This document shows positions 1 through 64,000 of a DNA stretch of 64,000 bases, one piece after another (the stretch's first letter is position 1; each line of letters begins with the position of its first letter). The stretch is from Prevotella sp. (lineage in GTDB: Bacteria > Bacteroidota > Bacteroidia > Bacteroidales > Bacteroidaceae): contig JALFBL010000062.1 in NCBI GenBank assembly GCA_022773395.1, positions 41,701 through 105,700 of the forward strand. The letters are read 5' to 3'. Position numbers and translations under genes: made by a program. The notes under the pieces were generated by a model. That model saw nothing but the letters and a program-made list of their open reading frames with translations, was not told where the DNA came from and did no database searches.

Positions 1-714
1 CACACAGAGTACATAGAAAGTTGCTTGGGCGATGGTGCAAAGGCATTGATGATTCTGCTTGACGAACGCTTGCGCGTGGCACTTGTCACTGCTCATTTGC
101 CGGTAAAGGACATAGCACAGACCATTACCAAAGAGAGGATATTGGAAAAGGCAGCCATATTCCACAAATCGTTGAAGAGAGACTTCCGCATCGCCAATCC
201 CCGCATTGCAGTGTTGTCGCTGAATCCCCATGCAGGCGATGCTGGTGTGATAGGAAAGGAAGAAGAGGAAATTATCGTTCCTGCCATCAACGAACTTGCA
301 GAGCAAGGCATTCAGGCGTTTGGTCCGTTTGCTGCCGACGGATTCTTCGGACATGGCACCTACGAATCTTTCGACGGTGTCCTGGCCATGTATCACGACC
401 AAGGATTGGCACCCTTCAAGGCCATTGATCTGGGAAACGGTGTGAATTTCACGGCAGGTCTGCCCATCGTGCGCACCAGTCCGGACCATGGAACTGCCTA
501 TGAAATAGCAGGGAAGGGCACTGCCGACGAAAATTCTTTCCGTCACGCCATATATCAGGCTATCGACATTTTCCGTTATCGCATCGAATATGACAAACCC
601 ATGGAACATCCTCTTCCCAAACTCTACCATGAGCGGAGAGATGAAAGCGAAAAAGTGCGCTTTTCCATCCCTAAGTCTAAGTCTGACAAGAAACCGGAAA
701 GCGAAAACGAATGA
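1..714 (+). CDS. pdxA: 4-hydroxythreonine-4-phosphate dehydrogenase PdxA, C-terminal part (5' truncated by window edge)
   Basis: Frame is open from base 1 ([37 protein letters not shown]...); contains [57 protein letters not shown] typical of PdxA. Confidence 0.93.
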
Positions 715-1718
715 GCAAGAAGCATCAAAATATATTCTTCATCTTCGGCATCGTTGTGCTGGGCATTATGCTCACCCAACTGAAATTCTCCGAAGTATGG
801 GCAGGACTGCAAAGAGCCGGATACTGGTTCTTTGCAGTCGTGGCTTTATGGGCAGTGCTATACATACTGAACACCACCTCATGGTACATCATTATCCGGA
901 GCGGTGCAACTGCAAAACAAAAAGCCGACATTCATTTCTGGTGGCTGTACAAGATTACTGTTTCAGGCTTTGCCCTCAACTATGCCACTCCAGGAGGACT
1001 AATGGGGGGAGAACCTTACCGCATCATGGCACTCTCACCAAAAATTGGGACAGAAAGGGCATCGTCATCAGTGATTCTATATGTGATGACACACATTTTC
1101 AGCCATTTTTGGTTTTGGTTGCTGTCCACCTTATTATATATAGCCATACAGCCCGTGAATCTGTTCATGGGAACGGTTCTCACCATTGTTACCGCCTTTT
1201 GCAGTTTGGGAATATGGTTTTTCATCAAAGGCTACAAGAAGGGACTGGCACTAAGGTTGCTGCACATATTGAAACATATTCCCGGAGCCAAACGCTGGGC
1301 AAGGAGTTTCATAGAGAACCACCGCGAACAGTTGGACACCATCGACCGGCAAATCGCAGCCCTGCACAACCAGAATCCACAGACGTTCGTTTCGGCGGTG
1401 CTCATTGAGTTGGCCTGCCGTTTCGCTTCCGCCCTTGAGATTATGTTTGTATTGCTTGTTTTGATGCCCGGCGTCAACTTTGTCCCTTGCATTCTCATTC
1501 TCGCCTTTACCAGTTTGTTTGCCAACATGTTGTTCTTCATGCCCTTGCAGTTGGGAGGGCGCGAAGGAGGATTCCTCATGTCGGTGAATGGTCTTGGCAT
1601 GACTGCCAGCACAGGCATCTTCGTTGCACTTATAGTCAGGCTGCGCGAACTGATATGGACGGCCATCGGACTCTTGCTCATCAAGTTCGAGAGAAAGAGT
1701 GGACACCATCCGTCCTAA
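711..1718 (+). CDS. Flippase-like / lysylphosphatidylglycerol synthase TM-region family (UPF0104) membrane protein
   Basis: Multi-TM protein with [10 protein letters not shown] and GGREGGF motifs; start overlaps pdxA stop (ATGA). Confidence 0.8.
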
Positions 1719-1737
1719 CGGGAAAAGCCACAGGTTT

Positions 1738-3228
1738 CTATTTTGTCAATCCATCATAACTATTTAAAATATCCAGCAATCGCTTTTCTATCTTTTCCAC
1801 TCCACCTTTGATATCCGATTCAATGTTGAGCGGCATCACAGGGTCATGGAGCGACATTCGCAGAAGGAACCATCCGTTTTCCTCGTCGGCACTGCAGTTC
1901 ACACGCAATCCTTCAAAATTAGGAGTTACAATTTGCCAGTCTTCAATGCCTTTGACACTTTCCCTGACACTGTCCAATACAAGTTTTCCATATTCGGCAA
2001 AGTCCTCGCGAGTGATGGAGAAGCGGATTTCTTTGCTGTCTGCCGGCTGGAGAAGCGTGGAAATCAAGGAAGGCAGCGTTTCGCCTTTTGCATGCAGTCG
2101 AGCCGCTTCCACCAACAATTTGGCAATGAGGTATGCCCCGTCGTCCAAGAAATAGTTTTCTTTCAGAGCAGCATGTCCCGATGTTTCTATGGCAAGCCAA
2201 CTTTCCACTCCGGCATTGTTCAGGCGCATCGACTCGTTGATGACGTTCTTGTAGCCGCGCTTGAACCTGTGGTGTCTGCCTCCGTGTCCTTCGATGAACG
2301 AGGCAAGCCCCACAGATGTGATGGAGTCTGTGACGATGGTGCTGCCCGGATGTTCCCTCAATATCACGGCAGAGATAAGGGCAATCAGTGCGTTGCGGTT
2401 GATGGAGTCGCCGTTTTGGTCAACGATGGCAGAGCGGTCCACATCCGTGTCGAAAATGATTCCGAGGTCGGCGTGGTTGCGCTTTACCGCCTCACAGATT
2501 GATTGCATCGCTTTCCTGTCCTCCGGATTGGGAATGTGATTGGGAAACATGCCGTCAGGCTCCAAGAATTGGCTTCCGGTGGTGTCTGCTCCCAATTTGT
2601 CGAGCACTTTCGTGGCAAAGAATCCGCCTGCTCCATTGCCTGCATCCACTATGATTCTCATTCCCTTGAGCGGTTGGTCGTAGTTGGGAAGTGCGGCCTG
2701 TCTGCGTATGTAGTCCACTAATATAGATGCGTAAACCTCCATAAAATTCCATTCTTCCACACAGCCTCTCGTTTCAGAAATTTCGAAACTTCCCTCTTCG
2801 GCTATATTCAGAATGGCGGAAATGTCTTTTTTGTCCAAGCCTCCGTTTGGAGTGAAAAACTTCAGTCCGTTACGGTTGAATGGCAAGTGGCTTGCCGTTA
2901 TCATGATGCCGGCAGTGGTGGGACGCCGCTTGTCAACGGTGGTCATGAACATGGCGGGCGTAGAGGCCATTCCACAGTCATATACCTTTGCACCACCCAC
3001 CATAAAGCCTTCGATGAGCGATGCCTTCAGATCCGGCCCCGAAATGCGCGAGTCTGTTCCTACGGCGATGCTCGGCCGAACCGTTCCCATCTCGTTTTGC
3101 AGCCATTTCACAAATGCCTGCGCCAGAGTTTTAACCACCTCGGGGGTCAGATTTACATGCTCACCCTCAATGCCTTCAATGGCTATGCCACGGATATCTG
3201 ATCCGTTCTGAAGTTTCTTCCAGTTCAT
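1738..3228 (-). CDS. Phosphomannomutase/phosphoglucomutase family protein
   Basis: 496 aa; ITASHLPFNRNGLKFF catalytic loop, DTDVDRSAIVD metal-binding loop, ETSGHAALKEN sugar-binding loop. Confidence 0.9.
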   Translation of the reverse strand: MNWKKLQNGSDIRGIAIEGIEGEHVNLTPEVVKTLAQAFVKWLQNEMGTVRPSIAVGTDSRISGPDLKASLIEGFMVGGAKVYDCGMASTPAMFMTTVDKRRPTTAGIMITASHLPFNRNGLKFFTPNGGLDKKDISAILNIAEEGSFEISETRGCVEEWNFMEVYASILVDYIRRQAALPNYDQPLKGMRIIVDAGNGAGGFFATKVLDKLGADTTGSQFLEPDGMFPNHIPNPEDRKAMQSICEAVKRNHADLGIIFDTDVDRSAIVDQNGDSINRNALIALISAVILREHPGSTIVTDSITSVGLASFIEGHGGRHHRFKRGYKNVINESMRLNNAGVESWLAIETSGHAALKENYFLDDGAYLIAKLLVEAARLHAKGETLPSLISTLLQPADSKEIRFSITREDFAEYGKLVLDSVRESVKGIEDWQIVTPNFEGLRVNCSADEENGWFLLRMSLHDPVMPLNIESDIKGGVEKIEKRLLDILNSYDGLTK

Positions 3229-3411
3229 TGTCGTTGAGTTTTTAGTTCTTCCTTTATTTTATGTTTATTTCTTGCCTCTTTCTTTCAGCAGCAATGCAAC
3301 TATCACGAATAGCGTGTGCCACAAAGACAAGATGCTGCCTAAACGGCGTGTGTTGCAGATATAATGCGCTGTTGCAAACGGCATGTTGTTGGATAACCGA
3401 CTGTTGGACAA

Positions 3412-3894
3412 TCATTTTTGTGGATAGACCAGATTCTCCTCTGTGATTTTTTCCAACACCTCTTCCAAATATTTACGGGCTTCAAAGCGAGCCATTGGCA
3501 GGTCGTGCAGCAAATGATTTCCACAGTCGGCTGCCGTTGCCCCCGGTATTTCTCCTTCAAAATCGGCAACGAAACGAAATGTTCGCTTCATCAACTCCAC
3601 GATGTTTTTCGACTCAAGGTCGCCCCTCATCAGCAGATAGTTGCCCGTAAGACACCCCATCGGTCCCCAATAAACGATGCGGTCTTTCCACTCTTCATCA
3701 TTGCGCAAGTAGGTGGCTGCCAGGTGCTCAATGGTATGGATGGCACCATTGTGGAGTGCAGGTTCAAGATTGGGCCGCTTCATACGGATATCAAAAGTGG
3801 TAACGGTCTCACCGCCCACCTCATCTTTGCGCGAAACGTAAATGCCCCGCAACAATTTGAGATGGTTGATGGTAAATGATGGTATCTTGTCCAT
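3412..3894 (-). CDS. luxS: S-ribosylhomocysteine lyase LuxS (start chosen at MDKIPSF)
   Basis: IHTIEHLAATYLRN (HxxEH) and GPMGCLTGNYLLM motifs. Confidence 0.95.
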   Translation of the reverse strand: MDKIPSFTINHLKLLRGIYVSRKDEVGGETVTTFDIRMKRPNLEPALHNGAIHTIEHLAATYLRNDEEWKDRIVYWGPMGCLTGNYLLMRGDLESKNIVELMKRTFRFVADFEGEIPGATAADCGNHLLHDLPMARFEARKYLEEVLEKITEENLVYPQK

Positions 3895-3997
3895 AATCTT
3901 TATTTGTCTTTCTTGATAATGCTCCATGAATGGAATGTTCTACAATCGTTCTATGAATGAGTGTTCCATAGATGCTCTTCATGAAAGCCGTCATGTA

Positions 3998-4681
3998 TCA
4001 GATGGTTTCCAGAAAATGTTTTGTAACGTTGAACGACCCCTCCGCCATGCGTGCCCAGAAGTCGTAATACATCTTCGCCTTGTCGTCTTTCAGCGGAATG
4101 TCGCTGATAATGCGGAAACTGATGAACGGAACACCGTAGACATGGCAGGTTTGCGCAATGGAACAACTCTCCATGTCCACCGCCTTGGCTTGTGGAAAGT
4201 GAGAGAGAATCTCGCGCATCTTTTCCTTGCTATCTACAAACCATTCGCCGCTTACGGTTGTTCCGGCGTGAACAGGTGTTCCGCAATCCAATGCCAATGC
4301 CTTTTCCACCAATTCTTCAGGAGAGGGATAAGTGGCAGGCATACCCATCAGTTGTCCGTATGCACATTCCTTTCCGCAATAAGCATCGTGATACGCACAC
4401 TCCCGGCTCACCACCACTTCCGTGGTGTTCAGCGACACGTCCGCACCCCCGGCAACACCCGTGCTGACGACAAGATCCGGCCGATAGTTATCAATCATTT
4501 CCACAGCACCGATGGTGGAATTCACCTTTCCGATGCCGCATTGCTGCAAAACCACCTGCTTGTTGCCGATGTTGCCGATATAGAACGTCTTTCCATTATG
4601 CTCTTCTGTGATTTCATGGTCAAGAAGCGTCTTCAATTGTACCAGCTCCTTTTCCATTGCTACAATAATTCCTATCTTCAT
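3998..4681 (-). CDS. mtnN: 5'-methylthioadenosine/S-adenosylhomocysteine nucleosidase
   Basis: MKIGIIVAMEKELVQLK, VVSTGVAGGAD, AVDMESCSIAQTCHVYGVPFISFRIISD. Confidence 0.93.
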   Translation of the reverse strand: MKIGIIVAMEKELVQLKTLLDHEITEEHNGKTFYIGNIGNKQVVLQQCGIGKVNSTIGAVEMIDNYRPDLVVSTGVAGGADVSLNTTEVVVSRECAYHDAYCGKECAYGQLMGMPATYPSPEELVEKALALDCGTPVHAGTTVSGEWFVDSKEKMREILSHFPQAKAVDMESCSIAQTCHVYGVPFISFRIISDIPLKDDKAKMYYDFWARMAEGSFNVTKHFLETI

Positions 4682-4683
4682 GT

Positions 4684-4757
4684 TGCAAATTTACGTAAAA
4701 TAATCCGATTTCAGAGCCTATCCATCGGCAAATCGGATTATTTTACGTAAATTTGCA
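4684..4757. promoter_or_regulatory. 28-bp perfect inverted repeat with mirrored TAAATTTG promoter-like boxes between divergent mtnN and yfhO-like genes
   Basis: TGCAAATTTACGTAAAATAATCCGATTT (4684..4711) and AAATCGGATTATTTTACGTAAATTTGCA (4730..4757), 18-nt spacer. Confidence 0.85.
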
Positions 4758-4787
4758 CCTTATAAAATATAAACGTTTATAAAAGAT

Positions 4788-7304
4788 ATGAAGACTTGGA
4801 AACAATACCTGCCCGATGTATTGGTAGTGGTGCTATTCGCCGTGATTTCGTTTGCCTATTTCTTTCCTGCCAACATAGACGGAAAGATTCTGTACCATAA
4901 CGACTCGTCGGCCGGTGTAGGCGCGGGACAGGAATCCACAGAGTATTATCAGAAAACGGGCGAGCGGACACGCTGGATCAGTTCGGTGTTTAGCGGAATG
5001 CCAACCTACCAGACGGCACCCTCCTATTCGAGTACCGATGCCCTGAGTTTTGCCACAAAGGCATACCATCTGTGGTTGCCCGAGAACGTATGGTTTGTTT
5101 TCGTCTATCTTTTGGGTTTCTACATTCTGCTCCGCGCTTTCAACTTCAAGCAGTGGATGGCAGCATTGGGAGCCGTGATATGGGCATTTTCCAGTTATTT
5201 CTTCATTATCATCGCCGCCGGACACTTGTGGAAAGTAATGGCTCTGGCCTATCTTCCGCCAATGATTGCAGGTGTAGTGCTGGCTTATCGGGGAAAATAT
5301 CGGTGGGGACTCATCGTCACCGCCATCTTTTCCGCCTTTGAGATAAATGCCAACCACGTACAGATGACCTATTATTATTTGTTCATTATTCTCTTCATGA
5401 TCATCGCCTACATGGTGGAAGCCATCAGGGAGAAACGGATGGCCCATTTCGTGAAAGCCACGTCGGTATGCCTGGCCGGTGCAGCCATTGGCATCAGCAT
5501 GAACCTGACCAATCTGTATCACACCTGGCAATACTCGCAGGAGAGTATGCGCGGAAAGAGTGAACTGGTGAAGAAAAACGCTGCCAACCAAACCGATAGC
5601 GGACTCGACCGCGACTATATCACACAGTGGAGCTACGGCATCAGCGAAACATGGACGTTGCTCGTTCCCAACACCAAGGGCGGTGCTTCCGTTCCATTGG
5701 CAGCCAACAAGACTGCCATGGACAAGGCCGACAACAACTTTGTGGAGATTTATCAGCAGATAGGACAATATTGGGGCGAGCAACCCGGAACGAGCGGCCC
5801 CGTGTATGTGGGTGCCTTTGTGCTGATGCTTTTTGTCTTGGGGCTTTTCATTGTCAAAGGTCCAATGAAATGGGCTTTGTTGGCAGCCACTATTCTTTCC
5901 ATTATGCTTTCTTGGGGAAAGAATTTTATGGGACTTACCGATTTCTTTATTGATTATGTGCCGATGTATGCCAAGTTCCGTACCGTGGCATCCATCTTGG
6001 TGATTGCCGAATTTACCATTCCCCTGTTGGCGATGATGGCCTTGAAAAAGGTGGTGGACGAACCGCAGATTCTCACCCGCGAAATGAAATGGGTGTATGT
6101 CAGTTTCGGTCTTACCGCCGGCACCGCCCTGCTTTTTGCCCTGATGCCATCGGTGTTCTTCTCCTCTTTCGTTTCATCGTCAGAGATGGCTGCCTTGCAG
6201 AAAGGCATTCCGGAAGAGTATCTCGGCCGTCTGCTTGCCAATCTCACAGATATGCGCACGGCCATGTTCACAGCCGACTGCTGGCGCACCTTCTTCATCA
6301 TCGTGGCGGGAACGCTGATGCTGCTCCTGTTCAAGGCAAAGAAACTGAAAGCCAACTACATGGTATGGGGAATCCTCATTCTCTGCCTGATAGATATGTG
6401 GGATGTAAATAAACGCTACCTGAATGACGGCATGTTCGTGAACGAGAGCGTGCGCGAAACGCCCGTCAAGAAGACCAAGACCGATGAGATTATTTTGGAG
6501 GACAAGAGCAGTCTTGGCAACTATCGTGTGCTGAACATGGCTTCCAATACGTTCAACGAGAACGAGACCTCTTACTACCACAAGAGCATTGGCGGCTATC
6601 ACGCAGCCAAATTGCGCCGCTACCAAGAAATGATCGATGCCCACATTGCTCCCGAAATGCAAAGGATGATGGAAGCCATCGTCAAGGCGAACGGAGATAT
6701 GACGAAAGTGAATGGCGACAGCATCTTCCCCGTGCTCAACTTATTGAATATGCGCTATGCCATTGTGCCGTTGCAGGGCGGCGAAACCGTTCCCGTAAAG
6801 AACCCATACGCCTACGGCAATGCGTGGTTTGTGGACAAGATGGTCTATGCCGACAATGCCAACCAGGAAATCGAACTGGTTGGGAAGTTGCCTTTGCGCC
6901 ACGAGGCCGTGGCCGACAAGAAATTCAAGGAGCAGCTGGGCGAAAGCAAAGTGCAGGACAACACATCTATCGTGACCCTTACCGATTTCGCTCCCAACCG
7001 CCTGTCATACGACGTGAAATCCGACAAGGGCGGCGTGATTGTCTTTTCCGAAATCTACTATCCCGGCTGGACAGCCAAAATAGATGGGAAAGACGCCGAA
7101 TTGAGCCGTGCCGATTACATTTTGCGCGCCCTGAACGTGAGTGCCGGCAACCATAAGGTGGAACTTTCCTTCCATCCCCAGTCCATCAAGACCACAGAGA
7201 CCATTGCCTACATGGCCTATGCCGTGCTCATTCTGGCCATTCTGTTCACCGCCTACATGGAGCGGAAGAAAAGTAAACAGACTGAGAAAACAGCAGAAAA
7301 CTAA
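4788..7304 (+). CDS. YfhO family membrane protein (putative glycosyltransferase-like)
   Basis: 838 aa multi-TM protein; C-terminal VIVFSEIYYPGWTAKIDGKDAEL motif characteristic of YfhO family. Confidence 0.85.
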   Translation: MKTWKQYLPDVLVVVLFAVISFAYFFPANIDGKILYHNDSSAGVGAGQESTEYYQKTGERTRWISSVFSGMPTYQTAPSYSSTDALSFATKAYHLWLPENVWFVFVYLLGFYILLRAFNFKQWMAALGAVIWAFSSYFFIIIAAGHLWKVMALAYLPPMIAGVVLAYRGKYRWGLIVTAIFSAFEINANHVQMTYYYLFIILFMIIAYMVEAIREKRMAHFVKATSVCLAGAAIGISMNLTNLYHTWQYSQESMRGKSELVKKNAANQTDSGLDRDYITQWSYGISETWTLLVPNTKGGASVPLAANKTAMDKADNNFVEIYQQIGQYWGEQPGTSGPVYVGAFVLMLFVLGLFIVKGPMKWALLAATILSIMLSWGKNFMGLTDFFIDYVPMYAKFRTVASILVIAEFTIPLLAMMALKKVVDEPQILTREMKWVYVSFGLTAGTALLFALMPSVFFSSFVSSSEMAALQKGIPEEYLGRLLANLTDMRTAMFTADCWRTFFIIVAGTLMLLLFKAKKLKANYMVWGILILCLIDMWDVNKRYLNDGMFVNESVRETPVKKTKTDEIILEDKSSLGNYRVLNMASNTFNENETSYYHKSIGGYHAAKLRRYQEMIDAHIAPEMQRMMEAIVKANGDMTKVNGDSIFPVLNLLNMRYAIVPLQGGETVPVKNPYAYGNAWFVDKMVYADNANQEIELVGKLPLRHEAVADKKFKEQLGESKVQDNTSIVTLTDFAPNRLSYDVKSDKGGVIVFSEIYYPGWTAKIDGKDAELSRADYILRALNVSAGNHKVELSFHPQSIKTTETIAYMAYAVLILAILFTAYMERKKSKQTEKTAEN

Positions 7305-7307
7305 GGA

Positions 7308-10151
7308 ATGATGAAAAAATTGTTATCCCTTCCCCCTAACCTCGTGAATGGTTTTCACGAGGTTACTGGTTTAGACAGTAAGGAATGGTTTTGCACACAC
7401 GACCCTGTTGGACGAAAACTGGGAAGTGGTGGCGGAAGTACCTGGCTGCTGAACGCAGCCCACCGGTACATGGCACCCGACAAGAGTTTTGACGAATGGC
7501 TTGCTGCCGACAAGAAATTGCTGCTGCATGCCGGCGGACAGAGTCGGCGACTACCATCGTATGCCCCTTCGGGCAAGGTGCTCACGCCCATTCCCGTGTT
7601 CAGATGGGAGCGCGGGCAACGGCTGTCCCAGGATTTGCTCTCGTTGCAAATACCACTCTATGAACGCATCATGGACATGGCACCCAACAGCCTTCACACC
7701 ATGATTGTGAGTGGCGATGTGTACATCCGCTCCACCAAGCCCCTGCAGCCCGTTCCAGAAGCCGATGTCGTTTGCTACGGTTTGTGGCTGGAACCCGAAG
7801 TGGCCAAGAACCACGGCGTGTTCGTAAGCAAGCACAAAACGCCCTCCACGCTCGAATGTATGCTGCAAAAGCCATCGGTCAAGAAATTGGGAGAACTGAT
7901 GAACGACCATTTCTACCTGACCGACATCGGAATATGGCTGTTGAGCGACCGTGCCGTAAGGCTGCTGATGAAACGCTCGGAGCAGAACGGCGAAACCATC
8001 AACTACGACATGTACGGCGAGTTTGGCCTTGCCTTGGGCGAGCATCCCGGCATCAAGGATGACGAACTGAACAACCTGCAGGTGGCCGTGCTGCCCTTAC
8101 CCGGCGGCGAGTTCTATCATTTCGGCACCACACGCGAAATCATCTCCTCAACGCTCGCCATCCAGAACTTGGTGAGCGACCAGCGCGAAATCATGCACCA
8201 CTCTTTGAAACCCCATCCTGCCATGTTCGTGCAGAACGCTTTCACCGAAACCGCCATCACCGAAGACAACCGAAACTTATGGATTGAGAACAGTTGGGTG
8301 GGACAGAAATGGACGCTGGCACAGGACAATGTGGTGACGGGAGTGCCCGAAAACGATTGGGAAATCCATTTGCAACCGGGCGATTGCGTGGATATTGTGC
8401 CCATTGGCGACCACCAATTTTGTGTGCGCCCCTACGGCTTCGATGACAAGTTCCGTGGACATTTGGGACATGCCGACACACTGTTTCTGGGCAACTCCAT
8501 GAAACAGTGGGCTGTTCAACGACAAATCAATCTCTCTTCAATTGAGGGGAACGATGACTTGCAGGCGGCCCGCATCTTTCCCGTAACCGACAATCTGCAC
8601 GATGCCGGACTGCTGTTGCGCTGGATGCTCCACGACCCCCAATTGCAAGGCGCGCGTCGGCTGTGGGGCGAAAGCCAAAAACTCAGTGCCGACGAAATAT
8701 CGGCACAGGCCAATCTTCGCCGCCTGACAGCGCAGCGGGCTTCATTCCGTGCCGACAACTGGAAGGCCTTGGCGAACAACCACGAACACAGCGTGTTCTA
8801 CCAGACAGACTTGGAAGATGCCGCACGCGCATTTGCAAAGCACCATATCAGCCAGCCCTTGCCCATTCCCGACCATGCACCTTTGCTCAAACGCATACAC
8901 GACAGCATGTTCCGCTCTGAATGCGCGCGCAACCGTGGCGAAGCGTACGAACAGGCAGAGCGCAAGGCCTTTGATTTGCTGCGCGAGGGACTAACCGAGC
9001 GGGCATTGTCCGAAAAGCAATCACCCCGTATGTCTGTCCATGGCGACCAGATTGTTTGGGGCAGAAGTCCTGTGCGCATTGATGTTGCCGGAGGCTGGAC
9101 CGACACACCGCCCTATTGCCTGATGGAGGGCGGCAGCGTGGTGAACCTTGCCGTCGAGTTGAACGGGCAGCCACCGCTGCAAACCTATGTCCGTCCGTGC
9201 AGCCAACCCCACATCGTGTTGCGCAGCATCGACCTTGGCGCCATGGAGGAGGTGCGCACATACGAGCAACTGGCCAACTTCAATCAGGTGGGCAGTCCGT
9301 TCTCCATACCCAAGGCTGCATTGGCACTGGCCGGATTTCTGCCCGGATTCTCCACTGAAATGCACAACACTCTGGAACAACATTTGCAGGCGTTCGGTTG
9401 CGGTATCGAACTGACCCTTCTTTCGGCCATTCCTGCCGGAAGCGGTCTGGGCACGAGCAGTATTCTCGCCTCCACCGTGCTCGGAGCGTTGAACGATTTC
9501 TGCGGACTGGCATGGGACAAGAACGAGATTGGACACCGCACGCTCGTGCTGGAGCAGTTGCTCACCACCGGCGGCGGATGGCAGGACCAGTTCGGAGGGA
9601 TTTTCCAAGGAGTGAAGTTGTTGCAGACAGAGCGTGGCTTCGACCAGAACCCCATTGTAAGATGGTTGCCCGGCGATTTGTTCACACAGCCCGAATACAA
9701 GGCCTGCCACCTATTATATTATACGGGAATCACGCGGACGGCGAAGACTATCCTTGCCGAAATCGTCAGAAGAATGTTTCTCAACCAGCACACCCAGTTG
9801 GCCCTGCTGCGCGAAATGAAACATCATTCCCACGAAATGTATGAAGCCATTCAACGTGCAGATTTCCATACAATGGGGAGGCTCGTGCGCAAGACATGGA
9901 CGCAGAATCAGACCATCGACATCGGGACGAATCCTGCAGAAGTGCAGCGGATAGTTGCCCTGACCGACGACCTGTGCATGGGCTACAAACTGACGGGTGC
10001 CGGCGGAGGCGGCTATCTCTACATGGTGGCGAAAGACCCGCAGGCAGCAGTACGCATCAGGCAGGTGCTTGAGTCCAACCGTCCCAATGCCAACGCACGG
10101 TTTGTAGACATGTCGCTGAGTGCAGAGGGACTGCAAGTGAGCAGAAGTTAG
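7308..10151 (+). CDS. fkp: Bifunctional L-fucokinase / GDP-L-fucose pyrophosphorylase
   Basis: 947 aa; N-terminal L-HAGGQSRRLPSYAPSGKVLTPIPVF nucleotidyltransferase part and C-terminal GHMP kinase motif LLSAIPAGSGLGTSSILAST. Confidence 0.93.
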   Translation: MMKKLLSLPPNLVNGFHEVTGLDSKEWFCTHDPVGRKLGSGGGSTWLLNAAHRYMAPDKSFDEWLAADKKLLLHAGGQSRRLPSYAPSGKVLTPIPVFRWERGQRLSQDLLSLQIPLYERIMDMAPNSLHTMIVSGDVYIRSTKPLQPVPEADVVCYGLWLEPEVAKNHGVFVSKHKTPSTLECMLQKPSVKKLGELMNDHFYLTDIGIWLLSDRAVRLLMKRSEQNGETINYDMYGEFGLALGEHPGIKDDELNNLQVAVLPLPGGEFYHFGTTREIISSTLAIQNLVSDQREIMHHSLKPHPAMFVQNAFTETAITEDNRNLWIENSWVGQKWTLAQDNVVTGVPENDWEIHLQPGDCVDIVPIGDHQFCVRPYGFDDKFRGHLGHADTLFLGNSMKQWAVQRQINLSSIEGNDDLQAARIFPVTDNLHDAGLLLRWMLHDPQLQGARRLWGESQKLSADEISAQANLRRLTAQRASFRADNWKALANNHEHSVFYQTDLEDAARAFAKHHISQPLPIPDHAPLLKRIHDSMFRSECARNRGEAYEQAERKAFDLLREGLTERALSEKQSPRMSVHGDQIVWGRSPVRIDVAGGWTDTPPYCLMEGGSVVNLAVELNGQPPLQTYVRPCSQPHIVLRSIDLGAMEEVRTYEQLANFNQVGSPFSIPKAALALAGFLPGFSTEMHNTLEQHLQAFGCGIELTLLSAIPAGSGLGTSSILASTVLGALNDFCGLAWDKNEIGHRTLVLEQLLTTGGGWQDQFGGIFQGVKLLQTERGFDQNPIVRWLPGDLFTQPEYKACHLLYYTGITRTAKTILAEIVRRMFLNQHTQLALLREMKHHSHEMYEAIQRADFHTMGRLVRKTWTQNQTIDIGTNPAEVQRIVALTDDLCMGYKLTGAGGGGYLYMVAKDPQAAVRIRQVLESNRPNANARFVDMSLSAEGLQVSRS

Positions 10152-10190
10152 CGTCTGTCACGGTTGCCGTGAAAATATTATCGACAAAGA

Positions 10191-11063
10191 ATGATGGAGT
10201 TTCGTACAAAAGTGAAGATAGAACGCCCTACATGGCAGATAGAGCCGTGCGAGCGGATGCTGTTTGTCGGCTCATGTTTCGCCGACAACATCGGGAGGAG
10301 GTTTGCAGAGGAGCAATTCCACACCACCATCAATCCTTTCGGCGTGATGTATAATCCCGCCAGCATGTGGCACACCATTTCCCGGTGGGCAAACGCCCAG
10401 TCCCACCCTTTGGACAACGCCCGGCTTTGCCAGTGCGGCAATTTCCAGCCCCCTCGTATAGCGGTTCTCACACTGGGCACCAACCGCATTTACCGTTTGA
10501 AGGCCACGGGCGAGATTGTGGACAACTGCGAGAAACGCCCCCAAAGTCTGTTTCAGGAAGAGGAGTTGGGCATCGATGATTGTTTTTCCTATTTAAGCCA
10601 GTCGGTAGAACAACTGCTCGCCCTCCATCCCAGTACCAAGGTCGTGGTGACGGTCAGCCCCATCCGCTATGCCAAGTACGGTTTCCACGGCAGTGCGCTG
10701 TCCAAGGCGGTATTGTTGCTGGCAGCCGACCGCCTGACAAAAGCCTATCCCGATACCGTCGCCTATTTCCCTGCCTACGAAATCGTGAACGACGAACTGC
10801 GCGACTACCGTTTCTACAAGGCAGACATGCTGCACCCGTCCGAGCAGGCGGTGGAATACATCTGGCAACTCTTTTCCGATGCCTTTTTCAGCAATGCCGC
10901 CAAGCGTTTCCTGCAGGAATGGCATCCACTCAAGCAGGCGCTCCATCACCAGCCCTTCCATCCCGATTCAGAGGAATACCGCAATTTTATGGATAAAACC
11001 ATGTTGAAAGTAAGGGAATTGTCGAAAAAATACCCTAACTTTCCCGGCATCAGTCTTCCATAG
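10191..11063 (+). CDS. GSCFA domain-containing protein
   Basis: MLFVGSCFADNIGRRF... NPFGVMYNPASM; C-terminal DMLHPSEQAVEYIW. Confidence 0.88.
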   Translation: MMEFRTKVKIERPTWQIEPCERMLFVGSCFADNIGRRFAEEQFHTTINPFGVMYNPASMWHTISRWANAQSHPLDNARLCQCGNFQPPRIAVLTLGTNRIYRLKATGEIVDNCEKRPQSLFQEEELGIDDCFSYLSQSVEQLLALHPSTKVVVTVSPIRYAKYGFHGSALSKAVLLLAADRLTKAYPDTVAYFPAYEIVNDELRDYRFYKADMLHPSEQAVEYIWQLFSDAFFSNAAKRFLQEWHPLKQALHHQPFHPDSEEYRNFMDKTMLKVRELSKKYPNFPGISLP

Positions 11064-11115
11064 CCGTTCGTATCCTATCCCATAGACGTATAATAATCAA
11101 GGCTTGTTCTGACTA

Positions 11116-11352
11116 TTACACCTCTATGGTCACGTCCTGCCCTTTCAGTTCGTAGTAAAACCATTCCCCCGATGCTGGCACGGTGGTGGTTTCAGTCCCA
11201 CTCTTGATGGTGCCCGTGAACACCATGTTGAGTTTGATCGTCTTTCCCACGGATTCTTCCGTGGCCATCTTGACGATGGGCGTCTGCGCCATCATCTGCA
11301 GCAGCAGGACTGCCATGCGCTTGGTTCTGCTTACTAAAGTTTCTTTTGTCAT
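11116..11352 (-). CDS. Small hypothetical protein (78 aa; start at MTKETLVSRTKRMAV)
   Basis: ORF-track ORF 11649..11116 contains an internal Met after an A/T-rich leader; upstream part of that ORF is out of frame with a more plausible coding frame. Confidence 0.5.
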   Translation of the reverse strand: MTKETLVSRTKRMAVLLLQMMAQTPIVKMATEESVGKTIKLNMVFTGTIKSGTETTTVPASGEWFYYELKGQDVTIEV

Positions 11353-11381
11353 GTTGTTTGTGTTTAAAAAATTAATAATTA

Positions 11382-11694
11382 AGTTTTTGTAAGTACTTTC
11401 CGCTGTTTTGCGTTGAAACGGTTGATTATCATTGTCTTTCTTGGCAGGGCGGCTTGCTCTGCCATAGTCGGGGCTTTCTGCACCGCACGCTTCTGCACCA
11501 TGCTCTCGCTGCAGGTGGTCTTGGTTTCGAGAATGATGCGGTTGATGTTGTCGATGAGCGATGCCTCGACGGGGCGGGTGGTATCGCCTGCGGTGATGTA
11601 TGCCGCCTCTATGTGGCGGAAGAGGGTGTCTGTGGGCAGGTCGTTGCACCTGGTTTCATACCTTCGTGTCCTTAATTTGTTGTCTTGTTTCCAT
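11382..11694 (-). pseudogene. Small hypothetical protein, apparently frameshifted (METRQQIKDTKV / YETRCNDLPTDTLFRHIEAAYITAGDTTRPVEASLIDNINRIILETKTTCSESMVQKRAVQK...KVLTKT)
   Basis: ATG at 11694 reads 12 codons to TGA at 11656; the frame offset by one nucleotide is open with a protein-like composition to TAA near 11382 but has no usable start codon. Confidence 0.45.
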
Positions 11695-11818
11695 GATATA
11701 AAGATAATGTTTTTTTGAAAAATGCAAATGACGGTCTTGCTTTTTTTCTTTTTCGCGCCGATTATTCCATTGTTTGTAGAATTCTTCGTAAGTTTGCACC
11801 CGTAATAAGGAACAAGTT

Positions 11819-14293
11819 ATGGTATATTCGATTGAAAGAATTGCATCGCTCATGGACGCATGCAGATATGGAAACAACGATTCCTGCATCCGATGGATAT
11901 TGACAGACAGCCGTTCGTTGTGTTTTTCCGAAGAAACGCTTTTCTTTGCCTTGCGCACCAAGCGGAACGACGGGCACAGGTACATCAGCGACTTGTATCG
12001 CCGTGGCGTGCGCAATTTCGTGGTGGATGCGCTGCCCGACGACTATGCCCATGTTTACCCCCAGGCCAATTTCTTGAAAGTGACCGACACGCTTCTGGCA
12101 TTGCAGTTGTTGGCAGAGAAACACCGCGGCAATTTCCATATCCCGATTGTGGGCATAACGGGCAGCAATGGCAAGACGATGGTGAAGGAATGGATCTACC
12201 AGTTGCTGCTGCCGTCGCAAACGGTGGTGCGCTCGCCCAAGAGCTACAATTCGCAGGTGGGCGTTCCGTTGTCGGTGTGGCTGCTCAACGAGAACAGCAA
12301 GGTGGGCATCTTCGAGGCAGGTATCAGCGAGCCGGGAGAGATGGAAGCCCTGCAATCCATCATTTGCCCCAACATCGGCGTGCTCACCTGTTTGGGTGCT
12401 GCACATCAGGAGAATTTCAGTTCTCTGGAAGAGAAGTGCAGGGAGAAGTTGCTGCTGTTCCGTGATGCACAGACCATCGTTTATCGTTCCGATGATGAGA
12501 TTGTGAGTCGCTGTGTGGAAGAAGCCGGCCTGAAGGGAGAAAAGTTGGCATGGTCGCTGACCGATAGTCATGCGCCGCTTTTTGTCAAATCCATACGGAA
12601 AGAAGGAACGATTACCATCATACATTATCTGTATAAAGGGATGGAGGCATCCTACCGGTTGCCGTTCATCGACGATGCTTCCATCGAAAATTCCATTACC
12701 TGTACTGCTGTTGTGCTGCTGTTGGGACTCGCCACGGAGCAGATAGCCGAACGCATGCCCCAACTCGAACCCATTGCCATGCGCTTGGAGGTGAAGGAGG
12801 GGCAACATGGGTGCACTCTCATCAACGACTCGTATAATTCGGACATCAACTCGCTGGACATTGCCCTTGATTTTATGAACCGTCGTCCCGACCGTCACGG
12901 CCGCCACCGCACGCTGATTCTGAGCGACATTTTCCAAAGCGGTGAGCCGGCAGCGGCTTTATATACCCGTGTATCGCATCTGGCCAAGGAGCGGGGCGTG
13001 GAGAAATTCATCGGTATCGGCACGGAAATCAAGGCGCAGGCAGAGGTGATGGACGTGGCAAAAAAATATTTTTTCGAGGATGTGCCGTCGTTTATCGGCA
13101 GCGATGTGTTCCGCAGCCTTCACGATGAAGTGATATTGCTGAAAGGCTCGCGCAAGTTCGGTTTCGACCGTCTGACGGATTTGCTGGCGCAGAAAGTGCA
13201 CGAAACAATATTGGAAGTGAATCTCAACGCTGTGGTGGAGAACCTGAACTTCTACCGTTCTTTCCTTCGTCCCGAAACCAAACTTGTCTGCATGATCAAG
13301 GCGAACGGCTATGGGGCTGGGGCAGTGGAAATTGCCAAAACCCTGCAAGACCACAGGGTGGATTATCTCGCCGTGGCCGTGGCTGACGAGGGTGTGACGC
13401 TGCGCAAAAGCGGAATCACGGGCAACATCATGATCATGAATCCGGAAATGTCGGCTTTCAAGACTATGTTCGACTATGATTTGGAGCCTGAGGTCTATTC
13501 GTTCCGCCTGTTGGACGCTTTGATCAAAGCTGCCCGCAAGGAGGGAATCACGGGCTATCCCGTCCACATTAAATTGGACACGGGCATGCACCGCCTTGGT
13601 TTCAACGTCAAGGAGGATATGGAAGAATTGATAGACAGGCTGAAAAACCAGAATGCTCTTATCCCCCGTTCTGTATTCTCGCATTTCGTGGGAAGCGACA
13701 GCGATGATTTCGACGCATTCTCTGCCCGCCAGTTTGAACTTTTCACAGAAGGCAGCCGGAAGTTGCAGGAAGCTTTCACCCACAAGATTATTCGTCACAT
13801 GGACAACAGTGCTGGCATAGAGCATTTCCCGGAACGCCAGCTCGACATGTGTCGTCTGGGCTTGGGACTGTATGGCATAGATAGTCGTGACAACCGCATT
13901 CTCCATAATGTAAGTACGCTGAAAACCACCATCCTTCAGTTACGCAAGGTTTCAAAGGACGAAACGGTGGGGTATAGCCGCAAGGGCGTTCTCGCAAGAG
14001 ACAGCATGATTGCCGCCATTCCCATTGGTTATGCCGACGGACTGAACCGCCGTTTGGGGTGCGGCAACTGCTACTGTCTGGTAAACGGGCAGAAAGCCCC
14101 CTATGTGGGCAACATCTGCATGGATGTGGCGATGGTCGATGTCACCGATATTGACTGCAAAGAAGGCGACAGTGTGGAAATCTTCGGCGACCATCTGCCT
14201 GTCACCGTTCTCTCCGATTGCCTGGAAACCATCCCCTACGAAGTGCTCACCGGCATCAGCAGTAGGGTGAAACGCGTGTATTTCCAAGACTGA
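11819..14293 (+). CDS. Bifunctional UDP-N-acetylmuramoyl-tripeptide:D-alanyl-D-alanine ligase / alanine racemase
   Basis: N-terminal Mur ligase (GITGSNGKTMVKEWIYQLL) fused to alanine racemase (EVNLNAVVENLNFYRSFLRPETKLVCMIKANGYGAG; HIKLDTGMHRLGF; CRLGLGLYGID). Confidence 0.93.
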   Translation: MVYSIERIASLMDACRYGNNDSCIRWILTDSRSLCFSEETLFFALRTKRNDGHRYISDLYRRGVRNFVVDALPDDYAHVYPQANFLKVTDTLLALQLLAEKHRGNFHIPIVGITGSNGKTMVKEWIYQLLLPSQTVVRSPKSYNSQVGVPLSVWLLNENSKVGIFEAGISEPGEMEALQSIICPNIGVLTCLGAAHQENFSSLEEKCREKLLLFRDAQTIVYRSDDEIVSRCVEEAGLKGEKLAWSLTDSHAPLFVKSIRKEGTITIIHYLYKGMEASYRLPFIDDASIENSITCTAVVLLLGLATEQIAERMPQLEPIAMRLEVKEGQHGCTLINDSYNSDINSLDIALDFMNRRPDRHGRHRTLILSDIFQSGEPAAALYTRVSHLAKERGVEKFIGIGTEIKAQAEVMDVAKKYFFEDVPSFIGSDVFRSLHDEVILLKGSRKFGFDRLTDLLAQKVHETILEVNLNAVVENLNFYRSFLRPETKLVCMIKANGYGAGAVEIAKTLQDHRVDYLAVAVADEGVTLRKSGITGNIMIMNPEMSAFKTMFDYDLEPEVYSFRLLDALIKAARKEGITGYPVHIKLDTGMHRLGFNVKEDMEELIDRLKNQNALIPRSVFSHFVGSDSDDFDAFSARQFELFTEGSRKLQEAFTHKIIRHMDNSAGIEHFPERQLDMCRLGLGLYGIDSRDNRILHNVSTLKTTILQLRKVSKDETVGYSRKGVLARDSMIAAIPIGYADGLNRRLGCGNCYCLVNGQKAPYVGNICMDVAMVDVTDIDCKEGDSVEIFGDHLPVTVLSDCLETIPYEVLTGISSRVKRVYFQD

Positions 14294-14400
14294 TTGTTTT
14301 TTATCCGGAACGCTCCGTCCAAAACAGGGAATGAGATTTGTCTGCAAATAAAAAACAGGAGGGGAAGGCGGGATAAAAATATTTTGAGTAATTTTGTGGC

Positions 14401-14883
14401 ATGATGATTCTTGAGGTGAAAGATGCAAGTTTGAATGTCGGTGGAAAGGATATTTTCAACGGCTTGTCTTTTGTTGTGGAAAGTGGAAAAGTGATACGGG
14501 TAGGCGGTGAGAATGAAAAATACAATACGTTGCTGCTGCATGTTATTCTGGGAGTGATACCCTTGGACAAGGGGTACGTCTGCTTGGACGGCGAGGTCGT
14601 TTCGGAATGGTCGGCGGCAAGTATGAGAAAGAGGATGGCGTATGTCCCCTTGACCTTGAAGTCGCCCGATGAACGGGAGCAGGGAATGACGGAAAAAGAG
14701 ATGCACCGGAAATTGTTGGAGAGAGCCGCTGACAACAAGAAGGATGTCGTGCTGGTGGACGGGATATACGATGAGGAAGAATTGGGCATTTGTACCGGAA
14801 TGGCTGCAGAAGGGGCTTTGGTGGTTTTGACTCGCACTCGCCGCTCTGTAGAGTTGAACGAAATACAAACGGAAGGAGAATGA
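14401..14883 (+). CDS. Degenerate ABC-transporter ATP-binding-like protein (no canonical Walker A or signature)
   Basis: MMILEVKDASLNVGGKDIFNGLSFVVESGKVIRVGGENEKYNTLLLHVILGVIPLDKGYVCLDGEVV follows the ABC ATPase N-terminal pattern, but GxxGxGK(S/T) is replaced by GGENEKYNT. Confidence 0.7.
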   Translation: MMILEVKDASLNVGGKDIFNGLSFVVESGKVIRVGGENEKYNTLLLHVILGVIPLDKGYVCLDGEVVSEWSAASMRKRMAYVPLTLKSPDEREQGMTEKEMHRKLLERAADNKKDVVLVDGIYDEEELGICTGMAAEGALVVLTRTRRSVELNEIQTEGE

Positions 14884-14887
14884 AAGA

Positions 14888-15697
14888 ATGGAAATGACAA
14901 TGATGGGCACTGTGCTGGGACTGTTGCTGTTGGCAGTGCCGCTCTATGTATTTGCCGCATTGAAAGTGAAGATTTTACGGTTGGCTGCCACTGCCATTGT
15001 GCGAATGCTGGTACAATTGGCATTGACGGGCATGTATATGCACTGGATGTTCAGGTTCAACCACGTTGTGCTGAACGTGTTGTGGCTGGTTGTAATGACT
15101 TTCACGGCTGCATGGATGGTGGCCAGGCAAGGCAAATTGAGAAGAACCCGAATGTTGTTGCCCGTGTGGGGAAGTTTGCTGGCGAGCGTGCTGCTGGTGG
15201 GCATGTATGTCCTGTTTTTGGTTGTCAGACCCGGAAACGTATGGGATGCCCGTTGGTTGGTTCCCATTGCGGGCATTCTGTTGGCCGGATGCGTGAATGT
15301 CAATGCTGTGGCATTGCGCGAATATTTTGTAGGTCTTGTCCGTTTCAGCGACACCTATTATTACAAGGTGGGCAATGGAGCCACATGGTTGCAGGCGGTT
15401 GCGCCCATTGTCAAACGTGCTTTGGAGCGCGCCTATTTACCCGCATTGGCCCACTTGTCAGCCTTGGGCATCGTGCTGATTCCTTTCATGCTCTCCGGAA
15501 TGCTCGTGGCTGGCTTTCAACCATGGGAAAGCGTGGCACTGACGGCTGTCATGGTGGCTGCCATCCTCTGCACATCGGTCGCCTCTCTGCTCATCACCAT
15601 CGTAGTTTCGCATCGAAAAGTGATAGACAAAAGAGGAAAACTGGCAGATCTGGTAAGAATCAAGCCGCATGGCGTTGATATGAATCAACCCGATTGA
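14888..15697 (+). CDS. ABC transporter permease, FetB/UPF0014 (YbbM) family
   Basis: Multi-TM; GILLAGCVNVNAVALREYFVGL...WLQAVAPIVKRALERAYLPALAHLSALGIVLIPFMLSGMLVAGFQPWESVALT. Confidence 0.85.
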   Translation: MEMTMMGTVLGLLLLAVPLYVFAALKVKILRLAATAIVRMLVQLALTGMYMHWMFRFNHVVLNVLWLVVMTFTAAWMVARQGKLRRTRMLLPVWGSLLASVLLVGMYVLFLVVRPGNVWDARWLVPIAGILLAGCVNVNAVALREYFVGLVRFSDTYYYKVGNGATWLQAVAPIVKRALERAYLPALAHLSALGIVLIPFMLSGMLVAGFQPWESVALTAVMVAAILCTSVASLLITIVVSHRKVIDKRGKLADLVRIKPHGVDMNQPD

Positions 15698-15745
15698 CAG
15701 GGGTCAAAAATAGGGTGCTTTGCCAACAAATTCGCATTGTCTTTC

Positions 15746-15775
15746 TTGCCGGATGGAGGAAATGCATTAATTTTG
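15746..15775 (+). promoter_or_regulatory. Putative Bacteroidetes-type promoter (TTG-N19-TAATTTTG)
   Basis: -33-like TTG at 15746 and -7-like TAATTTTG at 15768..15775, upstream of the 36-aa ORF. Confidence 0.45.
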
Positions 15776-15889
15776 CACCATCGGAAATCAATAGGGATAA
15801 CGACAGGTCACACGGGTGGTCAAGGTGAAAGATTGATTGTTTGATGAGCGCATCATCAAGGTAAAAAGATTTTAAGAAAGGAAAATGTT

Positions 15890-16000
15890 ATGAGAAAATT
15901 GACAGTGAACATGTTGAAAACGGCTTGGAAAGCCATCAAGAAAAGTTGGATGGAAGCCAGTGAGATGATGTACAACGGTAGCGAATACCGTACGGCATAG
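15890..16000 (+). CDS. Small protein, 36 aa: MRKLTVNMLKTAWKAIKKSWMEASEMMYNGSEYRTA
   Basis: ATG preceded by A/G-rich AAGAAAGGAAA; stop TAG at 15998..16000; flanked by a promoter-like box and an intrinsic terminator. Below the length cutoff of the ORF track. Confidence 0.55.
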   Translation: MRKLTVNMLKTAWKAIKKSWMEASEMMYNGSEYRTA

Positions 16001-16064
16001 ATGAAAAATCTGAGAGATGTAAAATAACAGAATGAAAGACGTGAGTAAATTCACGCAGAAAATG

Positions 16065-16093
16065 AAACGGACACATTTCTGTCCGTTTTTTTT
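16065..16093 (+). terminator. Rho-independent terminator AAACGGAC-acatttct-GTCCGTTTTTTTT
   Basis: 8-bp perfect stem followed by a T-run. Confidence 0.85.
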
Positions 16094-16126
16094 GTATTCT
16101 CATCATAAAACACTAATTTCGCACTC

Positions 16127-16927
16127 ATGATGAAGAATAGACTGCAAATAATGGTTATCGCACTGTTGGGCATTGTACTGGCAACTTGCGGAAAGATGGC
16201 GAGCAGGCCAAGCGAAGAATATGGAAAGGGAAAGCACGGGATTGATGGCAGCCTCATGCAGCAGCCCGTAAAAATGAGAAATGCACAAGGTCTTCTGCTC
16301 CAGCGCAAGGCATACACAACAAACTATAACTTCCAGGCAAAAATACCCAACTGGGTGGCTTGGCGACTGACAGCCGACCATGTTGACGGAAGTGTGAGCA
16401 GAAAACATTTTGCATTTCATGAGGACATGGACGTGAAGATTCCGAGAGCAACGCTCAACGACTATTTCAATACAGGATTCGACCGTGGGCACATGTGCCC
16501 TGCCGGTGACAACCGGTGGGACAGACAGGCAATGGAAGAGACGTTCCTGCTCACCAACATTTGTCCACAAGTGCACGCTTTGAACAACGAGGGATGGAAC
16601 GATTTGGAAATGGCCTGCCGCAGATGGGCAAAGAAGTACGGTGAGGTGTACATTGTTTGTGGCCCGATATTGGAAGGAATCAGACACCGCACCATTGGAA
16701 AAAACAAAATCGTGGTTCCGAAGAAGTTTTTCAAGGTGATTTACATGATGCGTGGAACGCCTATGGCCATTGGTTTCATTTATCAGAACAGCAGCAAGAA
16801 CAGCAGAAAAATGTTCTCGAATGCCACAAATGTAGATGAAATCGAACGCATCACGGGCATGGACTTCTTCCCGATGATTCCCGATGCCGTTGAAAACAGA
16901 ATAGAGGCAGACAGGGGATATTTCTAA
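16127..16927 (+). CDS. DNA/RNA non-specific endonuclease (NucA/EndoG type), putative lipoprotein/secreted
   Basis: FDRGHMCPAGDNRWD active-site (DRGH) motif; N-terminal hydrophobic segment ending LATC (lipobox-like). Confidence 0.9.
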   Translation: MMKNRLQIMVIALLGIVLATCGKMASRPSEEYGKGKHGIDGSLMQQPVKMRNAQGLLLQRKAYTTNYNFQAKIPNWVAWRLTADHVDGSVSRKHFAFHEDMDVKIPRATLNDYFNTGFDRGHMCPAGDNRWDRQAMEETFLLTNICPQVHALNNEGWNDLEMACRRWAKKYGEVYIVCGPILEGIRHRTIGKNKIVVPKKFFKVIYMMRGTPMAIGFIYQNSSKNSRKMFSNATNVDEIERITGMDFFPMIPDAVENRIEADRGYF

Positions 16928-17069
16928 TGATGACTGCGCCCAAAGGGGAGAAACCAAAAGAAGAAATGCATGTTAATTGTTAAAACAACGAAAGGCAGCA
17001 TAAATAATCGGCGACAGCTGACAAAAAGACAAAGATAGATTATATCTTTGTATGAAATAGAAAAAGTTT

Positions 17070-19289
17070 ATGGTGGCAAAGGAATTTTACACGGAAGCGG
17101 AAAGAACCGAAACCTTCGAAGGGTTTCGGAAATTGATGTCGCTGATACACCCGTCACTGATTGACGGAGATGAGGAAAAAATGTATGCGCATCTTGCAGA
17201 ATTATTTGACAACAACGCAATTTCAAGAGACATTTTTGGACACAACACGGTGCTGCACAGTATGCAGACCGCCATCATTGCCGTGGAGGAAGAAGGACTG
17301 AAGCGCGATGGAACAATGGCTACGCTATTGTACAACAGCGTAATAAACGGACACATGCCTATCGAAGACGTTAGGGAAACCTACGGAGAAAACGTTTACA
17401 CAATTATACACGGACTGGTGCGCATTCAAGAACTGTACAAGAAGAACCCGGTGATAGAAAGCGAGAATTTCAGGAATCTGCTGATTTCATTTGCAGAAGA
17501 CATGCGCGTGATTCTCATCATGATTGCAGACCGCGTAAACCTGATGCGCCACATCAAGGAGAGTGAGAATGTGGAAGCGAAAAGACAAGTAAGCGAAGAG
17601 GCGAGCTATCTCTATGCCCCACTCGCCCATAAACTGGGACTTTACAAGTTGAAAAGTGAACTGGAAGACTTGTCACTGAAGTATCTTGAACACGATGCCT
17701 ACTACCTCATCAAGGACAAACTGAATGCCACAAAGAAAAGCCGTGACGCCTATATCAGCAAATTCATCGAACCCATTGAAGCCAAACTGAAAGAGGCAGG
17801 TCTCTCCTTCCACATGAAAGGAAGAACCAAGAGCATTCACAGCATCTGGCAGAAAATGAAGAAACAGAAATGTGCTTTCGAGGGAATATACGATCTGTTT
17901 GCCATCCGCATCATCCTGGATTCGCCCATCGAACAGGAAAAAGCACAATGCTGGCAGGTGTTTGCCATCATCACCAATATGTATCAAGGCAATCCCAAAC
18001 GCTTGCGCGACTGGCTGACTGTGCCCAAAAGCAACGGATATGAGAGTCTGCACATCACCGTATTGGGGCCTGAGAACAAATGGGTGGAAGTGCAAATCAG
18101 AACCGCCCGCATGGACGAAATAGCAGAGCATGGACTGGCTGCCCACTGGCGATACAAGGGGGTGAAGAGCGAGGGAGGATTGGACGAATGGCTGAACAAC
18201 ATCAGAACAGCATTGGAGAACAATGACGACAACCTGAAAGTGATTGACGAGTTTAAGATGGACTTGTATGAGGATGAGGTGTTCGTATTCACTCCCAAAG
18301 GCGAATTGCTGAAATTCCCCAAAGGGGCAACCGTGCTTGACTTTGCTTACCAAATCCATTCGGGAATCGGAAACCAATGCATTGGTGCGCGCATCAACAA
18401 CAAGGTGGAGACCATCAGGCATACGCTACATTCGGGCGACCAGGTGGAAATCATGACGTCCAGCAGCCAAACGCCCAAAGTGGACTGGCTGAACGCGGTG
18501 CAGACAAGCCGTGCCAAATCAAAAATACGCCTGGCCCTGAAAGACATCCAGGTAAAAGAAGGAAACCTTGCGAGAGAAATGCTGGAGAGACGCATGAAAA
18601 ATCGCAAGATTGAGATAGAAGAGAGCGTGATGAACCATTTGGTGAAAAAACTCGGATTTAAAGAAACGAGAGATTTCTACAAGCAGGTAGCAGATGGAAC
18701 ACTGGAAGCAAACGGGGTGATTGAGAAATATTTAGAGGTGCAGCGACACGACAAGGGACTGGCTATGGCAGGAAATGCAACCGTGCAAAGCGCCGAGGAA
18801 TTTGTCTACGAAAACCCGAATGAAGAAATTACTTACGGAAGTGATGACGTCATTGTGATTGACAAGAACCTGAAAGGCATTGATTTCCAACTTGCCAAAT
18901 GCTGCCACCCCATCTATGGTGACGATGTGTTCGGATTCGTGACCGTGAATGGCGGTATCAAAATCCACCGTTCCGACTGTCCCAATGCTCCGGAACTCCG
19001 CAAACGGTTCGGCTATCGCATTGTGAGGGCAAAATGGAGCGGGAAAGGCAACTCTCAATATTCCATCACGCTGAAAATTGTGGGAAACGATGACATCGGC
19101 ATCGTCAACAATGTCACCAACATTATCTCAAAAGAGGCGAATGTGATGATGAGGAGCATCAACATAGACAGCCACGACGGACTGTTTAGCGGAGCAATTG
19201 TCGTGAACGTTGAAGATACGGGAAAATTGGAAACGCTTGTCAAGAAAATAAGAAACGTGCGGGGTGTCAAACAGGTGACAAGAATATGA
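17070..19289 (+). CDS. RelA/SpoT family bifunctional (p)ppGpp synthetase/hydrolase
   Basis: HD-type N-terminus, synthetase region (GRTKSIHSIWQKMKKQ...YDLFAIRIILD), TGS (VFVFTPKGELLKFPKGATVLDFAYQIHSGIG) and C-terminal ACT domain. Confidence 0.95.
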   Translation: MVAKEFYTEAERTETFEGFRKLMSLIHPSLIDGDEEKMYAHLAELFDNNAISRDIFGHNTVLHSMQTAIIAVEEEGLKRDGTMATLLYNSVINGHMPIEDVRETYGENVYTIIHGLVRIQELYKKNPVIESENFRNLLISFAEDMRVILIMIADRVNLMRHIKESENVEAKRQVSEEASYLYAPLAHKLGLYKLKSELEDLSLKYLEHDAYYLIKDKLNATKKSRDAYISKFIEPIEAKLKEAGLSFHMKGRTKSIHSIWQKMKKQKCAFEGIYDLFAIRIILDSPIEQEKAQCWQVFAIITNMYQGNPKRLRDWLTVPKSNGYESLHITVLGPENKWVEVQIRTARMDEIAEHGLAAHWRYKGVKSEGGLDEWLNNIRTALENNDDNLKVIDEFKMDLYEDEVFVFTPKGELLKFPKGATVLDFAYQIHSGIGNQCIGARINNKVETIRHTLHSGDQVEIMTSSSQTPKVDWLNAVQTSRAKSKIRLALKDIQVKEGNLAREMLERRMKNRKIEIEESVMNHLVKKLGFKETRDFYKQVADGTLEANGVIEKYLEVQRHDKGLAMAGNATVQSAEEFVYENPNEEITYGSDDVIVIDKNLKGIDFQLAKCCHPIYGDDVFGFVTVNGGIKIHRSDCPNAPELRKRFGYRIVRAKWSGKGNSQYSITLKIVGNDDIGIVNNVTNIISKEANVMMRSINIDSHDGLFSGAIVVNVEDTGKLETLVKKIRNVRGVKQVTRI

Positions 19290-19352
19290 TGATGCACAAA
19301 GGCGTTCCTCTTTCTAACAAAATACCAGAAACGGTGGAACGGTCGTGCAGAA

Positions 19353-19393
19353 GGGCGAGTGGCGACCTGAAAGCAGGCAACGCCACATCGCCC
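19353..19393. other. Strong nested hairpin in the convergent rel/SPFH intergenic region
   Basis: GGGCGA-GTGGCG-A-CCTG-AAAG-CAGG-CAA-CGCCAC-A-TCGCCC. Confidence 0.6.
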
Positions 19394-19404
19394 GAAATAT
19401 AAGT

Positions 19405-20358
19405 TTATTCTGTTTTGAACAAATCCCTGATGCCACCGATGCTTCCCAACAAGTTGGTGGCTTCGTAAGGCAAGTAAACGGTCTTCGTCTTGTCTCCCTG
19501 TGCCAACTCTTGCATCATCTGGATATATTTCTGTGCCAAGAGATAGTTGGCCGGATTGGTGCTCTTTCCAACAGCCTCGGCAATTTTCTCAATGGCCACA
19601 GCCTCAGCTTCTGCCTTACGAATGCGCGCCTCAGCTTCACCTTCTGCATAAAGAATGGCCTGCTGCTTGGTGGCCTCAGCACGGTTGATGGTACTGGTTT
19701 TCTCGCCTTCCGACTGCAAGATGGCCGCTTGTTTTTCACCTTCGCTGGTAAGAATGGTTGCACGCTTGTTGCGTTCAGCCTGCATCTGTTTCTCCATTGC
19801 CTGAAGTACACTTTCCGGCGGAGTGATGTCCTGCAATTCCACACGGTTCACCTTGATACCCCATTTGTTGGTGGCATCATCGAGCACTGCACGAAGTTTG
19901 GTGTTGATGGTGTCGCGCGATGTCAGCGTTTGGTCAAGTTCCAGTTCGCCAATGATGTTACGCAAGGTGGTCTGCGTGAGTTTCTCTATGGCATTGGGCA
20001 AATTGCTGATTTCGTAAACAGCCTTGAACGGATCTACAATTTGGAAATAGAGCAATGCATTGATTTGCATTTGTATATTATCCTTGGTAATCACGTTCTG
20101 CTTGTCGAAATCGTACACCTGCTCTCGCAAGTCAATGGAATTGGACATGATATAACGACCGCGGGTAAGAGTGACAATTTCCTTCGCGCGGTCGATAAAG
20201 GGAATGATAATGTTGATACCCGGCTGCAACGTTGCATAGTATTTACCGAGACGTTCCACTATCTTTGTTTCTGACTGGGGAATGATGATGAGACTCTTCT
20301 TGACAAGAATCAATACGCAAACAACGATTGCGATAAGAACATAAGTGATAATATCCAT
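19405..20358 (-). CDS. SPFH/Band 7/stomatin-like membrane protein
   Basis: N-terminal TM then IIPQSETKIVERLGKYYATLQPGINIIIPFIDRA...; coiled-coil ILTSEGEKQAAILQSEGEK. Confidence 0.93.
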   Translation of the reverse strand: MDIITYVLIAIVVCVLILVKKSLIIIPQSETKIVERLGKYYATLQPGINIIIPFIDRAKEIVTLTRGRYIMSNSIDLREQVYDFDKQNVITKDNIQMQINALLYFQIVDPFKAVYEISNLPNAIEKLTQTTLRNIIGELELDQTLTSRDTINTKLRAVLDDATNKWGIKVNRVELQDITPPESVLQAMEKQMQAERNKRATILTSEGEKQAAILQSEGEKTSTINRAEATKQQAILYAEGEAEARIRKAEAEAVAIEKIAEAVGKSTNPANYLLAQKYIQMMQELAQGDKTKTVYLPYEATNLLGSIGGIRDLFKTE

Positions 20359-20373
20359 AATATGACAATTTTG

Positions 20374-20823
20374 TTAAACTTTCTCTACCGTGACAATGAT
20401 GCTGTTCAATTCCACAACACGAACTTTCTCGCCCTTATTGATATGGATTCCGTCAACCGAAACAGCCTTCCAGTCATCTCCGTCAATAGCCACTCTGCCA
20501 TAGCCTGCCGCTTCAATGCTCTCGCTCACCTTTCCTTCTCGTCCAATAAGTGCATCGGCATTGCTTAGACGCCTGTCTTCGTTACGATGCAGGTATTTCA
20601 CGACCGACGGGCGCACAAAAAACAGCGAGAGTATGGAAGTTACCGAAAACACCGCCAAGCCTCCATAAAAACTGAGTCCGAACACGGATGCCACGGCAGA
20701 ACAAACTGCACCGATTGAAAAACACATAATAAAGAAATCGCCACTTGTCAGTTCAAGGACAAGACAGATTACTGCCAGCAAGGCCCACAATTGCCAAAGG
20801 TTTTCTGCGAAATAGTGTATCAT
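20374..20823 (-). CDS. NfeD family protein
   Basis: TM-rich N-terminus plus OB-fold ALIGREGKVSESIEAAGYGRVAIDGDDWKAVS; adjacent to SPFH gene. Confidence 0.88.
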   Translation of the reverse strand: MIHYFAENLWQLWALLAVICLVLELTSGDFFIMCFSIGAVCSAVASVFGLSFYGGLAVFSVTSILSLFFVRPSVVKYLHRNEDRRLSNADALIGREGKVSESIEAAGYGRVAIDGDDWKAVSVDGIHINKGEKVRVVELNSIIVTVEKV

Positions 20824-20835
20824 ACTTCGTACATG

Positions 20836-21354
20836 TTAAGTTATCTTTTGATGTTGCGAAGATACGTTTTTTTTCTTTTTCCTACAAATTTTATGTGATA
20901 TTTTTAATTTTAAAACCCATTCCATTCTTTCTTCCAATGGCATTTTTGCGAATTTTCTCCATCCATCAGTGCCATTTTCAAACATTTCCAAATAGTGCAA
21001 ATTGTACATGTGGGTATATGCTTCTATCTCGAATGGATTCAAAAAATAAGCGGCGTTATGGATTTTGCGGACATAACGCAAGGCACACACCGAATACCAA
21101 AGATACAATATGTAAAAAAGGAACCAGTTGTCGCATGTATTCTGGGCTTGGCGGAGATGAATCATCTCATGATTTTTCAGAGAATCAAAAAAGCGGTTGA
21201 ACCTGTCGGCATCATCCTGATTACCTGTGAATATGCGTCCGAAAAACGTTATCGCCATATACCCCTTTCGACACCAGAAACGGTTGACTGTGGCAGGCAT
21301 GTCGACAATGTTGCTCGGACGCATTACTTTTGGGAAAAGCCTTGAAAAGGACAC
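20836..21354 (-). CDS. Hypothetical protein with an HExxH motif (HEMIHLRQ)
   Basis: 172 aa; SLKNHEMIHLRQAQ then a hydrophobic segment. Confidence 0.6.
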   Translation of the reverse strand: MSFSRLFPKVMRPSNIVDMPATVNRFWCRKGYMAITFFGRIFTGNQDDADRFNRFFDSLKNHEMIHLRQAQNTCDNWFLFYILYLWYSVCALRYVRKIHNAAYFLNPFEIEAYTHMYNLHYLEMFENGTDGWRKFAKMPLEERMEWVLKLKISHKICRKKKKNVSSQHQKIT

Positions 21355-22217
21355 TATCTTTTTTTCTTGCTGCCGTTCTTGGTTGCGGGAATTTTGCTTG
21401 CGGTCGCAGCAGGTCTATAATAAGCCATGGCCTCAGGCATGCGCTTCTGAATATCCGCAATGCGCTGTGCATCTGACGGATGAGAACTCAGCCACGTAAT
21501 GGCAGTGCCTGCAGAATTGGCCGACATGCGCTGCCAGAAACTAACCGCCACATTGGGATCGTAGCCAGCCATAGCTGCAAAGACAAGCCCCATGTGGTCG
21601 GCCTCGGTTTCATTGCTACGGGAATATTTCAAATTCAGCAGCGACAATCCTTGGCCTGCAACAGAAGTAAGCACCTGGTTGGTGGTTGTACTGACACCGA
21701 TGGCAGAAAGAACACCACTGCCTATCTGCAGTCCGGTAGATGCATTCTGAGATTTTGTCATTTGTTCGGCACTGTGCTTTGCCACGGCATGGGCAATTTC
21801 ATGTCCCAGTACAATCGCCAGCGAAGCCTCGTCCCTCGTAACGGGAAGCAGACCTTCAAAAACCACAATCTTTCCACCAGGCATGCAGAAAGCATTCACC
21901 TCTTTGCCCTGCACGAGATTAAACTCCCAGGCAAAGTTTTTCACTTCCTGAGCATATCCGTTTCCTTTCAGATAAGTTTCCACGGCATGGGCAAGCCGCT
22001 GCCCCACCCTCTTCACCATGGCTGTATTGGCAGCATTGGTGGAGAGCTTTGCCGATTTCATGTATTTGGCATACTCTTGGTGGCTCAAGCCAAGCACCTG
22101 TTCGTCTGTTACAGCCAAACGATGCTTACGCCCCGTAATGGGCACCGTGCTGGTGGTTCCGCACGAAATCATCATAACGACAACCAACGTTGAAAGAATA
22201 AATCTTGTTCTTCTCAT
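21354..22217 (-). CDS. M48 family metallopeptidase, putative lipoprotein
   Basis: VLGHEIAHAVAKHSAEQM (HExxH); N-terminal MMISCGTT lipobox; SHPSDAQRI. Confidence 0.93.
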   Translation of the reverse strand: MRRTRFILSTLVVVMMISCGTTSTVPITGRKHRLAVTDEQVLGLSHQEYAKYMKSAKLSTNAANTAMVKRVGQRLAHAVETYLKGNGYAQEVKNFAWEFNLVQGKEVNAFCMPGGKIVVFEGLLPVTRDEASLAIVLGHEIAHAVAKHSAEQMTKSQNASTGLQIGSGVLSAIGVSTTTNQVLTSVAGQGLSLLNLKYSRSNETEADHMGLVFAAMAGYDPNVAVSFWQRMSANSAGTAITWLSSHPSDAQRIADIQKRMPEAMAYYRPAATASKIPATKNGSKKKR

Positions 22218-22348
22218 GATTTGTTTATTAAATAAGAAATGTGTTGCAAATGTATATAATATTTCTTAGATTATGCCTGACACAAGAAAAAAAGTGAGGT
22301 ACTTCCTCTTTTTATTCTCCATTTCCCAGCATTGCGGTTGAGCATCGG

Positions 22349-23428
22349 TTATTTCTTTCTTCGATAAAAAATGCTTGTAACAGCAATTGCCATGACGAGG
22401 AGCGTTACAACATAAGCCCAATAATTTGTCACCCGTGATGTGGCCGTGACTGTATAATCGCCGGGTATGAGACGCTCGCCCGTGAAGGGGTAGAATATGA
22501 TGTCGCCATATTGTGTGCCTCTGCCCGTGTCGATAACGGTGCCAGGCATTGTAAGGGTGTAGGGAACATTGAACCAGAAAATGTTGAGACGGTTGCACAA
22601 CTCCGTGTTCAGTTCCTTGCCCAACGGCGTTTCGTCATCGAAAAACATGCCGTATGCGTCGGAGTGAAAAAAGTCACGGAAGGCATCACCGGCATGAGCA
22701 TACAACAGCAAATCATCCCGGTCTTGCACAAGATGGTTGAAAAGGGAGTCGTGAAGTTCGCAGAAGCGCTCGCGGCTGACAGGCGGGCTGGGAATGGAAT
22801 CGTAACGGCTGACCACATAATCAAAGACCACCTTGAAGAGATTGTCGTTAAGCCACCTGCTGACAAAGGGTTCTATCTCGTTCAGTTTCAGTGATGCCTC
22901 TGCACCGCTGAGTCCCTGCACAAGGTTCGGCTCGCCCGTGAACCAGTAACTGACAATGTCCTTGTTGGCATACGTTTTGGCATCCAACTTGAAGGTATCG
23001 CCCACGCACAAAAATGTTTCGGTGAAGGTGTAATCGGTGTAGAACCATCTGAAACGTTTGTCCAGTTTGGCTTTGGACTTCAGGCGTGTGCCATTGAGTT
23101 GCAGTGGTGTCTGCCCACACATCTCTTCCACGTTGGAAAAAGGACAACTGAATGTGGTTGTTACTGTGTCGCCTTTGCCTATATCCGTGTGTGATTTGCA
23201 GAACGCATCGATGTTCAGACATTCCGGCATAGGTTGCGACCATCCTGTTTTTCCATCGGGCCACACCGAGTCGCGCATTGCCTTGGGCATCACGTTGCTG
23301 TAGCTGACGTCTCGGATGCACGAACCGTCTGCATATATGGTTGTGTGCATTTTCATTTTGACCGGATTGCATGCTGTGAGGAGCAGCGCAGCGATTGCGA
23401 CGGCTCCCATCTGTCTAATGGATTTCAT
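22349..23428 (-). CDS. Hypothetical lipoprotein with C-terminal TM segment
   Basis: Signal + lipobox AALLLTACNP; C-terminal NYWAYVVTLLVMAIAVTSIFYRRKK. Confidence 0.7.
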   Translation of the reverse strand: MKSIRQMGAVAIAALLLTACNPVKMKMHTTIYADGSCIRDVSYSNVMPKAMRDSVWPDGKTGWSQPMPECLNIDAFCKSHTDIGKGDTVTTTFSCPFSNVEEMCGQTPLQLNGTRLKSKAKLDKRFRWFYTDYTFTETFLCVGDTFKLDAKTYANKDIVSYWFTGEPNLVQGLSGAEASLKLNEIEPFVSRWLNDNLFKVVFDYVVSRYDSIPSPPVSRERFCELHDSLFNHLVQDRDDLLLYAHAGDAFRDFFHSDAYGMFFDDETPLGKELNTELCNRLNIFWFNVPYTLTMPGTVIDTGRGTQYGDIIFYPFTGERLIPGDYTVTATSRVTNYWAYVVTLLVMAIAVTSIFYRRKK

Positions 23429-23798
23429 AGATCATTTGTCTTAATTGTGTGTAACTTATTTGCCTGTTCCCGTTTTGTTCAGCATATACATTCAAGAGGG
23501 TGCTTCCTTGGGGCAAATCAACGATGTTCTTGGTGCTTTGCGAAGCCGCATCCCGTGGTTTCTTGCCGTCCTCCAGTGCATAAACTGCAATGAAAAGCCC
23601 AATCAGTCCAACGGCTGCTATAGACGAAATCATGCGCAGTACATTCTGCCAGCCACTGCCGCAAAATGACGGATGGAGCCTTTTCGGTTCTTCTATGCAT
23701 AGCATCACGCGCCGCTCCATGTCATCAGGCATTTTCAGTCGTGCCGCGCGGTCGTTCTGCCGCTGCAAGGCTTGGCGTAAGAGTTCTTCGTTATTCAT
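23415..23798 (-). CDS. Single-TM protein in ECF sigma operon (anti-sigma-factor candidate)
   Basis: NVLRMISSIAAVGLIGLFIAVYAL TM; overlaps both neighbouring genes. Confidence 0.6.
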   Translation of the reverse strand: MNNEELLRQALQRQNDRAARLKMPDDMERRVMLCIEEPKRLHPSFCGSGWQNVLRMISSIAAVGLIGLFIAVYALEDGKKPRDAASQSTKNIVDLPQGSTLLNVYAEQNGNRQISYTQLRQMIYEIH

Positions 23799-24363
23799 CG
23801 TTCATGCGTGTTAAGATGATTCTGAGTCGTTGTCGTATTCGGTGAAGCCGACTGGTGAGCCGAGACACTTCACGGTTGAGAGAATTGTCGGACGAGCCTG
23901 TAATATAGGCGATTTCCTTCAGAGAGCACCGGTCGAAATAGTGGAGTTGCAATAGCATCAGGTCTTCAGGTGCCAGACGTTGCATGGCCTCGTCAAGCCG
24001 TTCGGCAGTCGTGTTTGCCGGCAGTTCGTCGGGGAATCCCTCGCCCACGTCAATCGGCAGCAACACCTTCCGCCGTTGCCGTCGCAGATGGCGCATTGCT
24101 TCGCGATAGGCCATGCGCTGTAGCCACGTAGCCACGGATGCTTTCTCCGGATTGAAGTCTTTCCGGTGCTCGTAGGCGGCAACAAACGTGTTCTGCACCA
24201 CGTCCTCGGCGTCCTCCTGCTGCACAACGATACGACCCACGAAAGCCATGAGCGCAGGGCCATAGCGGTTTATCAGCAGTCCAAAGTCTTTGTCGCTGCT
24301 ACCGCATACTGGTTGCATGAGTATCTGTTCGTCGTTTGTCATTCTATCTATATATAGACGCAA
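23791..24363 (-). CDS. RNA polymerase sigma-70 factor, ECF subfamily
   Basis: QEDAEDVVQNTFVAAYEHRKDFNPEKASVATWLQRMAYREAMRHLRR and LLQLHYFDRCSLKEIAYITGSSDNSLNREVSR. Confidence 0.9.
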   Translation of the reverse strand: MRLYIDRMTNDEQILMQPVCGSSDKDFGLLINRYGPALMAFVGRIVVQQEDAEDVVQNTFVAAYEHRKDFNPEKASVATWLQRMAYREAMRHLRRQRRKVLLPIDVGEGFPDELPANTTAERLDEAMQRLAPEDLMLLQLHYFDRCSLKEIAYITGSSDNSLNREVSRLTSRLHRIRQRLRIILTRMNDE

Positions 24364-24427
24364 ATATGCAAAATGTCACGCTGCAATACTAAAAATTAAG
24401 TTTCTTTAAGTTTTATGTACCAGAAAC

Positions 24428-24652
24428 GTTCATTGCGTTAAACTTTCAGTCGGATTTTCCGCAGAATTTCCGTTCAAAATTAAAAAGCAAGGACTGATTG
24501 GTTGGAAGCCAGAAAATGAGTGTCTTTCGTAGAAAGCTCGCTATCAACGATTTGCAAAAGCCAAGAAAATTGGCGTATAGGGACGTACGGATTTTTTTCA
24601 GAATACGGGCGTTTTTCGTGTTAAAGGATTTTGGGTGGACTGTTAATGTTTA
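24428..24652. repeat. Dispersed intergenic repeat, copy A
   Basis: Aligns by eye with the reverse complement of 42822..43205 in two blocks (CATTGCGTTAA...CGGATTTTCCGCAG...TTGGAA and CTCGCT...TTTTTTCAGAA-ACGG-CGTTTTTCGTGTTAAAGGATTT...TGTTAAT). Confidence 0.75.
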
Positions 24653-24765
24653 TTGATAAGTATTGGGAAGGAATACAGACAGTGATCAAAACTGAAACAT
24701 GTATCGTGGGCATGAAATCAGCAAAAGGATGATTCAACACTTCCCTGCAGTACTTCGGCACAACT

Positions 24766-24792
24766 AAAAAAGGATGTATTGTTGACACATCC
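24766..24792 (-). terminator. Rho-independent terminator downstream of the tRNA-Asp pair
   Basis: On minus strand GGATGT-gtcaacaat-ACATCC-TTTTTT. Confidence 0.75.
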
Positions 24793-24797
24793 TCGTG

Positions 24798-24871
24798 CGG
24801 TGCGTACGGGACTCGAACCCGTGACCTCCTGCGTGACAGGCAGGCATTCTAACCGGCTGAACTAACGCACC
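24798..24871 (-). tRNA. tRNA-Asp (GTC)
   Basis: GGTGCGTTAGTTCAGCCGGTTAGAATGCCTGCCTGTCACGCAGGAGGTCACGGGTTCGAGTCCCGTACGCACCG; cloverleaf, anticodon GTC. Confidence 0.96.
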
Positions 24872-24898
24872 TGTTTGCTTGATACGGATGGGGCTTTG

Positions 24899-24972
24899 CG
24901 GTGCGTACGGGACTCGAACCCGTGACCTCCTGCGTGACAGGCAGGCATTCTAACCGGCTGAACTAACGCACC
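24899..24972 (-). tRNA. tRNA-Asp (GTC), second identical copy
   Basis: Same 74-nt sequence as 24798..24871, separated by 27 nt. Confidence 0.96.
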
Positions 24973-25045
24973 AACAGCCTTAATCTGTTAAGCGGTTGCA
25001 AAGGTATGAATATTTTTATATATTACCAAAACAAACATCTGTTTT

Positions 25046-25567
25046 TTATAAAAAAAATTGCATAATGAAGGCATCATGGTATTTTGAGCCATCGTACAAC
25101 CAGTCTTTCAAAAACATGCTTTTCCGGAAATTCAGTTTCAAAAACAGGTTGACGGACAATTCGTTGGTTGCATCGACAAAGGCATATACCTGATGCAGAT
25201 GGATGGTGTTTTGGGCGTAAGACAACATTTCGCGAAGGGCAGCGGTGGCAATGCCCTTTCCTCTGTATTCACTGCGTACCAGAATGCCCAACTCCGCCTT
25301 TCGGTGCTGCGGTTCGAAATTTACCAAATCCACAATGCCTGCCACCTGCCGCTCCTCATCTTCAATCATAAGACGCAACTGACGGTCTGCATAGATGTCA
25401 TTTCTTGAATGGGCGATGTAGTCTCTTAACACATAACGGGAATAGGGAACGTTGGATACCCCTACGTTCCACAAAGCCCTATCATTCTCAATATGATACA
25501 GTATGTCCAAATCTTCCGGTTCCATGGCTCTCAGTCTTACCATGGGCACACGTGGGTTGTCGGTCAT
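25046..25567 (-). CDS. GNAT family N-acetyltransferase
   Basis: RLRAMEPEDLDILYHIEND...AELGILVRSEYRGKGIATAALREMLSYA. Confidence 0.9.
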   Translation of the reverse strand: MTDNPRVPMVRLRAMEPEDLDILYHIENDRALWNVGVSNVPYSRYVLRDYIAHSRNDIYADRQLRLMIEDEERQVAGIVDLVNFEPQHRKAELGILVRSEYRGKGIATAALREMLSYAQNTIHLHQVYAFVDATNELSVNLFLKLNFRKSMFLKDWLYDGSKYHDAFIMQFFL

Positions 25568-26763
25568 AGAAATATTTCCTGGTCGGTTATAATCATGTTC
25601 TTGTCTTTATAATAAGTCCCTATCATCACGTTGCGGAAGGGATGTGAAGAGAAAATGCGCAGAATGGAGTCATAGCTGTAGGCGTCAACATCATACACCA
25701 CGTGGGTCAGCACATGGGGACTGAAATTGTCAGGCAGTTGCAAGTGGCCATTGGGCAGAGAACTCTCGTCACATTCCACGAACTTCATGGCGAGTCCTTT
25801 TCTTTTGGCCAAAGTCTCGCACTTTTCCCTCGCCTCCCTGCTCCCGAGAAACAGATATTCGGGAAACCGATTGCCGTTTCTTGACGTGAATCCTAACATT
25901 TTTCCAACGCTTTTCGCCAGCATATTGACCAGTGCAAAAAACGCTTTGGTATATATGGCCACCTTTATGGGAATGCTCAACAGAAAACTCATGTGTCCGT
26001 AATGTTTCTTGAAAAAGACAAACATGGCCTCATAGAACACATGTACATAGCGGAAAGACGAGGTATGGGTGCTCTCCCCCTTGTAGTGCAAGATGTGAAC
26101 AGGGAGATACCAATTGGCATAGCCCCCTTTCAGCAGCCGATATGAAAGGTCGATGTCCTCTCCATACATGAAGAAATCTTCGTCCAGCAGTCCTATCTTG
26201 TCCAAGGCACTGCGCCTGAGCATGCAGTAAGCCCCACTCACCACTTCAATCTGTGCCGGCTCATCCCAAGGCAGATAGCCCATGTAATAGCGTCCAAACC
26301 TCTTGCTTTGTGGATAACGGGCACATAGGCCGCTCATTTTATAGAAGGAAGTGAGCGGCGTGGGCAGTCCCCTGCGGCTTTCGTTGGCACAAGTGCCATC
26401 GCTCTTCAGCATTTTCACGCCCAGGCCTCCTGCATCGGGATGGCCATCCATAAAAGAGATGCTTTCGGAAATCGTGTTTTCACCGACCACTGTATCTGGG
26501 TTTAAAAGCAGTACATATTCCCCCACAGACTGCCTGATGGCAATGTTGTTGGCTCTTGCAAAACCCAAATTATGGTTGCTGGCAATGACATGGACACCGG
26601 GGAAGTTTTCTTGCAAGTATTCCACGCTTCCGTCGTGCGAATGGTTATCCACCACGTAGATTTCCGTTTCAATGTCTTGGAGAGCACGCATCATACTGAT
26701 CAAACACTGTCCCACGTAGTATTTGACATTGTAGTTGACTATAACGACTGTCAGTTTCATCAC
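25564..26763 (-). CDS. Glycosyltransferase family 2 protein
   Basis: LTVVIVNYNVKYYVGQCLISM...IYVVDNHSHDGSVEYL...LLLNPDTVVGENT. Confidence 0.92.
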   Translation of the reverse strand: MMKLTVVIVNYNVKYYVGQCLISMMRALQDIETEIYVVDNHSHDGSVEYLQENFPGVHVIASNHNLGFARANNIAIRQSVGEYVLLLNPDTVVGENTISESISFMDGHPDAGGLGVKMLKSDGTCANESRRGLPTPLTSFYKMSGLCARYPQSKRFGRYYMGYLPWDEPAQIEVVSGAYCMLRRSALDKIGLLDEDFFMYGEDIDLSYRLLKGGYANWYLPVHILHYKGESTHTSSFRYVHVFYEAMFVFFKKHYGHMSFLLSIPIKVAIYTKAFFALVNMLAKSVGKMLGFTSRNGNRFPEYLFLGSREAREKCETLAKRKGLAMKFVECDESSLPNGHLQLPDNFSPHVLTHVVYDVDAYSYDSILRIFSSHPFRNVMIGTYYKDKNMIITDQEIFL

Positions 26764-27182
26764 ATATCAGAAATTTCGGCTTCGCACCTTGTTTTGCCGG
26801 GATACACAAAGAGCAGACAAAGAAGCAGCACTATGGCCATGTAGCCATAGGCCGGACTCATCGTCATATAATATAATAAGGTATTAAGGACGAGCGGAAG
26901 CCCTAACATATCAAGGCGTATCACTCCCCATTTTAGCAGTGCCTCTGGCTGCAGTTCTACCAAGTCGTTGTGTATCTTCTTGATTTTAAACAGATACAAT
27001 GCGGAAGGTATCAACCCAATGGTTGCCAGCTCCATGAGAGAAAGAGTGACGAAACGTGCATTTGCATCTTCCGTGAAGTTGCCGCACTCAAAAACGTCTG
27101 TTTCGAAAAGCAGAGCAAGCAGCAATGCCACGGCTATGTGGGAATAAAAGATTCCCTTCAAGATTTTAATTGTTCTATCCAT
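26760..27182 (-). CDS. Hypothetical membrane protein
   Basis: 140 aa, several hydrophobic segments; overlaps the GT2 and recR genes. Confidence 0.7.
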
Positions 27183-27786
27183 TAAATGGTGTTCTATTGA
27201 TTATCGACCGTCCCAGAGTTATTTCATCGGTATATTCCAACTCGTCTCCAACGGGTATTCCACGGGCAATCACTGTCAGTTTCACTGGGTAAGATGCCAG
27301 CTTCCGTGAAATATAAAAATTCGTGGTGTCTCCTTCCATCGTAGCACTCAAGGCCAATATCACTTCATTGACATTCCCCTCTTTCACCCTTTCAATCAAT
27401 GAATTGATTTCAATATCGCTGGGACTTATACCTTCTATCGGAGAGATAATGCCTCCCAAAACATGATAAAGTCCTGAATATTGCTGGGTGTTTTCTACAG
27501 CCATCACGTCTTGGATATTCTCCACCACACAAACCGTACTGGCATCGCGCCTATGGTCCGAACAGATTGAGCAAGTTTCCGTGTCGCTGATATTATGGCA
27601 GATGCTGCAATATTTCACTTTCTGTTTCATCTTTCCAATGGCTTCAACGAACCGAGCCACCTCTTCTTCCTCTTGCCTCAGTAAATAAAGAGCAAAGCGA
27701 AGAGCGGTCTTGCGGCCTACTCCAGGGAATTTGGATAACTCGGACACCGCTTTTTCGAACACGAGAGACGGGTATTGTTGTTGCAT
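27175..27786 (-). CDS. recR: Recombination protein RecR
   Basis: [37 protein letters not shown] zinc finger, Toprim region. Confidence 0.96.
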
Positions 27787-27796
27787 TTTTTGATTG

Positions 27797-27834
27797 CAAA
27801 TATAGCGTTTTAATCCGAAAAAATCTTATCTTTG
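27797..27834. promoter_or_regulatory. Divergent recR/engB promoter region
   Basis: TATATTTG on minus strand (27797..27804) and TATCTTTG on plus strand (27827..27834). Confidence 0.5.
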
Positions 27835-27855
27835 CATCAAAAATACAGTTATAGG

Positions 27856-28452
27856 ATGAAAATCAACAAAGCAGAATTCGCTATCAGCAGCCCTACCGTT
27901 CAAAAATGCCCTAATGACACAAAGGCAGAATATGCATTTATCGGCAGAAGCAACGTAGGAAAATCAAGCCTTATCAACATGCTTTGCAACAGCAAGGGGC
28001 TTGCCAAGACTTCTGCCACTCCCGGCAAAACGCTTCTCATCAACCATTTCATCGTGAACAACGAGTGGTACATCGTTGACCTTCCGGGATATGGCTATGC
28101 CAAACACAGCAAGACGGTCAGAAACAAGCTGGAGCAGATGATTGCATCTTATATCCTGCAGCGAGAACAGCTCATCAACGTGTTTGTACTGATCGACATC
28201 AGACACGACCCGCAAGCCATCGATGTGGAATTTATCAATTGGCTTGGGAAAAGCAAGATTCCGTTTTCCATCATTTTCACGAAAGCAGACAAACTCACCC
28301 CCACCAAGGCCAAGCAGAATGCGGAAAAATACATGACAAAACTGGAAGAGTTTTGGGAAATCCTCCCTCCCTACATCATTACCAGCTCAACGCACAAGAC
28401 AGGAAGAGACGAAGTGCTGGACTACATAGAAAACATCAACAAAAGTCTTTAA
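27856..28452 (+). CDS. engB: Ribosome biogenesis GTP-binding protein YihA/YsxC
   Basis: [44 protein letters not shown]. Confidence 0.95.
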
Positions 28453-28497
28453 GCAACCTGTTTTTCCAAAACATTTCACCAATCAGAAATTCAATCT

Positions 28498-30297
28498 ATG
28501 GCAACCCCCTATCTGGATGTTCAAAACCTTACCAAGTCTTTCGGCGCTGAAATGCTCTTCAAGAACATTTCATTCAGCATAGCCGAAGGACAAAGGGTTG
28601 GACTGATTGCCAAAAACGGAACCGGCAAAAGTACCCTGCTGTCCATCCTCACCCAAAAGGAAAGTTATGACGAGGGGAAAATCATCTATCACAAAGATAT
28701 TAAAATAGGATTTCTCGGCCAAACTCCGCACTTCAATCCTGAAGATTCCGTTCTGGACGCATGCTTCAACCATCAAGGCAACGAGGAAAGAGTGCACCGT
28801 GCCAAGCAAATTCTCACACAACTGAAGATAAAAGACATGAGCCAGCCTATGGGACAACTGAGCGGTGGCCAACAGAAACGGGTGGCATTGGCAAATGTCT
28901 TATTGACCGACCCCGACTTTCTGATTCTGGATGAGCCAACCAACCACTTGGACTTGGACATGACAGAATGGATTGAGGGATATTTGTCAAGGGGAAACAA
29001 AACGATGCTGATGGTGACCCACGACAGGTATTTGCTGGACCGCACTTGCAACCTCATATTGGAATTGGACAACCGCACCATTTATACATACCGAGGCAAT
29101 TATGCCTACTATCTTGAGAAACGCCAGGAAAGGATTGAAAACATGCAAACGGAAATCACAAAAGCCAACAACCTTTATCGCAAGGAATTGGACTGGATGA
29201 GAAGGATGCCGCAAGCCAGAGGACACAAAGCCCGCTATCGTGAAGATGCTTTCTACGAACTTGAAAAAATTGCCAAACAGAGGATTGAAGACCGACAAAT
29301 ACGCCTGAAATCCAAAAGCGTGTATATCGGTTCAAAAATCTTTGAATGCAAGTATGTCTCAAAAAAATTCGGCGAAGACAAAATCATCCTCAAGGATTTC
29401 TACTATAACTTTGCGCGCTACGAAAAAATGGGAGTGGTAGGAAATAACGGGACAGGAAAATCCACCTTCATAAAAATGCTGTTGGGACTCGAATCCATCG
29501 ATGAGGGGAGCTTTGACATTGGCGATACGGTCAAATTTGGTTACTTCTCGCAAGAAGGACTGAAATTCGATGAACAGCAAAAAGTCATCGACGTGGTTAC
29601 GGACGTGGCAGAATACATAGACATGGGAGGCGGAAAACATCTTTCGGCTTCTCAATTCTTGCAGAATTTCCTTTTTACGCCCGATCAACAGCACAACTAC
29701 GTTTACAAGCTGAGCGGAGGCGAGAAGCGAAAACTCTATTTGTGCACCGTGCTGATGAAGAACCCAAACTTTCTTGTGCTGGACGAGCCTACCAATGACT
29801 TGGACATCCAAACACTTCAAATACTGGAAGAATATCTTGCCGACTTCCCGGGCTGCGTCATTGTTGTCAGCCACGACCGGTATTTCATGGACAAAGTGGT
29901 TGACCACCTTTTGGTATTTAAAGGAAATGGAAACATAAAGGATTTCCCTGGCAACTACACGCAATACAGAGAATGGAACTCGCTACAGTCGAAAGAAAGC
30001 CCCCAAAAGAACTCTCCCAAGACAACGAATGCCCAAACGGAACAAGATTCTTCAAAAAGAACACAAAGAACCGACCTGCGCCGGAAAATGTCATACAAAG
30101 AGAAACGCGAATTTGAACAACTCGAGACAGAAATATCAGCCATAGAACATGAAATTAAAGCTATCGAGGAAGAACTGTGCAGCGGAACACTCGGCATTGA
30201 CGAACTCACCGAAAAAAGCAAAAGACTTCCTGTGCTGAAAGACGAGTTGGATGAGAAGTCGATGAGATGGCTTGAACTCTCTGAAATTGGAAATTAA
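28498..30297 (+). CDS. ABC-F family ATP-binding cassette protein
   Basis: Two ABC domains (AKNGTGKSTLLSIL...LSGGQQKRVALANVLL...LILDEPTNHLDLDMTEWIE; GNNGTGKSTFIKML...LSGGEKRKLYLCTVLM), C-terminal coiled coil. Confidence 0.95.
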   Translation: MATPYLDVQNLTKSFGAEMLFKNISFSIAEGQRVGLIAKNGTGKSTLLSILTQKESYDEGKIIYHKDIKIGFLGQTPHFNPEDSVLDACFNHQGNEERVHRAKQILTQLKIKDMSQPMGQLSGGQQKRVALANVLLTDPDFLILDEPTNHLDLDMTEWIEGYLSRGNKTMLMVTHDRYLLDRTCNLILELDNRTIYTYRGNYAYYLEKRQERIENMQTEITKANNLYRKELDWMRRMPQARGHKARYREDAFYELEKIAKQRIEDRQIRLKSKSVYIGSKIFECKYVSKKFGEDKIILKDFYYNFARYEKMGVVGNNGTGKSTFIKMLLGLESIDEGSFDIGDTVKFGYFSQEGLKFDEQQKVIDVVTDVAEYIDMGGGKHLSASQFLQNFLFTPDQQHNYVYKLSGGEKRKLYLCTVLMKNPNFLVLDEPTNDLDIQTLQILEEYLADFPGCVIVVSHDRYFMDKVVDHLLVFKGNGNIKDFPGNYTQYREWNSLQSKESPQKNSPKTTNAQTEQDSSKRTQRTDLRRKMSYKEKREFEQLETEISAIEHEIKAIEEELCSGTLGIDELTEKSKRLPVLKDELDEKSMRWLELSEIGN

Positions 30298-30422
30298 GCG
30301 TTGACACCTTGTCTTTCGCCTTTCCGGGTCTGGACTTTCAAAAACAGTCTCATCAGCAAACGTCCCAAACTGCCACAATCAACAAAAATAGCAATTGTAC
30401 ATAAAAAAGAAGGGGATGGATG

Positions 30423-30452
30423 TTTCGTTGTCAATTATTTTATGTACCTTTG
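30423..30452 (+). promoter_or_regulatory. Putative promoter upstream of rho (TACCTTTG -7 box)
   Basis: TTTC at 30423 and TACCTTTG at 30445..30452, consistent with Bacteroidetes sigma-ABfr-type promoters. Confidence 0.4.
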
Positions 30453-30538
30453 CAACGTTTTAAAAGAAATCCATTTGTTTCCACTCGTGAAACAAAATCA
30501 AACCAAAACATTAATCTCGAAATACGGCATATACTTAT

Positions 30539-32554
30539 ATGTACAGCAAAGAAGAATTATTATCTAAGAATATCTCCGAACTGGAAGATATTGCGAACGA
30601 ATTAGGGGTAAAAATAGACGCAAAAGACGGTCAGGAGTCGGTTGTCTATACCATCCTTGACCAACAGGCCATTGCCGAAGGAAACAAAAATCCACTGGGA
30701 GCCAAAAGAAAACGAACACGCATCGCCAAAAAAGACACAGACCGTGTATATTCCGTAAAAGGAAAAGAAGGCGAAAATTTCGATCTAAAGAAAAACAAAG
30801 AAGCAATGGTTACGGAGACTGAACAGGTTGTGAAAAACAACGCAGCAGAGGAAAACAAGGAAGAAACGCACGCAACGGCCAAAGCGGAAACTGCTCCCAA
30901 AACAACAAAAGCACGTGGCAGAAAGCCCAAGACAGAAGAAATTCCTACGGCTAATCTTTTTGAAGAGACAACAGAAGAAAAACCAGAAGTGGCACAAGAA
31001 CCTGGCATGCCAGAAGAAATGAACGTTGAAGAAACAAATGTATCAGAGCCAACGGCACCATTCAAAGAGAAAGAAGATTTTCCGGAAGGATCTGACGACA
31101 TGGCTATTCCAGAGGCTGAATTCGCACAAGGAAAGGCTGATGACGATTCGGGCGAAAATGCCGAAGACAACAGCGACCTGCTGGCACAGTTGCAAGCCAA
31201 GGTAAATGCCCACAACGAGGCTGCTGAAGAAACGCGCGAGGCCATTGCAGAAGGAGTTTGGCAAGGAGATCCCGGAGATGGAACCGACTTCATCCCCATT
31301 GTTGATTTGCCCATTGAAGACCAATCTGCCATTCCGAGTTATGACATATTCGACAATCCTACCGTTCCTACGCCTGTCATGTCCTCTCCGGCTTTCTCTC
31401 CCATGGCAGAAAACAATATTTCCAAATACGATTTTACAGATATTATTACAGCCAACGGAGTTCTTGAGGTAATGCCCGATGGTTACGGATTCCTTCGCTC
31501 CAGTGACTACAACTACCTTTCTTCACCCGACGATGTCTACGTATCTGTTGCGCAAATCAGGAAATATGCCCTTAAGACAGGCGATGTCATCGACTGCCAT
31601 GTACGTCCTCCCCATGATGGTGAGAAGTATTTTCCATTGACCAGCGTTGACAAAATCAATGGAAGAAATCCCAATGAGGTAAGAGACCGTATTCCGTTTG
31701 AACATCTTACCCCATTATTCCCTGATGAGAAGTTTACACTCTGCGGAAATAAGGCGACAACAAATCTGAGCACAAGGGTGGTGGACCTGTTCTCTCCTAT
31801 TGGAAAAGGACAACGTGCACTCATCGTTGCCCAGCCCAAAACGGGTAAGACCATCTTGATGAAAGACATCGCAAATGCCATTGCCTCCAACCACCCCGAA
31901 GCCTACCTGATGATGCTGCTCATTGACGAACGTCCTGAGGAAGTGACCGATATGGCACGTACCGTTAATGCCGAAGTCATTGCATCTACGTTCGATGAAC
32001 CAGCCGAGCGTCATGTAAAGATTGCGGGCATTGTGCTTGAGAAAGCAAAGCGAATGGTTGAATGTGGGCACGATGTGGTGATTTTCCTCGATTCCATCAC
32101 GCGCCTTGCCCGTGCCTACAATACAGTAGCCCCCGCCAGCGGCAAGGTACTTACCGGTGGTGTTGATGCCAATGCACTACAGAAACCCAAACGTTTCTTC
32201 GGTGCAGCGCGCAACATTGAAGGAGGAGGTTCACTCACCATCATAGCGACAGCCCTGATAGACACAGGCTCAAAGATGGACGAAGTGATTTTCGAAGAGT
32301 TCAAGGGTACAGGAAACATGGAACTGCAACTCGACCGCAGTCTCAGCAACAAGCGCATCTTCCCATCCGTCAACCTGGTGGCATCCAGCACACGTCGTGA
32401 CGATCTCTTGCAAGACAAGACAACGCTCGACCGTATGTGGATTCTCCGCAAGTACATTGCCGACATGAACCCGATTGAGGCCATGAACACCATCCACGAC
32501 AGTATGCAGAGAACCGTCAGCAACGAGGAGTTCCTTCTCTCCATGAACTCCTAA
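30539..32554 (+). CDS. rho: Transcription termination factor Rho with long acidic N-terminal insertion
   Basis: [54 protein letters not shown]; ~250-residue E/A-rich low-complexity segment after the N-terminal domain. Confidence 0.96.
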
Positions 32555-32613
32555 ACTTTTATCCAATTTATTTGGTGGTTAGCGCAAAATGCAGTAACTT
32601 TGCAAACGCTTTG

Positions 32614-32688
32614 GGTTCCGTAGCTCAGTTGGATTAGAGCAACAGCCTTCTAAGCTGTGGGTCTTGGGTTCGAACCCCAACGGAATCA
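32614..32688 (+). tRNA. tRNA-Arg (TCT)
   Basis: GGTTCCGTAGCTCAGTTGGATTAGAGCAACAGCCTTCTAAGCTGTGGGTCTTGGGTTCGAACCCCAACGGAATCA; anticodon TCT. Confidence 0.95.
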
Positions 32689-32691
32689 CAG

Positions 32692-32720
32692 AAAAAGGAC
32701 ACTTTCGGGGTGTCCTTTTT
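32692..32720. terminator. Bidirectional Rho-independent terminator between tRNA-Arg and the TonB receptor
   Basis: AAAAAGGACAC-tttcggg-GTGTCCTTTTT. Confidence 0.85.
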
Positions 32721-32738
32721 CGTTGTCAATCAACTGTA

Positions 32739-35189
32739 TCAGAAATGGACTTTGAAATCCAGTCCCATCTGGAAGGGGCTGCCACGATGTGCGAAATACA
32801 AAGTCTCGCCAGTGGCGCCACTATCAAAAGCAAAGGTGTTGTAGCGTGTATCGGTCAGATTGCGTCCCCAAAGCGATACTTTCAGCCATCCGAAATCAGC
32901 ATCGGCATGAGCGCCCAGCACGGCATAGATTTTCTGTGAATATGTGTTGGCATTATCCCAATAGGTTTTTCCCTGCATATTGGCATTCACTCCTAAAATA
33001 ATCGAGCGGAGACACGCATGGCCGAAATTGAATTGGTAGTCAGCACGGGCAGAGAGCATGTGCTGAGGAACGTATGGAACAAATTTTCCCTTGTAGTTGA
33101 CAGCAGTATTGGTGGTGAGTACAGAATCCACATACTCATCAAAGATGGCACGGGTGTAACTGTAGCCCACACCCCAGTCCAGTCGGTTGTCGAAGACCCT
33201 TCCATGGAATGTCGCTTCAATGCCGCAACTATGGCTCTTGCCAGAGTTCACCATCATGCGTCCGAAGCCGAATCCCCTTGCCATCACTGAGAGTTGCTGG
33301 TTGAGCACCCGCATATAAAAAGCAGCCATATCCAAATGCAGGCTGTTGCCGAAAAGGTTGATGTGGGCACCTGCCTCATAATTCCAAGAGGTCTCAGGTT
33401 TATAGGCAATTGTGTTGGCTATGCGCCGATAGTCATCGTCCGTGTGTTCAATGTCCATGTTTCCGCGCGCCTTCTGAGCCGACCGTTGCAACTCGCTCTG
33501 AAGGATGTCGCTGAACATCTGCATGTTGTAGCCTCCTGCCCGGTAGCCTTTGCTTACGGTGGCATATACATTGCTTCCTGTACGGTCGACACGATAGAGC
33601 AATCCGAATTTCGGCAACAGTTGGTTGAAACGATTGTGGATTTTGTCTTTCAGGAGCGAGGAAACGGTGGCCTGCACTTTTTGTCCCATCACACTCTCAT
33701 CAAGAGACATCACTGTGCCAGTGGCATAATCGATGGACACGTGCGAGTAGTCGAAGCGAAGTCCCAATGTGGCTATCAGTCGGTCCGTGATATTGAAATT
33801 GGACTCGTGTGCCACACCTATATTATACTGCGGTGTACGGAAAAGGCCGGACACCGTTCCCATGTCCATTTCAATGTTGACCCCTCCGGCACGTGCGATG
33901 GCAGCCTCAGCCTGTTTTCTGGCAGCCTCTTCGCTCATCCCCTGCGCCACCATCCTGTTCACCATAGACATGAGCATGCCCTGATAAGCATATTGGGTGA
34001 TGCTGGCGGAAAGCCATTTGTTCATCTCCTGGCCGAAATAGACAGGTGAGTTGGTTTTAAGCCATTGGGCAGAGAAAAAAGCAGTGTTGGCCCATCGCCA
34101 GAACCCACCCACAGGTTGGCGGCTCTTCACGGAAAATTCCTGTGTAAAGGAGTTCTGGAACTGACGTTCCTCAAAATGCATGAAATCTTGCGGCAGATAG
34201 TCCTGGTCCATCATCATATAATCTTTCATATACTGATAAGTGGTGGTGGAGTTCAGTTCAAAAGCATTGCCGCTCAAATCGACGGAAAGTCCTGTATTGA
34301 ACACGTTACGTCTGTAATTGCTCTGGTAGTTGGTGGAGGGCTGTTGGACAACACCGGAGGCAAGATCAAACTTTCCGTAGGGGAATCCGTTTTGGTTCAC
34401 ATACTGATAGTCGGCTATATAGTTGATGCTCCAGCGAGATGTGGGTCTAAGCACCAACCGCACCTTTCCCCCGGCTTCATCATAATTGTCGGCACGCTCA
34501 CCGGTGGTCTGGTTACGGAAAAATCCGTTCTGCCCATTATAGAATCCTGCCAAAGAGAAAGCCACCTTGCCATTCACTTTCTGGTAATGGGCCATTTCGG
34601 CATTTCGATAGAATCGGGTGCCTGCACCTATGGAAACATCAGTGCCTTGATAGTTCATGGGATTCAGCGAGAACATACGTATCATGCCACCCTCGTTGTT
34701 TTGTCCATAGAGCGTTCCCTGCGGGCCTCTGAGAATATCCACGCGTTCCAACTGGTAGGTGTGGAGATTGAAAGCCGACTTGCACATGATGGGCATTCCG
34801 TCCATATAGATGCCCACGGCAGGGCTGTTGATGCGAGAGCCTATACCTCGGACATAGATAGACGACGTGTAGCGTGAACCGTAGTTTGGCATCGCAAACG
34901 AAGGGACGTAGGAGGAAAGTTCCCGAAGGTCGTGCGCACCAAGCCACGATAACTCATCTTTTGACACCATGGTAGCACTCAAAGGCTGCTGGCGAAGCCG
35001 AAACACCTCCTTAGGCTGAGAAAGCACCACAATTTCATCGAGCGTTCTCACCCGTGAGGAATCCAACAAGTCAAGGCTTTCGGTTGGACTGTACGCACCT
35101 GCCGCCATTGTTGACAGAGAGGTTCCAACCGTGAAAGCAATAAGGAATAAACAATTTCTTTTCATCGCGTATTTTGTATTCAAATGCAT
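32739..35189 (-). CDS. TonB-dependent receptor
   Basis: Plug (DEIVVLSQPKEVFRLRQQPLSATMVSKDEL...GIYMDGMP...RGPQGTLYGQNNEGGMIRMFS) and C-terminal barrel ending GLDFKVHF. Confidence 0.93.
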   Translation of the reverse strand: MHLNTKYAMKRNCLFLIAFTVGTSLSTMAAGAYSPTESLDLLDSSRVRTLDEIVVLSQPKEVFRLRQQPLSATMVSKDELSWLGAHDLRELSSYVPSFAMPNYGSRYTSSIYVRGIGSRINSPAVGIYMDGMPIMCKSAFNLHTYQLERVDILRGPQGTLYGQNNEGGMIRMFSLNPMNYQGTDVSIGAGTRFYRNAEMAHYQKVNGKVAFSLAGFYNGQNGFFRNQTTGERADNYDEAGGKVRLVLRPTSRWSINYIADYQYVNQNGFPYGKFDLASGVVQQPSTNYQSNYRRNVFNTGLSVDLSGNAFELNSTTTYQYMKDYMMMDQDYLPQDFMHFEERQFQNSFTQEFSVKSRQPVGGFWRWANTAFFSAQWLKTNSPVYFGQEMNKWLSASITQYAYQGMLMSMVNRMVAQGMSEEAARKQAEAAIARAGGVNIEMDMGTVSGLFRTPQYNIGVAHESNFNITDRLIATLGLRFDYSHVSIDYATGTVMSLDESVMGQKVQATVSSLLKDKIHNRFNQLLPKFGLLYRVDRTGSNVYATVSKGYRAGGYNMQMFSDILQSELQRSAQKARGNMDIEHTDDDYRRIANTIAYKPETSWNYEAGAHINLFGNSLHLDMAAFYMRVLNQQLSVMARGFGFGRMMVNSGKSHSCGIEATFHGRVFDNRLDWGVGYSYTRAIFDEYVDSVLTTNTAVNYKGKFVPYVPQHMLSARADYQFNFGHACLRSIILGVNANMQGKTYWDNANTYSQKIYAVLGAHADADFGWLKVSLWGRNLTDTRYNTFAFDSGATGETLYFAHRGSPFQMGLDFKVHF

Positions 35190-35302
35190 TTGTATTCGGA
35201 TGCAAAATTATCACTTTCACAAAAAACGCACAATCCTTATTTATAGGGAAATCAGTCCGAACTGGAGCGCATTTCCTGTCCCGAAAAGGAATATCGCATA
35301 AA

Positions 35303-35350
35303 AAACGGGTCTCGAAAGTTGGACAAGCAACTTTCGAGACCCGTTTTTTT
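35303..35350. terminator. Bidirectional terminator, 19-bp perfect stem
   Basis: AAACGGGTCTCGAAAGTTG-gacaag-CAACTTTCGAGACCCGTTT plus T-run. Confidence 0.9.
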
Positions 35351-35395
35351 TTACAATTTCAGACAATATCTATCTACAAGATGCAGAAAGACTTT

Positions 35396-36907
35396 TCAGC
35401 TTACTTTCTCCAGACGCTTCATCATAACAAACATGAATGCTGCAGAGAGCAGACACAAGATTATAAAGACTGCCCATACATATTTAAGAGGAAGATCGCC
35501 CCACAAAAAGCCTCCAACACTAACAAGCAGATTTCCCAATGCAGTGGCCACAAACCATCCTCCCATCATCATTCCTTTGTATTTAGGAGGAGCAACCTTG
35601 CTTACAAACGAGATTCCCATCGGACTGAGCAACAACTCACCAAACGTAAGAACAAGATATGTTCCAATCAACCAATTGGCAGACACCAATGTAGCAGCAT
35701 CGCCTGCTTCTTTCTGCGCATTGGGTGAAAGCAAGTTGAGCGAAGCAACCATCATTACGAGAAAACCTGCACTCGCCACCAACATACCATAGGCAATCTT
35801 ACGTGGAGCAGAGGGCTCCTTTTTCTTGGCAGCCAAACTTGCAAAGATGGCCATGCTTACGGGCGTCAATGCCACAACATAGAATGGGTTGAATTGCTGG
35901 AATATCGGCGCACTGATATCGACAGAACCATCCAAGTTGTTATACTTCAGGAGCAACACTCCTATAGCACCCAAAATAACCAATCCAGAGATGGTCTTTG
36001 CCTTTGAGGTCTTGCTCGAGAACAAGGAGAATGATCCGTAAACAATCAAGATAATCATCACCAAATTGAACACGTCAAACGCCATACTCTGAACGCCCGT
36101 AGATGTCTTTTGGGTAAATTCATTGGCAAAGTATGTCAGCGTAAGACCGTTTTGATGGAATGCCATCCAGAAGAACACAACGACGGCAAACACCAGACAC
36201 AAGGCAACAATACGGGATTTCGTTTCCTCGGGTGTCAACGTTTCTTCTTCTGCATCGGCACTCACCTTGCGCGCACCGCCTTCTACATGTCTGAAAGTTG
36301 ACCGGAAACCATAATAAATAGCCATTGACAGAATCAACGAGGCACAAGCCACTGCAAACGAGAAGTGGTAGGCATCATTGGCAGCATAGCCAAGGCTCTT
36401 CTCTGCCCATTCCTGAATTTTCACAGCAGCAGTAGGAGCAAACAAAGCACCAATGTTAATGGCCATGTAGAAAATGGAAAAAGCAGAATCGCGCTTGTCT
36501 GCATATTTCGGGTCGTCATACAAATTACCGACCATCACCTGCAGATTACCTTTGAACAGCCCCGTTCCAAAACTGATAAAGAGAAGAGCCGCAAGCATGC
36601 TTATCATTGCCACGGTTCCGCTTCCCAAGGGAATGGAAAGGCACAAATAACCGATAAACATCACGATGATTCCGATGGTTACCATCTTTCCAAATCCGAA
36701 CTTGTCGGCCATAATGCCGCCGACCAGAGGAAGAAAATAGACTAAACCAAGGAATACACTGTAAATCGCGCCTGCCGCTCCCGGCGTGAGTCCGAAATTG
36801 GCTCTTAAGAACAAAGCGAAAACGGCGATCATGGTATAATAGCCGAAACGCTCACCTGTGTTTGCTAACGCCAATGCGTATAGCCCTTTGGGTTGACCTT
36901 CAAACAT
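35396..36907 (-). CDS. POT family (proton-dependent oligopeptide) MFS transporter
   Basis: GLYALALANTGERFGYYTMIAVFALFLRANFGL; 12+ TM; LLSPMGISFVSKVAPPKYKGMMMGGWF. Confidence 0.92.
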   Translation of the reverse strand: MFEGQPKGLYALALANTGERFGYYTMIAVFALFLRANFGLTPGAAGAIYSVFLGLVYFLPLVGGIMADKFGFGKMVTIGIIVMFIGYLCLSIPLGSGTVAMISMLAALLFISFGTGLFKGNLQVMVGNLYDDPKYADKRDSAFSIFYMAINIGALFAPTAAVKIQEWAEKSLGYAANDAYHFSFAVACASLILSMAIYYGFRSTFRHVEGGARKVSADAEEETLTPEETKSRIVALCLVFAVVVFFWMAFHQNGLTLTYFANEFTQKTSTGVQSMAFDVFNLVMIILIVYGSFSLFSSKTSKAKTISGLVILGAIGVLLLKYNNLDGSVDISAPIFQQFNPFYVVALTPVSMAIFASLAAKKKEPSAPRKIAYGMLVASAGFLVMMVASLNLLSPNAQKEAGDAATLVSANWLIGTYLVLTFGELLLSPMGISFVSKVAPPKYKGMMMGGWFVATALGNLLVSVGGFLWGDLPLKYVWAVFIILCLLSAAFMFVMMKRLEKVS

Positions 36908-36911
36908 AAAA

Positions 36912-37661
36912 TTAATCCTTTCTTGTTTTTATAATATTAAATAAATAAGTAATCTTCAAAACGATATTCCCTATATTTGACTTTGCGAAATAATCGCGCT
37001 TGGAATTTCCATAGATGTTTCCCAGTCCGTAATAATATCTGCCTTCCAGCAGGAAATGTCCAAGTTTGGGATGAGAATATTCCACTCCGGCTCCGACGGC
37101 AATGCCATAGTCCAGTTTGTTTTCCACAGCCATGGTGTCCTGTCTTACCACATTATTCACACGATCTGTCACGTTGCGCTTGTCGAGTTCAAAATTCATT
37201 TCCGTTTTATCGCCCAGATAATAGCCAAACTGAGGCCCCGCCTGAAAGAAGAACTGAAAACCTTTCGTTTCTTTTCCCCAAGCCAAATGGGCGAAAACCG
37301 GCAGTTGAACATAGTTAAGCGTGCGGCTGTATTTTTCGGCCACACCCGTTGTCTTATTGACAACAGGTCTGTCGTTCATGTCAAGGATGCTCTCTTTCCA
37401 ACCAATTTGCGCATAGTTCAGTTCTGCATAGACAGAACAAACGGTGCTGAAATATTTTTCGCACACATAACGGAAAGAAAGACCGCCTGCAAATCCTCCG
37501 TGCTGCGTCTGATTCACTTTGGGCGTGAATCCCAAGGTACTGAACACATACCCCCCGTTTACGCCCAAGCTCAAATCGTTGCGATACTGCCCTATCTGCG
37601 CCCGGACGCCCGTCCAAGCCACCCACAGCAATATTGCGGAAACAATAAGCGTCTTTTTCAT
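36912..37661 (-). CDS. Outer-membrane beta-barrel protein (PorT-like)
   Basis: Signal peptide, then NDLSLGVNGGYVFSTLGFTPKVNQTQHGGFAGGLSFRYVCEKY...; C-terminal beta-strand NIVLKITYLFNI. Confidence 0.75.
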   Translation of the reverse strand: MKKTLIVSAILLWVAWTGVRAQIGQYRNDLSLGVNGGYVFSTLGFTPKVNQTQHGGFAGGLSFRYVCEKYFSTVCSVYAELNYAQIGWKESILDMNDRPVVNKTTGVAEKYSRTLNYVQLPVFAHLAWGKETKGFQFFFQAGPQFGYYLGDKTEMNFELDKRNVTDRVNNVVRQDTMAVENKLDYGIAVGAGVEYSHPKLGHFLLEGRYYYGLGNIYGNSKRDYFAKSNIGNIVLKITYLFNIIKTRKD

Positions 37662-39050
37662 TTAGAAAACAATCGTTGAAATCGTTTTGTTTCTATTATA
37701 GTGCACAAACATGAACATCCGGTTTTGCCAGCCCCCGTTCTTGTTTTTCCGATAAAACCTGAACGAGGTCTGCACCGCATCCTTGTCGGGAACGTTTCCC
37801 TTGAAATTCTTTCCTTCAAGATGAATGCCCCGCAAGAAGAACGTTGCCTGGTCGTATCCGGTAATGGCAAACCGAGGAAGGGCATTCATCATGCTTGTTC
37901 CAAACCACTTCCGATAATCCGACTCAAGACTTTGGGTTTTCGCACTCACCGGATTATAATAATAGTAAGATGGAATAAACGTATCGTATTGATAGAATTT
38001 GTCCAAACTATACTTTTCATACATCAACCATTCATTGTAGCCGAAAAGCGAAATGGCCAGACCCTTGTTGTTCGCCCTCAAAGCATCCAGTTTGGACAAT
38101 GCGGCATTCAGTTCAGGCGAACGACCGGTATTCAATATCACGATGTTGGGCTTGTCCAAGGCAAATGCCTTGACGAACATTTCGTCCGAACTGGTCAGGT
38201 TCGTGATACGATAGTCTATATTGTTTTCCTCCAACTTCTTTCGCAGCCCGAACGTGAAACCGCCCTTGTCGCTGTTCTTGTCATTGCAGTCCACAAAAAC
38301 AACGTTGAACAGGTGAAACCGATTGAAGAACTGCCCGATTGCCGCATCGGTCAAATCCTTGTCCGACTGATACACCTGATAGATGTTGGAATTGTCTTCC
38401 GCATAGTTGCCGCCGATGGAGAAAGGCACCACCAACCTGATGTTGTATGCCTTCACGAATTTGGACAATTCCGGCATTTGCTTCGTGTAGAGAGGGCCAA
38501 AGATCACATCGCACTGATTTGCTCCCTCGGCCAGCAAAGTCTGCCTTATGTCTGCATCAATGCCTACATTCCACGCCTTTACATCTACAGATACCCCTTC
38601 TTTCTTCAAATCTTCGCAAGCCAGCAACACGCCTCTGTAAAACTCCACCATGCGCCTGCCGTCGCCATCCATGTCGTGCAGGGGCAGCATCACTCCCACC
38701 CTCACGGCTTTTCCGCTCACGGCAGCATTGCCCGTCTTTGACGGGGCACTTGCCGACACCGTGGCAGCCGCCTTTGAAGGATAAGGAATAAAAATATAGT
38801 CGCCCTTTTTCAGCGTATAGCCTTCCTTGTTCATTTCCGGATTGGCCTTTCGCAATTCCTCTTCGGTAAGGCCATACTCCTTGGCGATGCCATAGACGGT
38901 TTCTTTTTTCTTGACCTTGTGCATTTCTTTCCACGACTTGGTTTGAGCGGCGATACCCAAACAAATCCATGAAAAGAAGAACAGCATCATATATCTTGGT
39001 ATATTTCTCATAATCATCTTATTTTTCATCATCACAGGACAGTGACGCAT
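37662..39050 (-). CDS. LysM domain protein fused to a periplasmic-binding-protein type 1-like domain (start may be internal)
   Basis: HKVKKKETVYGIAKEYGLTEEELRKANPEMNKEGYTLKKGDYIFIP (LysM) followed by VGVMLPLHDMDGDGRRMVEFYRGVLLACEDLKKEGVSVD...VIFGPLYTKQMPELSKFVKAYNIRLVVPFS. Confidence 0.82.
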   Translation of the reverse strand: MRHCPVMMKNKMIMRNIPRYMMLFFFSWICLGIAAQTKSWKEMHKVKKKETVYGIAKEYGLTEEELRKANPEMNKEGYTLKKGDYIFIPYPSKAAATVSASAPSKTGNAAVSGKAVRVGVMLPLHDMDGDGRRMVEFYRGVLLACEDLKKEGVSVDVKAWNVGIDADIRQTLLAEGANQCDVIFGPLYTKQMPELSKFVKAYNIRLVVPFSIGGNYAEDNSNIYQVYQSDKDLTDAAIGQFFNRFHLFNVVFVDCNDKNSDKGGFTFGLRKKLEENNIDYRITNLTSSDEMFVKAFALDKPNIVILNTGRSPELNAALSKLDALRANNKGLAISLFGYNEWLMYEKYSLDKFYQYDTFIPSYYYYNPVSAKTQSLESDYRKWFGTSMMNALPRFAITGYDQATFFLRGIHLEGKNFKGNVPDKDAVQTSFRFYRKNKNGGWQNRMFMFVHYNRNKTISTIVF

Positions 39051-39153
39051 GCAAAGGATTTCGATTCATCATGCCATGCACACTTTATTTTTTGCAAAGA
39101 TAGCACAAAATTACAAATAAATCCGTACTTTTGCACAATTATATATCACGAAA

Positions 39154-39870
39154 ATGAAAATAAAAAGATTATTTATATTTCCCACACTTTTGCTTGCCGC
39201 CATGGTTTGCCGAGCAGACGAGAAACCAAGTATCAGTCCCACTGCCGTATTCGTGAACAGTACCGGAGAAGAGGAAGAAAGTACAAATTATGCGGGCAGT
39301 GCTCCTTTGGAAGGAAAGTTTACAGCCAACCCCGAGAATGTTGGTACCTACCGGGCCTCCTACGAATGGCGATTCACCATGGAAGGAGAAGACAAGCCCT
39401 ATCTGGTGCGCTACGAGCAAGACACCCAATACACGTTCATGAGAGCCGGTGCCCACAGAATAGAACTTTACGCCACTTTCGTGTCGGGCAACGACACCGT
39501 TGCCTACACCAAGGAATATTGGGAAGAGATGGGATCCATCAGGGTGAACATCAGTGAAAGCAAACTGGAAATGCCCAACGCTTTCTCGCCAAACGGGGAT
39601 GGCATCAATGACATTTACAAGGCAAAGGAAGGCTACCGCTCGCTGACGGAATTTCACGCCTACATCTTCAACCGATGGGGACAAAAACTCTACGAATGGG
39701 ATCATCCGGCCGGAGGCTGGGACGGAAAATTCAACGGGAAGGACGTGAAGCAGGGCGTGTATTTTGTTCTGGTCAAAGCCAAGGGGGCAGACGGAATGGT
39801 TTACGACATTAAAAAAGACGTGAATCTGCTAAGAGGATACTCTGAAAGAGGAGAGGTGCAGGACAATTAA
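39154..39870 (+). CDS. Secreted protein with CHU_C / gliding-motility-associated (T9SS type B) C-terminal domain
   Basis: Signal peptide; [87 protein letters not shown]. Confidence 0.9.
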
Positions 39871-39910
39871 AGGTGGGCGTAGAATCGCCTTTTTTAGACA
39901 GGAACAGTTC

Positions 39911-42778
39911 ATGGAAAGAGAAGACAAAAAGATAAATGTATGGGGCGCACGTGTCCACAATCTTAAAAACATCGATGTGGAAATACCCAGAAACAGCCTC
40001 ACCGTCATTACAGGACTGAGCGGATCGGGAAAATCTTCGTTGGCATTCGACACCATTTTTGCAGAAGGGCAACGCCGCTACATAGAAACCTTCTCTGCCT
40101 ATGCCCGCAACTTTCTGGGAGGGATGGAACGGCCGGAGGTGGAAAAAATCACCGGACTCAGCCCGGTCATCAGCATCGAACAGAAAACCACCAACAAGAA
40201 TCCCCGCTCCACGGTGGGAACCACCACCGAGATCTATGATTTCCTGAGATTGCTCTTTGCACGCGCCGGCACAGCATACAGTTATGCCACAGGAGAAAAG
40301 ATGGTGAAATATACCGAGGAAAAGGTGTTGGAAATGATACACAACGACTACACTGGAAAAAAAATCTACATACTGGCTCCCTTGGTAAGAAAACGCAAGG
40401 GACACTATCGGGAACTGTTTGAAAACATGCGCCGAAAGGGCTACCTGCACATTCGCATAGACGGCGAAATGACCGAGATTGCAAGGGGCATGAAGGTAGA
40501 TAGATACAAGAACCACGACATCGAGGTGGTGATAGACCGTTTGCAGGTGCAGCCCAAAGATGACGAGCGACTGAGAAAGAGCGTGGGCACGGCCATGAAA
40601 CAGGGCGACGGACTGCTGATGATATTGGACAGGGACACCCACCGGGCAAAATACTACAGCCGTCGCCTGATGTGTCCCACCACGGGCATTTCATACGGCG
40701 ACCCTGCCCCCAACAAATTTTCGTTCAACTCGCCCGAAGGAGCATGCCCACGCTGCAAAGGCCTGGGCTACATCAATGAAATCGACTTGGGGAAAGTAAT
40801 CCCCGACCGCAAACTGTCCATTTACAACGGTGCCATTGTCCCACTCGGAAAATACAAAAACCAAATGATTTTCTGGCAGATTGACGCCATTCTTCAGAAC
40901 AACGGCTACGATCTGAAAACACCCGTCCAAGACATTCCCGAAGAAACGCTGAGCGAAATCCTCTACGGCTCGCTCGAAACGGTGCGCATCAGCAAGGAGG
41001 TGGTACATACCTCGAGCGACTATTTCGTGGAGTTCGACGGTATCGTGAAATATCTCAACAATGTCATCAACAACGACGACAGCACAAGCGGACAGAAATG
41101 GGCCGACCAGTTTCTTGCCACGGCCCCATGCCCCGAATGCCACGGACAGCGTCTCAATCGCGAGTCGCTCTCCTACCGCATCTGGGACAAAAACATTTCG
41201 GAACTTGCACAGATGGACATCGGTGAACTGAAAGAATGGTTGGCCGAAGCAGAAAACCATCTCGACTCCCAGCAGAAAACCATTGCGGTGGAAGTCTTGA
41301 AAGAAATACGCACACGCCTCCAGTTCATGCTGGACGTAGGGTTGGACTACCTGTCGCTCAACCGCCAGTCGGTTTCCCTGTCGGGAGGCGAAAGCCAGCG
41401 CATCCGTCTGGCCACGCAAATCGGTTCCCAACTGGTGAACGTATTGTATATTTTAGACGAACCGAGCATCGTTCTGCACCAGCGTGACAACGAGCGGCTG
41501 ATTGCCTCGCTGAAGGATTTAAGAAATCTCGGCAACACGGTCATCGTGGTGGAACACGACAAAGACATGATGCTCAATGCCGACTATCTGATAGACATCG
41601 GCCCCAAAGCCGGACGCAAAGGCGGCAACGTGGTGTTCCAAGGCACGCCTACAGAAATGCTGAAACAGCACACGCTCACTTCGCAATATCTCAACGGCGA
41701 ACAGAAAATAGAATTGCCCACACAGATTTCAACAACCGAAAAAGGCGACCAAAAGACGGTGTACCGCCGAAAAGGAAATGGAAAGACAATTGTCATTCAC
41801 GGTGCATCGGGAAACAACCTGAAAAACATCGACGTGGAGTTTCCACTGGGAAAACTCATTGTGGTGACAGGAGTGAGCGGATCGGGAAAATCCACGCTCA
41901 TCAACGAAACCCTACAGCCCATCCTCAGCAAGCACTTCTACCGTTCGCTCAAAAAGCCCATGCCCTACAAGGGCATCGACGGCATCAATCACATCGACAA
42001 GGTGGTGAACGTGGACCAGTCGCCCTTGGGCCGCACCCCACGTTCCAATCCCGCCACCTACACGGGAGTGTTCAGCGACATCCGCTCGCTGTTCGTCAAT
42101 CTCCCGGAGGCTAAAATCAGGGGTTACAAACCGGGACGATTCTCCTTCAACGTGAAGGGGGGACGGTGCGAAGCCTGTGGGGGAAACGGCTACAAGACCA
42201 TCGAAATGAACTTCTTGCCCGACGTGATGATTCCCTGTGAGGTGTGCCACGGAAAAAGGTACAACCGCGAAACGCTTGAAGTGCGCTACAAAGGAAAGAG
42301 CATTGCCGACGTGCTGGACATGACCATCAACCAGGCGGTGGAATTTTTCGAGAATGTGCCAGACATACTCCGAAAAATAAAAACCATCCAGGACGTGGGA
42401 CTGGGCTACATCAAACTGGGACAGCCCTCCACCACCCTTTCGGGCGGCGAAAGCCAGCGCGTGAAACTGGCCACCGAACTGAGCAAGAAGGACACGGGGA
42501 AAACCCTTTACATCCTTGACGAACCTACTACAGGACTGCATTTCGAAGACATCCGCATACTGATGGGGGTATTGCAAAAACTGGTTGACCGGGGAAATAC
42601 AGTCATCATCATCGAGCACAATCTTGACGTGATGAAACTGGCCGACCATATCATCGACATGGGGCCGGAAGGCGGAAAAAAAGGCGGTATGGTGCTTGCA
42701 ACGGGAACACCCGAACAGGTGGCCGGCAGCGACAAGGGATTCACCTCACGATTCTTGAAAGAAGAATTACAGTTGTAA
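39911..42778 (+). CDS. uvrA: Excinuclease ABC subunit A
   Basis: [57 protein letters not shown]; zinc fingers [27 protein letters not shown]. Confidence 0.97.
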
Positions 42779-42821
42779 GAAAGGAAGCCTGTCCATATAC
42801 CGGACACCGTGAAACGAAACG

Positions 42822-43205
42822 AATATTAACAATTCGTCCAAATCCTTTAACACGAAAAACGGCCGTTTTCTGAAAAAAGTTTTCCGCGCGCCCAAATACG
42901 CGATTCTACGGGCGTTTGGCAAACGACTGGCATACAGCGAGTTGAAAAATATTGACAAATTCTGCCCGGTAATTTATGCCTACTTACCATGTAATTTATG
43001 CCAAATTACCATGTAAGTAAGCCTTACTTACCCGGTAAAATATGCCAAATTGCGGTGTAAGTAGGCATAAATTACCGGAACGGCTCCGAAAAATGGCTCC
43101 GCCGTTTTTCCCGATTTTCCAACGGATCATCCCTTACTTTTCTATTTTGTGAGTGAACCCTGCGGAAAATCCGGTGGAAAAATTAACGCAATTAACTTTT
43201 GTTGG
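42822..43205. repeat. Dispersed intergenic repeat, copy B (inverted relative to copy A, with internal palindromic insertion)
   Basis: Reverse complement aligns with 24428..24652; the middle contains the extra palindrome 42966..43078. Confidence 0.75.
42966..43078. repeat. Nested palindromic element with 22-bp perfect terminal inverted repeats
   Basis: CCGGTAATTTATGCCTACTTAC (42966..42987) and GTAAGTAGGCATAAATTACCGG (43057..43078); central GTAAGTAAG-C-CTTACTTAC. Confidence 0.92.
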
Positions 43206-43256
43206 GTGACCGGAAGATGAAAAAGTGTGTAGTCCGTCTTTTCATCAGGGTGAAAC

Positions 43257-44240
43257 CTATGCCCTCGCTTTATTGTCCGGTTGCTCTGCATTATGCTTGC
43301 GGTACAGCCATATTTCCCAACTGTTCACAATGTTTTGCCACAAAATGTAGCAACCGGGACCTACCGATGCAATGGAGTTGAGATAGGTGTATGCCGTCCA
43401 AATGGCAAAAGCCGTGTTTTTTTGTCCCAAGGCCTGTCCGGCATTGACAGCGGAACGGGAAAAGTGCCCGATGTATTTGCCCACCGCAAATTGCCATATG
43501 CACAACAGCAGGGAGACAGCGGCAATGGCAACCAAGAGAGAGGCGGACGCATGGCTGTTGACAATGTTCTTCACGGTCATGCCCGTGACAATGGACAGCA
43601 GGCATCCCCACAAGTAGAAGGCGAGATTGGAAATGCCCATGATTCTTTTGTACAGCCAGTGAACATAGTTGCGCACGAACCATCCGAAAACCAGCGGTGC
43701 CACCAATATCAACATCACTTTTTGAAGAATCGTCCAAAAGGCGGTCAGGAAAGTGATGTTCACTCCTTTTTCTATCAACGGGAAAAAAAGGGGAATCATA
43801 AGGGCTGCCATGAAGTTGGAAAGGAATGTGTAGGCGGTCATGGAGCCAATGTCGCCGCCCAACTTGGCAGTGACCACAGCGGCAGCAGAGGCACTGGGGC
43901 AGATGATGCAGCAGAGGATGCCCTCCCAAAGCACTTTATTGTCGCCTTCCTTGGCCACCGACAGAATAACCGCAACCACAACGAGGACGAACAACAACTG
44001 GAAGAGAGTTACCCACAGGTGCCACATCTGGAGTTTCATCTGGTGGAAATCCACCTTGCAGAAGGTGACAAACAGCACGAGGAACATGAAAACGGGCATT
44101 AGTTCTCCGAAAAAGGAGTCAAAAAAAGCACCGGCCTTCTGCAAGGCTGGCATGGATGCGAACAACAGATACAACAACGTGCCGAGCCCCATGGCAACCG
44201 GCAACGTCCAATTTTTCAAAAAGCCCATCAGTTTGTTCAT
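43257..44240 (-). CDS. Bile acid:sodium symporter (BASS) family transporter
   Basis: Multi-TM; CIICPSASAAAVVTAKLGGDIGSMTAYTFLSNFMAALMIPLFFPLI. Confidence 0.85.
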   Translation of the reverse strand: MNKLMGFLKNWTLPVAMGLGTLLYLLFASMPALQKAGAFFDSFFGELMPVFMFLVLFVTFCKVDFHQMKLQMWHLWVTLFQLLFVLVVVAVILSVAKEGDNKVLWEGILCCIICPSASAAAVVTAKLGGDIGSMTAYTFLSNFMAALMIPLFFPLIEKGVNITFLTAFWTILQKVMLILVAPLVFGWFVRNYVHWLYKRIMGISNLAFYLWGCLLSIVTGMTVKNIVNSHASASLLVAIAAVSLLLCIWQFAVGKYIGHFSRSAVNAGQALGQKNTAFAIWTAYTYLNSIASVGPGCYILWQNIVNSWEIWLYRKHNAEQPDNKARA

Positions 44241-44252
44241 TTCCTATCTTGT

Positions 44253-45356
44253 TCAATCATTGGAGGATTTCTGTTCAAGGGTGGCAACAACGTATTCCGA
44301 CCGTGTGCCGATGCGGAATTTTCCGCCCCATATTCCCATTCCGCTGCTCACGTAATAACGTGTTTTTCCACGTTGCCACTCACCGGACGCACACTCGTAC
44401 AGGGCATCCGTTATCCATGATATGGGCCAAATCTGCCCGTGATGCGTGTGTCCGCTCAGTTGGAAATCAACACCGTTTTTCTCGGCTTCTTCCAAATGGT
44501 AGGGCTGGTGATCCAGCAATATGACGTATTTGGAGCGGTCGATGCCTTTCATCAAATCAGCCAGGGGCTTTCTTCGCTGTTTGGAACGGTCCTCGCGTCC
44601 CACAATGCAAATGTCGCCCCACTCCATCACGCTGTCGCGCAAGAGTATGATTCCTGCATCGCGATAGAAATCGGAAGAACGGGATGCGCCCGCATAATGC
44701 TCATGATTTCCCCAACAGGCAATGACAGGCGCGTTCAGCCGGCGGAACTCCTCCGCCACTCCTTCCTCTTCAAGTGGTGCAGTACTCACGTCAATGATAT
44801 CGCCGGCAATCAGTATGAGGTCGGGATGCTCCGCATTCACCAAATCCACCCAACGGGCAAACGCTGCTCTCCTGTTGTGGAATCCCAAATGCAGATCGCT
44901 CATCATCACCATCTTTTGCGATCTCGCCATCTTCTTTTCGGTTTTTAACTCCAACGGCTGTCTCTGCTTATGATGATAGCGCATGTTGCCATAGCAGAAA
45001 AGAACGAGCATGAGACCCAATATGCCGAGCGAACCTGCCACACTGTCTTTAAGCAACGAAGCCGGCACCCAACGCAGCCACCTGCCCACATCAAGCAGCA
45101 GAAATGCCATGAAAAGGTAGAGCAGGATGACGAGCCACGAGGTTCCTATTTCATAAACCACCGTTTGCAAGGGCATGGAAAGTCCCATGCGTGTGCCCAT
45201 CACTCCGGCAAACAGCAAGAGAAAGGCACAGACCATCAGCACAACGACAAGTGTCTTTACCCAAGGCATGGCCGGCAGGAGACGCCAAATGTGCCACAGC
45301 ACATAAACGTTTCCCACAACCGGCAACAGCCAAAACAACAACACCATCGGCTTCAT
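44253..45356 (-). CDS. Metallophosphoesterase
   Basis: MMSDLHLGFHNR, LILIAGDIIDVS, VIACWGNHEHYAG, FQLSGHTHHGQIWP. Confidence 0.93.
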   Translation of the reverse strand: MKPMVLLFWLLPVVGNVYVLWHIWRLLPAMPWVKTLVVVLMVCAFLLLFAGVMGTRMGLSMPLQTVVYEIGTSWLVILLYLFMAFLLLDVGRWLRWVPASLLKDSVAGSLGILGLMLVLFCYGNMRYHHKQRQPLELKTEKKMARSQKMVMMSDLHLGFHNRRAAFARWVDLVNAEHPDLILIAGDIIDVSTAPLEEEGVAEEFRRLNAPVIACWGNHEHYAGASRSSDFYRDAGIILLRDSVMEWGDICIVGREDRSKQRRKPLADLMKGIDRSKYVILLDHQPYHLEEAEKNGVDFQLSGHTHHGQIWPISWITDALYECASGEWQRGKTRYYVSSGMGIWGGKFRIGTRSEYVVATLEQKSSND

Positions 45357-45394
45357 AACGTTTCCTTACATTCCGGTTGGAAGAAATGACGATC

Positions 45395-46342
45395 TTACAA
45401 TTTCACGGAAGATATATCTACCAAATGATTGACAATGGCATAGATGGTTAATCCTGCGGGACTGTGTATTTGCAGTTTGCGGGCAATGTTTCTTCTGTGG
45501 GTAATGACCGTATTGATGGAAATAAAAAGGTGTTCGGCAATTTCTTTGTTGCTCATTCCCTGTACAAGGCTCACGATGACCTCCTTCTCTCTGTCGCTCA
45601 ACGTCTCCGTGCTGTCAGGATGGCTGATCATGCGGGATATATTGACACTCACATCGTTCTGCTTCTGCTTATGTTCGATTTCCCTTATGGCCGGTATGAA
45701 AATAGAATCCTCCACCCGGGCATGCTGATCCAGCCATTCTTCGTTTTTGTACAGTCCGTACAGGACGGAGGTGAGCAGATTGTTTCGCAGAGCGTCTGAA
45801 GGAAGATACTTGATGATGATGTTTTTCAGTTCCTTCAACTTCTGCGTGGTTTGCCCATGATGCTTGGAGAATGTTTCTATGTCATAATCGCTGACAGCCT
45901 CCTGGCTCAGAAGTCTGTTCACATAGGGAAACACATGCTGTTCTTCATATTTCATGTGTACCTTTATCTCATGGGCATAGTCGTCATACATCTTCATGAT
46001 GAGGCGCGCCAGATTGTCGTTTTCGTCCAAAGAAGCCATCAACTCCTTCCGGATATTGGGCAACTGGAAACCTAAAAAATATTCGTGAGAGGCTTTCAGA
46101 TAATGCAATAGTGTCCGGATGCACACTTTCTCACCGCCATAGGTGGAACCGTTGATTGTGAAATTCACGATTACCAGAAACGTATCGGTATCCACATGCT
46201 GATCCTCGCAAACCTCTCTCACGGTTTTGTCGCCAAATCCCATATTGATGCCAAATCTTCCAAGACTTTCCAGAAGACTGTAATTGTCGGCTATGAGCGT
46301 TATCATTTTGTCGTCTGCCTCGTACAGTTTACTATTTTTCAT
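45395..46342 (-). CDS. LuxR-type HTH regulator with N-terminal DUF542/ScdA-like and hemerythrin-like domains
   Basis: SLLESLGRFGINMGFGDKTVREVCEDQHVDTDTFLVIVN; VHMKYEEQHVFPYVN and QHARVEDSIFIPAI (HxxxE motifs); C-terminal LSDREKEVIVSLVQGMSNKEIAEHLFISINTVITHRRNIARKL. Confidence 0.85.
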   Translation of the reverse strand: MKNSKLYEADDKMITLIADNYSLLESLGRFGINMGFGDKTVREVCEDQHVDTDTFLVIVNFTINGSTYGGEKVCIRTLLHYLKASHEYFLGFQLPNIRKELMASLDENDNLARLIMKMYDDYAHEIKVHMKYEEQHVFPYVNRLLSQEAVSDYDIETFSKHHGQTTQKLKELKNIIIKYLPSDALRNNLLTSVLYGLYKNEEWLDQHARVEDSIFIPAIREIEHKQKQNDVSVNISRMISHPDSTETLSDREKEVIVSLVQGMSNKEIAEHLFISINTVITHRRNIARKLQIHSPAGLTIYAIVNHLVDISSVKL

Positions 46343-46447
46343 CTTCTTCTCAATAATAAAGGTTATTTTCGCATAAATGACAAATGGCGAGACAACGACA
46401 GGAGCACCTGCATCATCTACGCCATTTCAATATTTCACAACGTTACA

Positions 46448-47980
46448 TTATTTTGCATAAGCAACACTTCTGGTTTCCCGGATAACGGTTATTTTCACCT
46501 GTCCGGGATAAGTCATCTCATTCTGTATCTTGGTGGCAATCTCGCCAGACAGAGCCTCTGTTTCCACATCATCCATCTTGTCGGCCCCGACAATTACGCG
46601 CAACTCGCGGCCCGCCTGAATGGCATATGTCTTGGTAACACCGGGATAGCTCATGGCAATTGCCTCCAAATCGTTCAGTCGCTTGATGTACGCCTCTACA
46701 ATTTCTCTACGGGCACCGGGACGGGCACCACTGATGGCATCGCACACCTGCACGATAGGAGCCAAAAGGGTATTCATTTCAATTTCATCGTGGTGTGCTC
46801 CTATGGCATTGCAAATGTCGGGTTTCTCCTTGTATTTCTCGGCAATCTTGGCACCATAAAGTGCATGCGGCAGTTCACTCTCCTCATCAGGCACCTTACC
46901 AATGTCGTGCAGCAATCCGGCACGCTTTGCTTTCTTGGGATTCAGTCCCAACTCGGAAGCCATCACGGCACAGAGGTTGGCGGTTTCACGAGCATGCTGC
47001 AAAAGATTCTGCCCATAACTTGAACGGTATTTCATCTTTCCGACAATACGTATCAATTCCGGGTGCAGCCCATGGATGCCAAGGTCGATGGCCGTACGCT
47101 TTCCGGTTTCTATCACCTCATTCTCCAGTTGTTTCTTCACTTTGGAAACCACTTCCTCGATGCGGGCCGGATGAATGCGTCCATCTGCAACCAATTGGTG
47201 CAATGCCAAACGGCATACTTCACGCCGGATGGGGTCGAACGCACTGATGACAATGGCCTCAGGAGTATCGTCAACAACAATTTCCACCCCGGTGGCAGCC
47301 TCCAAGGCACGGATATTCCTACCTTCCCTACCAATGATTCTGCCTTTCACTTCATCGTTGTCGATATGGAATACACTGACAGAATTTTCTATGGCCGTTT
47401 CGGTGGCAACCCTCTGAATGGTTTGAATGACGATTTTCTTTGCCTGCGCATTGGCGTTCAGTTTGGCCTCGTCCATGATTTCATTAATGTAGCCGGCAGC
47501 ATCGGTACGGGCTTCGTCTTTAAGACTTTCCACCAACCGGCTCTTTGCCTCTTCGGCACTGAGTCCGCTCAATTCCTCCAACTTGGCACGCTCCTGCAAC
47601 TGCATCTTTTCAAGTTCTTCATGCTTTACAAGAAGAACTTTTTTGTCATGGTCTATTTTCTGTTGCTGCTGTTCCACTTCTTGCTTGCGCCGTCCCAGTT
47701 CTTCCTGCCGTTGGTTCAGGCCAAGTTCTCTCTGTTTCAGCTTATTTTCATTCTGTTGGATCTTTTGTGTTCTGCTCTGCACCTCTTTTTCCAGTTCAGC
47801 CTTTTTGTTCAAGAACTTTTCTTTGACCTCGAGAAGTTTTTTCTCTTTCAACACCTCTGCCTCTTTTCTGGCAGTTTCCATCATTTCGTTGAACTTTCCC
47901 GTTGCAACGTACCTAAAAAACAAGTATCCGCAAAGCCCTCCCAGAACGAGTGCGGCCACGGCAACAATTATCGTAATCAT
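46448..47980 (-). CDS. rny: Ribonuclease Y
   Basis: N-terminal TM + coiled coil; KH domain ([47 protein letters not shown]); HD domain ([15 protein letters not shown]). Confidence 0.96.
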
Positions 47981-48006
47981 TGTTATTATAATTATGTGTT
48001 AATATT

Positions 48007-48303
48007 CTACTTTAATGCCTCCTCAATCTCACCCGTCAGCTTCTTAAGAATATCATCATACACGCTCGTATCTTTATTGTCCTTATCTTTCATGTATCTG
48101 AAGGAAATATCGATCATTGCCATATACAGTACCTCCTTCTCGCTTTTTCTGCCTTTGAACAAATCAGCGTAAGTGTTGATGGTACTATTGATAAGCCTTG
48201 CCGCTTCACGATAAAAATATTCATCCTCGCGCTTTACGTTCACGGGAATGTCAGTATCGTAAATGTGCAACCTTATATGTAATTTATCATTCTCTTCTGC
48301 CAT
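48007..48303 (-). CDS. zapA: Cell division protein ZapA
   Basis: LHIRLHIYDTDIPVNVKREDEYFYREAARLINSTINTYADLF...; upstream of rny. Confidence 0.85.
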   Translation of the reverse strand: MAEENDKLHIRLHIYDTDIPVNVKREDEYFYREAARLINSTINTYADLFKGRKSEKEVLYMAMIDISFRYMKDKDNKDTSVYDDILKKLTGEIEEALK

Positions 48304-48321
48304 AACGCATCAAACTGAGCT

Positions 48322-48618
48322 TCAGTTACCAGAACTAAGCAGCGTTATACATTTATTCACTTCCCGAATCAGGCGGTTCAGACGTTTCTTGGCAGACTCC
48401 ATGTCACCATCTGTCAATTCAACCATCCTCGCCATCTTAAGGCTATTATAGTCGTTTCTGGCCTGCTCCAACTGACTTTCCAGCCGTTTGATTTCCTGCT
48501 CCTTGGTATCCACCATGGCATACAGTTCGTCATTTTCCTTCCTTACCTCTCGATAATGAAGAATCATCTGCCTCAAGCGGGTTGCAAACAGCGTCAAAGT
48601 CCTGTTGTCATCAGCCAT
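48322..48618 (-). CDS. Small coiled-coil protein upstream of zapA
   Basis: 98 aa, heptad-like ENDELYAMVDTKEQEIKRLESQLEQARNDYNSL. Confidence 0.75.
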   Translation of the reverse strand: MADDNRTLTLFATRLRQMILHYREVRKENDELYAMVDTKEQEIKRLESQLEQARNDYNSLKMARMVELTDGDMESAKKRLNRLIREVNKCITLLSSGN

Positions 48619-48711
48619 CAGATTATTTTTGACTACAAAGTTATGAATTAATCATCACATGACAAAATTTCATCCATGAAAAATCGTAATTTTTCCCAAT
48701 TAGGGAACTGC

Positions 48712-49338
48712 CTACCCTTTCCCTTCCTTCGGTTTGGGTTCTTTTTTGGCCAGCATCACGACTTGATACACGAAATCAGTGACCCACTTTTGCGAGAATC
48801 CCAACCGTTTGTTGTATTGGCGAATGGCGACAACTGTTTTCAGCACTCCCGCATCAGAATAGTCGTTTTTGCCGAAGATGTCGGCCACGGTCTTCTCTGT
48901 CATTTGGTAAATGGCCTTCCTGAAGAAAGAAGGAACACGCAGTTTGAACTTCATCAGGTTGCCCGTCAACATCATGATGTCCTGTGTAAAATTCTGGAAC
49001 TGTATCAGGTAGGTCTGCACATCCTGCATCTTCCGGCAATTTTTCTTTACACTTGCATCCACTTCCTTGAAAAAGACATCGTCGGTCTTGTAAAGATCCT
49101 TCAGCATTTTCTTGCACTGGATTTTCTCTCCCACTCCCAATTTGTTGTGCAAAGTCGGTATTTTAAGAGAAGTTTTGAAGGTCCGCAGATCCGGCAGCAT
49201 GGCCAGGTTGGTGATGCCGACATTTTCGGCTATGACAGATTGAAAATAGACACGGATAAGCGACATGTAATCCTCCATGCCGCCGGTTCTCATTTCTCCA
49301 TGATCCTTCTTTCCCAAAAGGTTATTTATAAAATTCAT
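48712..49338 (-). CDS. Hypothetical protein
   Basis: 208-aa ORF, no recognised motif. Confidence 0.65.
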   Translation of the reverse strand: MNFINNLLGKKDHGEMRTGGMEDYMSLIRVYFQSVIAENVGITNLAMLPDLRTFKTSLKIPTLHNKLGVGEKIQCKKMLKDLYKTDDVFFKEVDASVKKNCRKMQDVQTYLIQFQNFTQDIMMLTGNLMKFKLRVPSFFRKAIYQMTEKTVADIFGKNDYSDAGVLKTVVAIRQYNKRLGFSQKWVTDFVYQVVMLAKKEPKPKEGKG

Positions 49339-49434
49339 ACCTGCAATTATTTATTAATATAGAAAACAGATGCAAAAGTAGTTCTATTTCATCAAAAAAC
49401 CAAACGAATGAAGGTTATTGTCAAAAATATTCCT

Positions 49435-49466
49435 TAACTTTGCATCGGTTTTGAACTTTAACTTTG
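49435..49466 (+). promoter_or_regulatory. Two tandem TAACTTTG -7-like boxes upstream of BY-kinase gene
   Basis: TAACTTTG at 49435..49442 and 49459..49466. Confidence 0.35.
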
Positions 49467-49490
49467 TAAACTAAAAAACTACACATCTTT

Positions 49491-52025
49491 ATGTCAGAAG
49501 AAACAAACAACACCCAGCAAGAGGTTGAGTCATCCAACGGAATCAGACATCTCATTAACTTTGAGATCATTTATCGCACAGTGATTTTAAACTGGCATTG
49601 GTTTGTCCTGTCTCTTTTAGTATGTCTTGCCATCGCGTTCATCAAATTAAGATATACCCCATCTGTGTATGAAACTTACGCAAAAATGTATGTAAAAGGG
49701 GAGAATGAGGGAAGAAGCAATTCGAACAATATAAAATCCACCTCTACTTTAGGAATACTAAACCAGAACTATGGACTGGATAACGAAATGCAAATTATCA
49801 AATCCTCAAACATCGCAGCTCAAGCGGTAAAAGACTTGAAACTTTACACAACATATAAATCCAAGGGAAGACTGGTGGATGTTCCGATATACAAAAGTCA
49901 GCCTGTCACTGTGGATATAGACCCCGTACATTTGGAAAAATTAAACATGCCTATCAATCTCAGCATTACCCGGAAGGAGAACGCTTATCACATAGAAGGC
50001 ACTTACTACATTTCCACAGATGCCTTGAACAGCAAAGGCCCATACGGCATCAACCGAACGGTACCGACATTCCCTGTTACCATAAAGACGAACGCGGGCT
50101 ACCTTACTTTCAACACGAACCAAGGAGTTTTAAATGAAGGAGCCACCCTTTTGGTGACAATAAGCCCTCTACAAAAAATTGCAGAACACTATTCCAACGG
50201 ACTGGCAGTAATCCAATCTACCAGAGAAGGTTCCATTCTGAATTTGTCCATGAGAGACATCATACCACAAAGAGGACTGGATTACTTGCAGCAGTTGGTG
50301 GTTTGCTACAACCGCCAGGCCAATGAAGACAAGAATGAAGTGGCCGTGCGCACAGAAGAGTTTATCAACGAGAGACTCACCAAAATCAATGGAGAACTCG
50401 GAAACACGGAAGGAGCCATAGAAAACTACAAACGCCGCAACAACATCATTAACTTCAAGACCGACGCGAACGAATCGTCTGCCAGTGCCAATACGGCAGA
50501 ACAGAAACTGTATGACATCAACGCCCAGATTGCCTTGATTGACAACATTTCGCAATACGTGACGAGACCTTCCAACAAATACCAATTGATGCCCATCAAT
50601 GTGGGCATGGAGGACAATTCCGTATCACAGCTTATTAGCGAATACAACAAGATTGTACAACAGCGCAACCGCATTCTCCGCAGTGCTGCCGAAAACAGCC
50701 CTGCCGTGGAACCCCTCACGCAGCAACTCGACGAATTGGCTTCGAGCATCAACATGACGCTGACCCAAGCCAGGAACAATGCCGTCTTCCAAAGAAACAT
50801 CGCTGCACAGCAGCATGGACAATACATGAACAAAGTGAGCAGAACTCCCGAACAAGAAAGGATATTGACGCAGATTGGCCGTCAGCAAGAAGTAAAATCG
50901 GGACTCTACTTAATGCTTTTGCAAAAACGTGAGGAAAATTCCATTTCGTTGGCCGCAACTGCCGACAAGGGGAAATTGATAGACATGCCGAAGTTTGGCG
51001 GCAAGGTCGCCCCGAACACCAAGATGATTTATTTGACGGCTTTGGCTATCGGCTTGTCCATACCGGCTCTTTTAATTCTCATTTCGCTTTTCTTCCGCTA
51101 CAAGATAGAAGGTCACGAAGATGTCGTGAATTTGACGAAACTTCCCATCATAGGCGAAGTTGCCATTGCCAATGAAACGGCCAAGACAAAGGCTGACATT
51201 GTTGTCCATGAGAACAAGAACAGCCAGATGGAAGAGATTTTCCGTGCCATGAGAACCAATCTGCAATTCATGCTGAAAGAAAACGAAAAAGTAATCCTTT
51301 TCACTTCCACGACCTCTGGCGAGGGAAAGACTTTCAATGTTGCCAATTTGGCCGTAAGTTTTGCCCTTCTCAACAAGAAAGTGATCATCATCGGATTGGA
51401 CATCAGAAAGCCAAGACTGGCAGAACTGTTCGAGATAAAAGACCATCACCATGGCATCACGCCACTCCTGACGATGGAAAATCCCGGCAGAGAAGACATT
51501 CACGATCAAATCTTACCTTCGGGAGTTCATTCCAATCTGGATCTTTTGATGGCCGGTCCGATTCCGCCCAACCCGACAGAGTTGATTTCTCGTCCGTCCT
51601 TGGAACGGATCATGCAAATACTGAGGGAGGAATACGACTATATCATCGTTGACACCGCTCCCGTGGGACTTGTTACAGACACCCTGCAAATTGGAAGAGT
51701 GTGCGATACGACCATCTATGTTTGCCGCGCAGACTATACGCCCAAACAGAGCTTTGAACTGGTCAACGGCCTCTATAACGACAAGAAGTTGCCCAACATG
51801 TCGATTGTCATTAACGGTATTGACATGTCCAAACGCAAATACGGTTATTATTATGGATATGGACGCTATGGAAAATATGGCAGGTACGGACATTATGGAA
51901 AATACGGAAGAACCTACGGTAATGGCAACTCCAGCACATTTGGTCACTACGGTACTTATGGCATATATGGCAGTTACAACAACAGCAGATACGGTGACCA
52001 GAATGATGATTCAGTAAAAAGATAA
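49491..52025 (+). CDS. Polysaccharide biosynthesis tyrosine autokinase (Wzc-like BY-kinase) with G/Y-rich C-terminal tail
   Basis: Wzz-like N-terminal domain, coiled coil, kinase P-loop FTSTTSGEGKTFNVANLAVSFALLNKKVIIIGLDIRKPRL, and tail YGYYYGYGRYGKYGRYGHYGKYGRTYG... Confidence 0.94.
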   Translation: MSEETNNTQQEVESSNGIRHLINFEIIYRTVILNWHWFVLSLLVCLAIAFIKLRYTPSVYETYAKMYVKGENEGRSNSNNIKSTSTLGILNQNYGLDNEMQIIKSSNIAAQAVKDLKLYTTYKSKGRLVDVPIYKSQPVTVDIDPVHLEKLNMPINLSITRKENAYHIEGTYYISTDALNSKGPYGINRTVPTFPVTIKTNAGYLTFNTNQGVLNEGATLLVTISPLQKIAEHYSNGLAVIQSTREGSILNLSMRDIIPQRGLDYLQQLVVCYNRQANEDKNEVAVRTEEFINERLTKINGELGNTEGAIENYKRRNNIINFKTDANESSASANTAEQKLYDINAQIALIDNISQYVTRPSNKYQLMPINVGMEDNSVSQLISEYNKIVQQRNRILRSAAENSPAVEPLTQQLDELASSINMTLTQARNNAVFQRNIAAQQHGQYMNKVSRTPEQERILTQIGRQQEVKSGLYLMLLQKREENSISLAATADKGKLIDMPKFGGKVAPNTKMIYLTALAIGLSIPALLILISLFFRYKIEGHEDVVNLTKLPIIGEVAIANETAKTKADIVVHENKNSQMEEIFRAMRTNLQFMLKENEKVILFTSTTSGEGKTFNVANLAVSFALLNKKVIIIGLDIRKPRLAELFEIKDHHHGITPLLTMENPGREDIHDQILPSGVHSNLDLLMAGPIPPNPTELISRPSLERIMQILREEYDYIIVDTAPVGLVTDTLQIGRVCDTTIYVCRADYTPKQSFELVNGLYNDKKLPNMSIVINGIDMSKRKYGYYYGYGRYGKYGRYGHYGKYGRTYGNGNSSTFGHYGTYGIYGSYNNSRYGDQNDDSVKR

Positions 52026-52031
52026 ACAGCA

Positions 52032-52454
52032 ATGGTAATAGCAATTGATTTTGACGGTACAATCGTTGAGCATAAATATCCGGAAATAGGAAAGGAACTC
52101 CCATTTGCGACAGACACGATAAAAATGCTGATTGCCGACAGGCATCAAGTGATTTTATGGTCTGTTCGTGAAGGTAAACTGCTTCAGGATGCCGTAGATT
52201 GGTGCAAGAACCGGGGAATTGAATTTTATGCTGTCAATAAAGATTACCCGGAAGAAGACATAGAAAACAACGACCATTTCTCCAGAAAACTGAACGCGGA
52301 CCTGTTCATTGACGACAGGAATATAGGGGGGCTTCCTGACTGGGGAGTGATCTACAGAATGGTCAAGGAGAATAGAAGTTACATGGACATTTTGAAAGAA
52401 AGATTAGGAGAATCGGGGGATTCCCAAAAGAAAAAGCACTGGTGGAACAGATAA
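52032..52454 (+). CDS. HAD-superfamily hydrolase-like protein (short)
   Basis: MVIAIDFDGTIVEHKYPEIGKELPFATDTIKML...LFIDDRNIGGLPDWGVIYRM. Confidence 0.82.
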   Translation: MVIAIDFDGTIVEHKYPEIGKELPFATDTIKMLIADRHQVILWSVREGKLLQDAVDWCKNRGIEFYAVNKDYPEEDIENNDHFSRKLNADLFIDDRNIGGLPDWGVIYRMVKENRSYMDILKERLGESGDSQKKKHWWNR

Positions 52455-52469
52455 CCCACCAGTGCTTTT
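52432..52469. terminator. Hairpin terminator overlapping the HAD gene stop codon, between convergent operons
   Basis: AAAAGCACTGGTGG-aacagataac-CCACCAGTGCTTTT (14-bp perfect stem). Confidence 0.75.
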
Positions 52470-52527
52470 CGCTTATGTTGACAATGTTCTGTTCTCCCTG
52501 CCGAGACATCAAGGCAGGCACAAACCG

Positions 52528-53622
52528 TCATGAAGATATCTTTAAACGAACAGAATAAATCATTTGTTTGGGAATGACCCAGGACAATTCCTTGGATGCC
52601 AAGGGGAAATACCTGAAACAATGTTGCAGGGTGACCATTCCTGTTTCCAAGGAATGCATCCACCCTGCCCTATTGTATTTCCTATTATATTTACCAAAGT
52701 TTCCTCTTTTCAGGACATCCTCCAATATGCTTTTCGTATATTTCCTGTGCTTGGGCTGAAATGCAAAAGGAAAATCATCTTCCGGCATTCCCAAAACATC
52801 TACAAGAACATGTCCAACGGCACAAAACGCATCATATAATCCCAAAGCATACAGATGCCCAGCCAACTCTGTCGAGCGGATATCCGATTTGCAAGAATGG
52901 AGGATAACTGCCATATCGCAAAACTGACGAAGTCCCACGCCCAACAAAACCAGATGGTAAAACATGTGGACAAAAACATAGAGAACATTCAGAGTGGGTT
53001 CGAGAACAGGCACCTGCACCTCATTGATATCCACGTATTTACATGAATGAAAACTCTGTCGATATAAATTCTCCCAGTAGTCAAATCCTTTCTTCCTGTA
53101 GATGTCCGTAAGCCTACGATGGATTTCAAAATCAACACCGTTGTGAACAACGCCCTCAGCATGTTTGCTTAATTCGTCTCGAAGAATTGAGACACTCCAT
53201 TCTTTTTCAAGAATCACCAGCATTTGTTCCATATCCTCCGGATGCACATACACATCTATATCGCCCGGCATACGGCTGGTGCTATGGGGATAAAGCGCAC
53301 CCACCGTCTGGCCTTTTACAATGACAAACCTTATGTTCTCATGTTCAAACAACTTGCAGAAATCCGCCAACTCTTTATTGACCAATAGATTCTGGCTTTC
53401 TATCTTTCTGTGCTTACCATACACATCCATGACATCCTTCTTGTCAAGTACAAGATTGCCGTTCATCAAACAGTCTGCAATAAGCCCTGCCACAGTCTGG
53501 CTTTCACTTATCCACATTAATTTCTTATAAGAAGAACTCTGCAGTGTTTTAAGCTTCAATCCGGATTCTGCGTTCCAAAGCCCACATCGCAACAGTTCAA
53601 AAAACAAGCCTTTCAATGTCAT
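52528..53622 (-). CDS. Nucleotidyltransferase family protein (NTP_transf_5-like)
   Basis: FVIVKGQTVGALYPHSTSRMPGDIDVYVHPEDMEQML...GVDFEIHRRL. Confidence 0.82.
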   Translation of the reverse strand: MTLKGLFFELLRCGLWNAESGLKLKTLQSSSYKKLMWISESQTVAGLIADCLMNGNLVLDKKDVMDVYGKHRKIESQNLLVNKELADFCKLFEHENIRFVIVKGQTVGALYPHSTSRMPGDIDVYVHPEDMEQMLVILEKEWSVSILRDELSKHAEGVVHNGVDFEIHRRLTDIYRKKGFDYWENLYRQSFHSCKYVDINEVQVPVLEPTLNVLYVFVHMFYHLVLLGVGLRQFCDMAVILHSCKSDIRSTELAGHLYALGLYDAFCAVGHVLVDVLGMPEDDFPFAFQPKHRKYTKSILEDVLKRGNFGKYNRKYNRAGWMHSLETGMVTLQHCFRYFPLASKELSWVIPKQMIYSVRLKISS

Positions 53623-55535
53623 CAGTTATCCAGGATTTCATATTTGGAATGCCGGGATTTGTATTCCGGCACGATATTCTTCATCTTTCTTACAATCTCC
53701 ATGTCGTCATTTCCCTCGGATATGGCAATCAATTCATCAATCTGCCTGCACACTTCCGAATAATCCTGCAGTCTCACTTCTGCAATCCTTATTTTCTCAT
53801 GGAATGAAGGTTTCGTGTTTTCCTCATTGCTCAACACTTCTTCATACAGTTTTTCCCCATCTCTCAAGCCCGTAAACACGATTTCAACATTTTCAGCCCC
53901 ACTCATTTTTATCATCTTCCGTGCCAAATCGGCAATCTTCACCTGTTTCCCCATGTCAAAGACATATATTTCTCCACCTGCTCCATGGGTTCCGGCCTCC
54001 AATACCAACTTGCACGCTTCGGGTATCAGCATAAAAAAGCGGATGATATCCGGATGCGTCACCGTAACAGGACCTCCACGCTTTATCTGTTCTTTAAACA
54101 AAGGGATCACCGATCCATTTGAGCCCAAGACATTTCCAAAACGAGTTGTGACAAATTCGGTAATGCCGTTTATTTGCCCATTCTTTATCGCCTTGTCCAA
54201 ACTTTGGACATATATTTCACAGATTCTTTTGGAACACCCCATCACATTGGTTGGGTTCACCGCCTTGTCGGTGCTGATCATGACGAATTTCTTCACTCCA
54301 TACTTCACACTTAAATCGGCCACCACCTTTGTACCCAAAATGTTGTTCTGAACACTCTCGCTCGGATTGTCTTCCATCATTGGGACATGTTTATAAGCAG
54401 CGGCATGGAAAACATAGTCTGGCTTAAAGTCATGGAAAATATGTTCCATTTTATTCTTATTGGATATGTTTGAAACAACCGTACGAGTCTTCAACTCTAC
54501 ATGTTTCATCATGCCCAGCCGTATGTCGTGCAAAGGAGTCTCCGCCAAATCAATCAACATTAACTCAGCGGGATGGTGCTCCGCTATCAGTTTCACCATT
54601 TCACTTCCGATACTTCCGGCAGCACCTGTTATTAATATTTTCTTTCCCACCAGCAAACTTCCTATCTTCTCCATATCTACATTTATCTGTTGGCGCGGCA
54701 GCAAATCTTCAATACTCACTTCGTTCAACTGCGAAGTATTAAAATGATCGTCCTTTTCCCATTCTTGGATAGAAGTGGCCATCATTATTTTCACACCGGA
54801 AGAAATCAGAATATCTTGTACAACCGTATTTTCACGAAACTCTTCATTCATCAGTGGAGACACCAGCACCGTATCAATACGCAATTTCTTGATGATCTCC
54901 GCCAATTCATCTTCAGCATAAATCTTCTCACCCATCAACCTGTGTTTCGTGGCGGCACTGTCTTTCGTGATAAATCCTTGTAAAAGAAACTTCAGCGGCC
55001 TTTGGCTTCTGATGTCTTTCGCAATGGCCACAGCCCCGTCTCTCATTCCATACACCAAAGTCCGTTTTGCTCCGCCATTTGAAAAAGAGACGTCATAAAG
55101 CATCTTGGCCAGAATCCTGACAGCCCACATCACCAGCGTTGATATAAAATACATCGTCAGCAAATGCCGGGTGCCCAAATGAACAAAATAGTAATGAGAA
55201 TCGTAGAAGATGATGACATAATGCACTACCAACACCATGAAGAACGATGACAGCATGGCAAAGGCAACTCTCTGCAAATCAACAAACGAAGAAAACCTGA
55301 TGATTCCCGCATAGGTATGGAATTGCCTGAAAGCAATCAGATTGAAAACCATATACAGCAGCAAGGTTCTGCTGACAACCACAATATTTCCTAAAGTCTG
55401 GGCACCCCTGAAGAACACCCAGAAGGTTAAAAGACCGCTCAAAAAACAAATCAAACAGTCTAAAACAAGAATACCCCAATAAGGCAGAGCATCCTTACTG
55501 AAATACCAACCTGATATTTTTTTCCAAAACTTCAT
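53622..55535 (-). CDS. Nucleoside-diphosphate-sugar epimerase/dehydratase, CapD/WbpM/PglF-like membrane protein
   Basis: N-terminal TMs; KKILITGAAGSIGSEMVKLIAEHHPAELMLIDLAETPLHDIRLGM...VFHAAAYKHVPMMEDNPSESVQNNILGTKVVADL. Confidence 0.93.
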   Translation of the reverse strand: MKFWKKISGWYFSKDALPYWGILVLDCLICFLSGLLTFWVFFRGAQTLGNIVVVSRTLLLYMVFNLIAFRQFHTYAGIIRFSSFVDLQRVAFAMLSSFFMVLVVHYVIIFYDSHYYFVHLGTRHLLTMYFISTLVMWAVRILAKMLYDVSFSNGGAKRTLVYGMRDGAVAIAKDIRSQRPLKFLLQGFITKDSAATKHRLMGEKIYAEDELAEIIKKLRIDTVLVSPLMNEEFRENTVVQDILISSGVKIMMATSIQEWEKDDHFNTSQLNEVSIEDLLPRQQINVDMEKIGSLLVGKKILITGAAGSIGSEMVKLIAEHHPAELMLIDLAETPLHDIRLGMMKHVELKTRTVVSNISNKNKMEHIFHDFKPDYVFHAAAYKHVPMMEDNPSESVQNNILGTKVVADLSVKYGVKKFVMISTDKAVNPTNVMGCSKRICEIYVQSLDKAIKNGQINGITEFVTTRFGNVLGSNGSVIPLFKEQIKRGGPVTVTHPDIIRFFMLIPEACKLVLEAGTHGAGGEIYVFDMGKQVKIADLARKMIKMSGAENVEIVFTGLRDGEKLYEEVLSNEENTKPSFHEKIRIAEVRLQDYSEVCRQIDELIAISEGNDDMEIVRKMKNIVPEYKSRHSKYEILDN

Positions 55536-56698
55536 TTCGACCCAATATAATTATTCAGTTCACTAACAATTCTTCTCACGTCTTCATCCTTCACATAAGG
55601 GCCGCTGGGCAAACACAATCCCTTTGCGAACAACCGTTCCGATGTACCATTGACATAATACGGTGCGTCTTTAAAAACAGGCTGTGTATGCATCGGCTTC
55701 CAGAGTGGCCTTGTCTCAATACCCTTTTCGTCAAAATGCCGTCTCAACTCCTCCACCCTTTCATCGGGTTCTCCATTCGGCATACTTTTTCCACCATCTT
55801 TCAACAGTATTGTATTCAGCCAATAGTTAGACTCCATGCAGTCTTCAGGTTCCACATGCACTTCTACAGTTTCATTGCCATTCAGCAGTTCCACATACAA
55901 ATCTTTCACATGCCTGTGATGGGCAACATGCTCGGCAGCCACCGTCATCTGTCCTCTTCCTATTCCTGCACAGATGTTGCTCATTCTGTAATTATACCCC
56001 ACTTCCCGATGAAGATAATACGACTTGTCTTCGCGGGCCTGTGTGGCATAGAACATGATTTTCCGGGCAATATCCTCATGCTCACAAATCAAGGCACCAC
56101 CTCCTGATGTGGTAATCATCTTGTTGCCATTGAAACTCATAATGCCAAACTTCCCGAACGTACCACACGCCTTTCCCTTATACACAGAACCGAAAGCCTC
56201 CGCAGCATCCTCTACAACGGGGATTTCATAGCGATTGGCAATCTCCATGATCTCATCTATATAAGCGGGCATTCCATACAAATAAACCGGAATCACCGCC
56301 TTGGGCTTTTTCCCTGTCTTTCTGATTCTGTCCTTGATGGCATCCTCCAGTAAATTGGGATCCATGTTCCATGTTTGTTCCTCCGAATCCACAAAAACGG
56401 GTGTCGCTCCCAAATAGACGATTGGATTGCAAGAAGCCGCAAAAGTGAACGACTGGCAAATCACTTCATCTCCCGGCTTTATGCCCAAATACAACAAAGC
56501 CAAATGAAGGGCAGCAGTCCCCGCAGACAGTGCGACCACCCTTTTGCCTTCTCCGACGAAGGTCTCAAGATCCTTCTCAAAACCATTCACATTCGGGCCC
56601 AAAGGCACCACCCAGTTCGTATCAAACGCCTCTTGTACATATTTCATCTCGTGACCACTCATGTGGGCGAGACACAAATATATTCTATTTTTCTCCAT
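55532..56698 (-). CDS. DegT/DnrJ/EryC1/StrS family aminotransferase
   Basis: PLGPNVNGFEKDLETFVGEGKRVVALSAGTAALHLALLYLGIKPGDEVICQSFTFAAS...VEDAAEAFGSVYKGKACGTFGKFGIMSFNGNKMITTSGGGAL (PLP-lysine region). Confidence 0.95.
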   Translation of the reverse strand: MEKNRIYLCLAHMSGHEMKYVQEAFDTNWVVPLGPNVNGFEKDLETFVGEGKRVVALSAGTAALHLALLYLGIKPGDEVICQSFTFAASCNPIVYLGATPVFVDSEEQTWNMDPNLLEDAIKDRIRKTGKKPKAVIPVYLYGMPAYIDEIMEIANRYEIPVVEDAAEAFGSVYKGKACGTFGKFGIMSFNGNKMITTSGGGALICEHEDIARKIMFYATQAREDKSYYLHREVGYNYRMSNICAGIGRGQMTVAAEHVAHHRHVKDLYVELLNGNETVEVHVEPEDCMESNYWLNTILLKDGGKSMPNGEPDERVEELRRHFDEKGIETRPLWKPMHTQPVFKDAPYYVNGTSERLFAKGLCLPSGPYVKDEDVRRIVSELNNYIGSK

Positions 56699-56727
56699 TT
56701 CTTGATATAAAAGATTAAAGTGCGTCT

Positions 56728-57711
56728 TTACTCAATCAAGTCTTTTTTATTCAAAATAATAACACCGTCGTACATCATCATCAGTACATCTTCATTATAT
56801 TGTCCTATAATGCTTTTATTGATTTTCCCTTCCATATTATTTTTTATCAGTTGAAAAAAATCAACTCCTGCACCAAAAGCATGGAGATACGCTCCACCAA
56901 AACGAGGATTCACTTCTGAAAGATAATACTGTCCATCCCGATACCAAAAATCCATATCCACCGGGCCACAAAATTCCAAGACCTCACAGATTTCACCAAT
57001 AAAAGCAAACAACTTCTCATCCTTAAAAGAAATGGTCTTACTGGCTCCCCCTATTTTGGTTTCCAATTTATTTTTAGAGAAAATCGCAACAGGTTTATGT
57101 GAAAAACAATCAACATACACATCTGCATCACAATCTCTGCAATCCATGAATTCCTGGATGATATAATCATATTTCCCTTCTGAAAAATATGCCTCCAACT
57201 CTCTCATATCTTCCACCTTATGGATGCCCACGCTTCCACTACCTGTTCTTGGCTTGATGAATACAGGAAACCGTATATTTCCTTTATCAAGGCCTTCTTT
57301 AAAATACTCGACAGTATCATAAGTCAAAACCGTTCTTATCCCCTTTTGAACAAGATACTCAAACATTTTATATTTGTCAAAACAATAAGCAGCAGTTTCC
57401 TTAGATGGACAAAGAGGAATGATTCCATTGTCCATGAATATTTCTCTGTTATTTGCCAAAATTTCTATTTCGGGATCAATAAGAGTTGTAATTGCTTTTA
57501 CCTCATTGGTTATAGCAATATCCAAGACTGTTTCAATGTATCCTTCCGAATCTATCCTGGGAACGATATAACGTTTATCTGCAGCATATAGCGCAGGTGC
57601 TGTCTTTTGATTGTCCGTAGCAATAATTTTGCAACAGTCGCCCAATGACTGCTTTAAGAATTTGAACAGCTGGACTCTTCTGCCACAGCTGCAAAACATA
57701 ATATTATTCAT
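56728..57711 (-). CDS. ATP-grasp domain-containing protein (carbamoyl-phosphate-synthase/PylC-like fold)
   Basis: MNNIMFCSCGRRVQLFKFLKQ...FPVFIKPRTGSGSVGIHKVEDMRELEAYF...YIIQEFMDCRDCDADVYVD...YYLSEVNPRFGGAYLHAFGAGVDF. Confidence 0.88.
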   Translation of the reverse strand: MNNIMFCSCGRRVQLFKFLKQSLGDCCKIIATDNQKTAPALYAADKRYIVPRIDSEGYIETVLDIAITNEVKAITTLIDPEIEILANNREIFMDNGIIPLCPSKETAAYCFDKYKMFEYLVQKGIRTVLTYDTVEYFKEGLDKGNIRFPVFIKPRTGSGSVGIHKVEDMRELEAYFSEGKYDYIIQEFMDCRDCDADVYVDCFSHKPVAIFSKNKLETKIGGASKTISFKDEKLFAFIGEICEVLEFCGPVDMDFWYRDGQYYLSEVNPRFGGAYLHAFGAGVDFFQLIKNNMEGKINKSIIGQYNEDVLMMMYDGVIILNKKDLIE

Positions 57712-57717
57712 CGAATG

Positions 57718-58908
57718 CTAATATTTTGATTTCTGTATAAATTCATTTTCCGACCATTCTTCCCTAATCAACTCGAATGTGCCGTCTGCATGCTTCACAT
57801 ATATTTTGGGAAAATAGTGAATAAACAAGGGAGTCAAAGCCAAGGTATAGGCTCCTACCCGATGGTATATGATGCGATCACCTTCTTGGAGCAGTTCTTC
57901 CCCTTTGTCCACAGTGAACAGCCTGTCGTATTCCAAACAGGTGCTGCCTGAAACGATTTGCCTGTCATGGACAATTGTCGATGGGGATAGATGTTGAATG
58001 GTTTTGAAATAATCTTCCTTATGGAAAAAGGGATCTATATCATTTCGGGTCGCATCTGTGGTCACGTAATATTGATGGTTATGATACTTCACGTCAATGA
58101 CTTCAGAAATATAATCAAAAGCCGATGCCACTAAAGCATTGCCAGGCTCAACAATGATAGTCAAATTCTTGAGTTGATCGCATAGGGTTCGCTGGAAAAC
58201 ATCTGCATAATCTTCAAATGTAGGTTTATTAGGCATTGGCCCAAAGTATCCCCCCCCAAGATCGAGATATTCCAAGGATAACCCATATTGCTTAATGATG
58301 GATTGGGCATACTCTAAAGTGTGCCGGTAGAAATCCAAACTTCTGGTCTTAGATGTTCTATGTGTGTGAAGCCCCGCCAATGTGACATTTGGAAGTTCCT
58401 TTAAGAGAAGCAATGCCTTTTCGAAGTCTCCAGACTCTGCCGAAAAGCCAAATCTGCTGTCATCATTCTCATGGTTCTCGTCCGCTGGTGAGACGGCAGA
58501 GATATCTACATTCAAGCGGATTCCTACTTTGTAACGACCATTCAATGGCAATTTTCTCAACCATTTCAATTCTCTCCATGTCTCAATATTCACGATAGCA
58601 CCGGACATGATGGCTTCAAGAAAACTTTCCTCTGACTTCAGCGGACCATTATAAATAATATGAGAGACAGGGAATCCAACTTTCAGTGCAAGCGCATATT
58701 CATGATAAGATACGACCTCTGCAAAACACCCATGATTCTTGGCCACGGTCAGGCAATAGGGCAAAGAATTAGTCTTGACAGAATAACCGACAACAACTTT
58801 GTGGAACTTATGCAACAAACTCTTCCCAAAAGATTCAATGCATGTTTTTAATTCTAATGCATCTAAAATAAAAGAAGGGGTAGGCAGACAATTTTTACTC
58901 ATGTTCAT
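57718..58908 (-). CDS. PLP-dependent fold-III decarboxylase (Orn/DAP/Arg decarboxylase 2-like)
   Basis: VVVGYSVKTNSLPYCLTVAKNHGCFAEVVSYHEYALALKVGF...SRFGFSAESGDFEKAL...LDLGGGYFG...IVEPGNALVASAFDYISEV...GSTCLEYDRLF. Confidence 0.9.
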   Translation of the reverse strand: MNMSKNCLPTPSFILDALELKTCIESFGKSLLHKFHKVVVGYSVKTNSLPYCLTVAKNHGCFAEVVSYHEYALALKVGFPVSHIIYNGPLKSEESFLEAIMSGAIVNIETWRELKWLRKLPLNGRYKVGIRLNVDISAVSPADENHENDDSRFGFSAESGDFEKALLLLKELPNVTLAGLHTHRTSKTRSLDFYRHTLEYAQSIIKQYGLSLEYLDLGGGYFGPMPNKPTFEDYADVFQRTLCDQLKNLTIIVEPGNALVASAFDYISEVIDVKYHNHQYYVTTDATRNDIDPFFHKEDYFKTIQHLSPSTIVHDRQIVSGSTCLEYDRLFTVDKGEELLQEGDRIIYHRVGAYTLALTPLFIHYFPKIYVKHADGTFELIREEWSENEFIQKSKY

Positions 58909-59008
58909 ATTACAAATTACGTAAGGGGTACTTTAGCATATCAAATCTATCCTAAAAGATGCCAGTGGAATAATAAGATTCTATTCCTTTACCCAACATG
59001 CCACATTA

Positions 59009-59626
59009 TTAATTGTTTCCATTAAATTCTTCCATTGTCTCAGAAGTTTCAGAACTGATACCTTCTCTCCAAACCACAGCCTTAATGGTCAAAATAAGAA
59101 TTTTTAAATCTGTGAGTAATGAGACATGATCCACATACCACACATCATATTCGAACTTCTGCCTCCAAGTGATGGCATTCCGGCCATGACACTGTGCCCA
59201 ACCCGTAATTCCAGGCTTAACGTCATGTCTTCGGGCTTGTTCTTTCGAATAAAGGGGCAAATACTGCACCAACAAGGGGCGTGGTCCAACCAAAGACATA
59301 TCGCCTTTCAAGACATTGATAAATTGCGGTAGTTCATCTATCGATGTTGAACGAATGAATCTTCCTACTTTTGTCAACCTCTTTCCGTCCGGCAACAAAT
59401 GTCCATCTTCATCCCGCTCATCCGTCATGGTCTTGAATTTGATCACTTTGAATATCCTGCACCGATACCCCGGTCGTTCTTGAAAGAAGAACGCCCCGGC
59501 CCCCTTATTGGCAAAGTGTAATGCTATGGAAACAATCAGTAAAATGGGTGATATGAGAATAACCACAACAAGAGAAATGACAAAGTCCAACAAACGTTTG
59601 ATACAGTTCTTATACATCTCAACCAA
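59009..59626 (-). CDS. Initiating sugar (polyprenyl-phosphate) transferase
   Basis: KRLLDFVISLVVVILISPILLIVSIALHFANKGAGAFFFQERPGYRCRIFKVIKFKTM...SIDELPQFINVLKGDMSLVGPRPLL. Confidence 0.95.
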   Translation of the reverse strand: MVEMYKNCIKRLLDFVISLVVVILISPILLIVSIALHFANKGAGAFFFQERPGYRCRIFKVIKFKTMTDERDEDGHLLPDGKRLTKVGRFIRSTSIDELPQFINVLKGDMSLVGPRPLLVQYLPLYSKEQARRHDVKPGITGWAQCHGRNAITWRQKFEYDVWYVDHVSLLTDLKILILTIKAVVWREGISSETSETMEEFNGNN

Positions 59627-60767
59627 AACTTTTATATGTTTTCATCAATTCGTTCCAAATGAATTTCTGCTCAAATCTGCTTACCACCCTCTCTCTTGAG
59701 CACGATGCCATTTTTGTTCTCAAATCCCTATTTTCTTTCATCATCTGCATCTTCTCATAAAGAGTCTTCACATCACGGGGAGGCACAAGAACACCATTTT
59801 GTCCGTCCATAATGATTTCATTCGCACCATTGATGTCGGTAACGATACTTGGCAGTCCCATTGCCCCTGCTTCAAGGACTGTATTGGGAAAACCTTCTCG
59901 ATAACTCGGAAAAACAAAAACGTCTGCCATGGCATAGTAGGGACGTACATCCCTTTGGCCACCCGTTGTAAGAATTCTTGGATTCGATTCAATTTCATTC
60001 ATCGTTTCCTTTTTCAAAGGATCCAACTTATTTTCATACGGCCCTACCAGCAACAATTTCGTTTGAGAATCATCCATTCGCCTAAAAGCCTCCACCAACT
60101 CGTTGATACCTTTATCTCCAACAAGCCTACCCACAAAGAGGAAAACCAAATCATCTGCCCTGAGACCCAATTTTTCTCGTGTGATTTTCCCGTCTCCCCG
60201 AATGGAACCATACAAATCTGGATTCCAATAATCCAAGTCTATTCCTTTCACATTTCCATTTCCTATGAGATGCAAAGGTTTCTTCGTAATCTTGTATGCC
60301 TTTAAATCACCGGCCACACCTTTTCCTTCCGGATTGATATAATTGGCACAAAAACACAACAACCGATCCATCCATATCAAAATTCTCTGAGTATATCCTG
60401 TAGCTGTTGGAAATACCAATCCCGTGTAAGTGTGCATTCTTATCGGCACCCGGCAAACCCACGCTGCCAACATAGAAAGCAAACCGGCTTTCGGGGTCAT
60501 AGAATGGACTATATCAGGTTTTTCTTTCATAAAAAGCAAAACCAGCCTGCACAACGACACGACATCTTTGAAAAAAGAGATATGGCGTTCCATGGGTATA
60601 GCCACCGTTCTCACTCCTTCTCTTTCCCTCACAATCTCCAATTGTGGCAAGGGAGAAGAAACGGCAACAACCTCAAACGTTCCTGAAAGCCATTTCAGTT
60701 GTCCTTTGCAAAAAGTCTCCAACGACTCTGGAACAGTTGATATCCTGACGAGTTTTTTCACAATCAA
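59619..60767 (-). CDS. Glycosyltransferase family 4 protein
   Basis: VHSMTPKAGLLSMLAAWVCRVPIRMHTYTGLVFPTATG...LVFLFVGRLVGDKGINELVEAF...VFPSYREGFPNTVLEAGAMGLPSIVTDINGANEII. Confidence 0.94.
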   Translation of the reverse strand: MIVKKLVRISTVPESLETFCKGQLKWLSGTFEVVAVSSPLPQLEIVREREGVRTVAIPMERHISFFKDVVSLCRLVLLFMKEKPDIVHSMTPKAGLLSMLAAWVCRVPIRMHTYTGLVFPTATGYTQRILIWMDRLLCFCANYINPEGKGVAGDLKAYKITKKPLHLIGNGNVKGIDLDYWNPDLYGSIRGDGKITREKLGLRADDLVFLFVGRLVGDKGINELVEAFRRMDDSQTKLLLVGPYENKLDPLKKETMNEIESNPRILTTGGQRDVRPYYAMADVFVFPSYREGFPNTVLEAGAMGLPSIVTDINGANEIIMDGQNGVLVPPRDVKTLYEKMQMMKENRDLRTKMASCSRERVVSRFEQKFIWNELMKTYKSFG

Positions 60768-60776
60768 TATTCAACG

Positions 60777-61868
60777 TTAGACAATATCTGATTTAGGAGA
60801 AGACACCATGGTCTTATACACATTATTATACGCCTCCACCATCCTGTTGATGTCAAACTGCTTGGCCCGTTCGTAGCAAGCATCGGCCACCTGCCTGTAA
60901 TACTCTCTATCATCATGCAATTGCCGGATAACTTTTGCCAGAGCCTCAGCATCTTGATGAGGCACCAAAATACCATATCCTTGGGTCACTTCTCTCAACC
61001 CGTCCACATCCGTTGCCACGAAAGGTTTTCCGACCGACATGCCTTCCAAACTTGACAATGACAAACCTTCGTAATGAGACGACATACAAACAACGTCTGC
61101 ACTATGGAGTATATTGGGAATGTCATTCCTATTACCCCAAAAACAGACTTGTTGCTTTATCCCATTTTGTTTGACATAACTTTCCATATCCAACCTCAGG
61201 TCACCATCACCCACCAACCACAATTCATAGTCATCATCAGACAACAAGCTCATTGCATCTATCAAAGTCCGCTGGTCTTTTTGCCTTCTGAATGCAGAAA
61301 CCATCACGATGACAAACCGATTGGACTTTAAATTGTCCATTTCTTTTGCAGAATGGAATCTCTCCACATCTATTCCATTATAAATGATTGACATCGAAGT
61401 CGCACATCTTCCCAAATATCCTCTCAGATTTTCTTCAGCCTTGTCTGATATGCAGATAATATGGTCATACTGAGCATACATCCATCTGTCCATTGGTTTC
61501 CACAGCATATGGTTTCTCCTCCTGTTTGATGTATTATGCTCAGTGGTTACGATAGGTTTCCCTACAAAGAGATTTGCGATAGCTGTAAAAAGTTGTGATG
61601 AAGTGTTGTGAGTATGGATGATGTCATACTCTGACAATATATTTTTTAGTTTCAATATATAAAAAGGATTATATACGGAACCCTTTTCCGAAAACTTAAT
61701 AACACGACAGCCAGTCTTATTCAAGTCATCAAGAAATGGCGTTCGTTCCCCATTAAATACCACAACATCAACATCATGACCGTAATTCTTAAGCCTTGCA
61801 GAAATATCTACTATCAATTTTTCTGCTCCACCGGTCAATAGAGAAGTGATTACTTGAAGAATTCTCAT
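60777..61868 (-). CDS. Glycosyltransferase family 4 protein
   Basis: MRILQVITSLLTGGAEKLIVDISARLKNYGHDVDVVVF...VVCMSSHYEGLSLSSLEGMSVGKPFVATDVDGLREV. Confidence 0.94.
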   Translation of the reverse strand: MRILQVITSLLTGGAEKLIVDISARLKNYGHDVDVVVFNGERTPFLDDLNKTGCRVIKFSEKGSVYNPFYILKLKNILSEYDIIHTHNTSSQLFTAIANLFVGKPIVTTEHNTSNRRRNHMLWKPMDRWMYAQYDHIICISDKAEENLRGYLGRCATSMSIIYNGIDVERFHSAKEMDNLKSNRFVIVMVSAFRRQKDQRTLIDAMSLLSDDDYELWLVGDGDLRLDMESYVKQNGIKQQVCFWGNRNDIPNILHSADVVCMSSHYEGLSLSSLEGMSVGKPFVATDVDGLREVTQGYGILVPHQDAEALAKVIRQLHDDREYYRQVADACYERAKQFDINRMVEAYNNVYKTMVSSPKSDIV

Positions 61869-61874
61869 TGTATA

Positions 61875-62798
61875 TCAATTCGATTTCACATCCTTAAGAT
61901 GCATCATCCAGCCTATTGGCATAAAAATATTCCAGTACCAATTGATGGTAGGAATGGTAATTCCGGATTTGTCTTTTTGCTGACAGCACCATCTGAAACG
62001 CCAATAATTGATGGCAGCTTTCATCTTTGGCAACAAGGGAATGTCACAGACGGTCAACTCTTGATAAGTCATCATCGTTGCAATGGGACTATTCATCCTT
62101 ATCTTCACAATTTTATCCGTCAGACCGCCATCCAAATAATCCCTATGATACACCACTTCATTGAAACAGTACAATTTATACTTAGTGGCGATTCTATTCC
62201 AAACAAGTGCTTCCGGGCAGAATTTCTCGCTTGCAATCTCCGGGAATGGACACTCACGCAGTACCGTAGTCTTGAACACCTCCAACAAATCACCCGTCAC
62301 ATGCAATCTGTATCTCAAGTCTAAAGAATTTTCATACAGATGTTCCTGTGCAAACCCTTTTCCTATGAGCGAACCATCGTGGTGCGCCATCAAACCGCAA
62401 ACTCCTCCACAATCTTTTCTTTCTTTGCATAACGAGTAGTAGTGCTGGATTTTTTCTATAGAATCTTTTGGCAACGTATCATCGCTGTCAAGTATCAGAA
62501 CCAATTCTCCATTCGCTTCCTTTACACCCAAATTCACCGCAGTATGCTTTCCTCCATTTTCTTTTTTTATGTACCTTGCAGGAAATGACTTGATGCATGT
62601 TTCTCTAAAAAAGGCCTCCGGCTCATCCATACTTCCATCATCCACAACAATCCACTCGAAGTCTTTACACGTTTGAGAATCAAGACTTTCATATAATCCA
62701 AGCAGAAATTTTTTCCTATTGTAAATCGGCGTGATAATAGAAATGAATGGTACCATCGAATTTCGAATTGCTTGTTTAGTTATAGGATGCTCTGTCAT
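61875..62798 (-). CDS. Glycosyltransferase family 2 protein
   Basis: VPFISIITPIYNRKKFLLGLYESLDSQTCKDFEWIVVDDGSMDEPEAFF...LVLILDSDDTLPKDSI. Confidence 0.93.
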   Translation of the reverse strand: MTEHPITKQAIRNSMVPFISIITPIYNRKKFLLGLYESLDSQTCKDFEWIVVDDGSMDEPEAFFRETCIKSFPARYIKKENGGKHTAVNLGVKEANGELVLILDSDDTLPKDSIEKIQHYYSLCKERKDCGGVCGLMAHHDGSLIGKGFAQEHLYENSLDLRYRLHVTGDLLEVFKTTVLRECPFPEIASEKFCPEALVWNRIATKYKLYCFNEVVYHRDYLDGGLTDKIVKIRMNSPIATMMTYQELTVCDIPLLPKMKAAINYWRFRWCCQQKDKSGITIPTINWYWNIFMPIGWMMHLKDVKSN

Positions 62799-63987
62799 CT
62801 ATTGGTCCAAATACCGGACGATACAACTTGTCGTTTGAATAATTCCGATCATATTCATACATTTCCTCTATGACATCTCCTTCACGGATTCCATTTGTCA
62901 GAAAGGTCTTATAAGGCGACAATTGAATGCCCCATAAAGTCAATACCCTTAGATAAAGCACAGCCATGAAGGAAAGAGTGACAATTCTAAGATAACTTCC
63001 CCGTGCCTCTTTTGCCAGAATTTCAGCAATCGTACAAACGACCCCTATCAAATAGAACCAACTCATGCGCCCACCATCTTGGAAACGAACAAAAAAGCAC
63101 AATACAAATATAAATCCCAATGCGATGTTCAACATACACAACGACAGTTTGTCTTTCCCTATTCTCTCATATCTTCTTAAGATAATATACAAGAAAAACA
63201 TCGCCTCTATAATATACTCAATACGCGCACCTCCTGTCCCAGAACTTGACAACTGGGTTTTTTCCTCATTCACCGTCCCTCCTAAAGTATTAAAAAGGAA
63301 TGACGAAACAGGGGTCAATCCCAAAACCAAAGCCCCAGTCACAATCATCCAAACCTGCTTTTTTGAAAAGCGGTAACCTGCAATAAAATAGAAGCCTCCT
63401 GCCAACAATGCACTGTTATGGAACGTTGCAGCCAACGCAATGATGGCAAAGAAGGGGATTGGTTTTCGCCGGATGGCGTATGGAACGGAAAACCATGCCA
63501 CACAAAGGGCCATAATTTGGCGCAGATAGGTGAAAGTAAAGAAATAATAACTGCAAAATAAAAGGGAAAAGGCAAGAAGCGGAGATTTGCTGTAACGTAT
63601 AATATGCCTGTAAAGCGCAGCATACACCAACAGTGTAGTAATCAAGATAAAGATGTATCGATTGGATGTGATGTAGGTAAGCAGATAATTATACAAAGCA
63701 TACCCCTTTTCTTTCTCCGCATAATTGAATGCAGAGGTCAGAAAAATGTGAACTCCACTGGCACGCTCATCCACAGTTGTATCAAAGACTTCACCGTATA
63801 TATATCTGTCATATCCTCCCAGCATGTCTCCCAACCCGCACACCAAAGCCACGAATAACACGATGACAGCCAATACTGCCTTTTGCTGTTGCAATTTGGC
63901 AGATGTGAAATACAAAGCACATACAAAAACAAGAATCAGTTCAAATATATAGACAAACATTTTATACCAATTGTCAGAATTAATCAA
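62776..63987 (-). CDS. EpsG-family / Wzy-like polysaccharide polymerase membrane protein
   Basis: ~10 hydrophobic segments; YDRYIYGEVFD and multi-TM pattern typical of EpsG family. Confidence 0.8.
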   Translation of the reverse strand: MINSDNWYKMFVYIFELILVFVCALYFTSAKLQQQKAVLAVIVLFVALVCGLGDMLGGYDRYIYGEVFDTTVDERASGVHIFLTSAFNYAEKEKGYALYNYLLTYITSNRYIFILITTLLVYAALYRHIIRYSKSPLLAFSLLFCSYYFFTFTYLRQIMALCVAWFSVPYAIRRKPIPFFAIIALAATFHNSALLAGGFYFIAGYRFSKKQVWMIVTGALVLGLTPVSSFLFNTLGGTVNEEKTQLSSSGTGGARIEYIIEAMFFLYIILRRYERIGKDKLSLCMLNIALGFIFVLCFFVRFQDGGRMSWFYLIGVVCTIAEILAKEARGSYLRIVTLSFMAVLYLRVLTLWGIQLSPYKTFLTNGIREGDVIEEMYEYDRNYSNDKLYRPVFGPIDDRASYN

Positions 63988-64000
63988 AAAAATTACTTTT

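Follow-up and report, generated by a model that had tools for sequence, protein, structure and literature searches.

What kind of element is a 113-bp palindrome that stands between two genes of a Prevotella chromosome, ends in perfect arms and is itself made of smaller palindromes, and what acts on it? All positions refer to the window, i.e., the whole 64,000-nucleotide stretch of DNA analyzed, unless another locus is named. The left neighbour of the element is uvrA, which ends at 42778, and the right neighbour is a convergent SBF-type (sodium/bile-acid-type) transporter gene on the minus strand (43257–44240). The outer arms (42966–42987 and 43057–43078) are perfect 22-bp inverted repeats and the centre reads GTAAGTAAG-C-CTTACTTAC, both as given in a preliminary description of this DNA, and the 56-nt arms over the whole 113 bp are 77% complementary. 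That description had also pointed to direct repeats, whose recurrence is real, but it had only half seen the 22-bp tandem period. This period is returned by Tandem Repeats Finder and by a second repeat search; the repeat unit is a 19-bp dyad, GTAA-N11-TTAC, followed by a 3-bp spacer, and five such units run head-to-tail (Table 1), the fourth of which ends in TTGC instead of TTAC. A 22-bp period corresponds to about two helical turns and so places all sites on the same side of the double helix. The edges of the array are compatible with either dyad, GTAA-N11-TTAC or TTAC-N3-GTAA, as the operator.

Table 1. Features of the element between uvrA and the transporter gene (window positions).
Feature	Position	Strand	Basis
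Whole dispersed intergenic element, ~390 bp	42819–43208	+	Conservation among copies in its own genome; edges fade
Conserved left flank, with palindrome AAAACGGCCGTTTT at about 42856–42869	42819–42965	+	Alignment of copies
Array of five 22-bp units (the palindrome of the preliminary description)	42966–43078		
Unit 1, GTAATTTATGCCTACTTAC, spacer CAT	42969–42987		
Unit 2, GTAATTTATGCCAAATTAC, spacer CAT	42991–43009		
Unit 3, GTAAGTAAGCCTTACTTAC, near-perfect dyad, spacer CCG	43013–43031		
Unit 4, GTAAAATATGCCAAATTGC, spacer GGT	43035–43053		
Unit 5, GTAAGTAGGCATAAATTAC, reverse complement of unit 1	43057–43075		
Conserved right flank	43079–43208	+	Conservation among copies
Terminator-like hairpin AACGGC...GCCGTTTTT, start of right flank	43079–43109	+	Sequence, kept in copies

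Folded in silico as RNA, a check that the preliminary description had called for, the 113 bp reach −55.5 kcal/mol (z = −7.7, with no shuffle as good), a stability that is high because the dyads are stacked in a row. The nested palindrome is present as described, but its mirror-image pairing is not conserved: in 98 arrays from related genomes, the complementarity of mirror-image units is 0.51, versus 0.50 for other pairs of units (p = 0.78), and the 113-bp palindrome is thus not itself the conserved feature. Within a unit, positions 5–9 pair in 48% of cases versus 34% in random units. The long hairpin is a by-product of tandem dyads. A structured RNA, acting as a stabilizer of mRNA 3′ ends or as a bidirectional terminator, would account for the strong fold and for the terminator-like hairpins of the conserved right flank, one of which is found at the equivalent position in the related genome G001. 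We nevertheless regard such an RNA as highly improbable, given the lack of extra complementarity between mirror-image units, the absence of any Rfam match, the lack of preference for convergent gene gaps and the four copies (L027 and L029–L031) that have lost the perfect outer arms yet keep the half-sites.

The assembly of the window genome (2.52 Mb, 97.8% complete, 122 contigs) contains about 21 full-length copies, 88–98% identical to the window array, and at least nine partial ones, so that the 113-bp structure is not a product of chance and the element, in the genome-wide search proposed for it, is not unique. Conservation among the copies extends over ~390 bp, not beyond, and the copies lie in many unrelated gene neighbourhoods. 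This ~390-bp composite, which carries the array, has been copied recently in the window genome and is a special case of that genome, because the arrays of most other genomes have no common flanks. Several contigs of the window genome end within arrays, i.e., the arrays break metagenome-derived (MAG) assemblies. At the centre of unit 3 (43022), roughly half of the copies have C and the others G, which suggests that the tip of the palindrome inverts. One array copy is occupied by an integrative element (L066 4427–5993, contig C119), joined at ...GATGTAA and carrying a tyrosine recombinase (Arm-DNA-bind_5/SAM_5) and a PcfJ gene, and other integrase genes lie 227–297 bp from truncated or intact arrays (L067 at ~1198, contig C56; L068, contig C28; L022). 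The arrays seem to act as insertion sites for conjugative elements.

A tandem core with a conserved leader and tail, dispersed in intergenic copies, is the layout of the BrickBuilt element of Porphyromonas gingivalis (PMC4596501), and it is found in the window genome. The element could accordingly be a MITE-like passenger with an embedded minisatellite, moved by a transposase in trans, in which the array has no special partner. This reading fits the dispersal of array, leader and tail together as one ~390-bp unit. It is distinctly unlikely in our view, as no terminal inverted repeat is apparent in the 17–18 aligned edges of the window genome, which fade, no target-site duplication is evident by eye in the same edges (with no empty site for comparison), the array recurs alone in most other genomes, and the arrays before HU-HIG genes (see below) would be left unexplained. 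Ends of the DDE type of mobile element were likewise sought in these alignments, in which neither inverted ends nor, by eye, target duplications are seen.

Beyond the window genome, the pattern GTAA-N11-TTAC-N3-GTAA-N11-TTAC occurs in 80 of 300 sampled genomes of GTDB Prevotella, with a maximum of 319 pair matches in one genome. The reversed pattern, used as a control, gives counts near zero in almost all genomes; the few rich in control matches carry arrays of identical 22-bp geometry framed by CATT...AATG (G224, G265, G276, and G235; L376–L389), at most 139 of these matches occurring in one genome. Across 198 genomes of the order, of which nearly all lie outside the genus, we see isolated single matches only, the window genome excepted. 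Among named contigs, those with three exact units come almost exclusively from Prevotella or Prevotellaceae; Hallella multisaccharivorax and Xylanibacter rodentium are represented, as are a few Bacteroides or Mediterranea. Isolated three-unit matches in an Aerococcaceae (L183) and a Flavobacteriaceae contig (L184) may be unrelated tandem repeats.

The arrays mostly comprise 4–5 units. The spelling of the unit interior is lineage-specific and the outer frame sometimes differs as well; two related genomes have the same outer frame and other unit interiors. Two loci (L206 and L244) appear to be the same site, with a 300-bp flank that is 86% identical, the same frame and different interiors, which looks like fast concerted change in place. 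None of 103 arrays lies inside an open reading frame, and the gene gaps that hold them are tandem, convergent or divergent, with no preference for orientation or promoters. In most other genomes the flanks are not common between arrays and the array alone recurs.

Many extragenic copies per genome is a property of REP sequences, in which by definition a palindrome follows a GT(A/G)G head (PMC2817692). The units of the arrays start with GTAA, and this GTAA is part of the dyad. The REP/BIME likeness suggested by the preliminary description holds in the loose sense of a modular, high-copy, intergenic family, but the GT(A/G)G head is missing, and mobilization by an IS200/Y1-type transposase (RAYT), put forward in the same place, is not supported: a profile search finds no Y1_Tnp match in the window genome, and in the sample of 300 genomes Y1 occurs as often in the array-rich ones (12 of 23) as in the others (143 of 277; p = 1.0). 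Among 49 Y1 loci, three have an array within about 1.5 kb. We reject membership in the REP/RAYT class on these grounds, and a RAYT-mobilized family is very unlikely as a general explanation, although Y1 genes adjoin arrays in two genomes (both such genes in G016, one in G180). The two G016 genes (L276 and L277, contig C1) are nearly identical and RAYT-like, and one is flanked on both sides by arrays. This genome consists of a single contig and lacks the HU-HIG clade described next. A RAYT could act in the G016 lineage, because both Y1 genes adjoin arrays and this clade is absent.

Clustering of the genes next to arrays yields, as the most recurrent families, large surface or housekeeping families; the family HU_rel (HU-HIG, TIGR01201) is distinguished by its position. 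No replication or partition gene family recurs beside the arrays. Iterons have a spacing similar to that of 22-bp tandem dyads, and the arrays might on this ground be plasmid replication or partition sites (iteron- or centromere-type) scattered by integrated elements; that origin is barely credible with tens to hundreds of copies per chromosome and no such gene family at their side.

HU_rel genes were then collected irrespective of arrays. A GTAA array lies 12–129 bp upstream of 20 of 49 HU_rel genes and downstream of none, a count that includes five loci that had been found via arrays. For loci chosen by HU_rel alone and scanned with a letter-free detector, arrays are found upstream of 23 of 61 genes versus downstream of 1 of 60, and, within loci of this kind, before 14 of 243 genes that are not HU_rel (p = 1.5e-9); several of these 14 are the same array counted from a divergent neighbour gene. 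Shuffled upstream DNA passes the detector threshold in 1 of 1340 cases. Where an HU-HIG gene lacks a GTAA array, an array of the same 22-bp geometry but with different outer letters (ACAA, ACTA, GCAA, and others) often stands before it. On a maximum-likelihood tree, the label 'array upstream' requires 9 changes versus 22 when labels are shuffled (none of 500 shuffles reaches so low a number), and one group of 28 HU_rel genes includes 23 with arrays, against five, mostly with weak scores, among the other 41.

A profile built from the array-bearing group, termed A2, was applied with a cut at ~140 bits, where held-out members and non-members separate. Members of the A2 clade occur in 77 of 300 genomes at or above this cut, namely in 17 of 23 array-rich genomes versus 60 of 277 others (p = 5.6e-7; as the genomes are related, such p-values are not fully independent). 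Where flanks are available, 18 of 29 A2 genes have an array upstream and none of the 29 has one downstream, many of these genes having been in the training set; outside the training set, arrays precede 5 of 13. Most of the new A2 genes without arrays fall into a single sub-group, which has SKFK...GKW as its N-terminal motif. The clade proteins are 130–160 residues long and match Pfam HU-HIG (PF18291, E = 2e-18 to 4e-24) and also the HU/IHF domain. An AlphaFold model of one of them has a mean pLDDT of 90, with PDB 4fmr (a Bacteroides protein) and HU as the best Foldseek matches. By profile and predicted fold, the candidate partner is a member of the HU-HIG family.

In three genomes (G180, G205, and G027), one HU-HIG gene (L306, L321, and L324, respectively) is preceded by the very unit that is dispersed. 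A second HU-HIG paralogue has a private unit in G027 (GTAATATAGGGTATATTAC) and in G205 (GTAATATGGCCCATATTAC), which is not dispersed among the listed arrays. In G212, the major dispersed unit differs from the unit before the HU-HIG gene examined. Units specific to a paralogue fit a self-binding, autoregulated family and are harder to square with one common regulator. It could still be that another regulator binds the arrays, with HU-HIG genes among its targets and the dispersed arrays serving as its regulon or as decoys: the data give position upstream of HU-HIG genes and co-occurrence rather than the identity of the binder, and six array-rich genomes, the window genome included, have no member of the clade. 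We consider this unlikely, since the units differ between HU-HIG paralogues of one genome with the geometry kept, and the arrays lie in tandem, convergent and divergent gaps without preference for promoters.

The six array-rich genomes without the A2 clade are the window genome, G001, G016, G021, G293, and G306; three of them (G016, G293, and G306) are nearly complete assemblies. Promoter arrays are found before HU-HIG genes in relatives, but none of the HU_rel genes in the window assembly has a GTAA array upstream. A profile search of this assembly finds no A2 clade member (best match 6.7e-34), and it is possible that the clade gene was lost from it, its contigs breaking at arrays. The best HU_rel gene of the window genome (contig C67) has three 22-bp units upstream, at the start of the contig (L326 1–175); they are spelled GACT/CACT...AGTG/AGTC and score a weak 20/24. 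In the four CATT-type genomes (G224, G265, G276, and G235), the predicted CATT array before a clade HU-HIG gene was not found. If the operator reading is true, a clade HU-HIG gene with an array of the GTAATTTATGCC / GTAAGTAGGC type is expected in the window species.

We propose that the window element serves an autoregulated, sequence-specific HU-HIG protein as an operator array, which has been amplified and dispersed over the chromosome, a reading to which we assign a rough probability of 0.55. The preliminary description had offered a chromosomal protein-binding array as one option, and a putative array of this kind is now the best-supported reading. In the proposed mechanism, an HU-HIG dimer would bind each 19-bp dyad of its own array, and dimers would stack cooperatively every 22 bp along one face of the DNA; an array at the HU-HIG promoter would provide autoregulation. 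In many species, tens or hundreds of intergenic sites would have received a copy of one paralogue's array, by a machinery that in the window genome would be something other than a RAYT. The dispersed arrays might then be nucleation sites, from which the protein organizes or marks the chromosome in the manner of a nucleoid protein, or alternatively they might have spread as a selfish passenger of the HU-HIG protein.

HU-type proteins are non-specific DNA binders, and we know of no function found for the numerous HU-HIG paralogues of Bacteroidetes. The comparative data suggest that HU-type proteins are paired with many scattered candidate binding arrays on the chromosome, previously unrecognized. 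The wider proposal is that an HU-HIG clade binds 22-bp dyads cooperatively and specifically, with each paralogue having its own spelling and regulating itself, that one paralogue's array is seeded in each lineage, and that the code changes fast between Prevotella species, which together would make a sequence-addressed chromatin or selfish repeat system; we advance this tentatively, at somewhat short of even odds. We found no reports of these arrays or of HU-HIG DNA targets in the literature searched, and the arrays stand a fair chance of being a new system on account of their pairing with HU-HIG. A clade with its own putative operator arrays offers a DNA target that can be tested directly for these numerous paralogues. 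If the dispersed copies are bound as well, a dominant gut genus would possess a nucleoid system addressed by sequence, and fixed geometry combined with fast change of spelling between species would record the co-evolution of a protein and its DNA site.

Among known systems, the closest in layout is the BrickBuilt MITE of P. gingivalis, which has 23-nt tandem repeats, a leader and a tail, and IS5-type terminal inverted repeats (Klein 2015; PMC4596501). Both are elements of Bacteroidales with tandem repeats of about two helical turns, leader and tail flanks, ~20 copies, invariably intergenic positions and predicted long stem-loops. No terminal inverted repeats are seen in the Prevotella element (the comparison did not extend to all IS), and the Prevotella arrays differ in their 22-bp period, genus-wide occurrence, lineage-specific spelling and link to HU-HIG promoters, no such link being reported for BrickBuilt. 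REP/BIME repeats, which are insertion targets for mobile elements (PMC1525189), share with the arrays this apparent role, as well as high-copy extragenic palindromes of lineage-specific spelling; the arrays differ in that they keep strictly to a tandem period of 22 bp, lack the GT(A/G)G head and show no Y1 association. A second parallel concerns the protein. In E. coli, the IHF-containing BIMEs (RIB/RIP) have IHF sites between REPs, and they resemble the Prevotella arrays in that a protein of the HU/IHF superfamily is tied to dispersed palindromic repeats. In Prevotella, by contrast, every unit is a dyad, and the candidate partner is an HU-HIG protein with arrays in its own promoter. This candidate belongs to the same family as the known HU-HIG/HU_rel proteins (PF18291, TIGR01201; PDB 4fmr), within which we here distinguish one clade with putatively dedicated dyad arrays.
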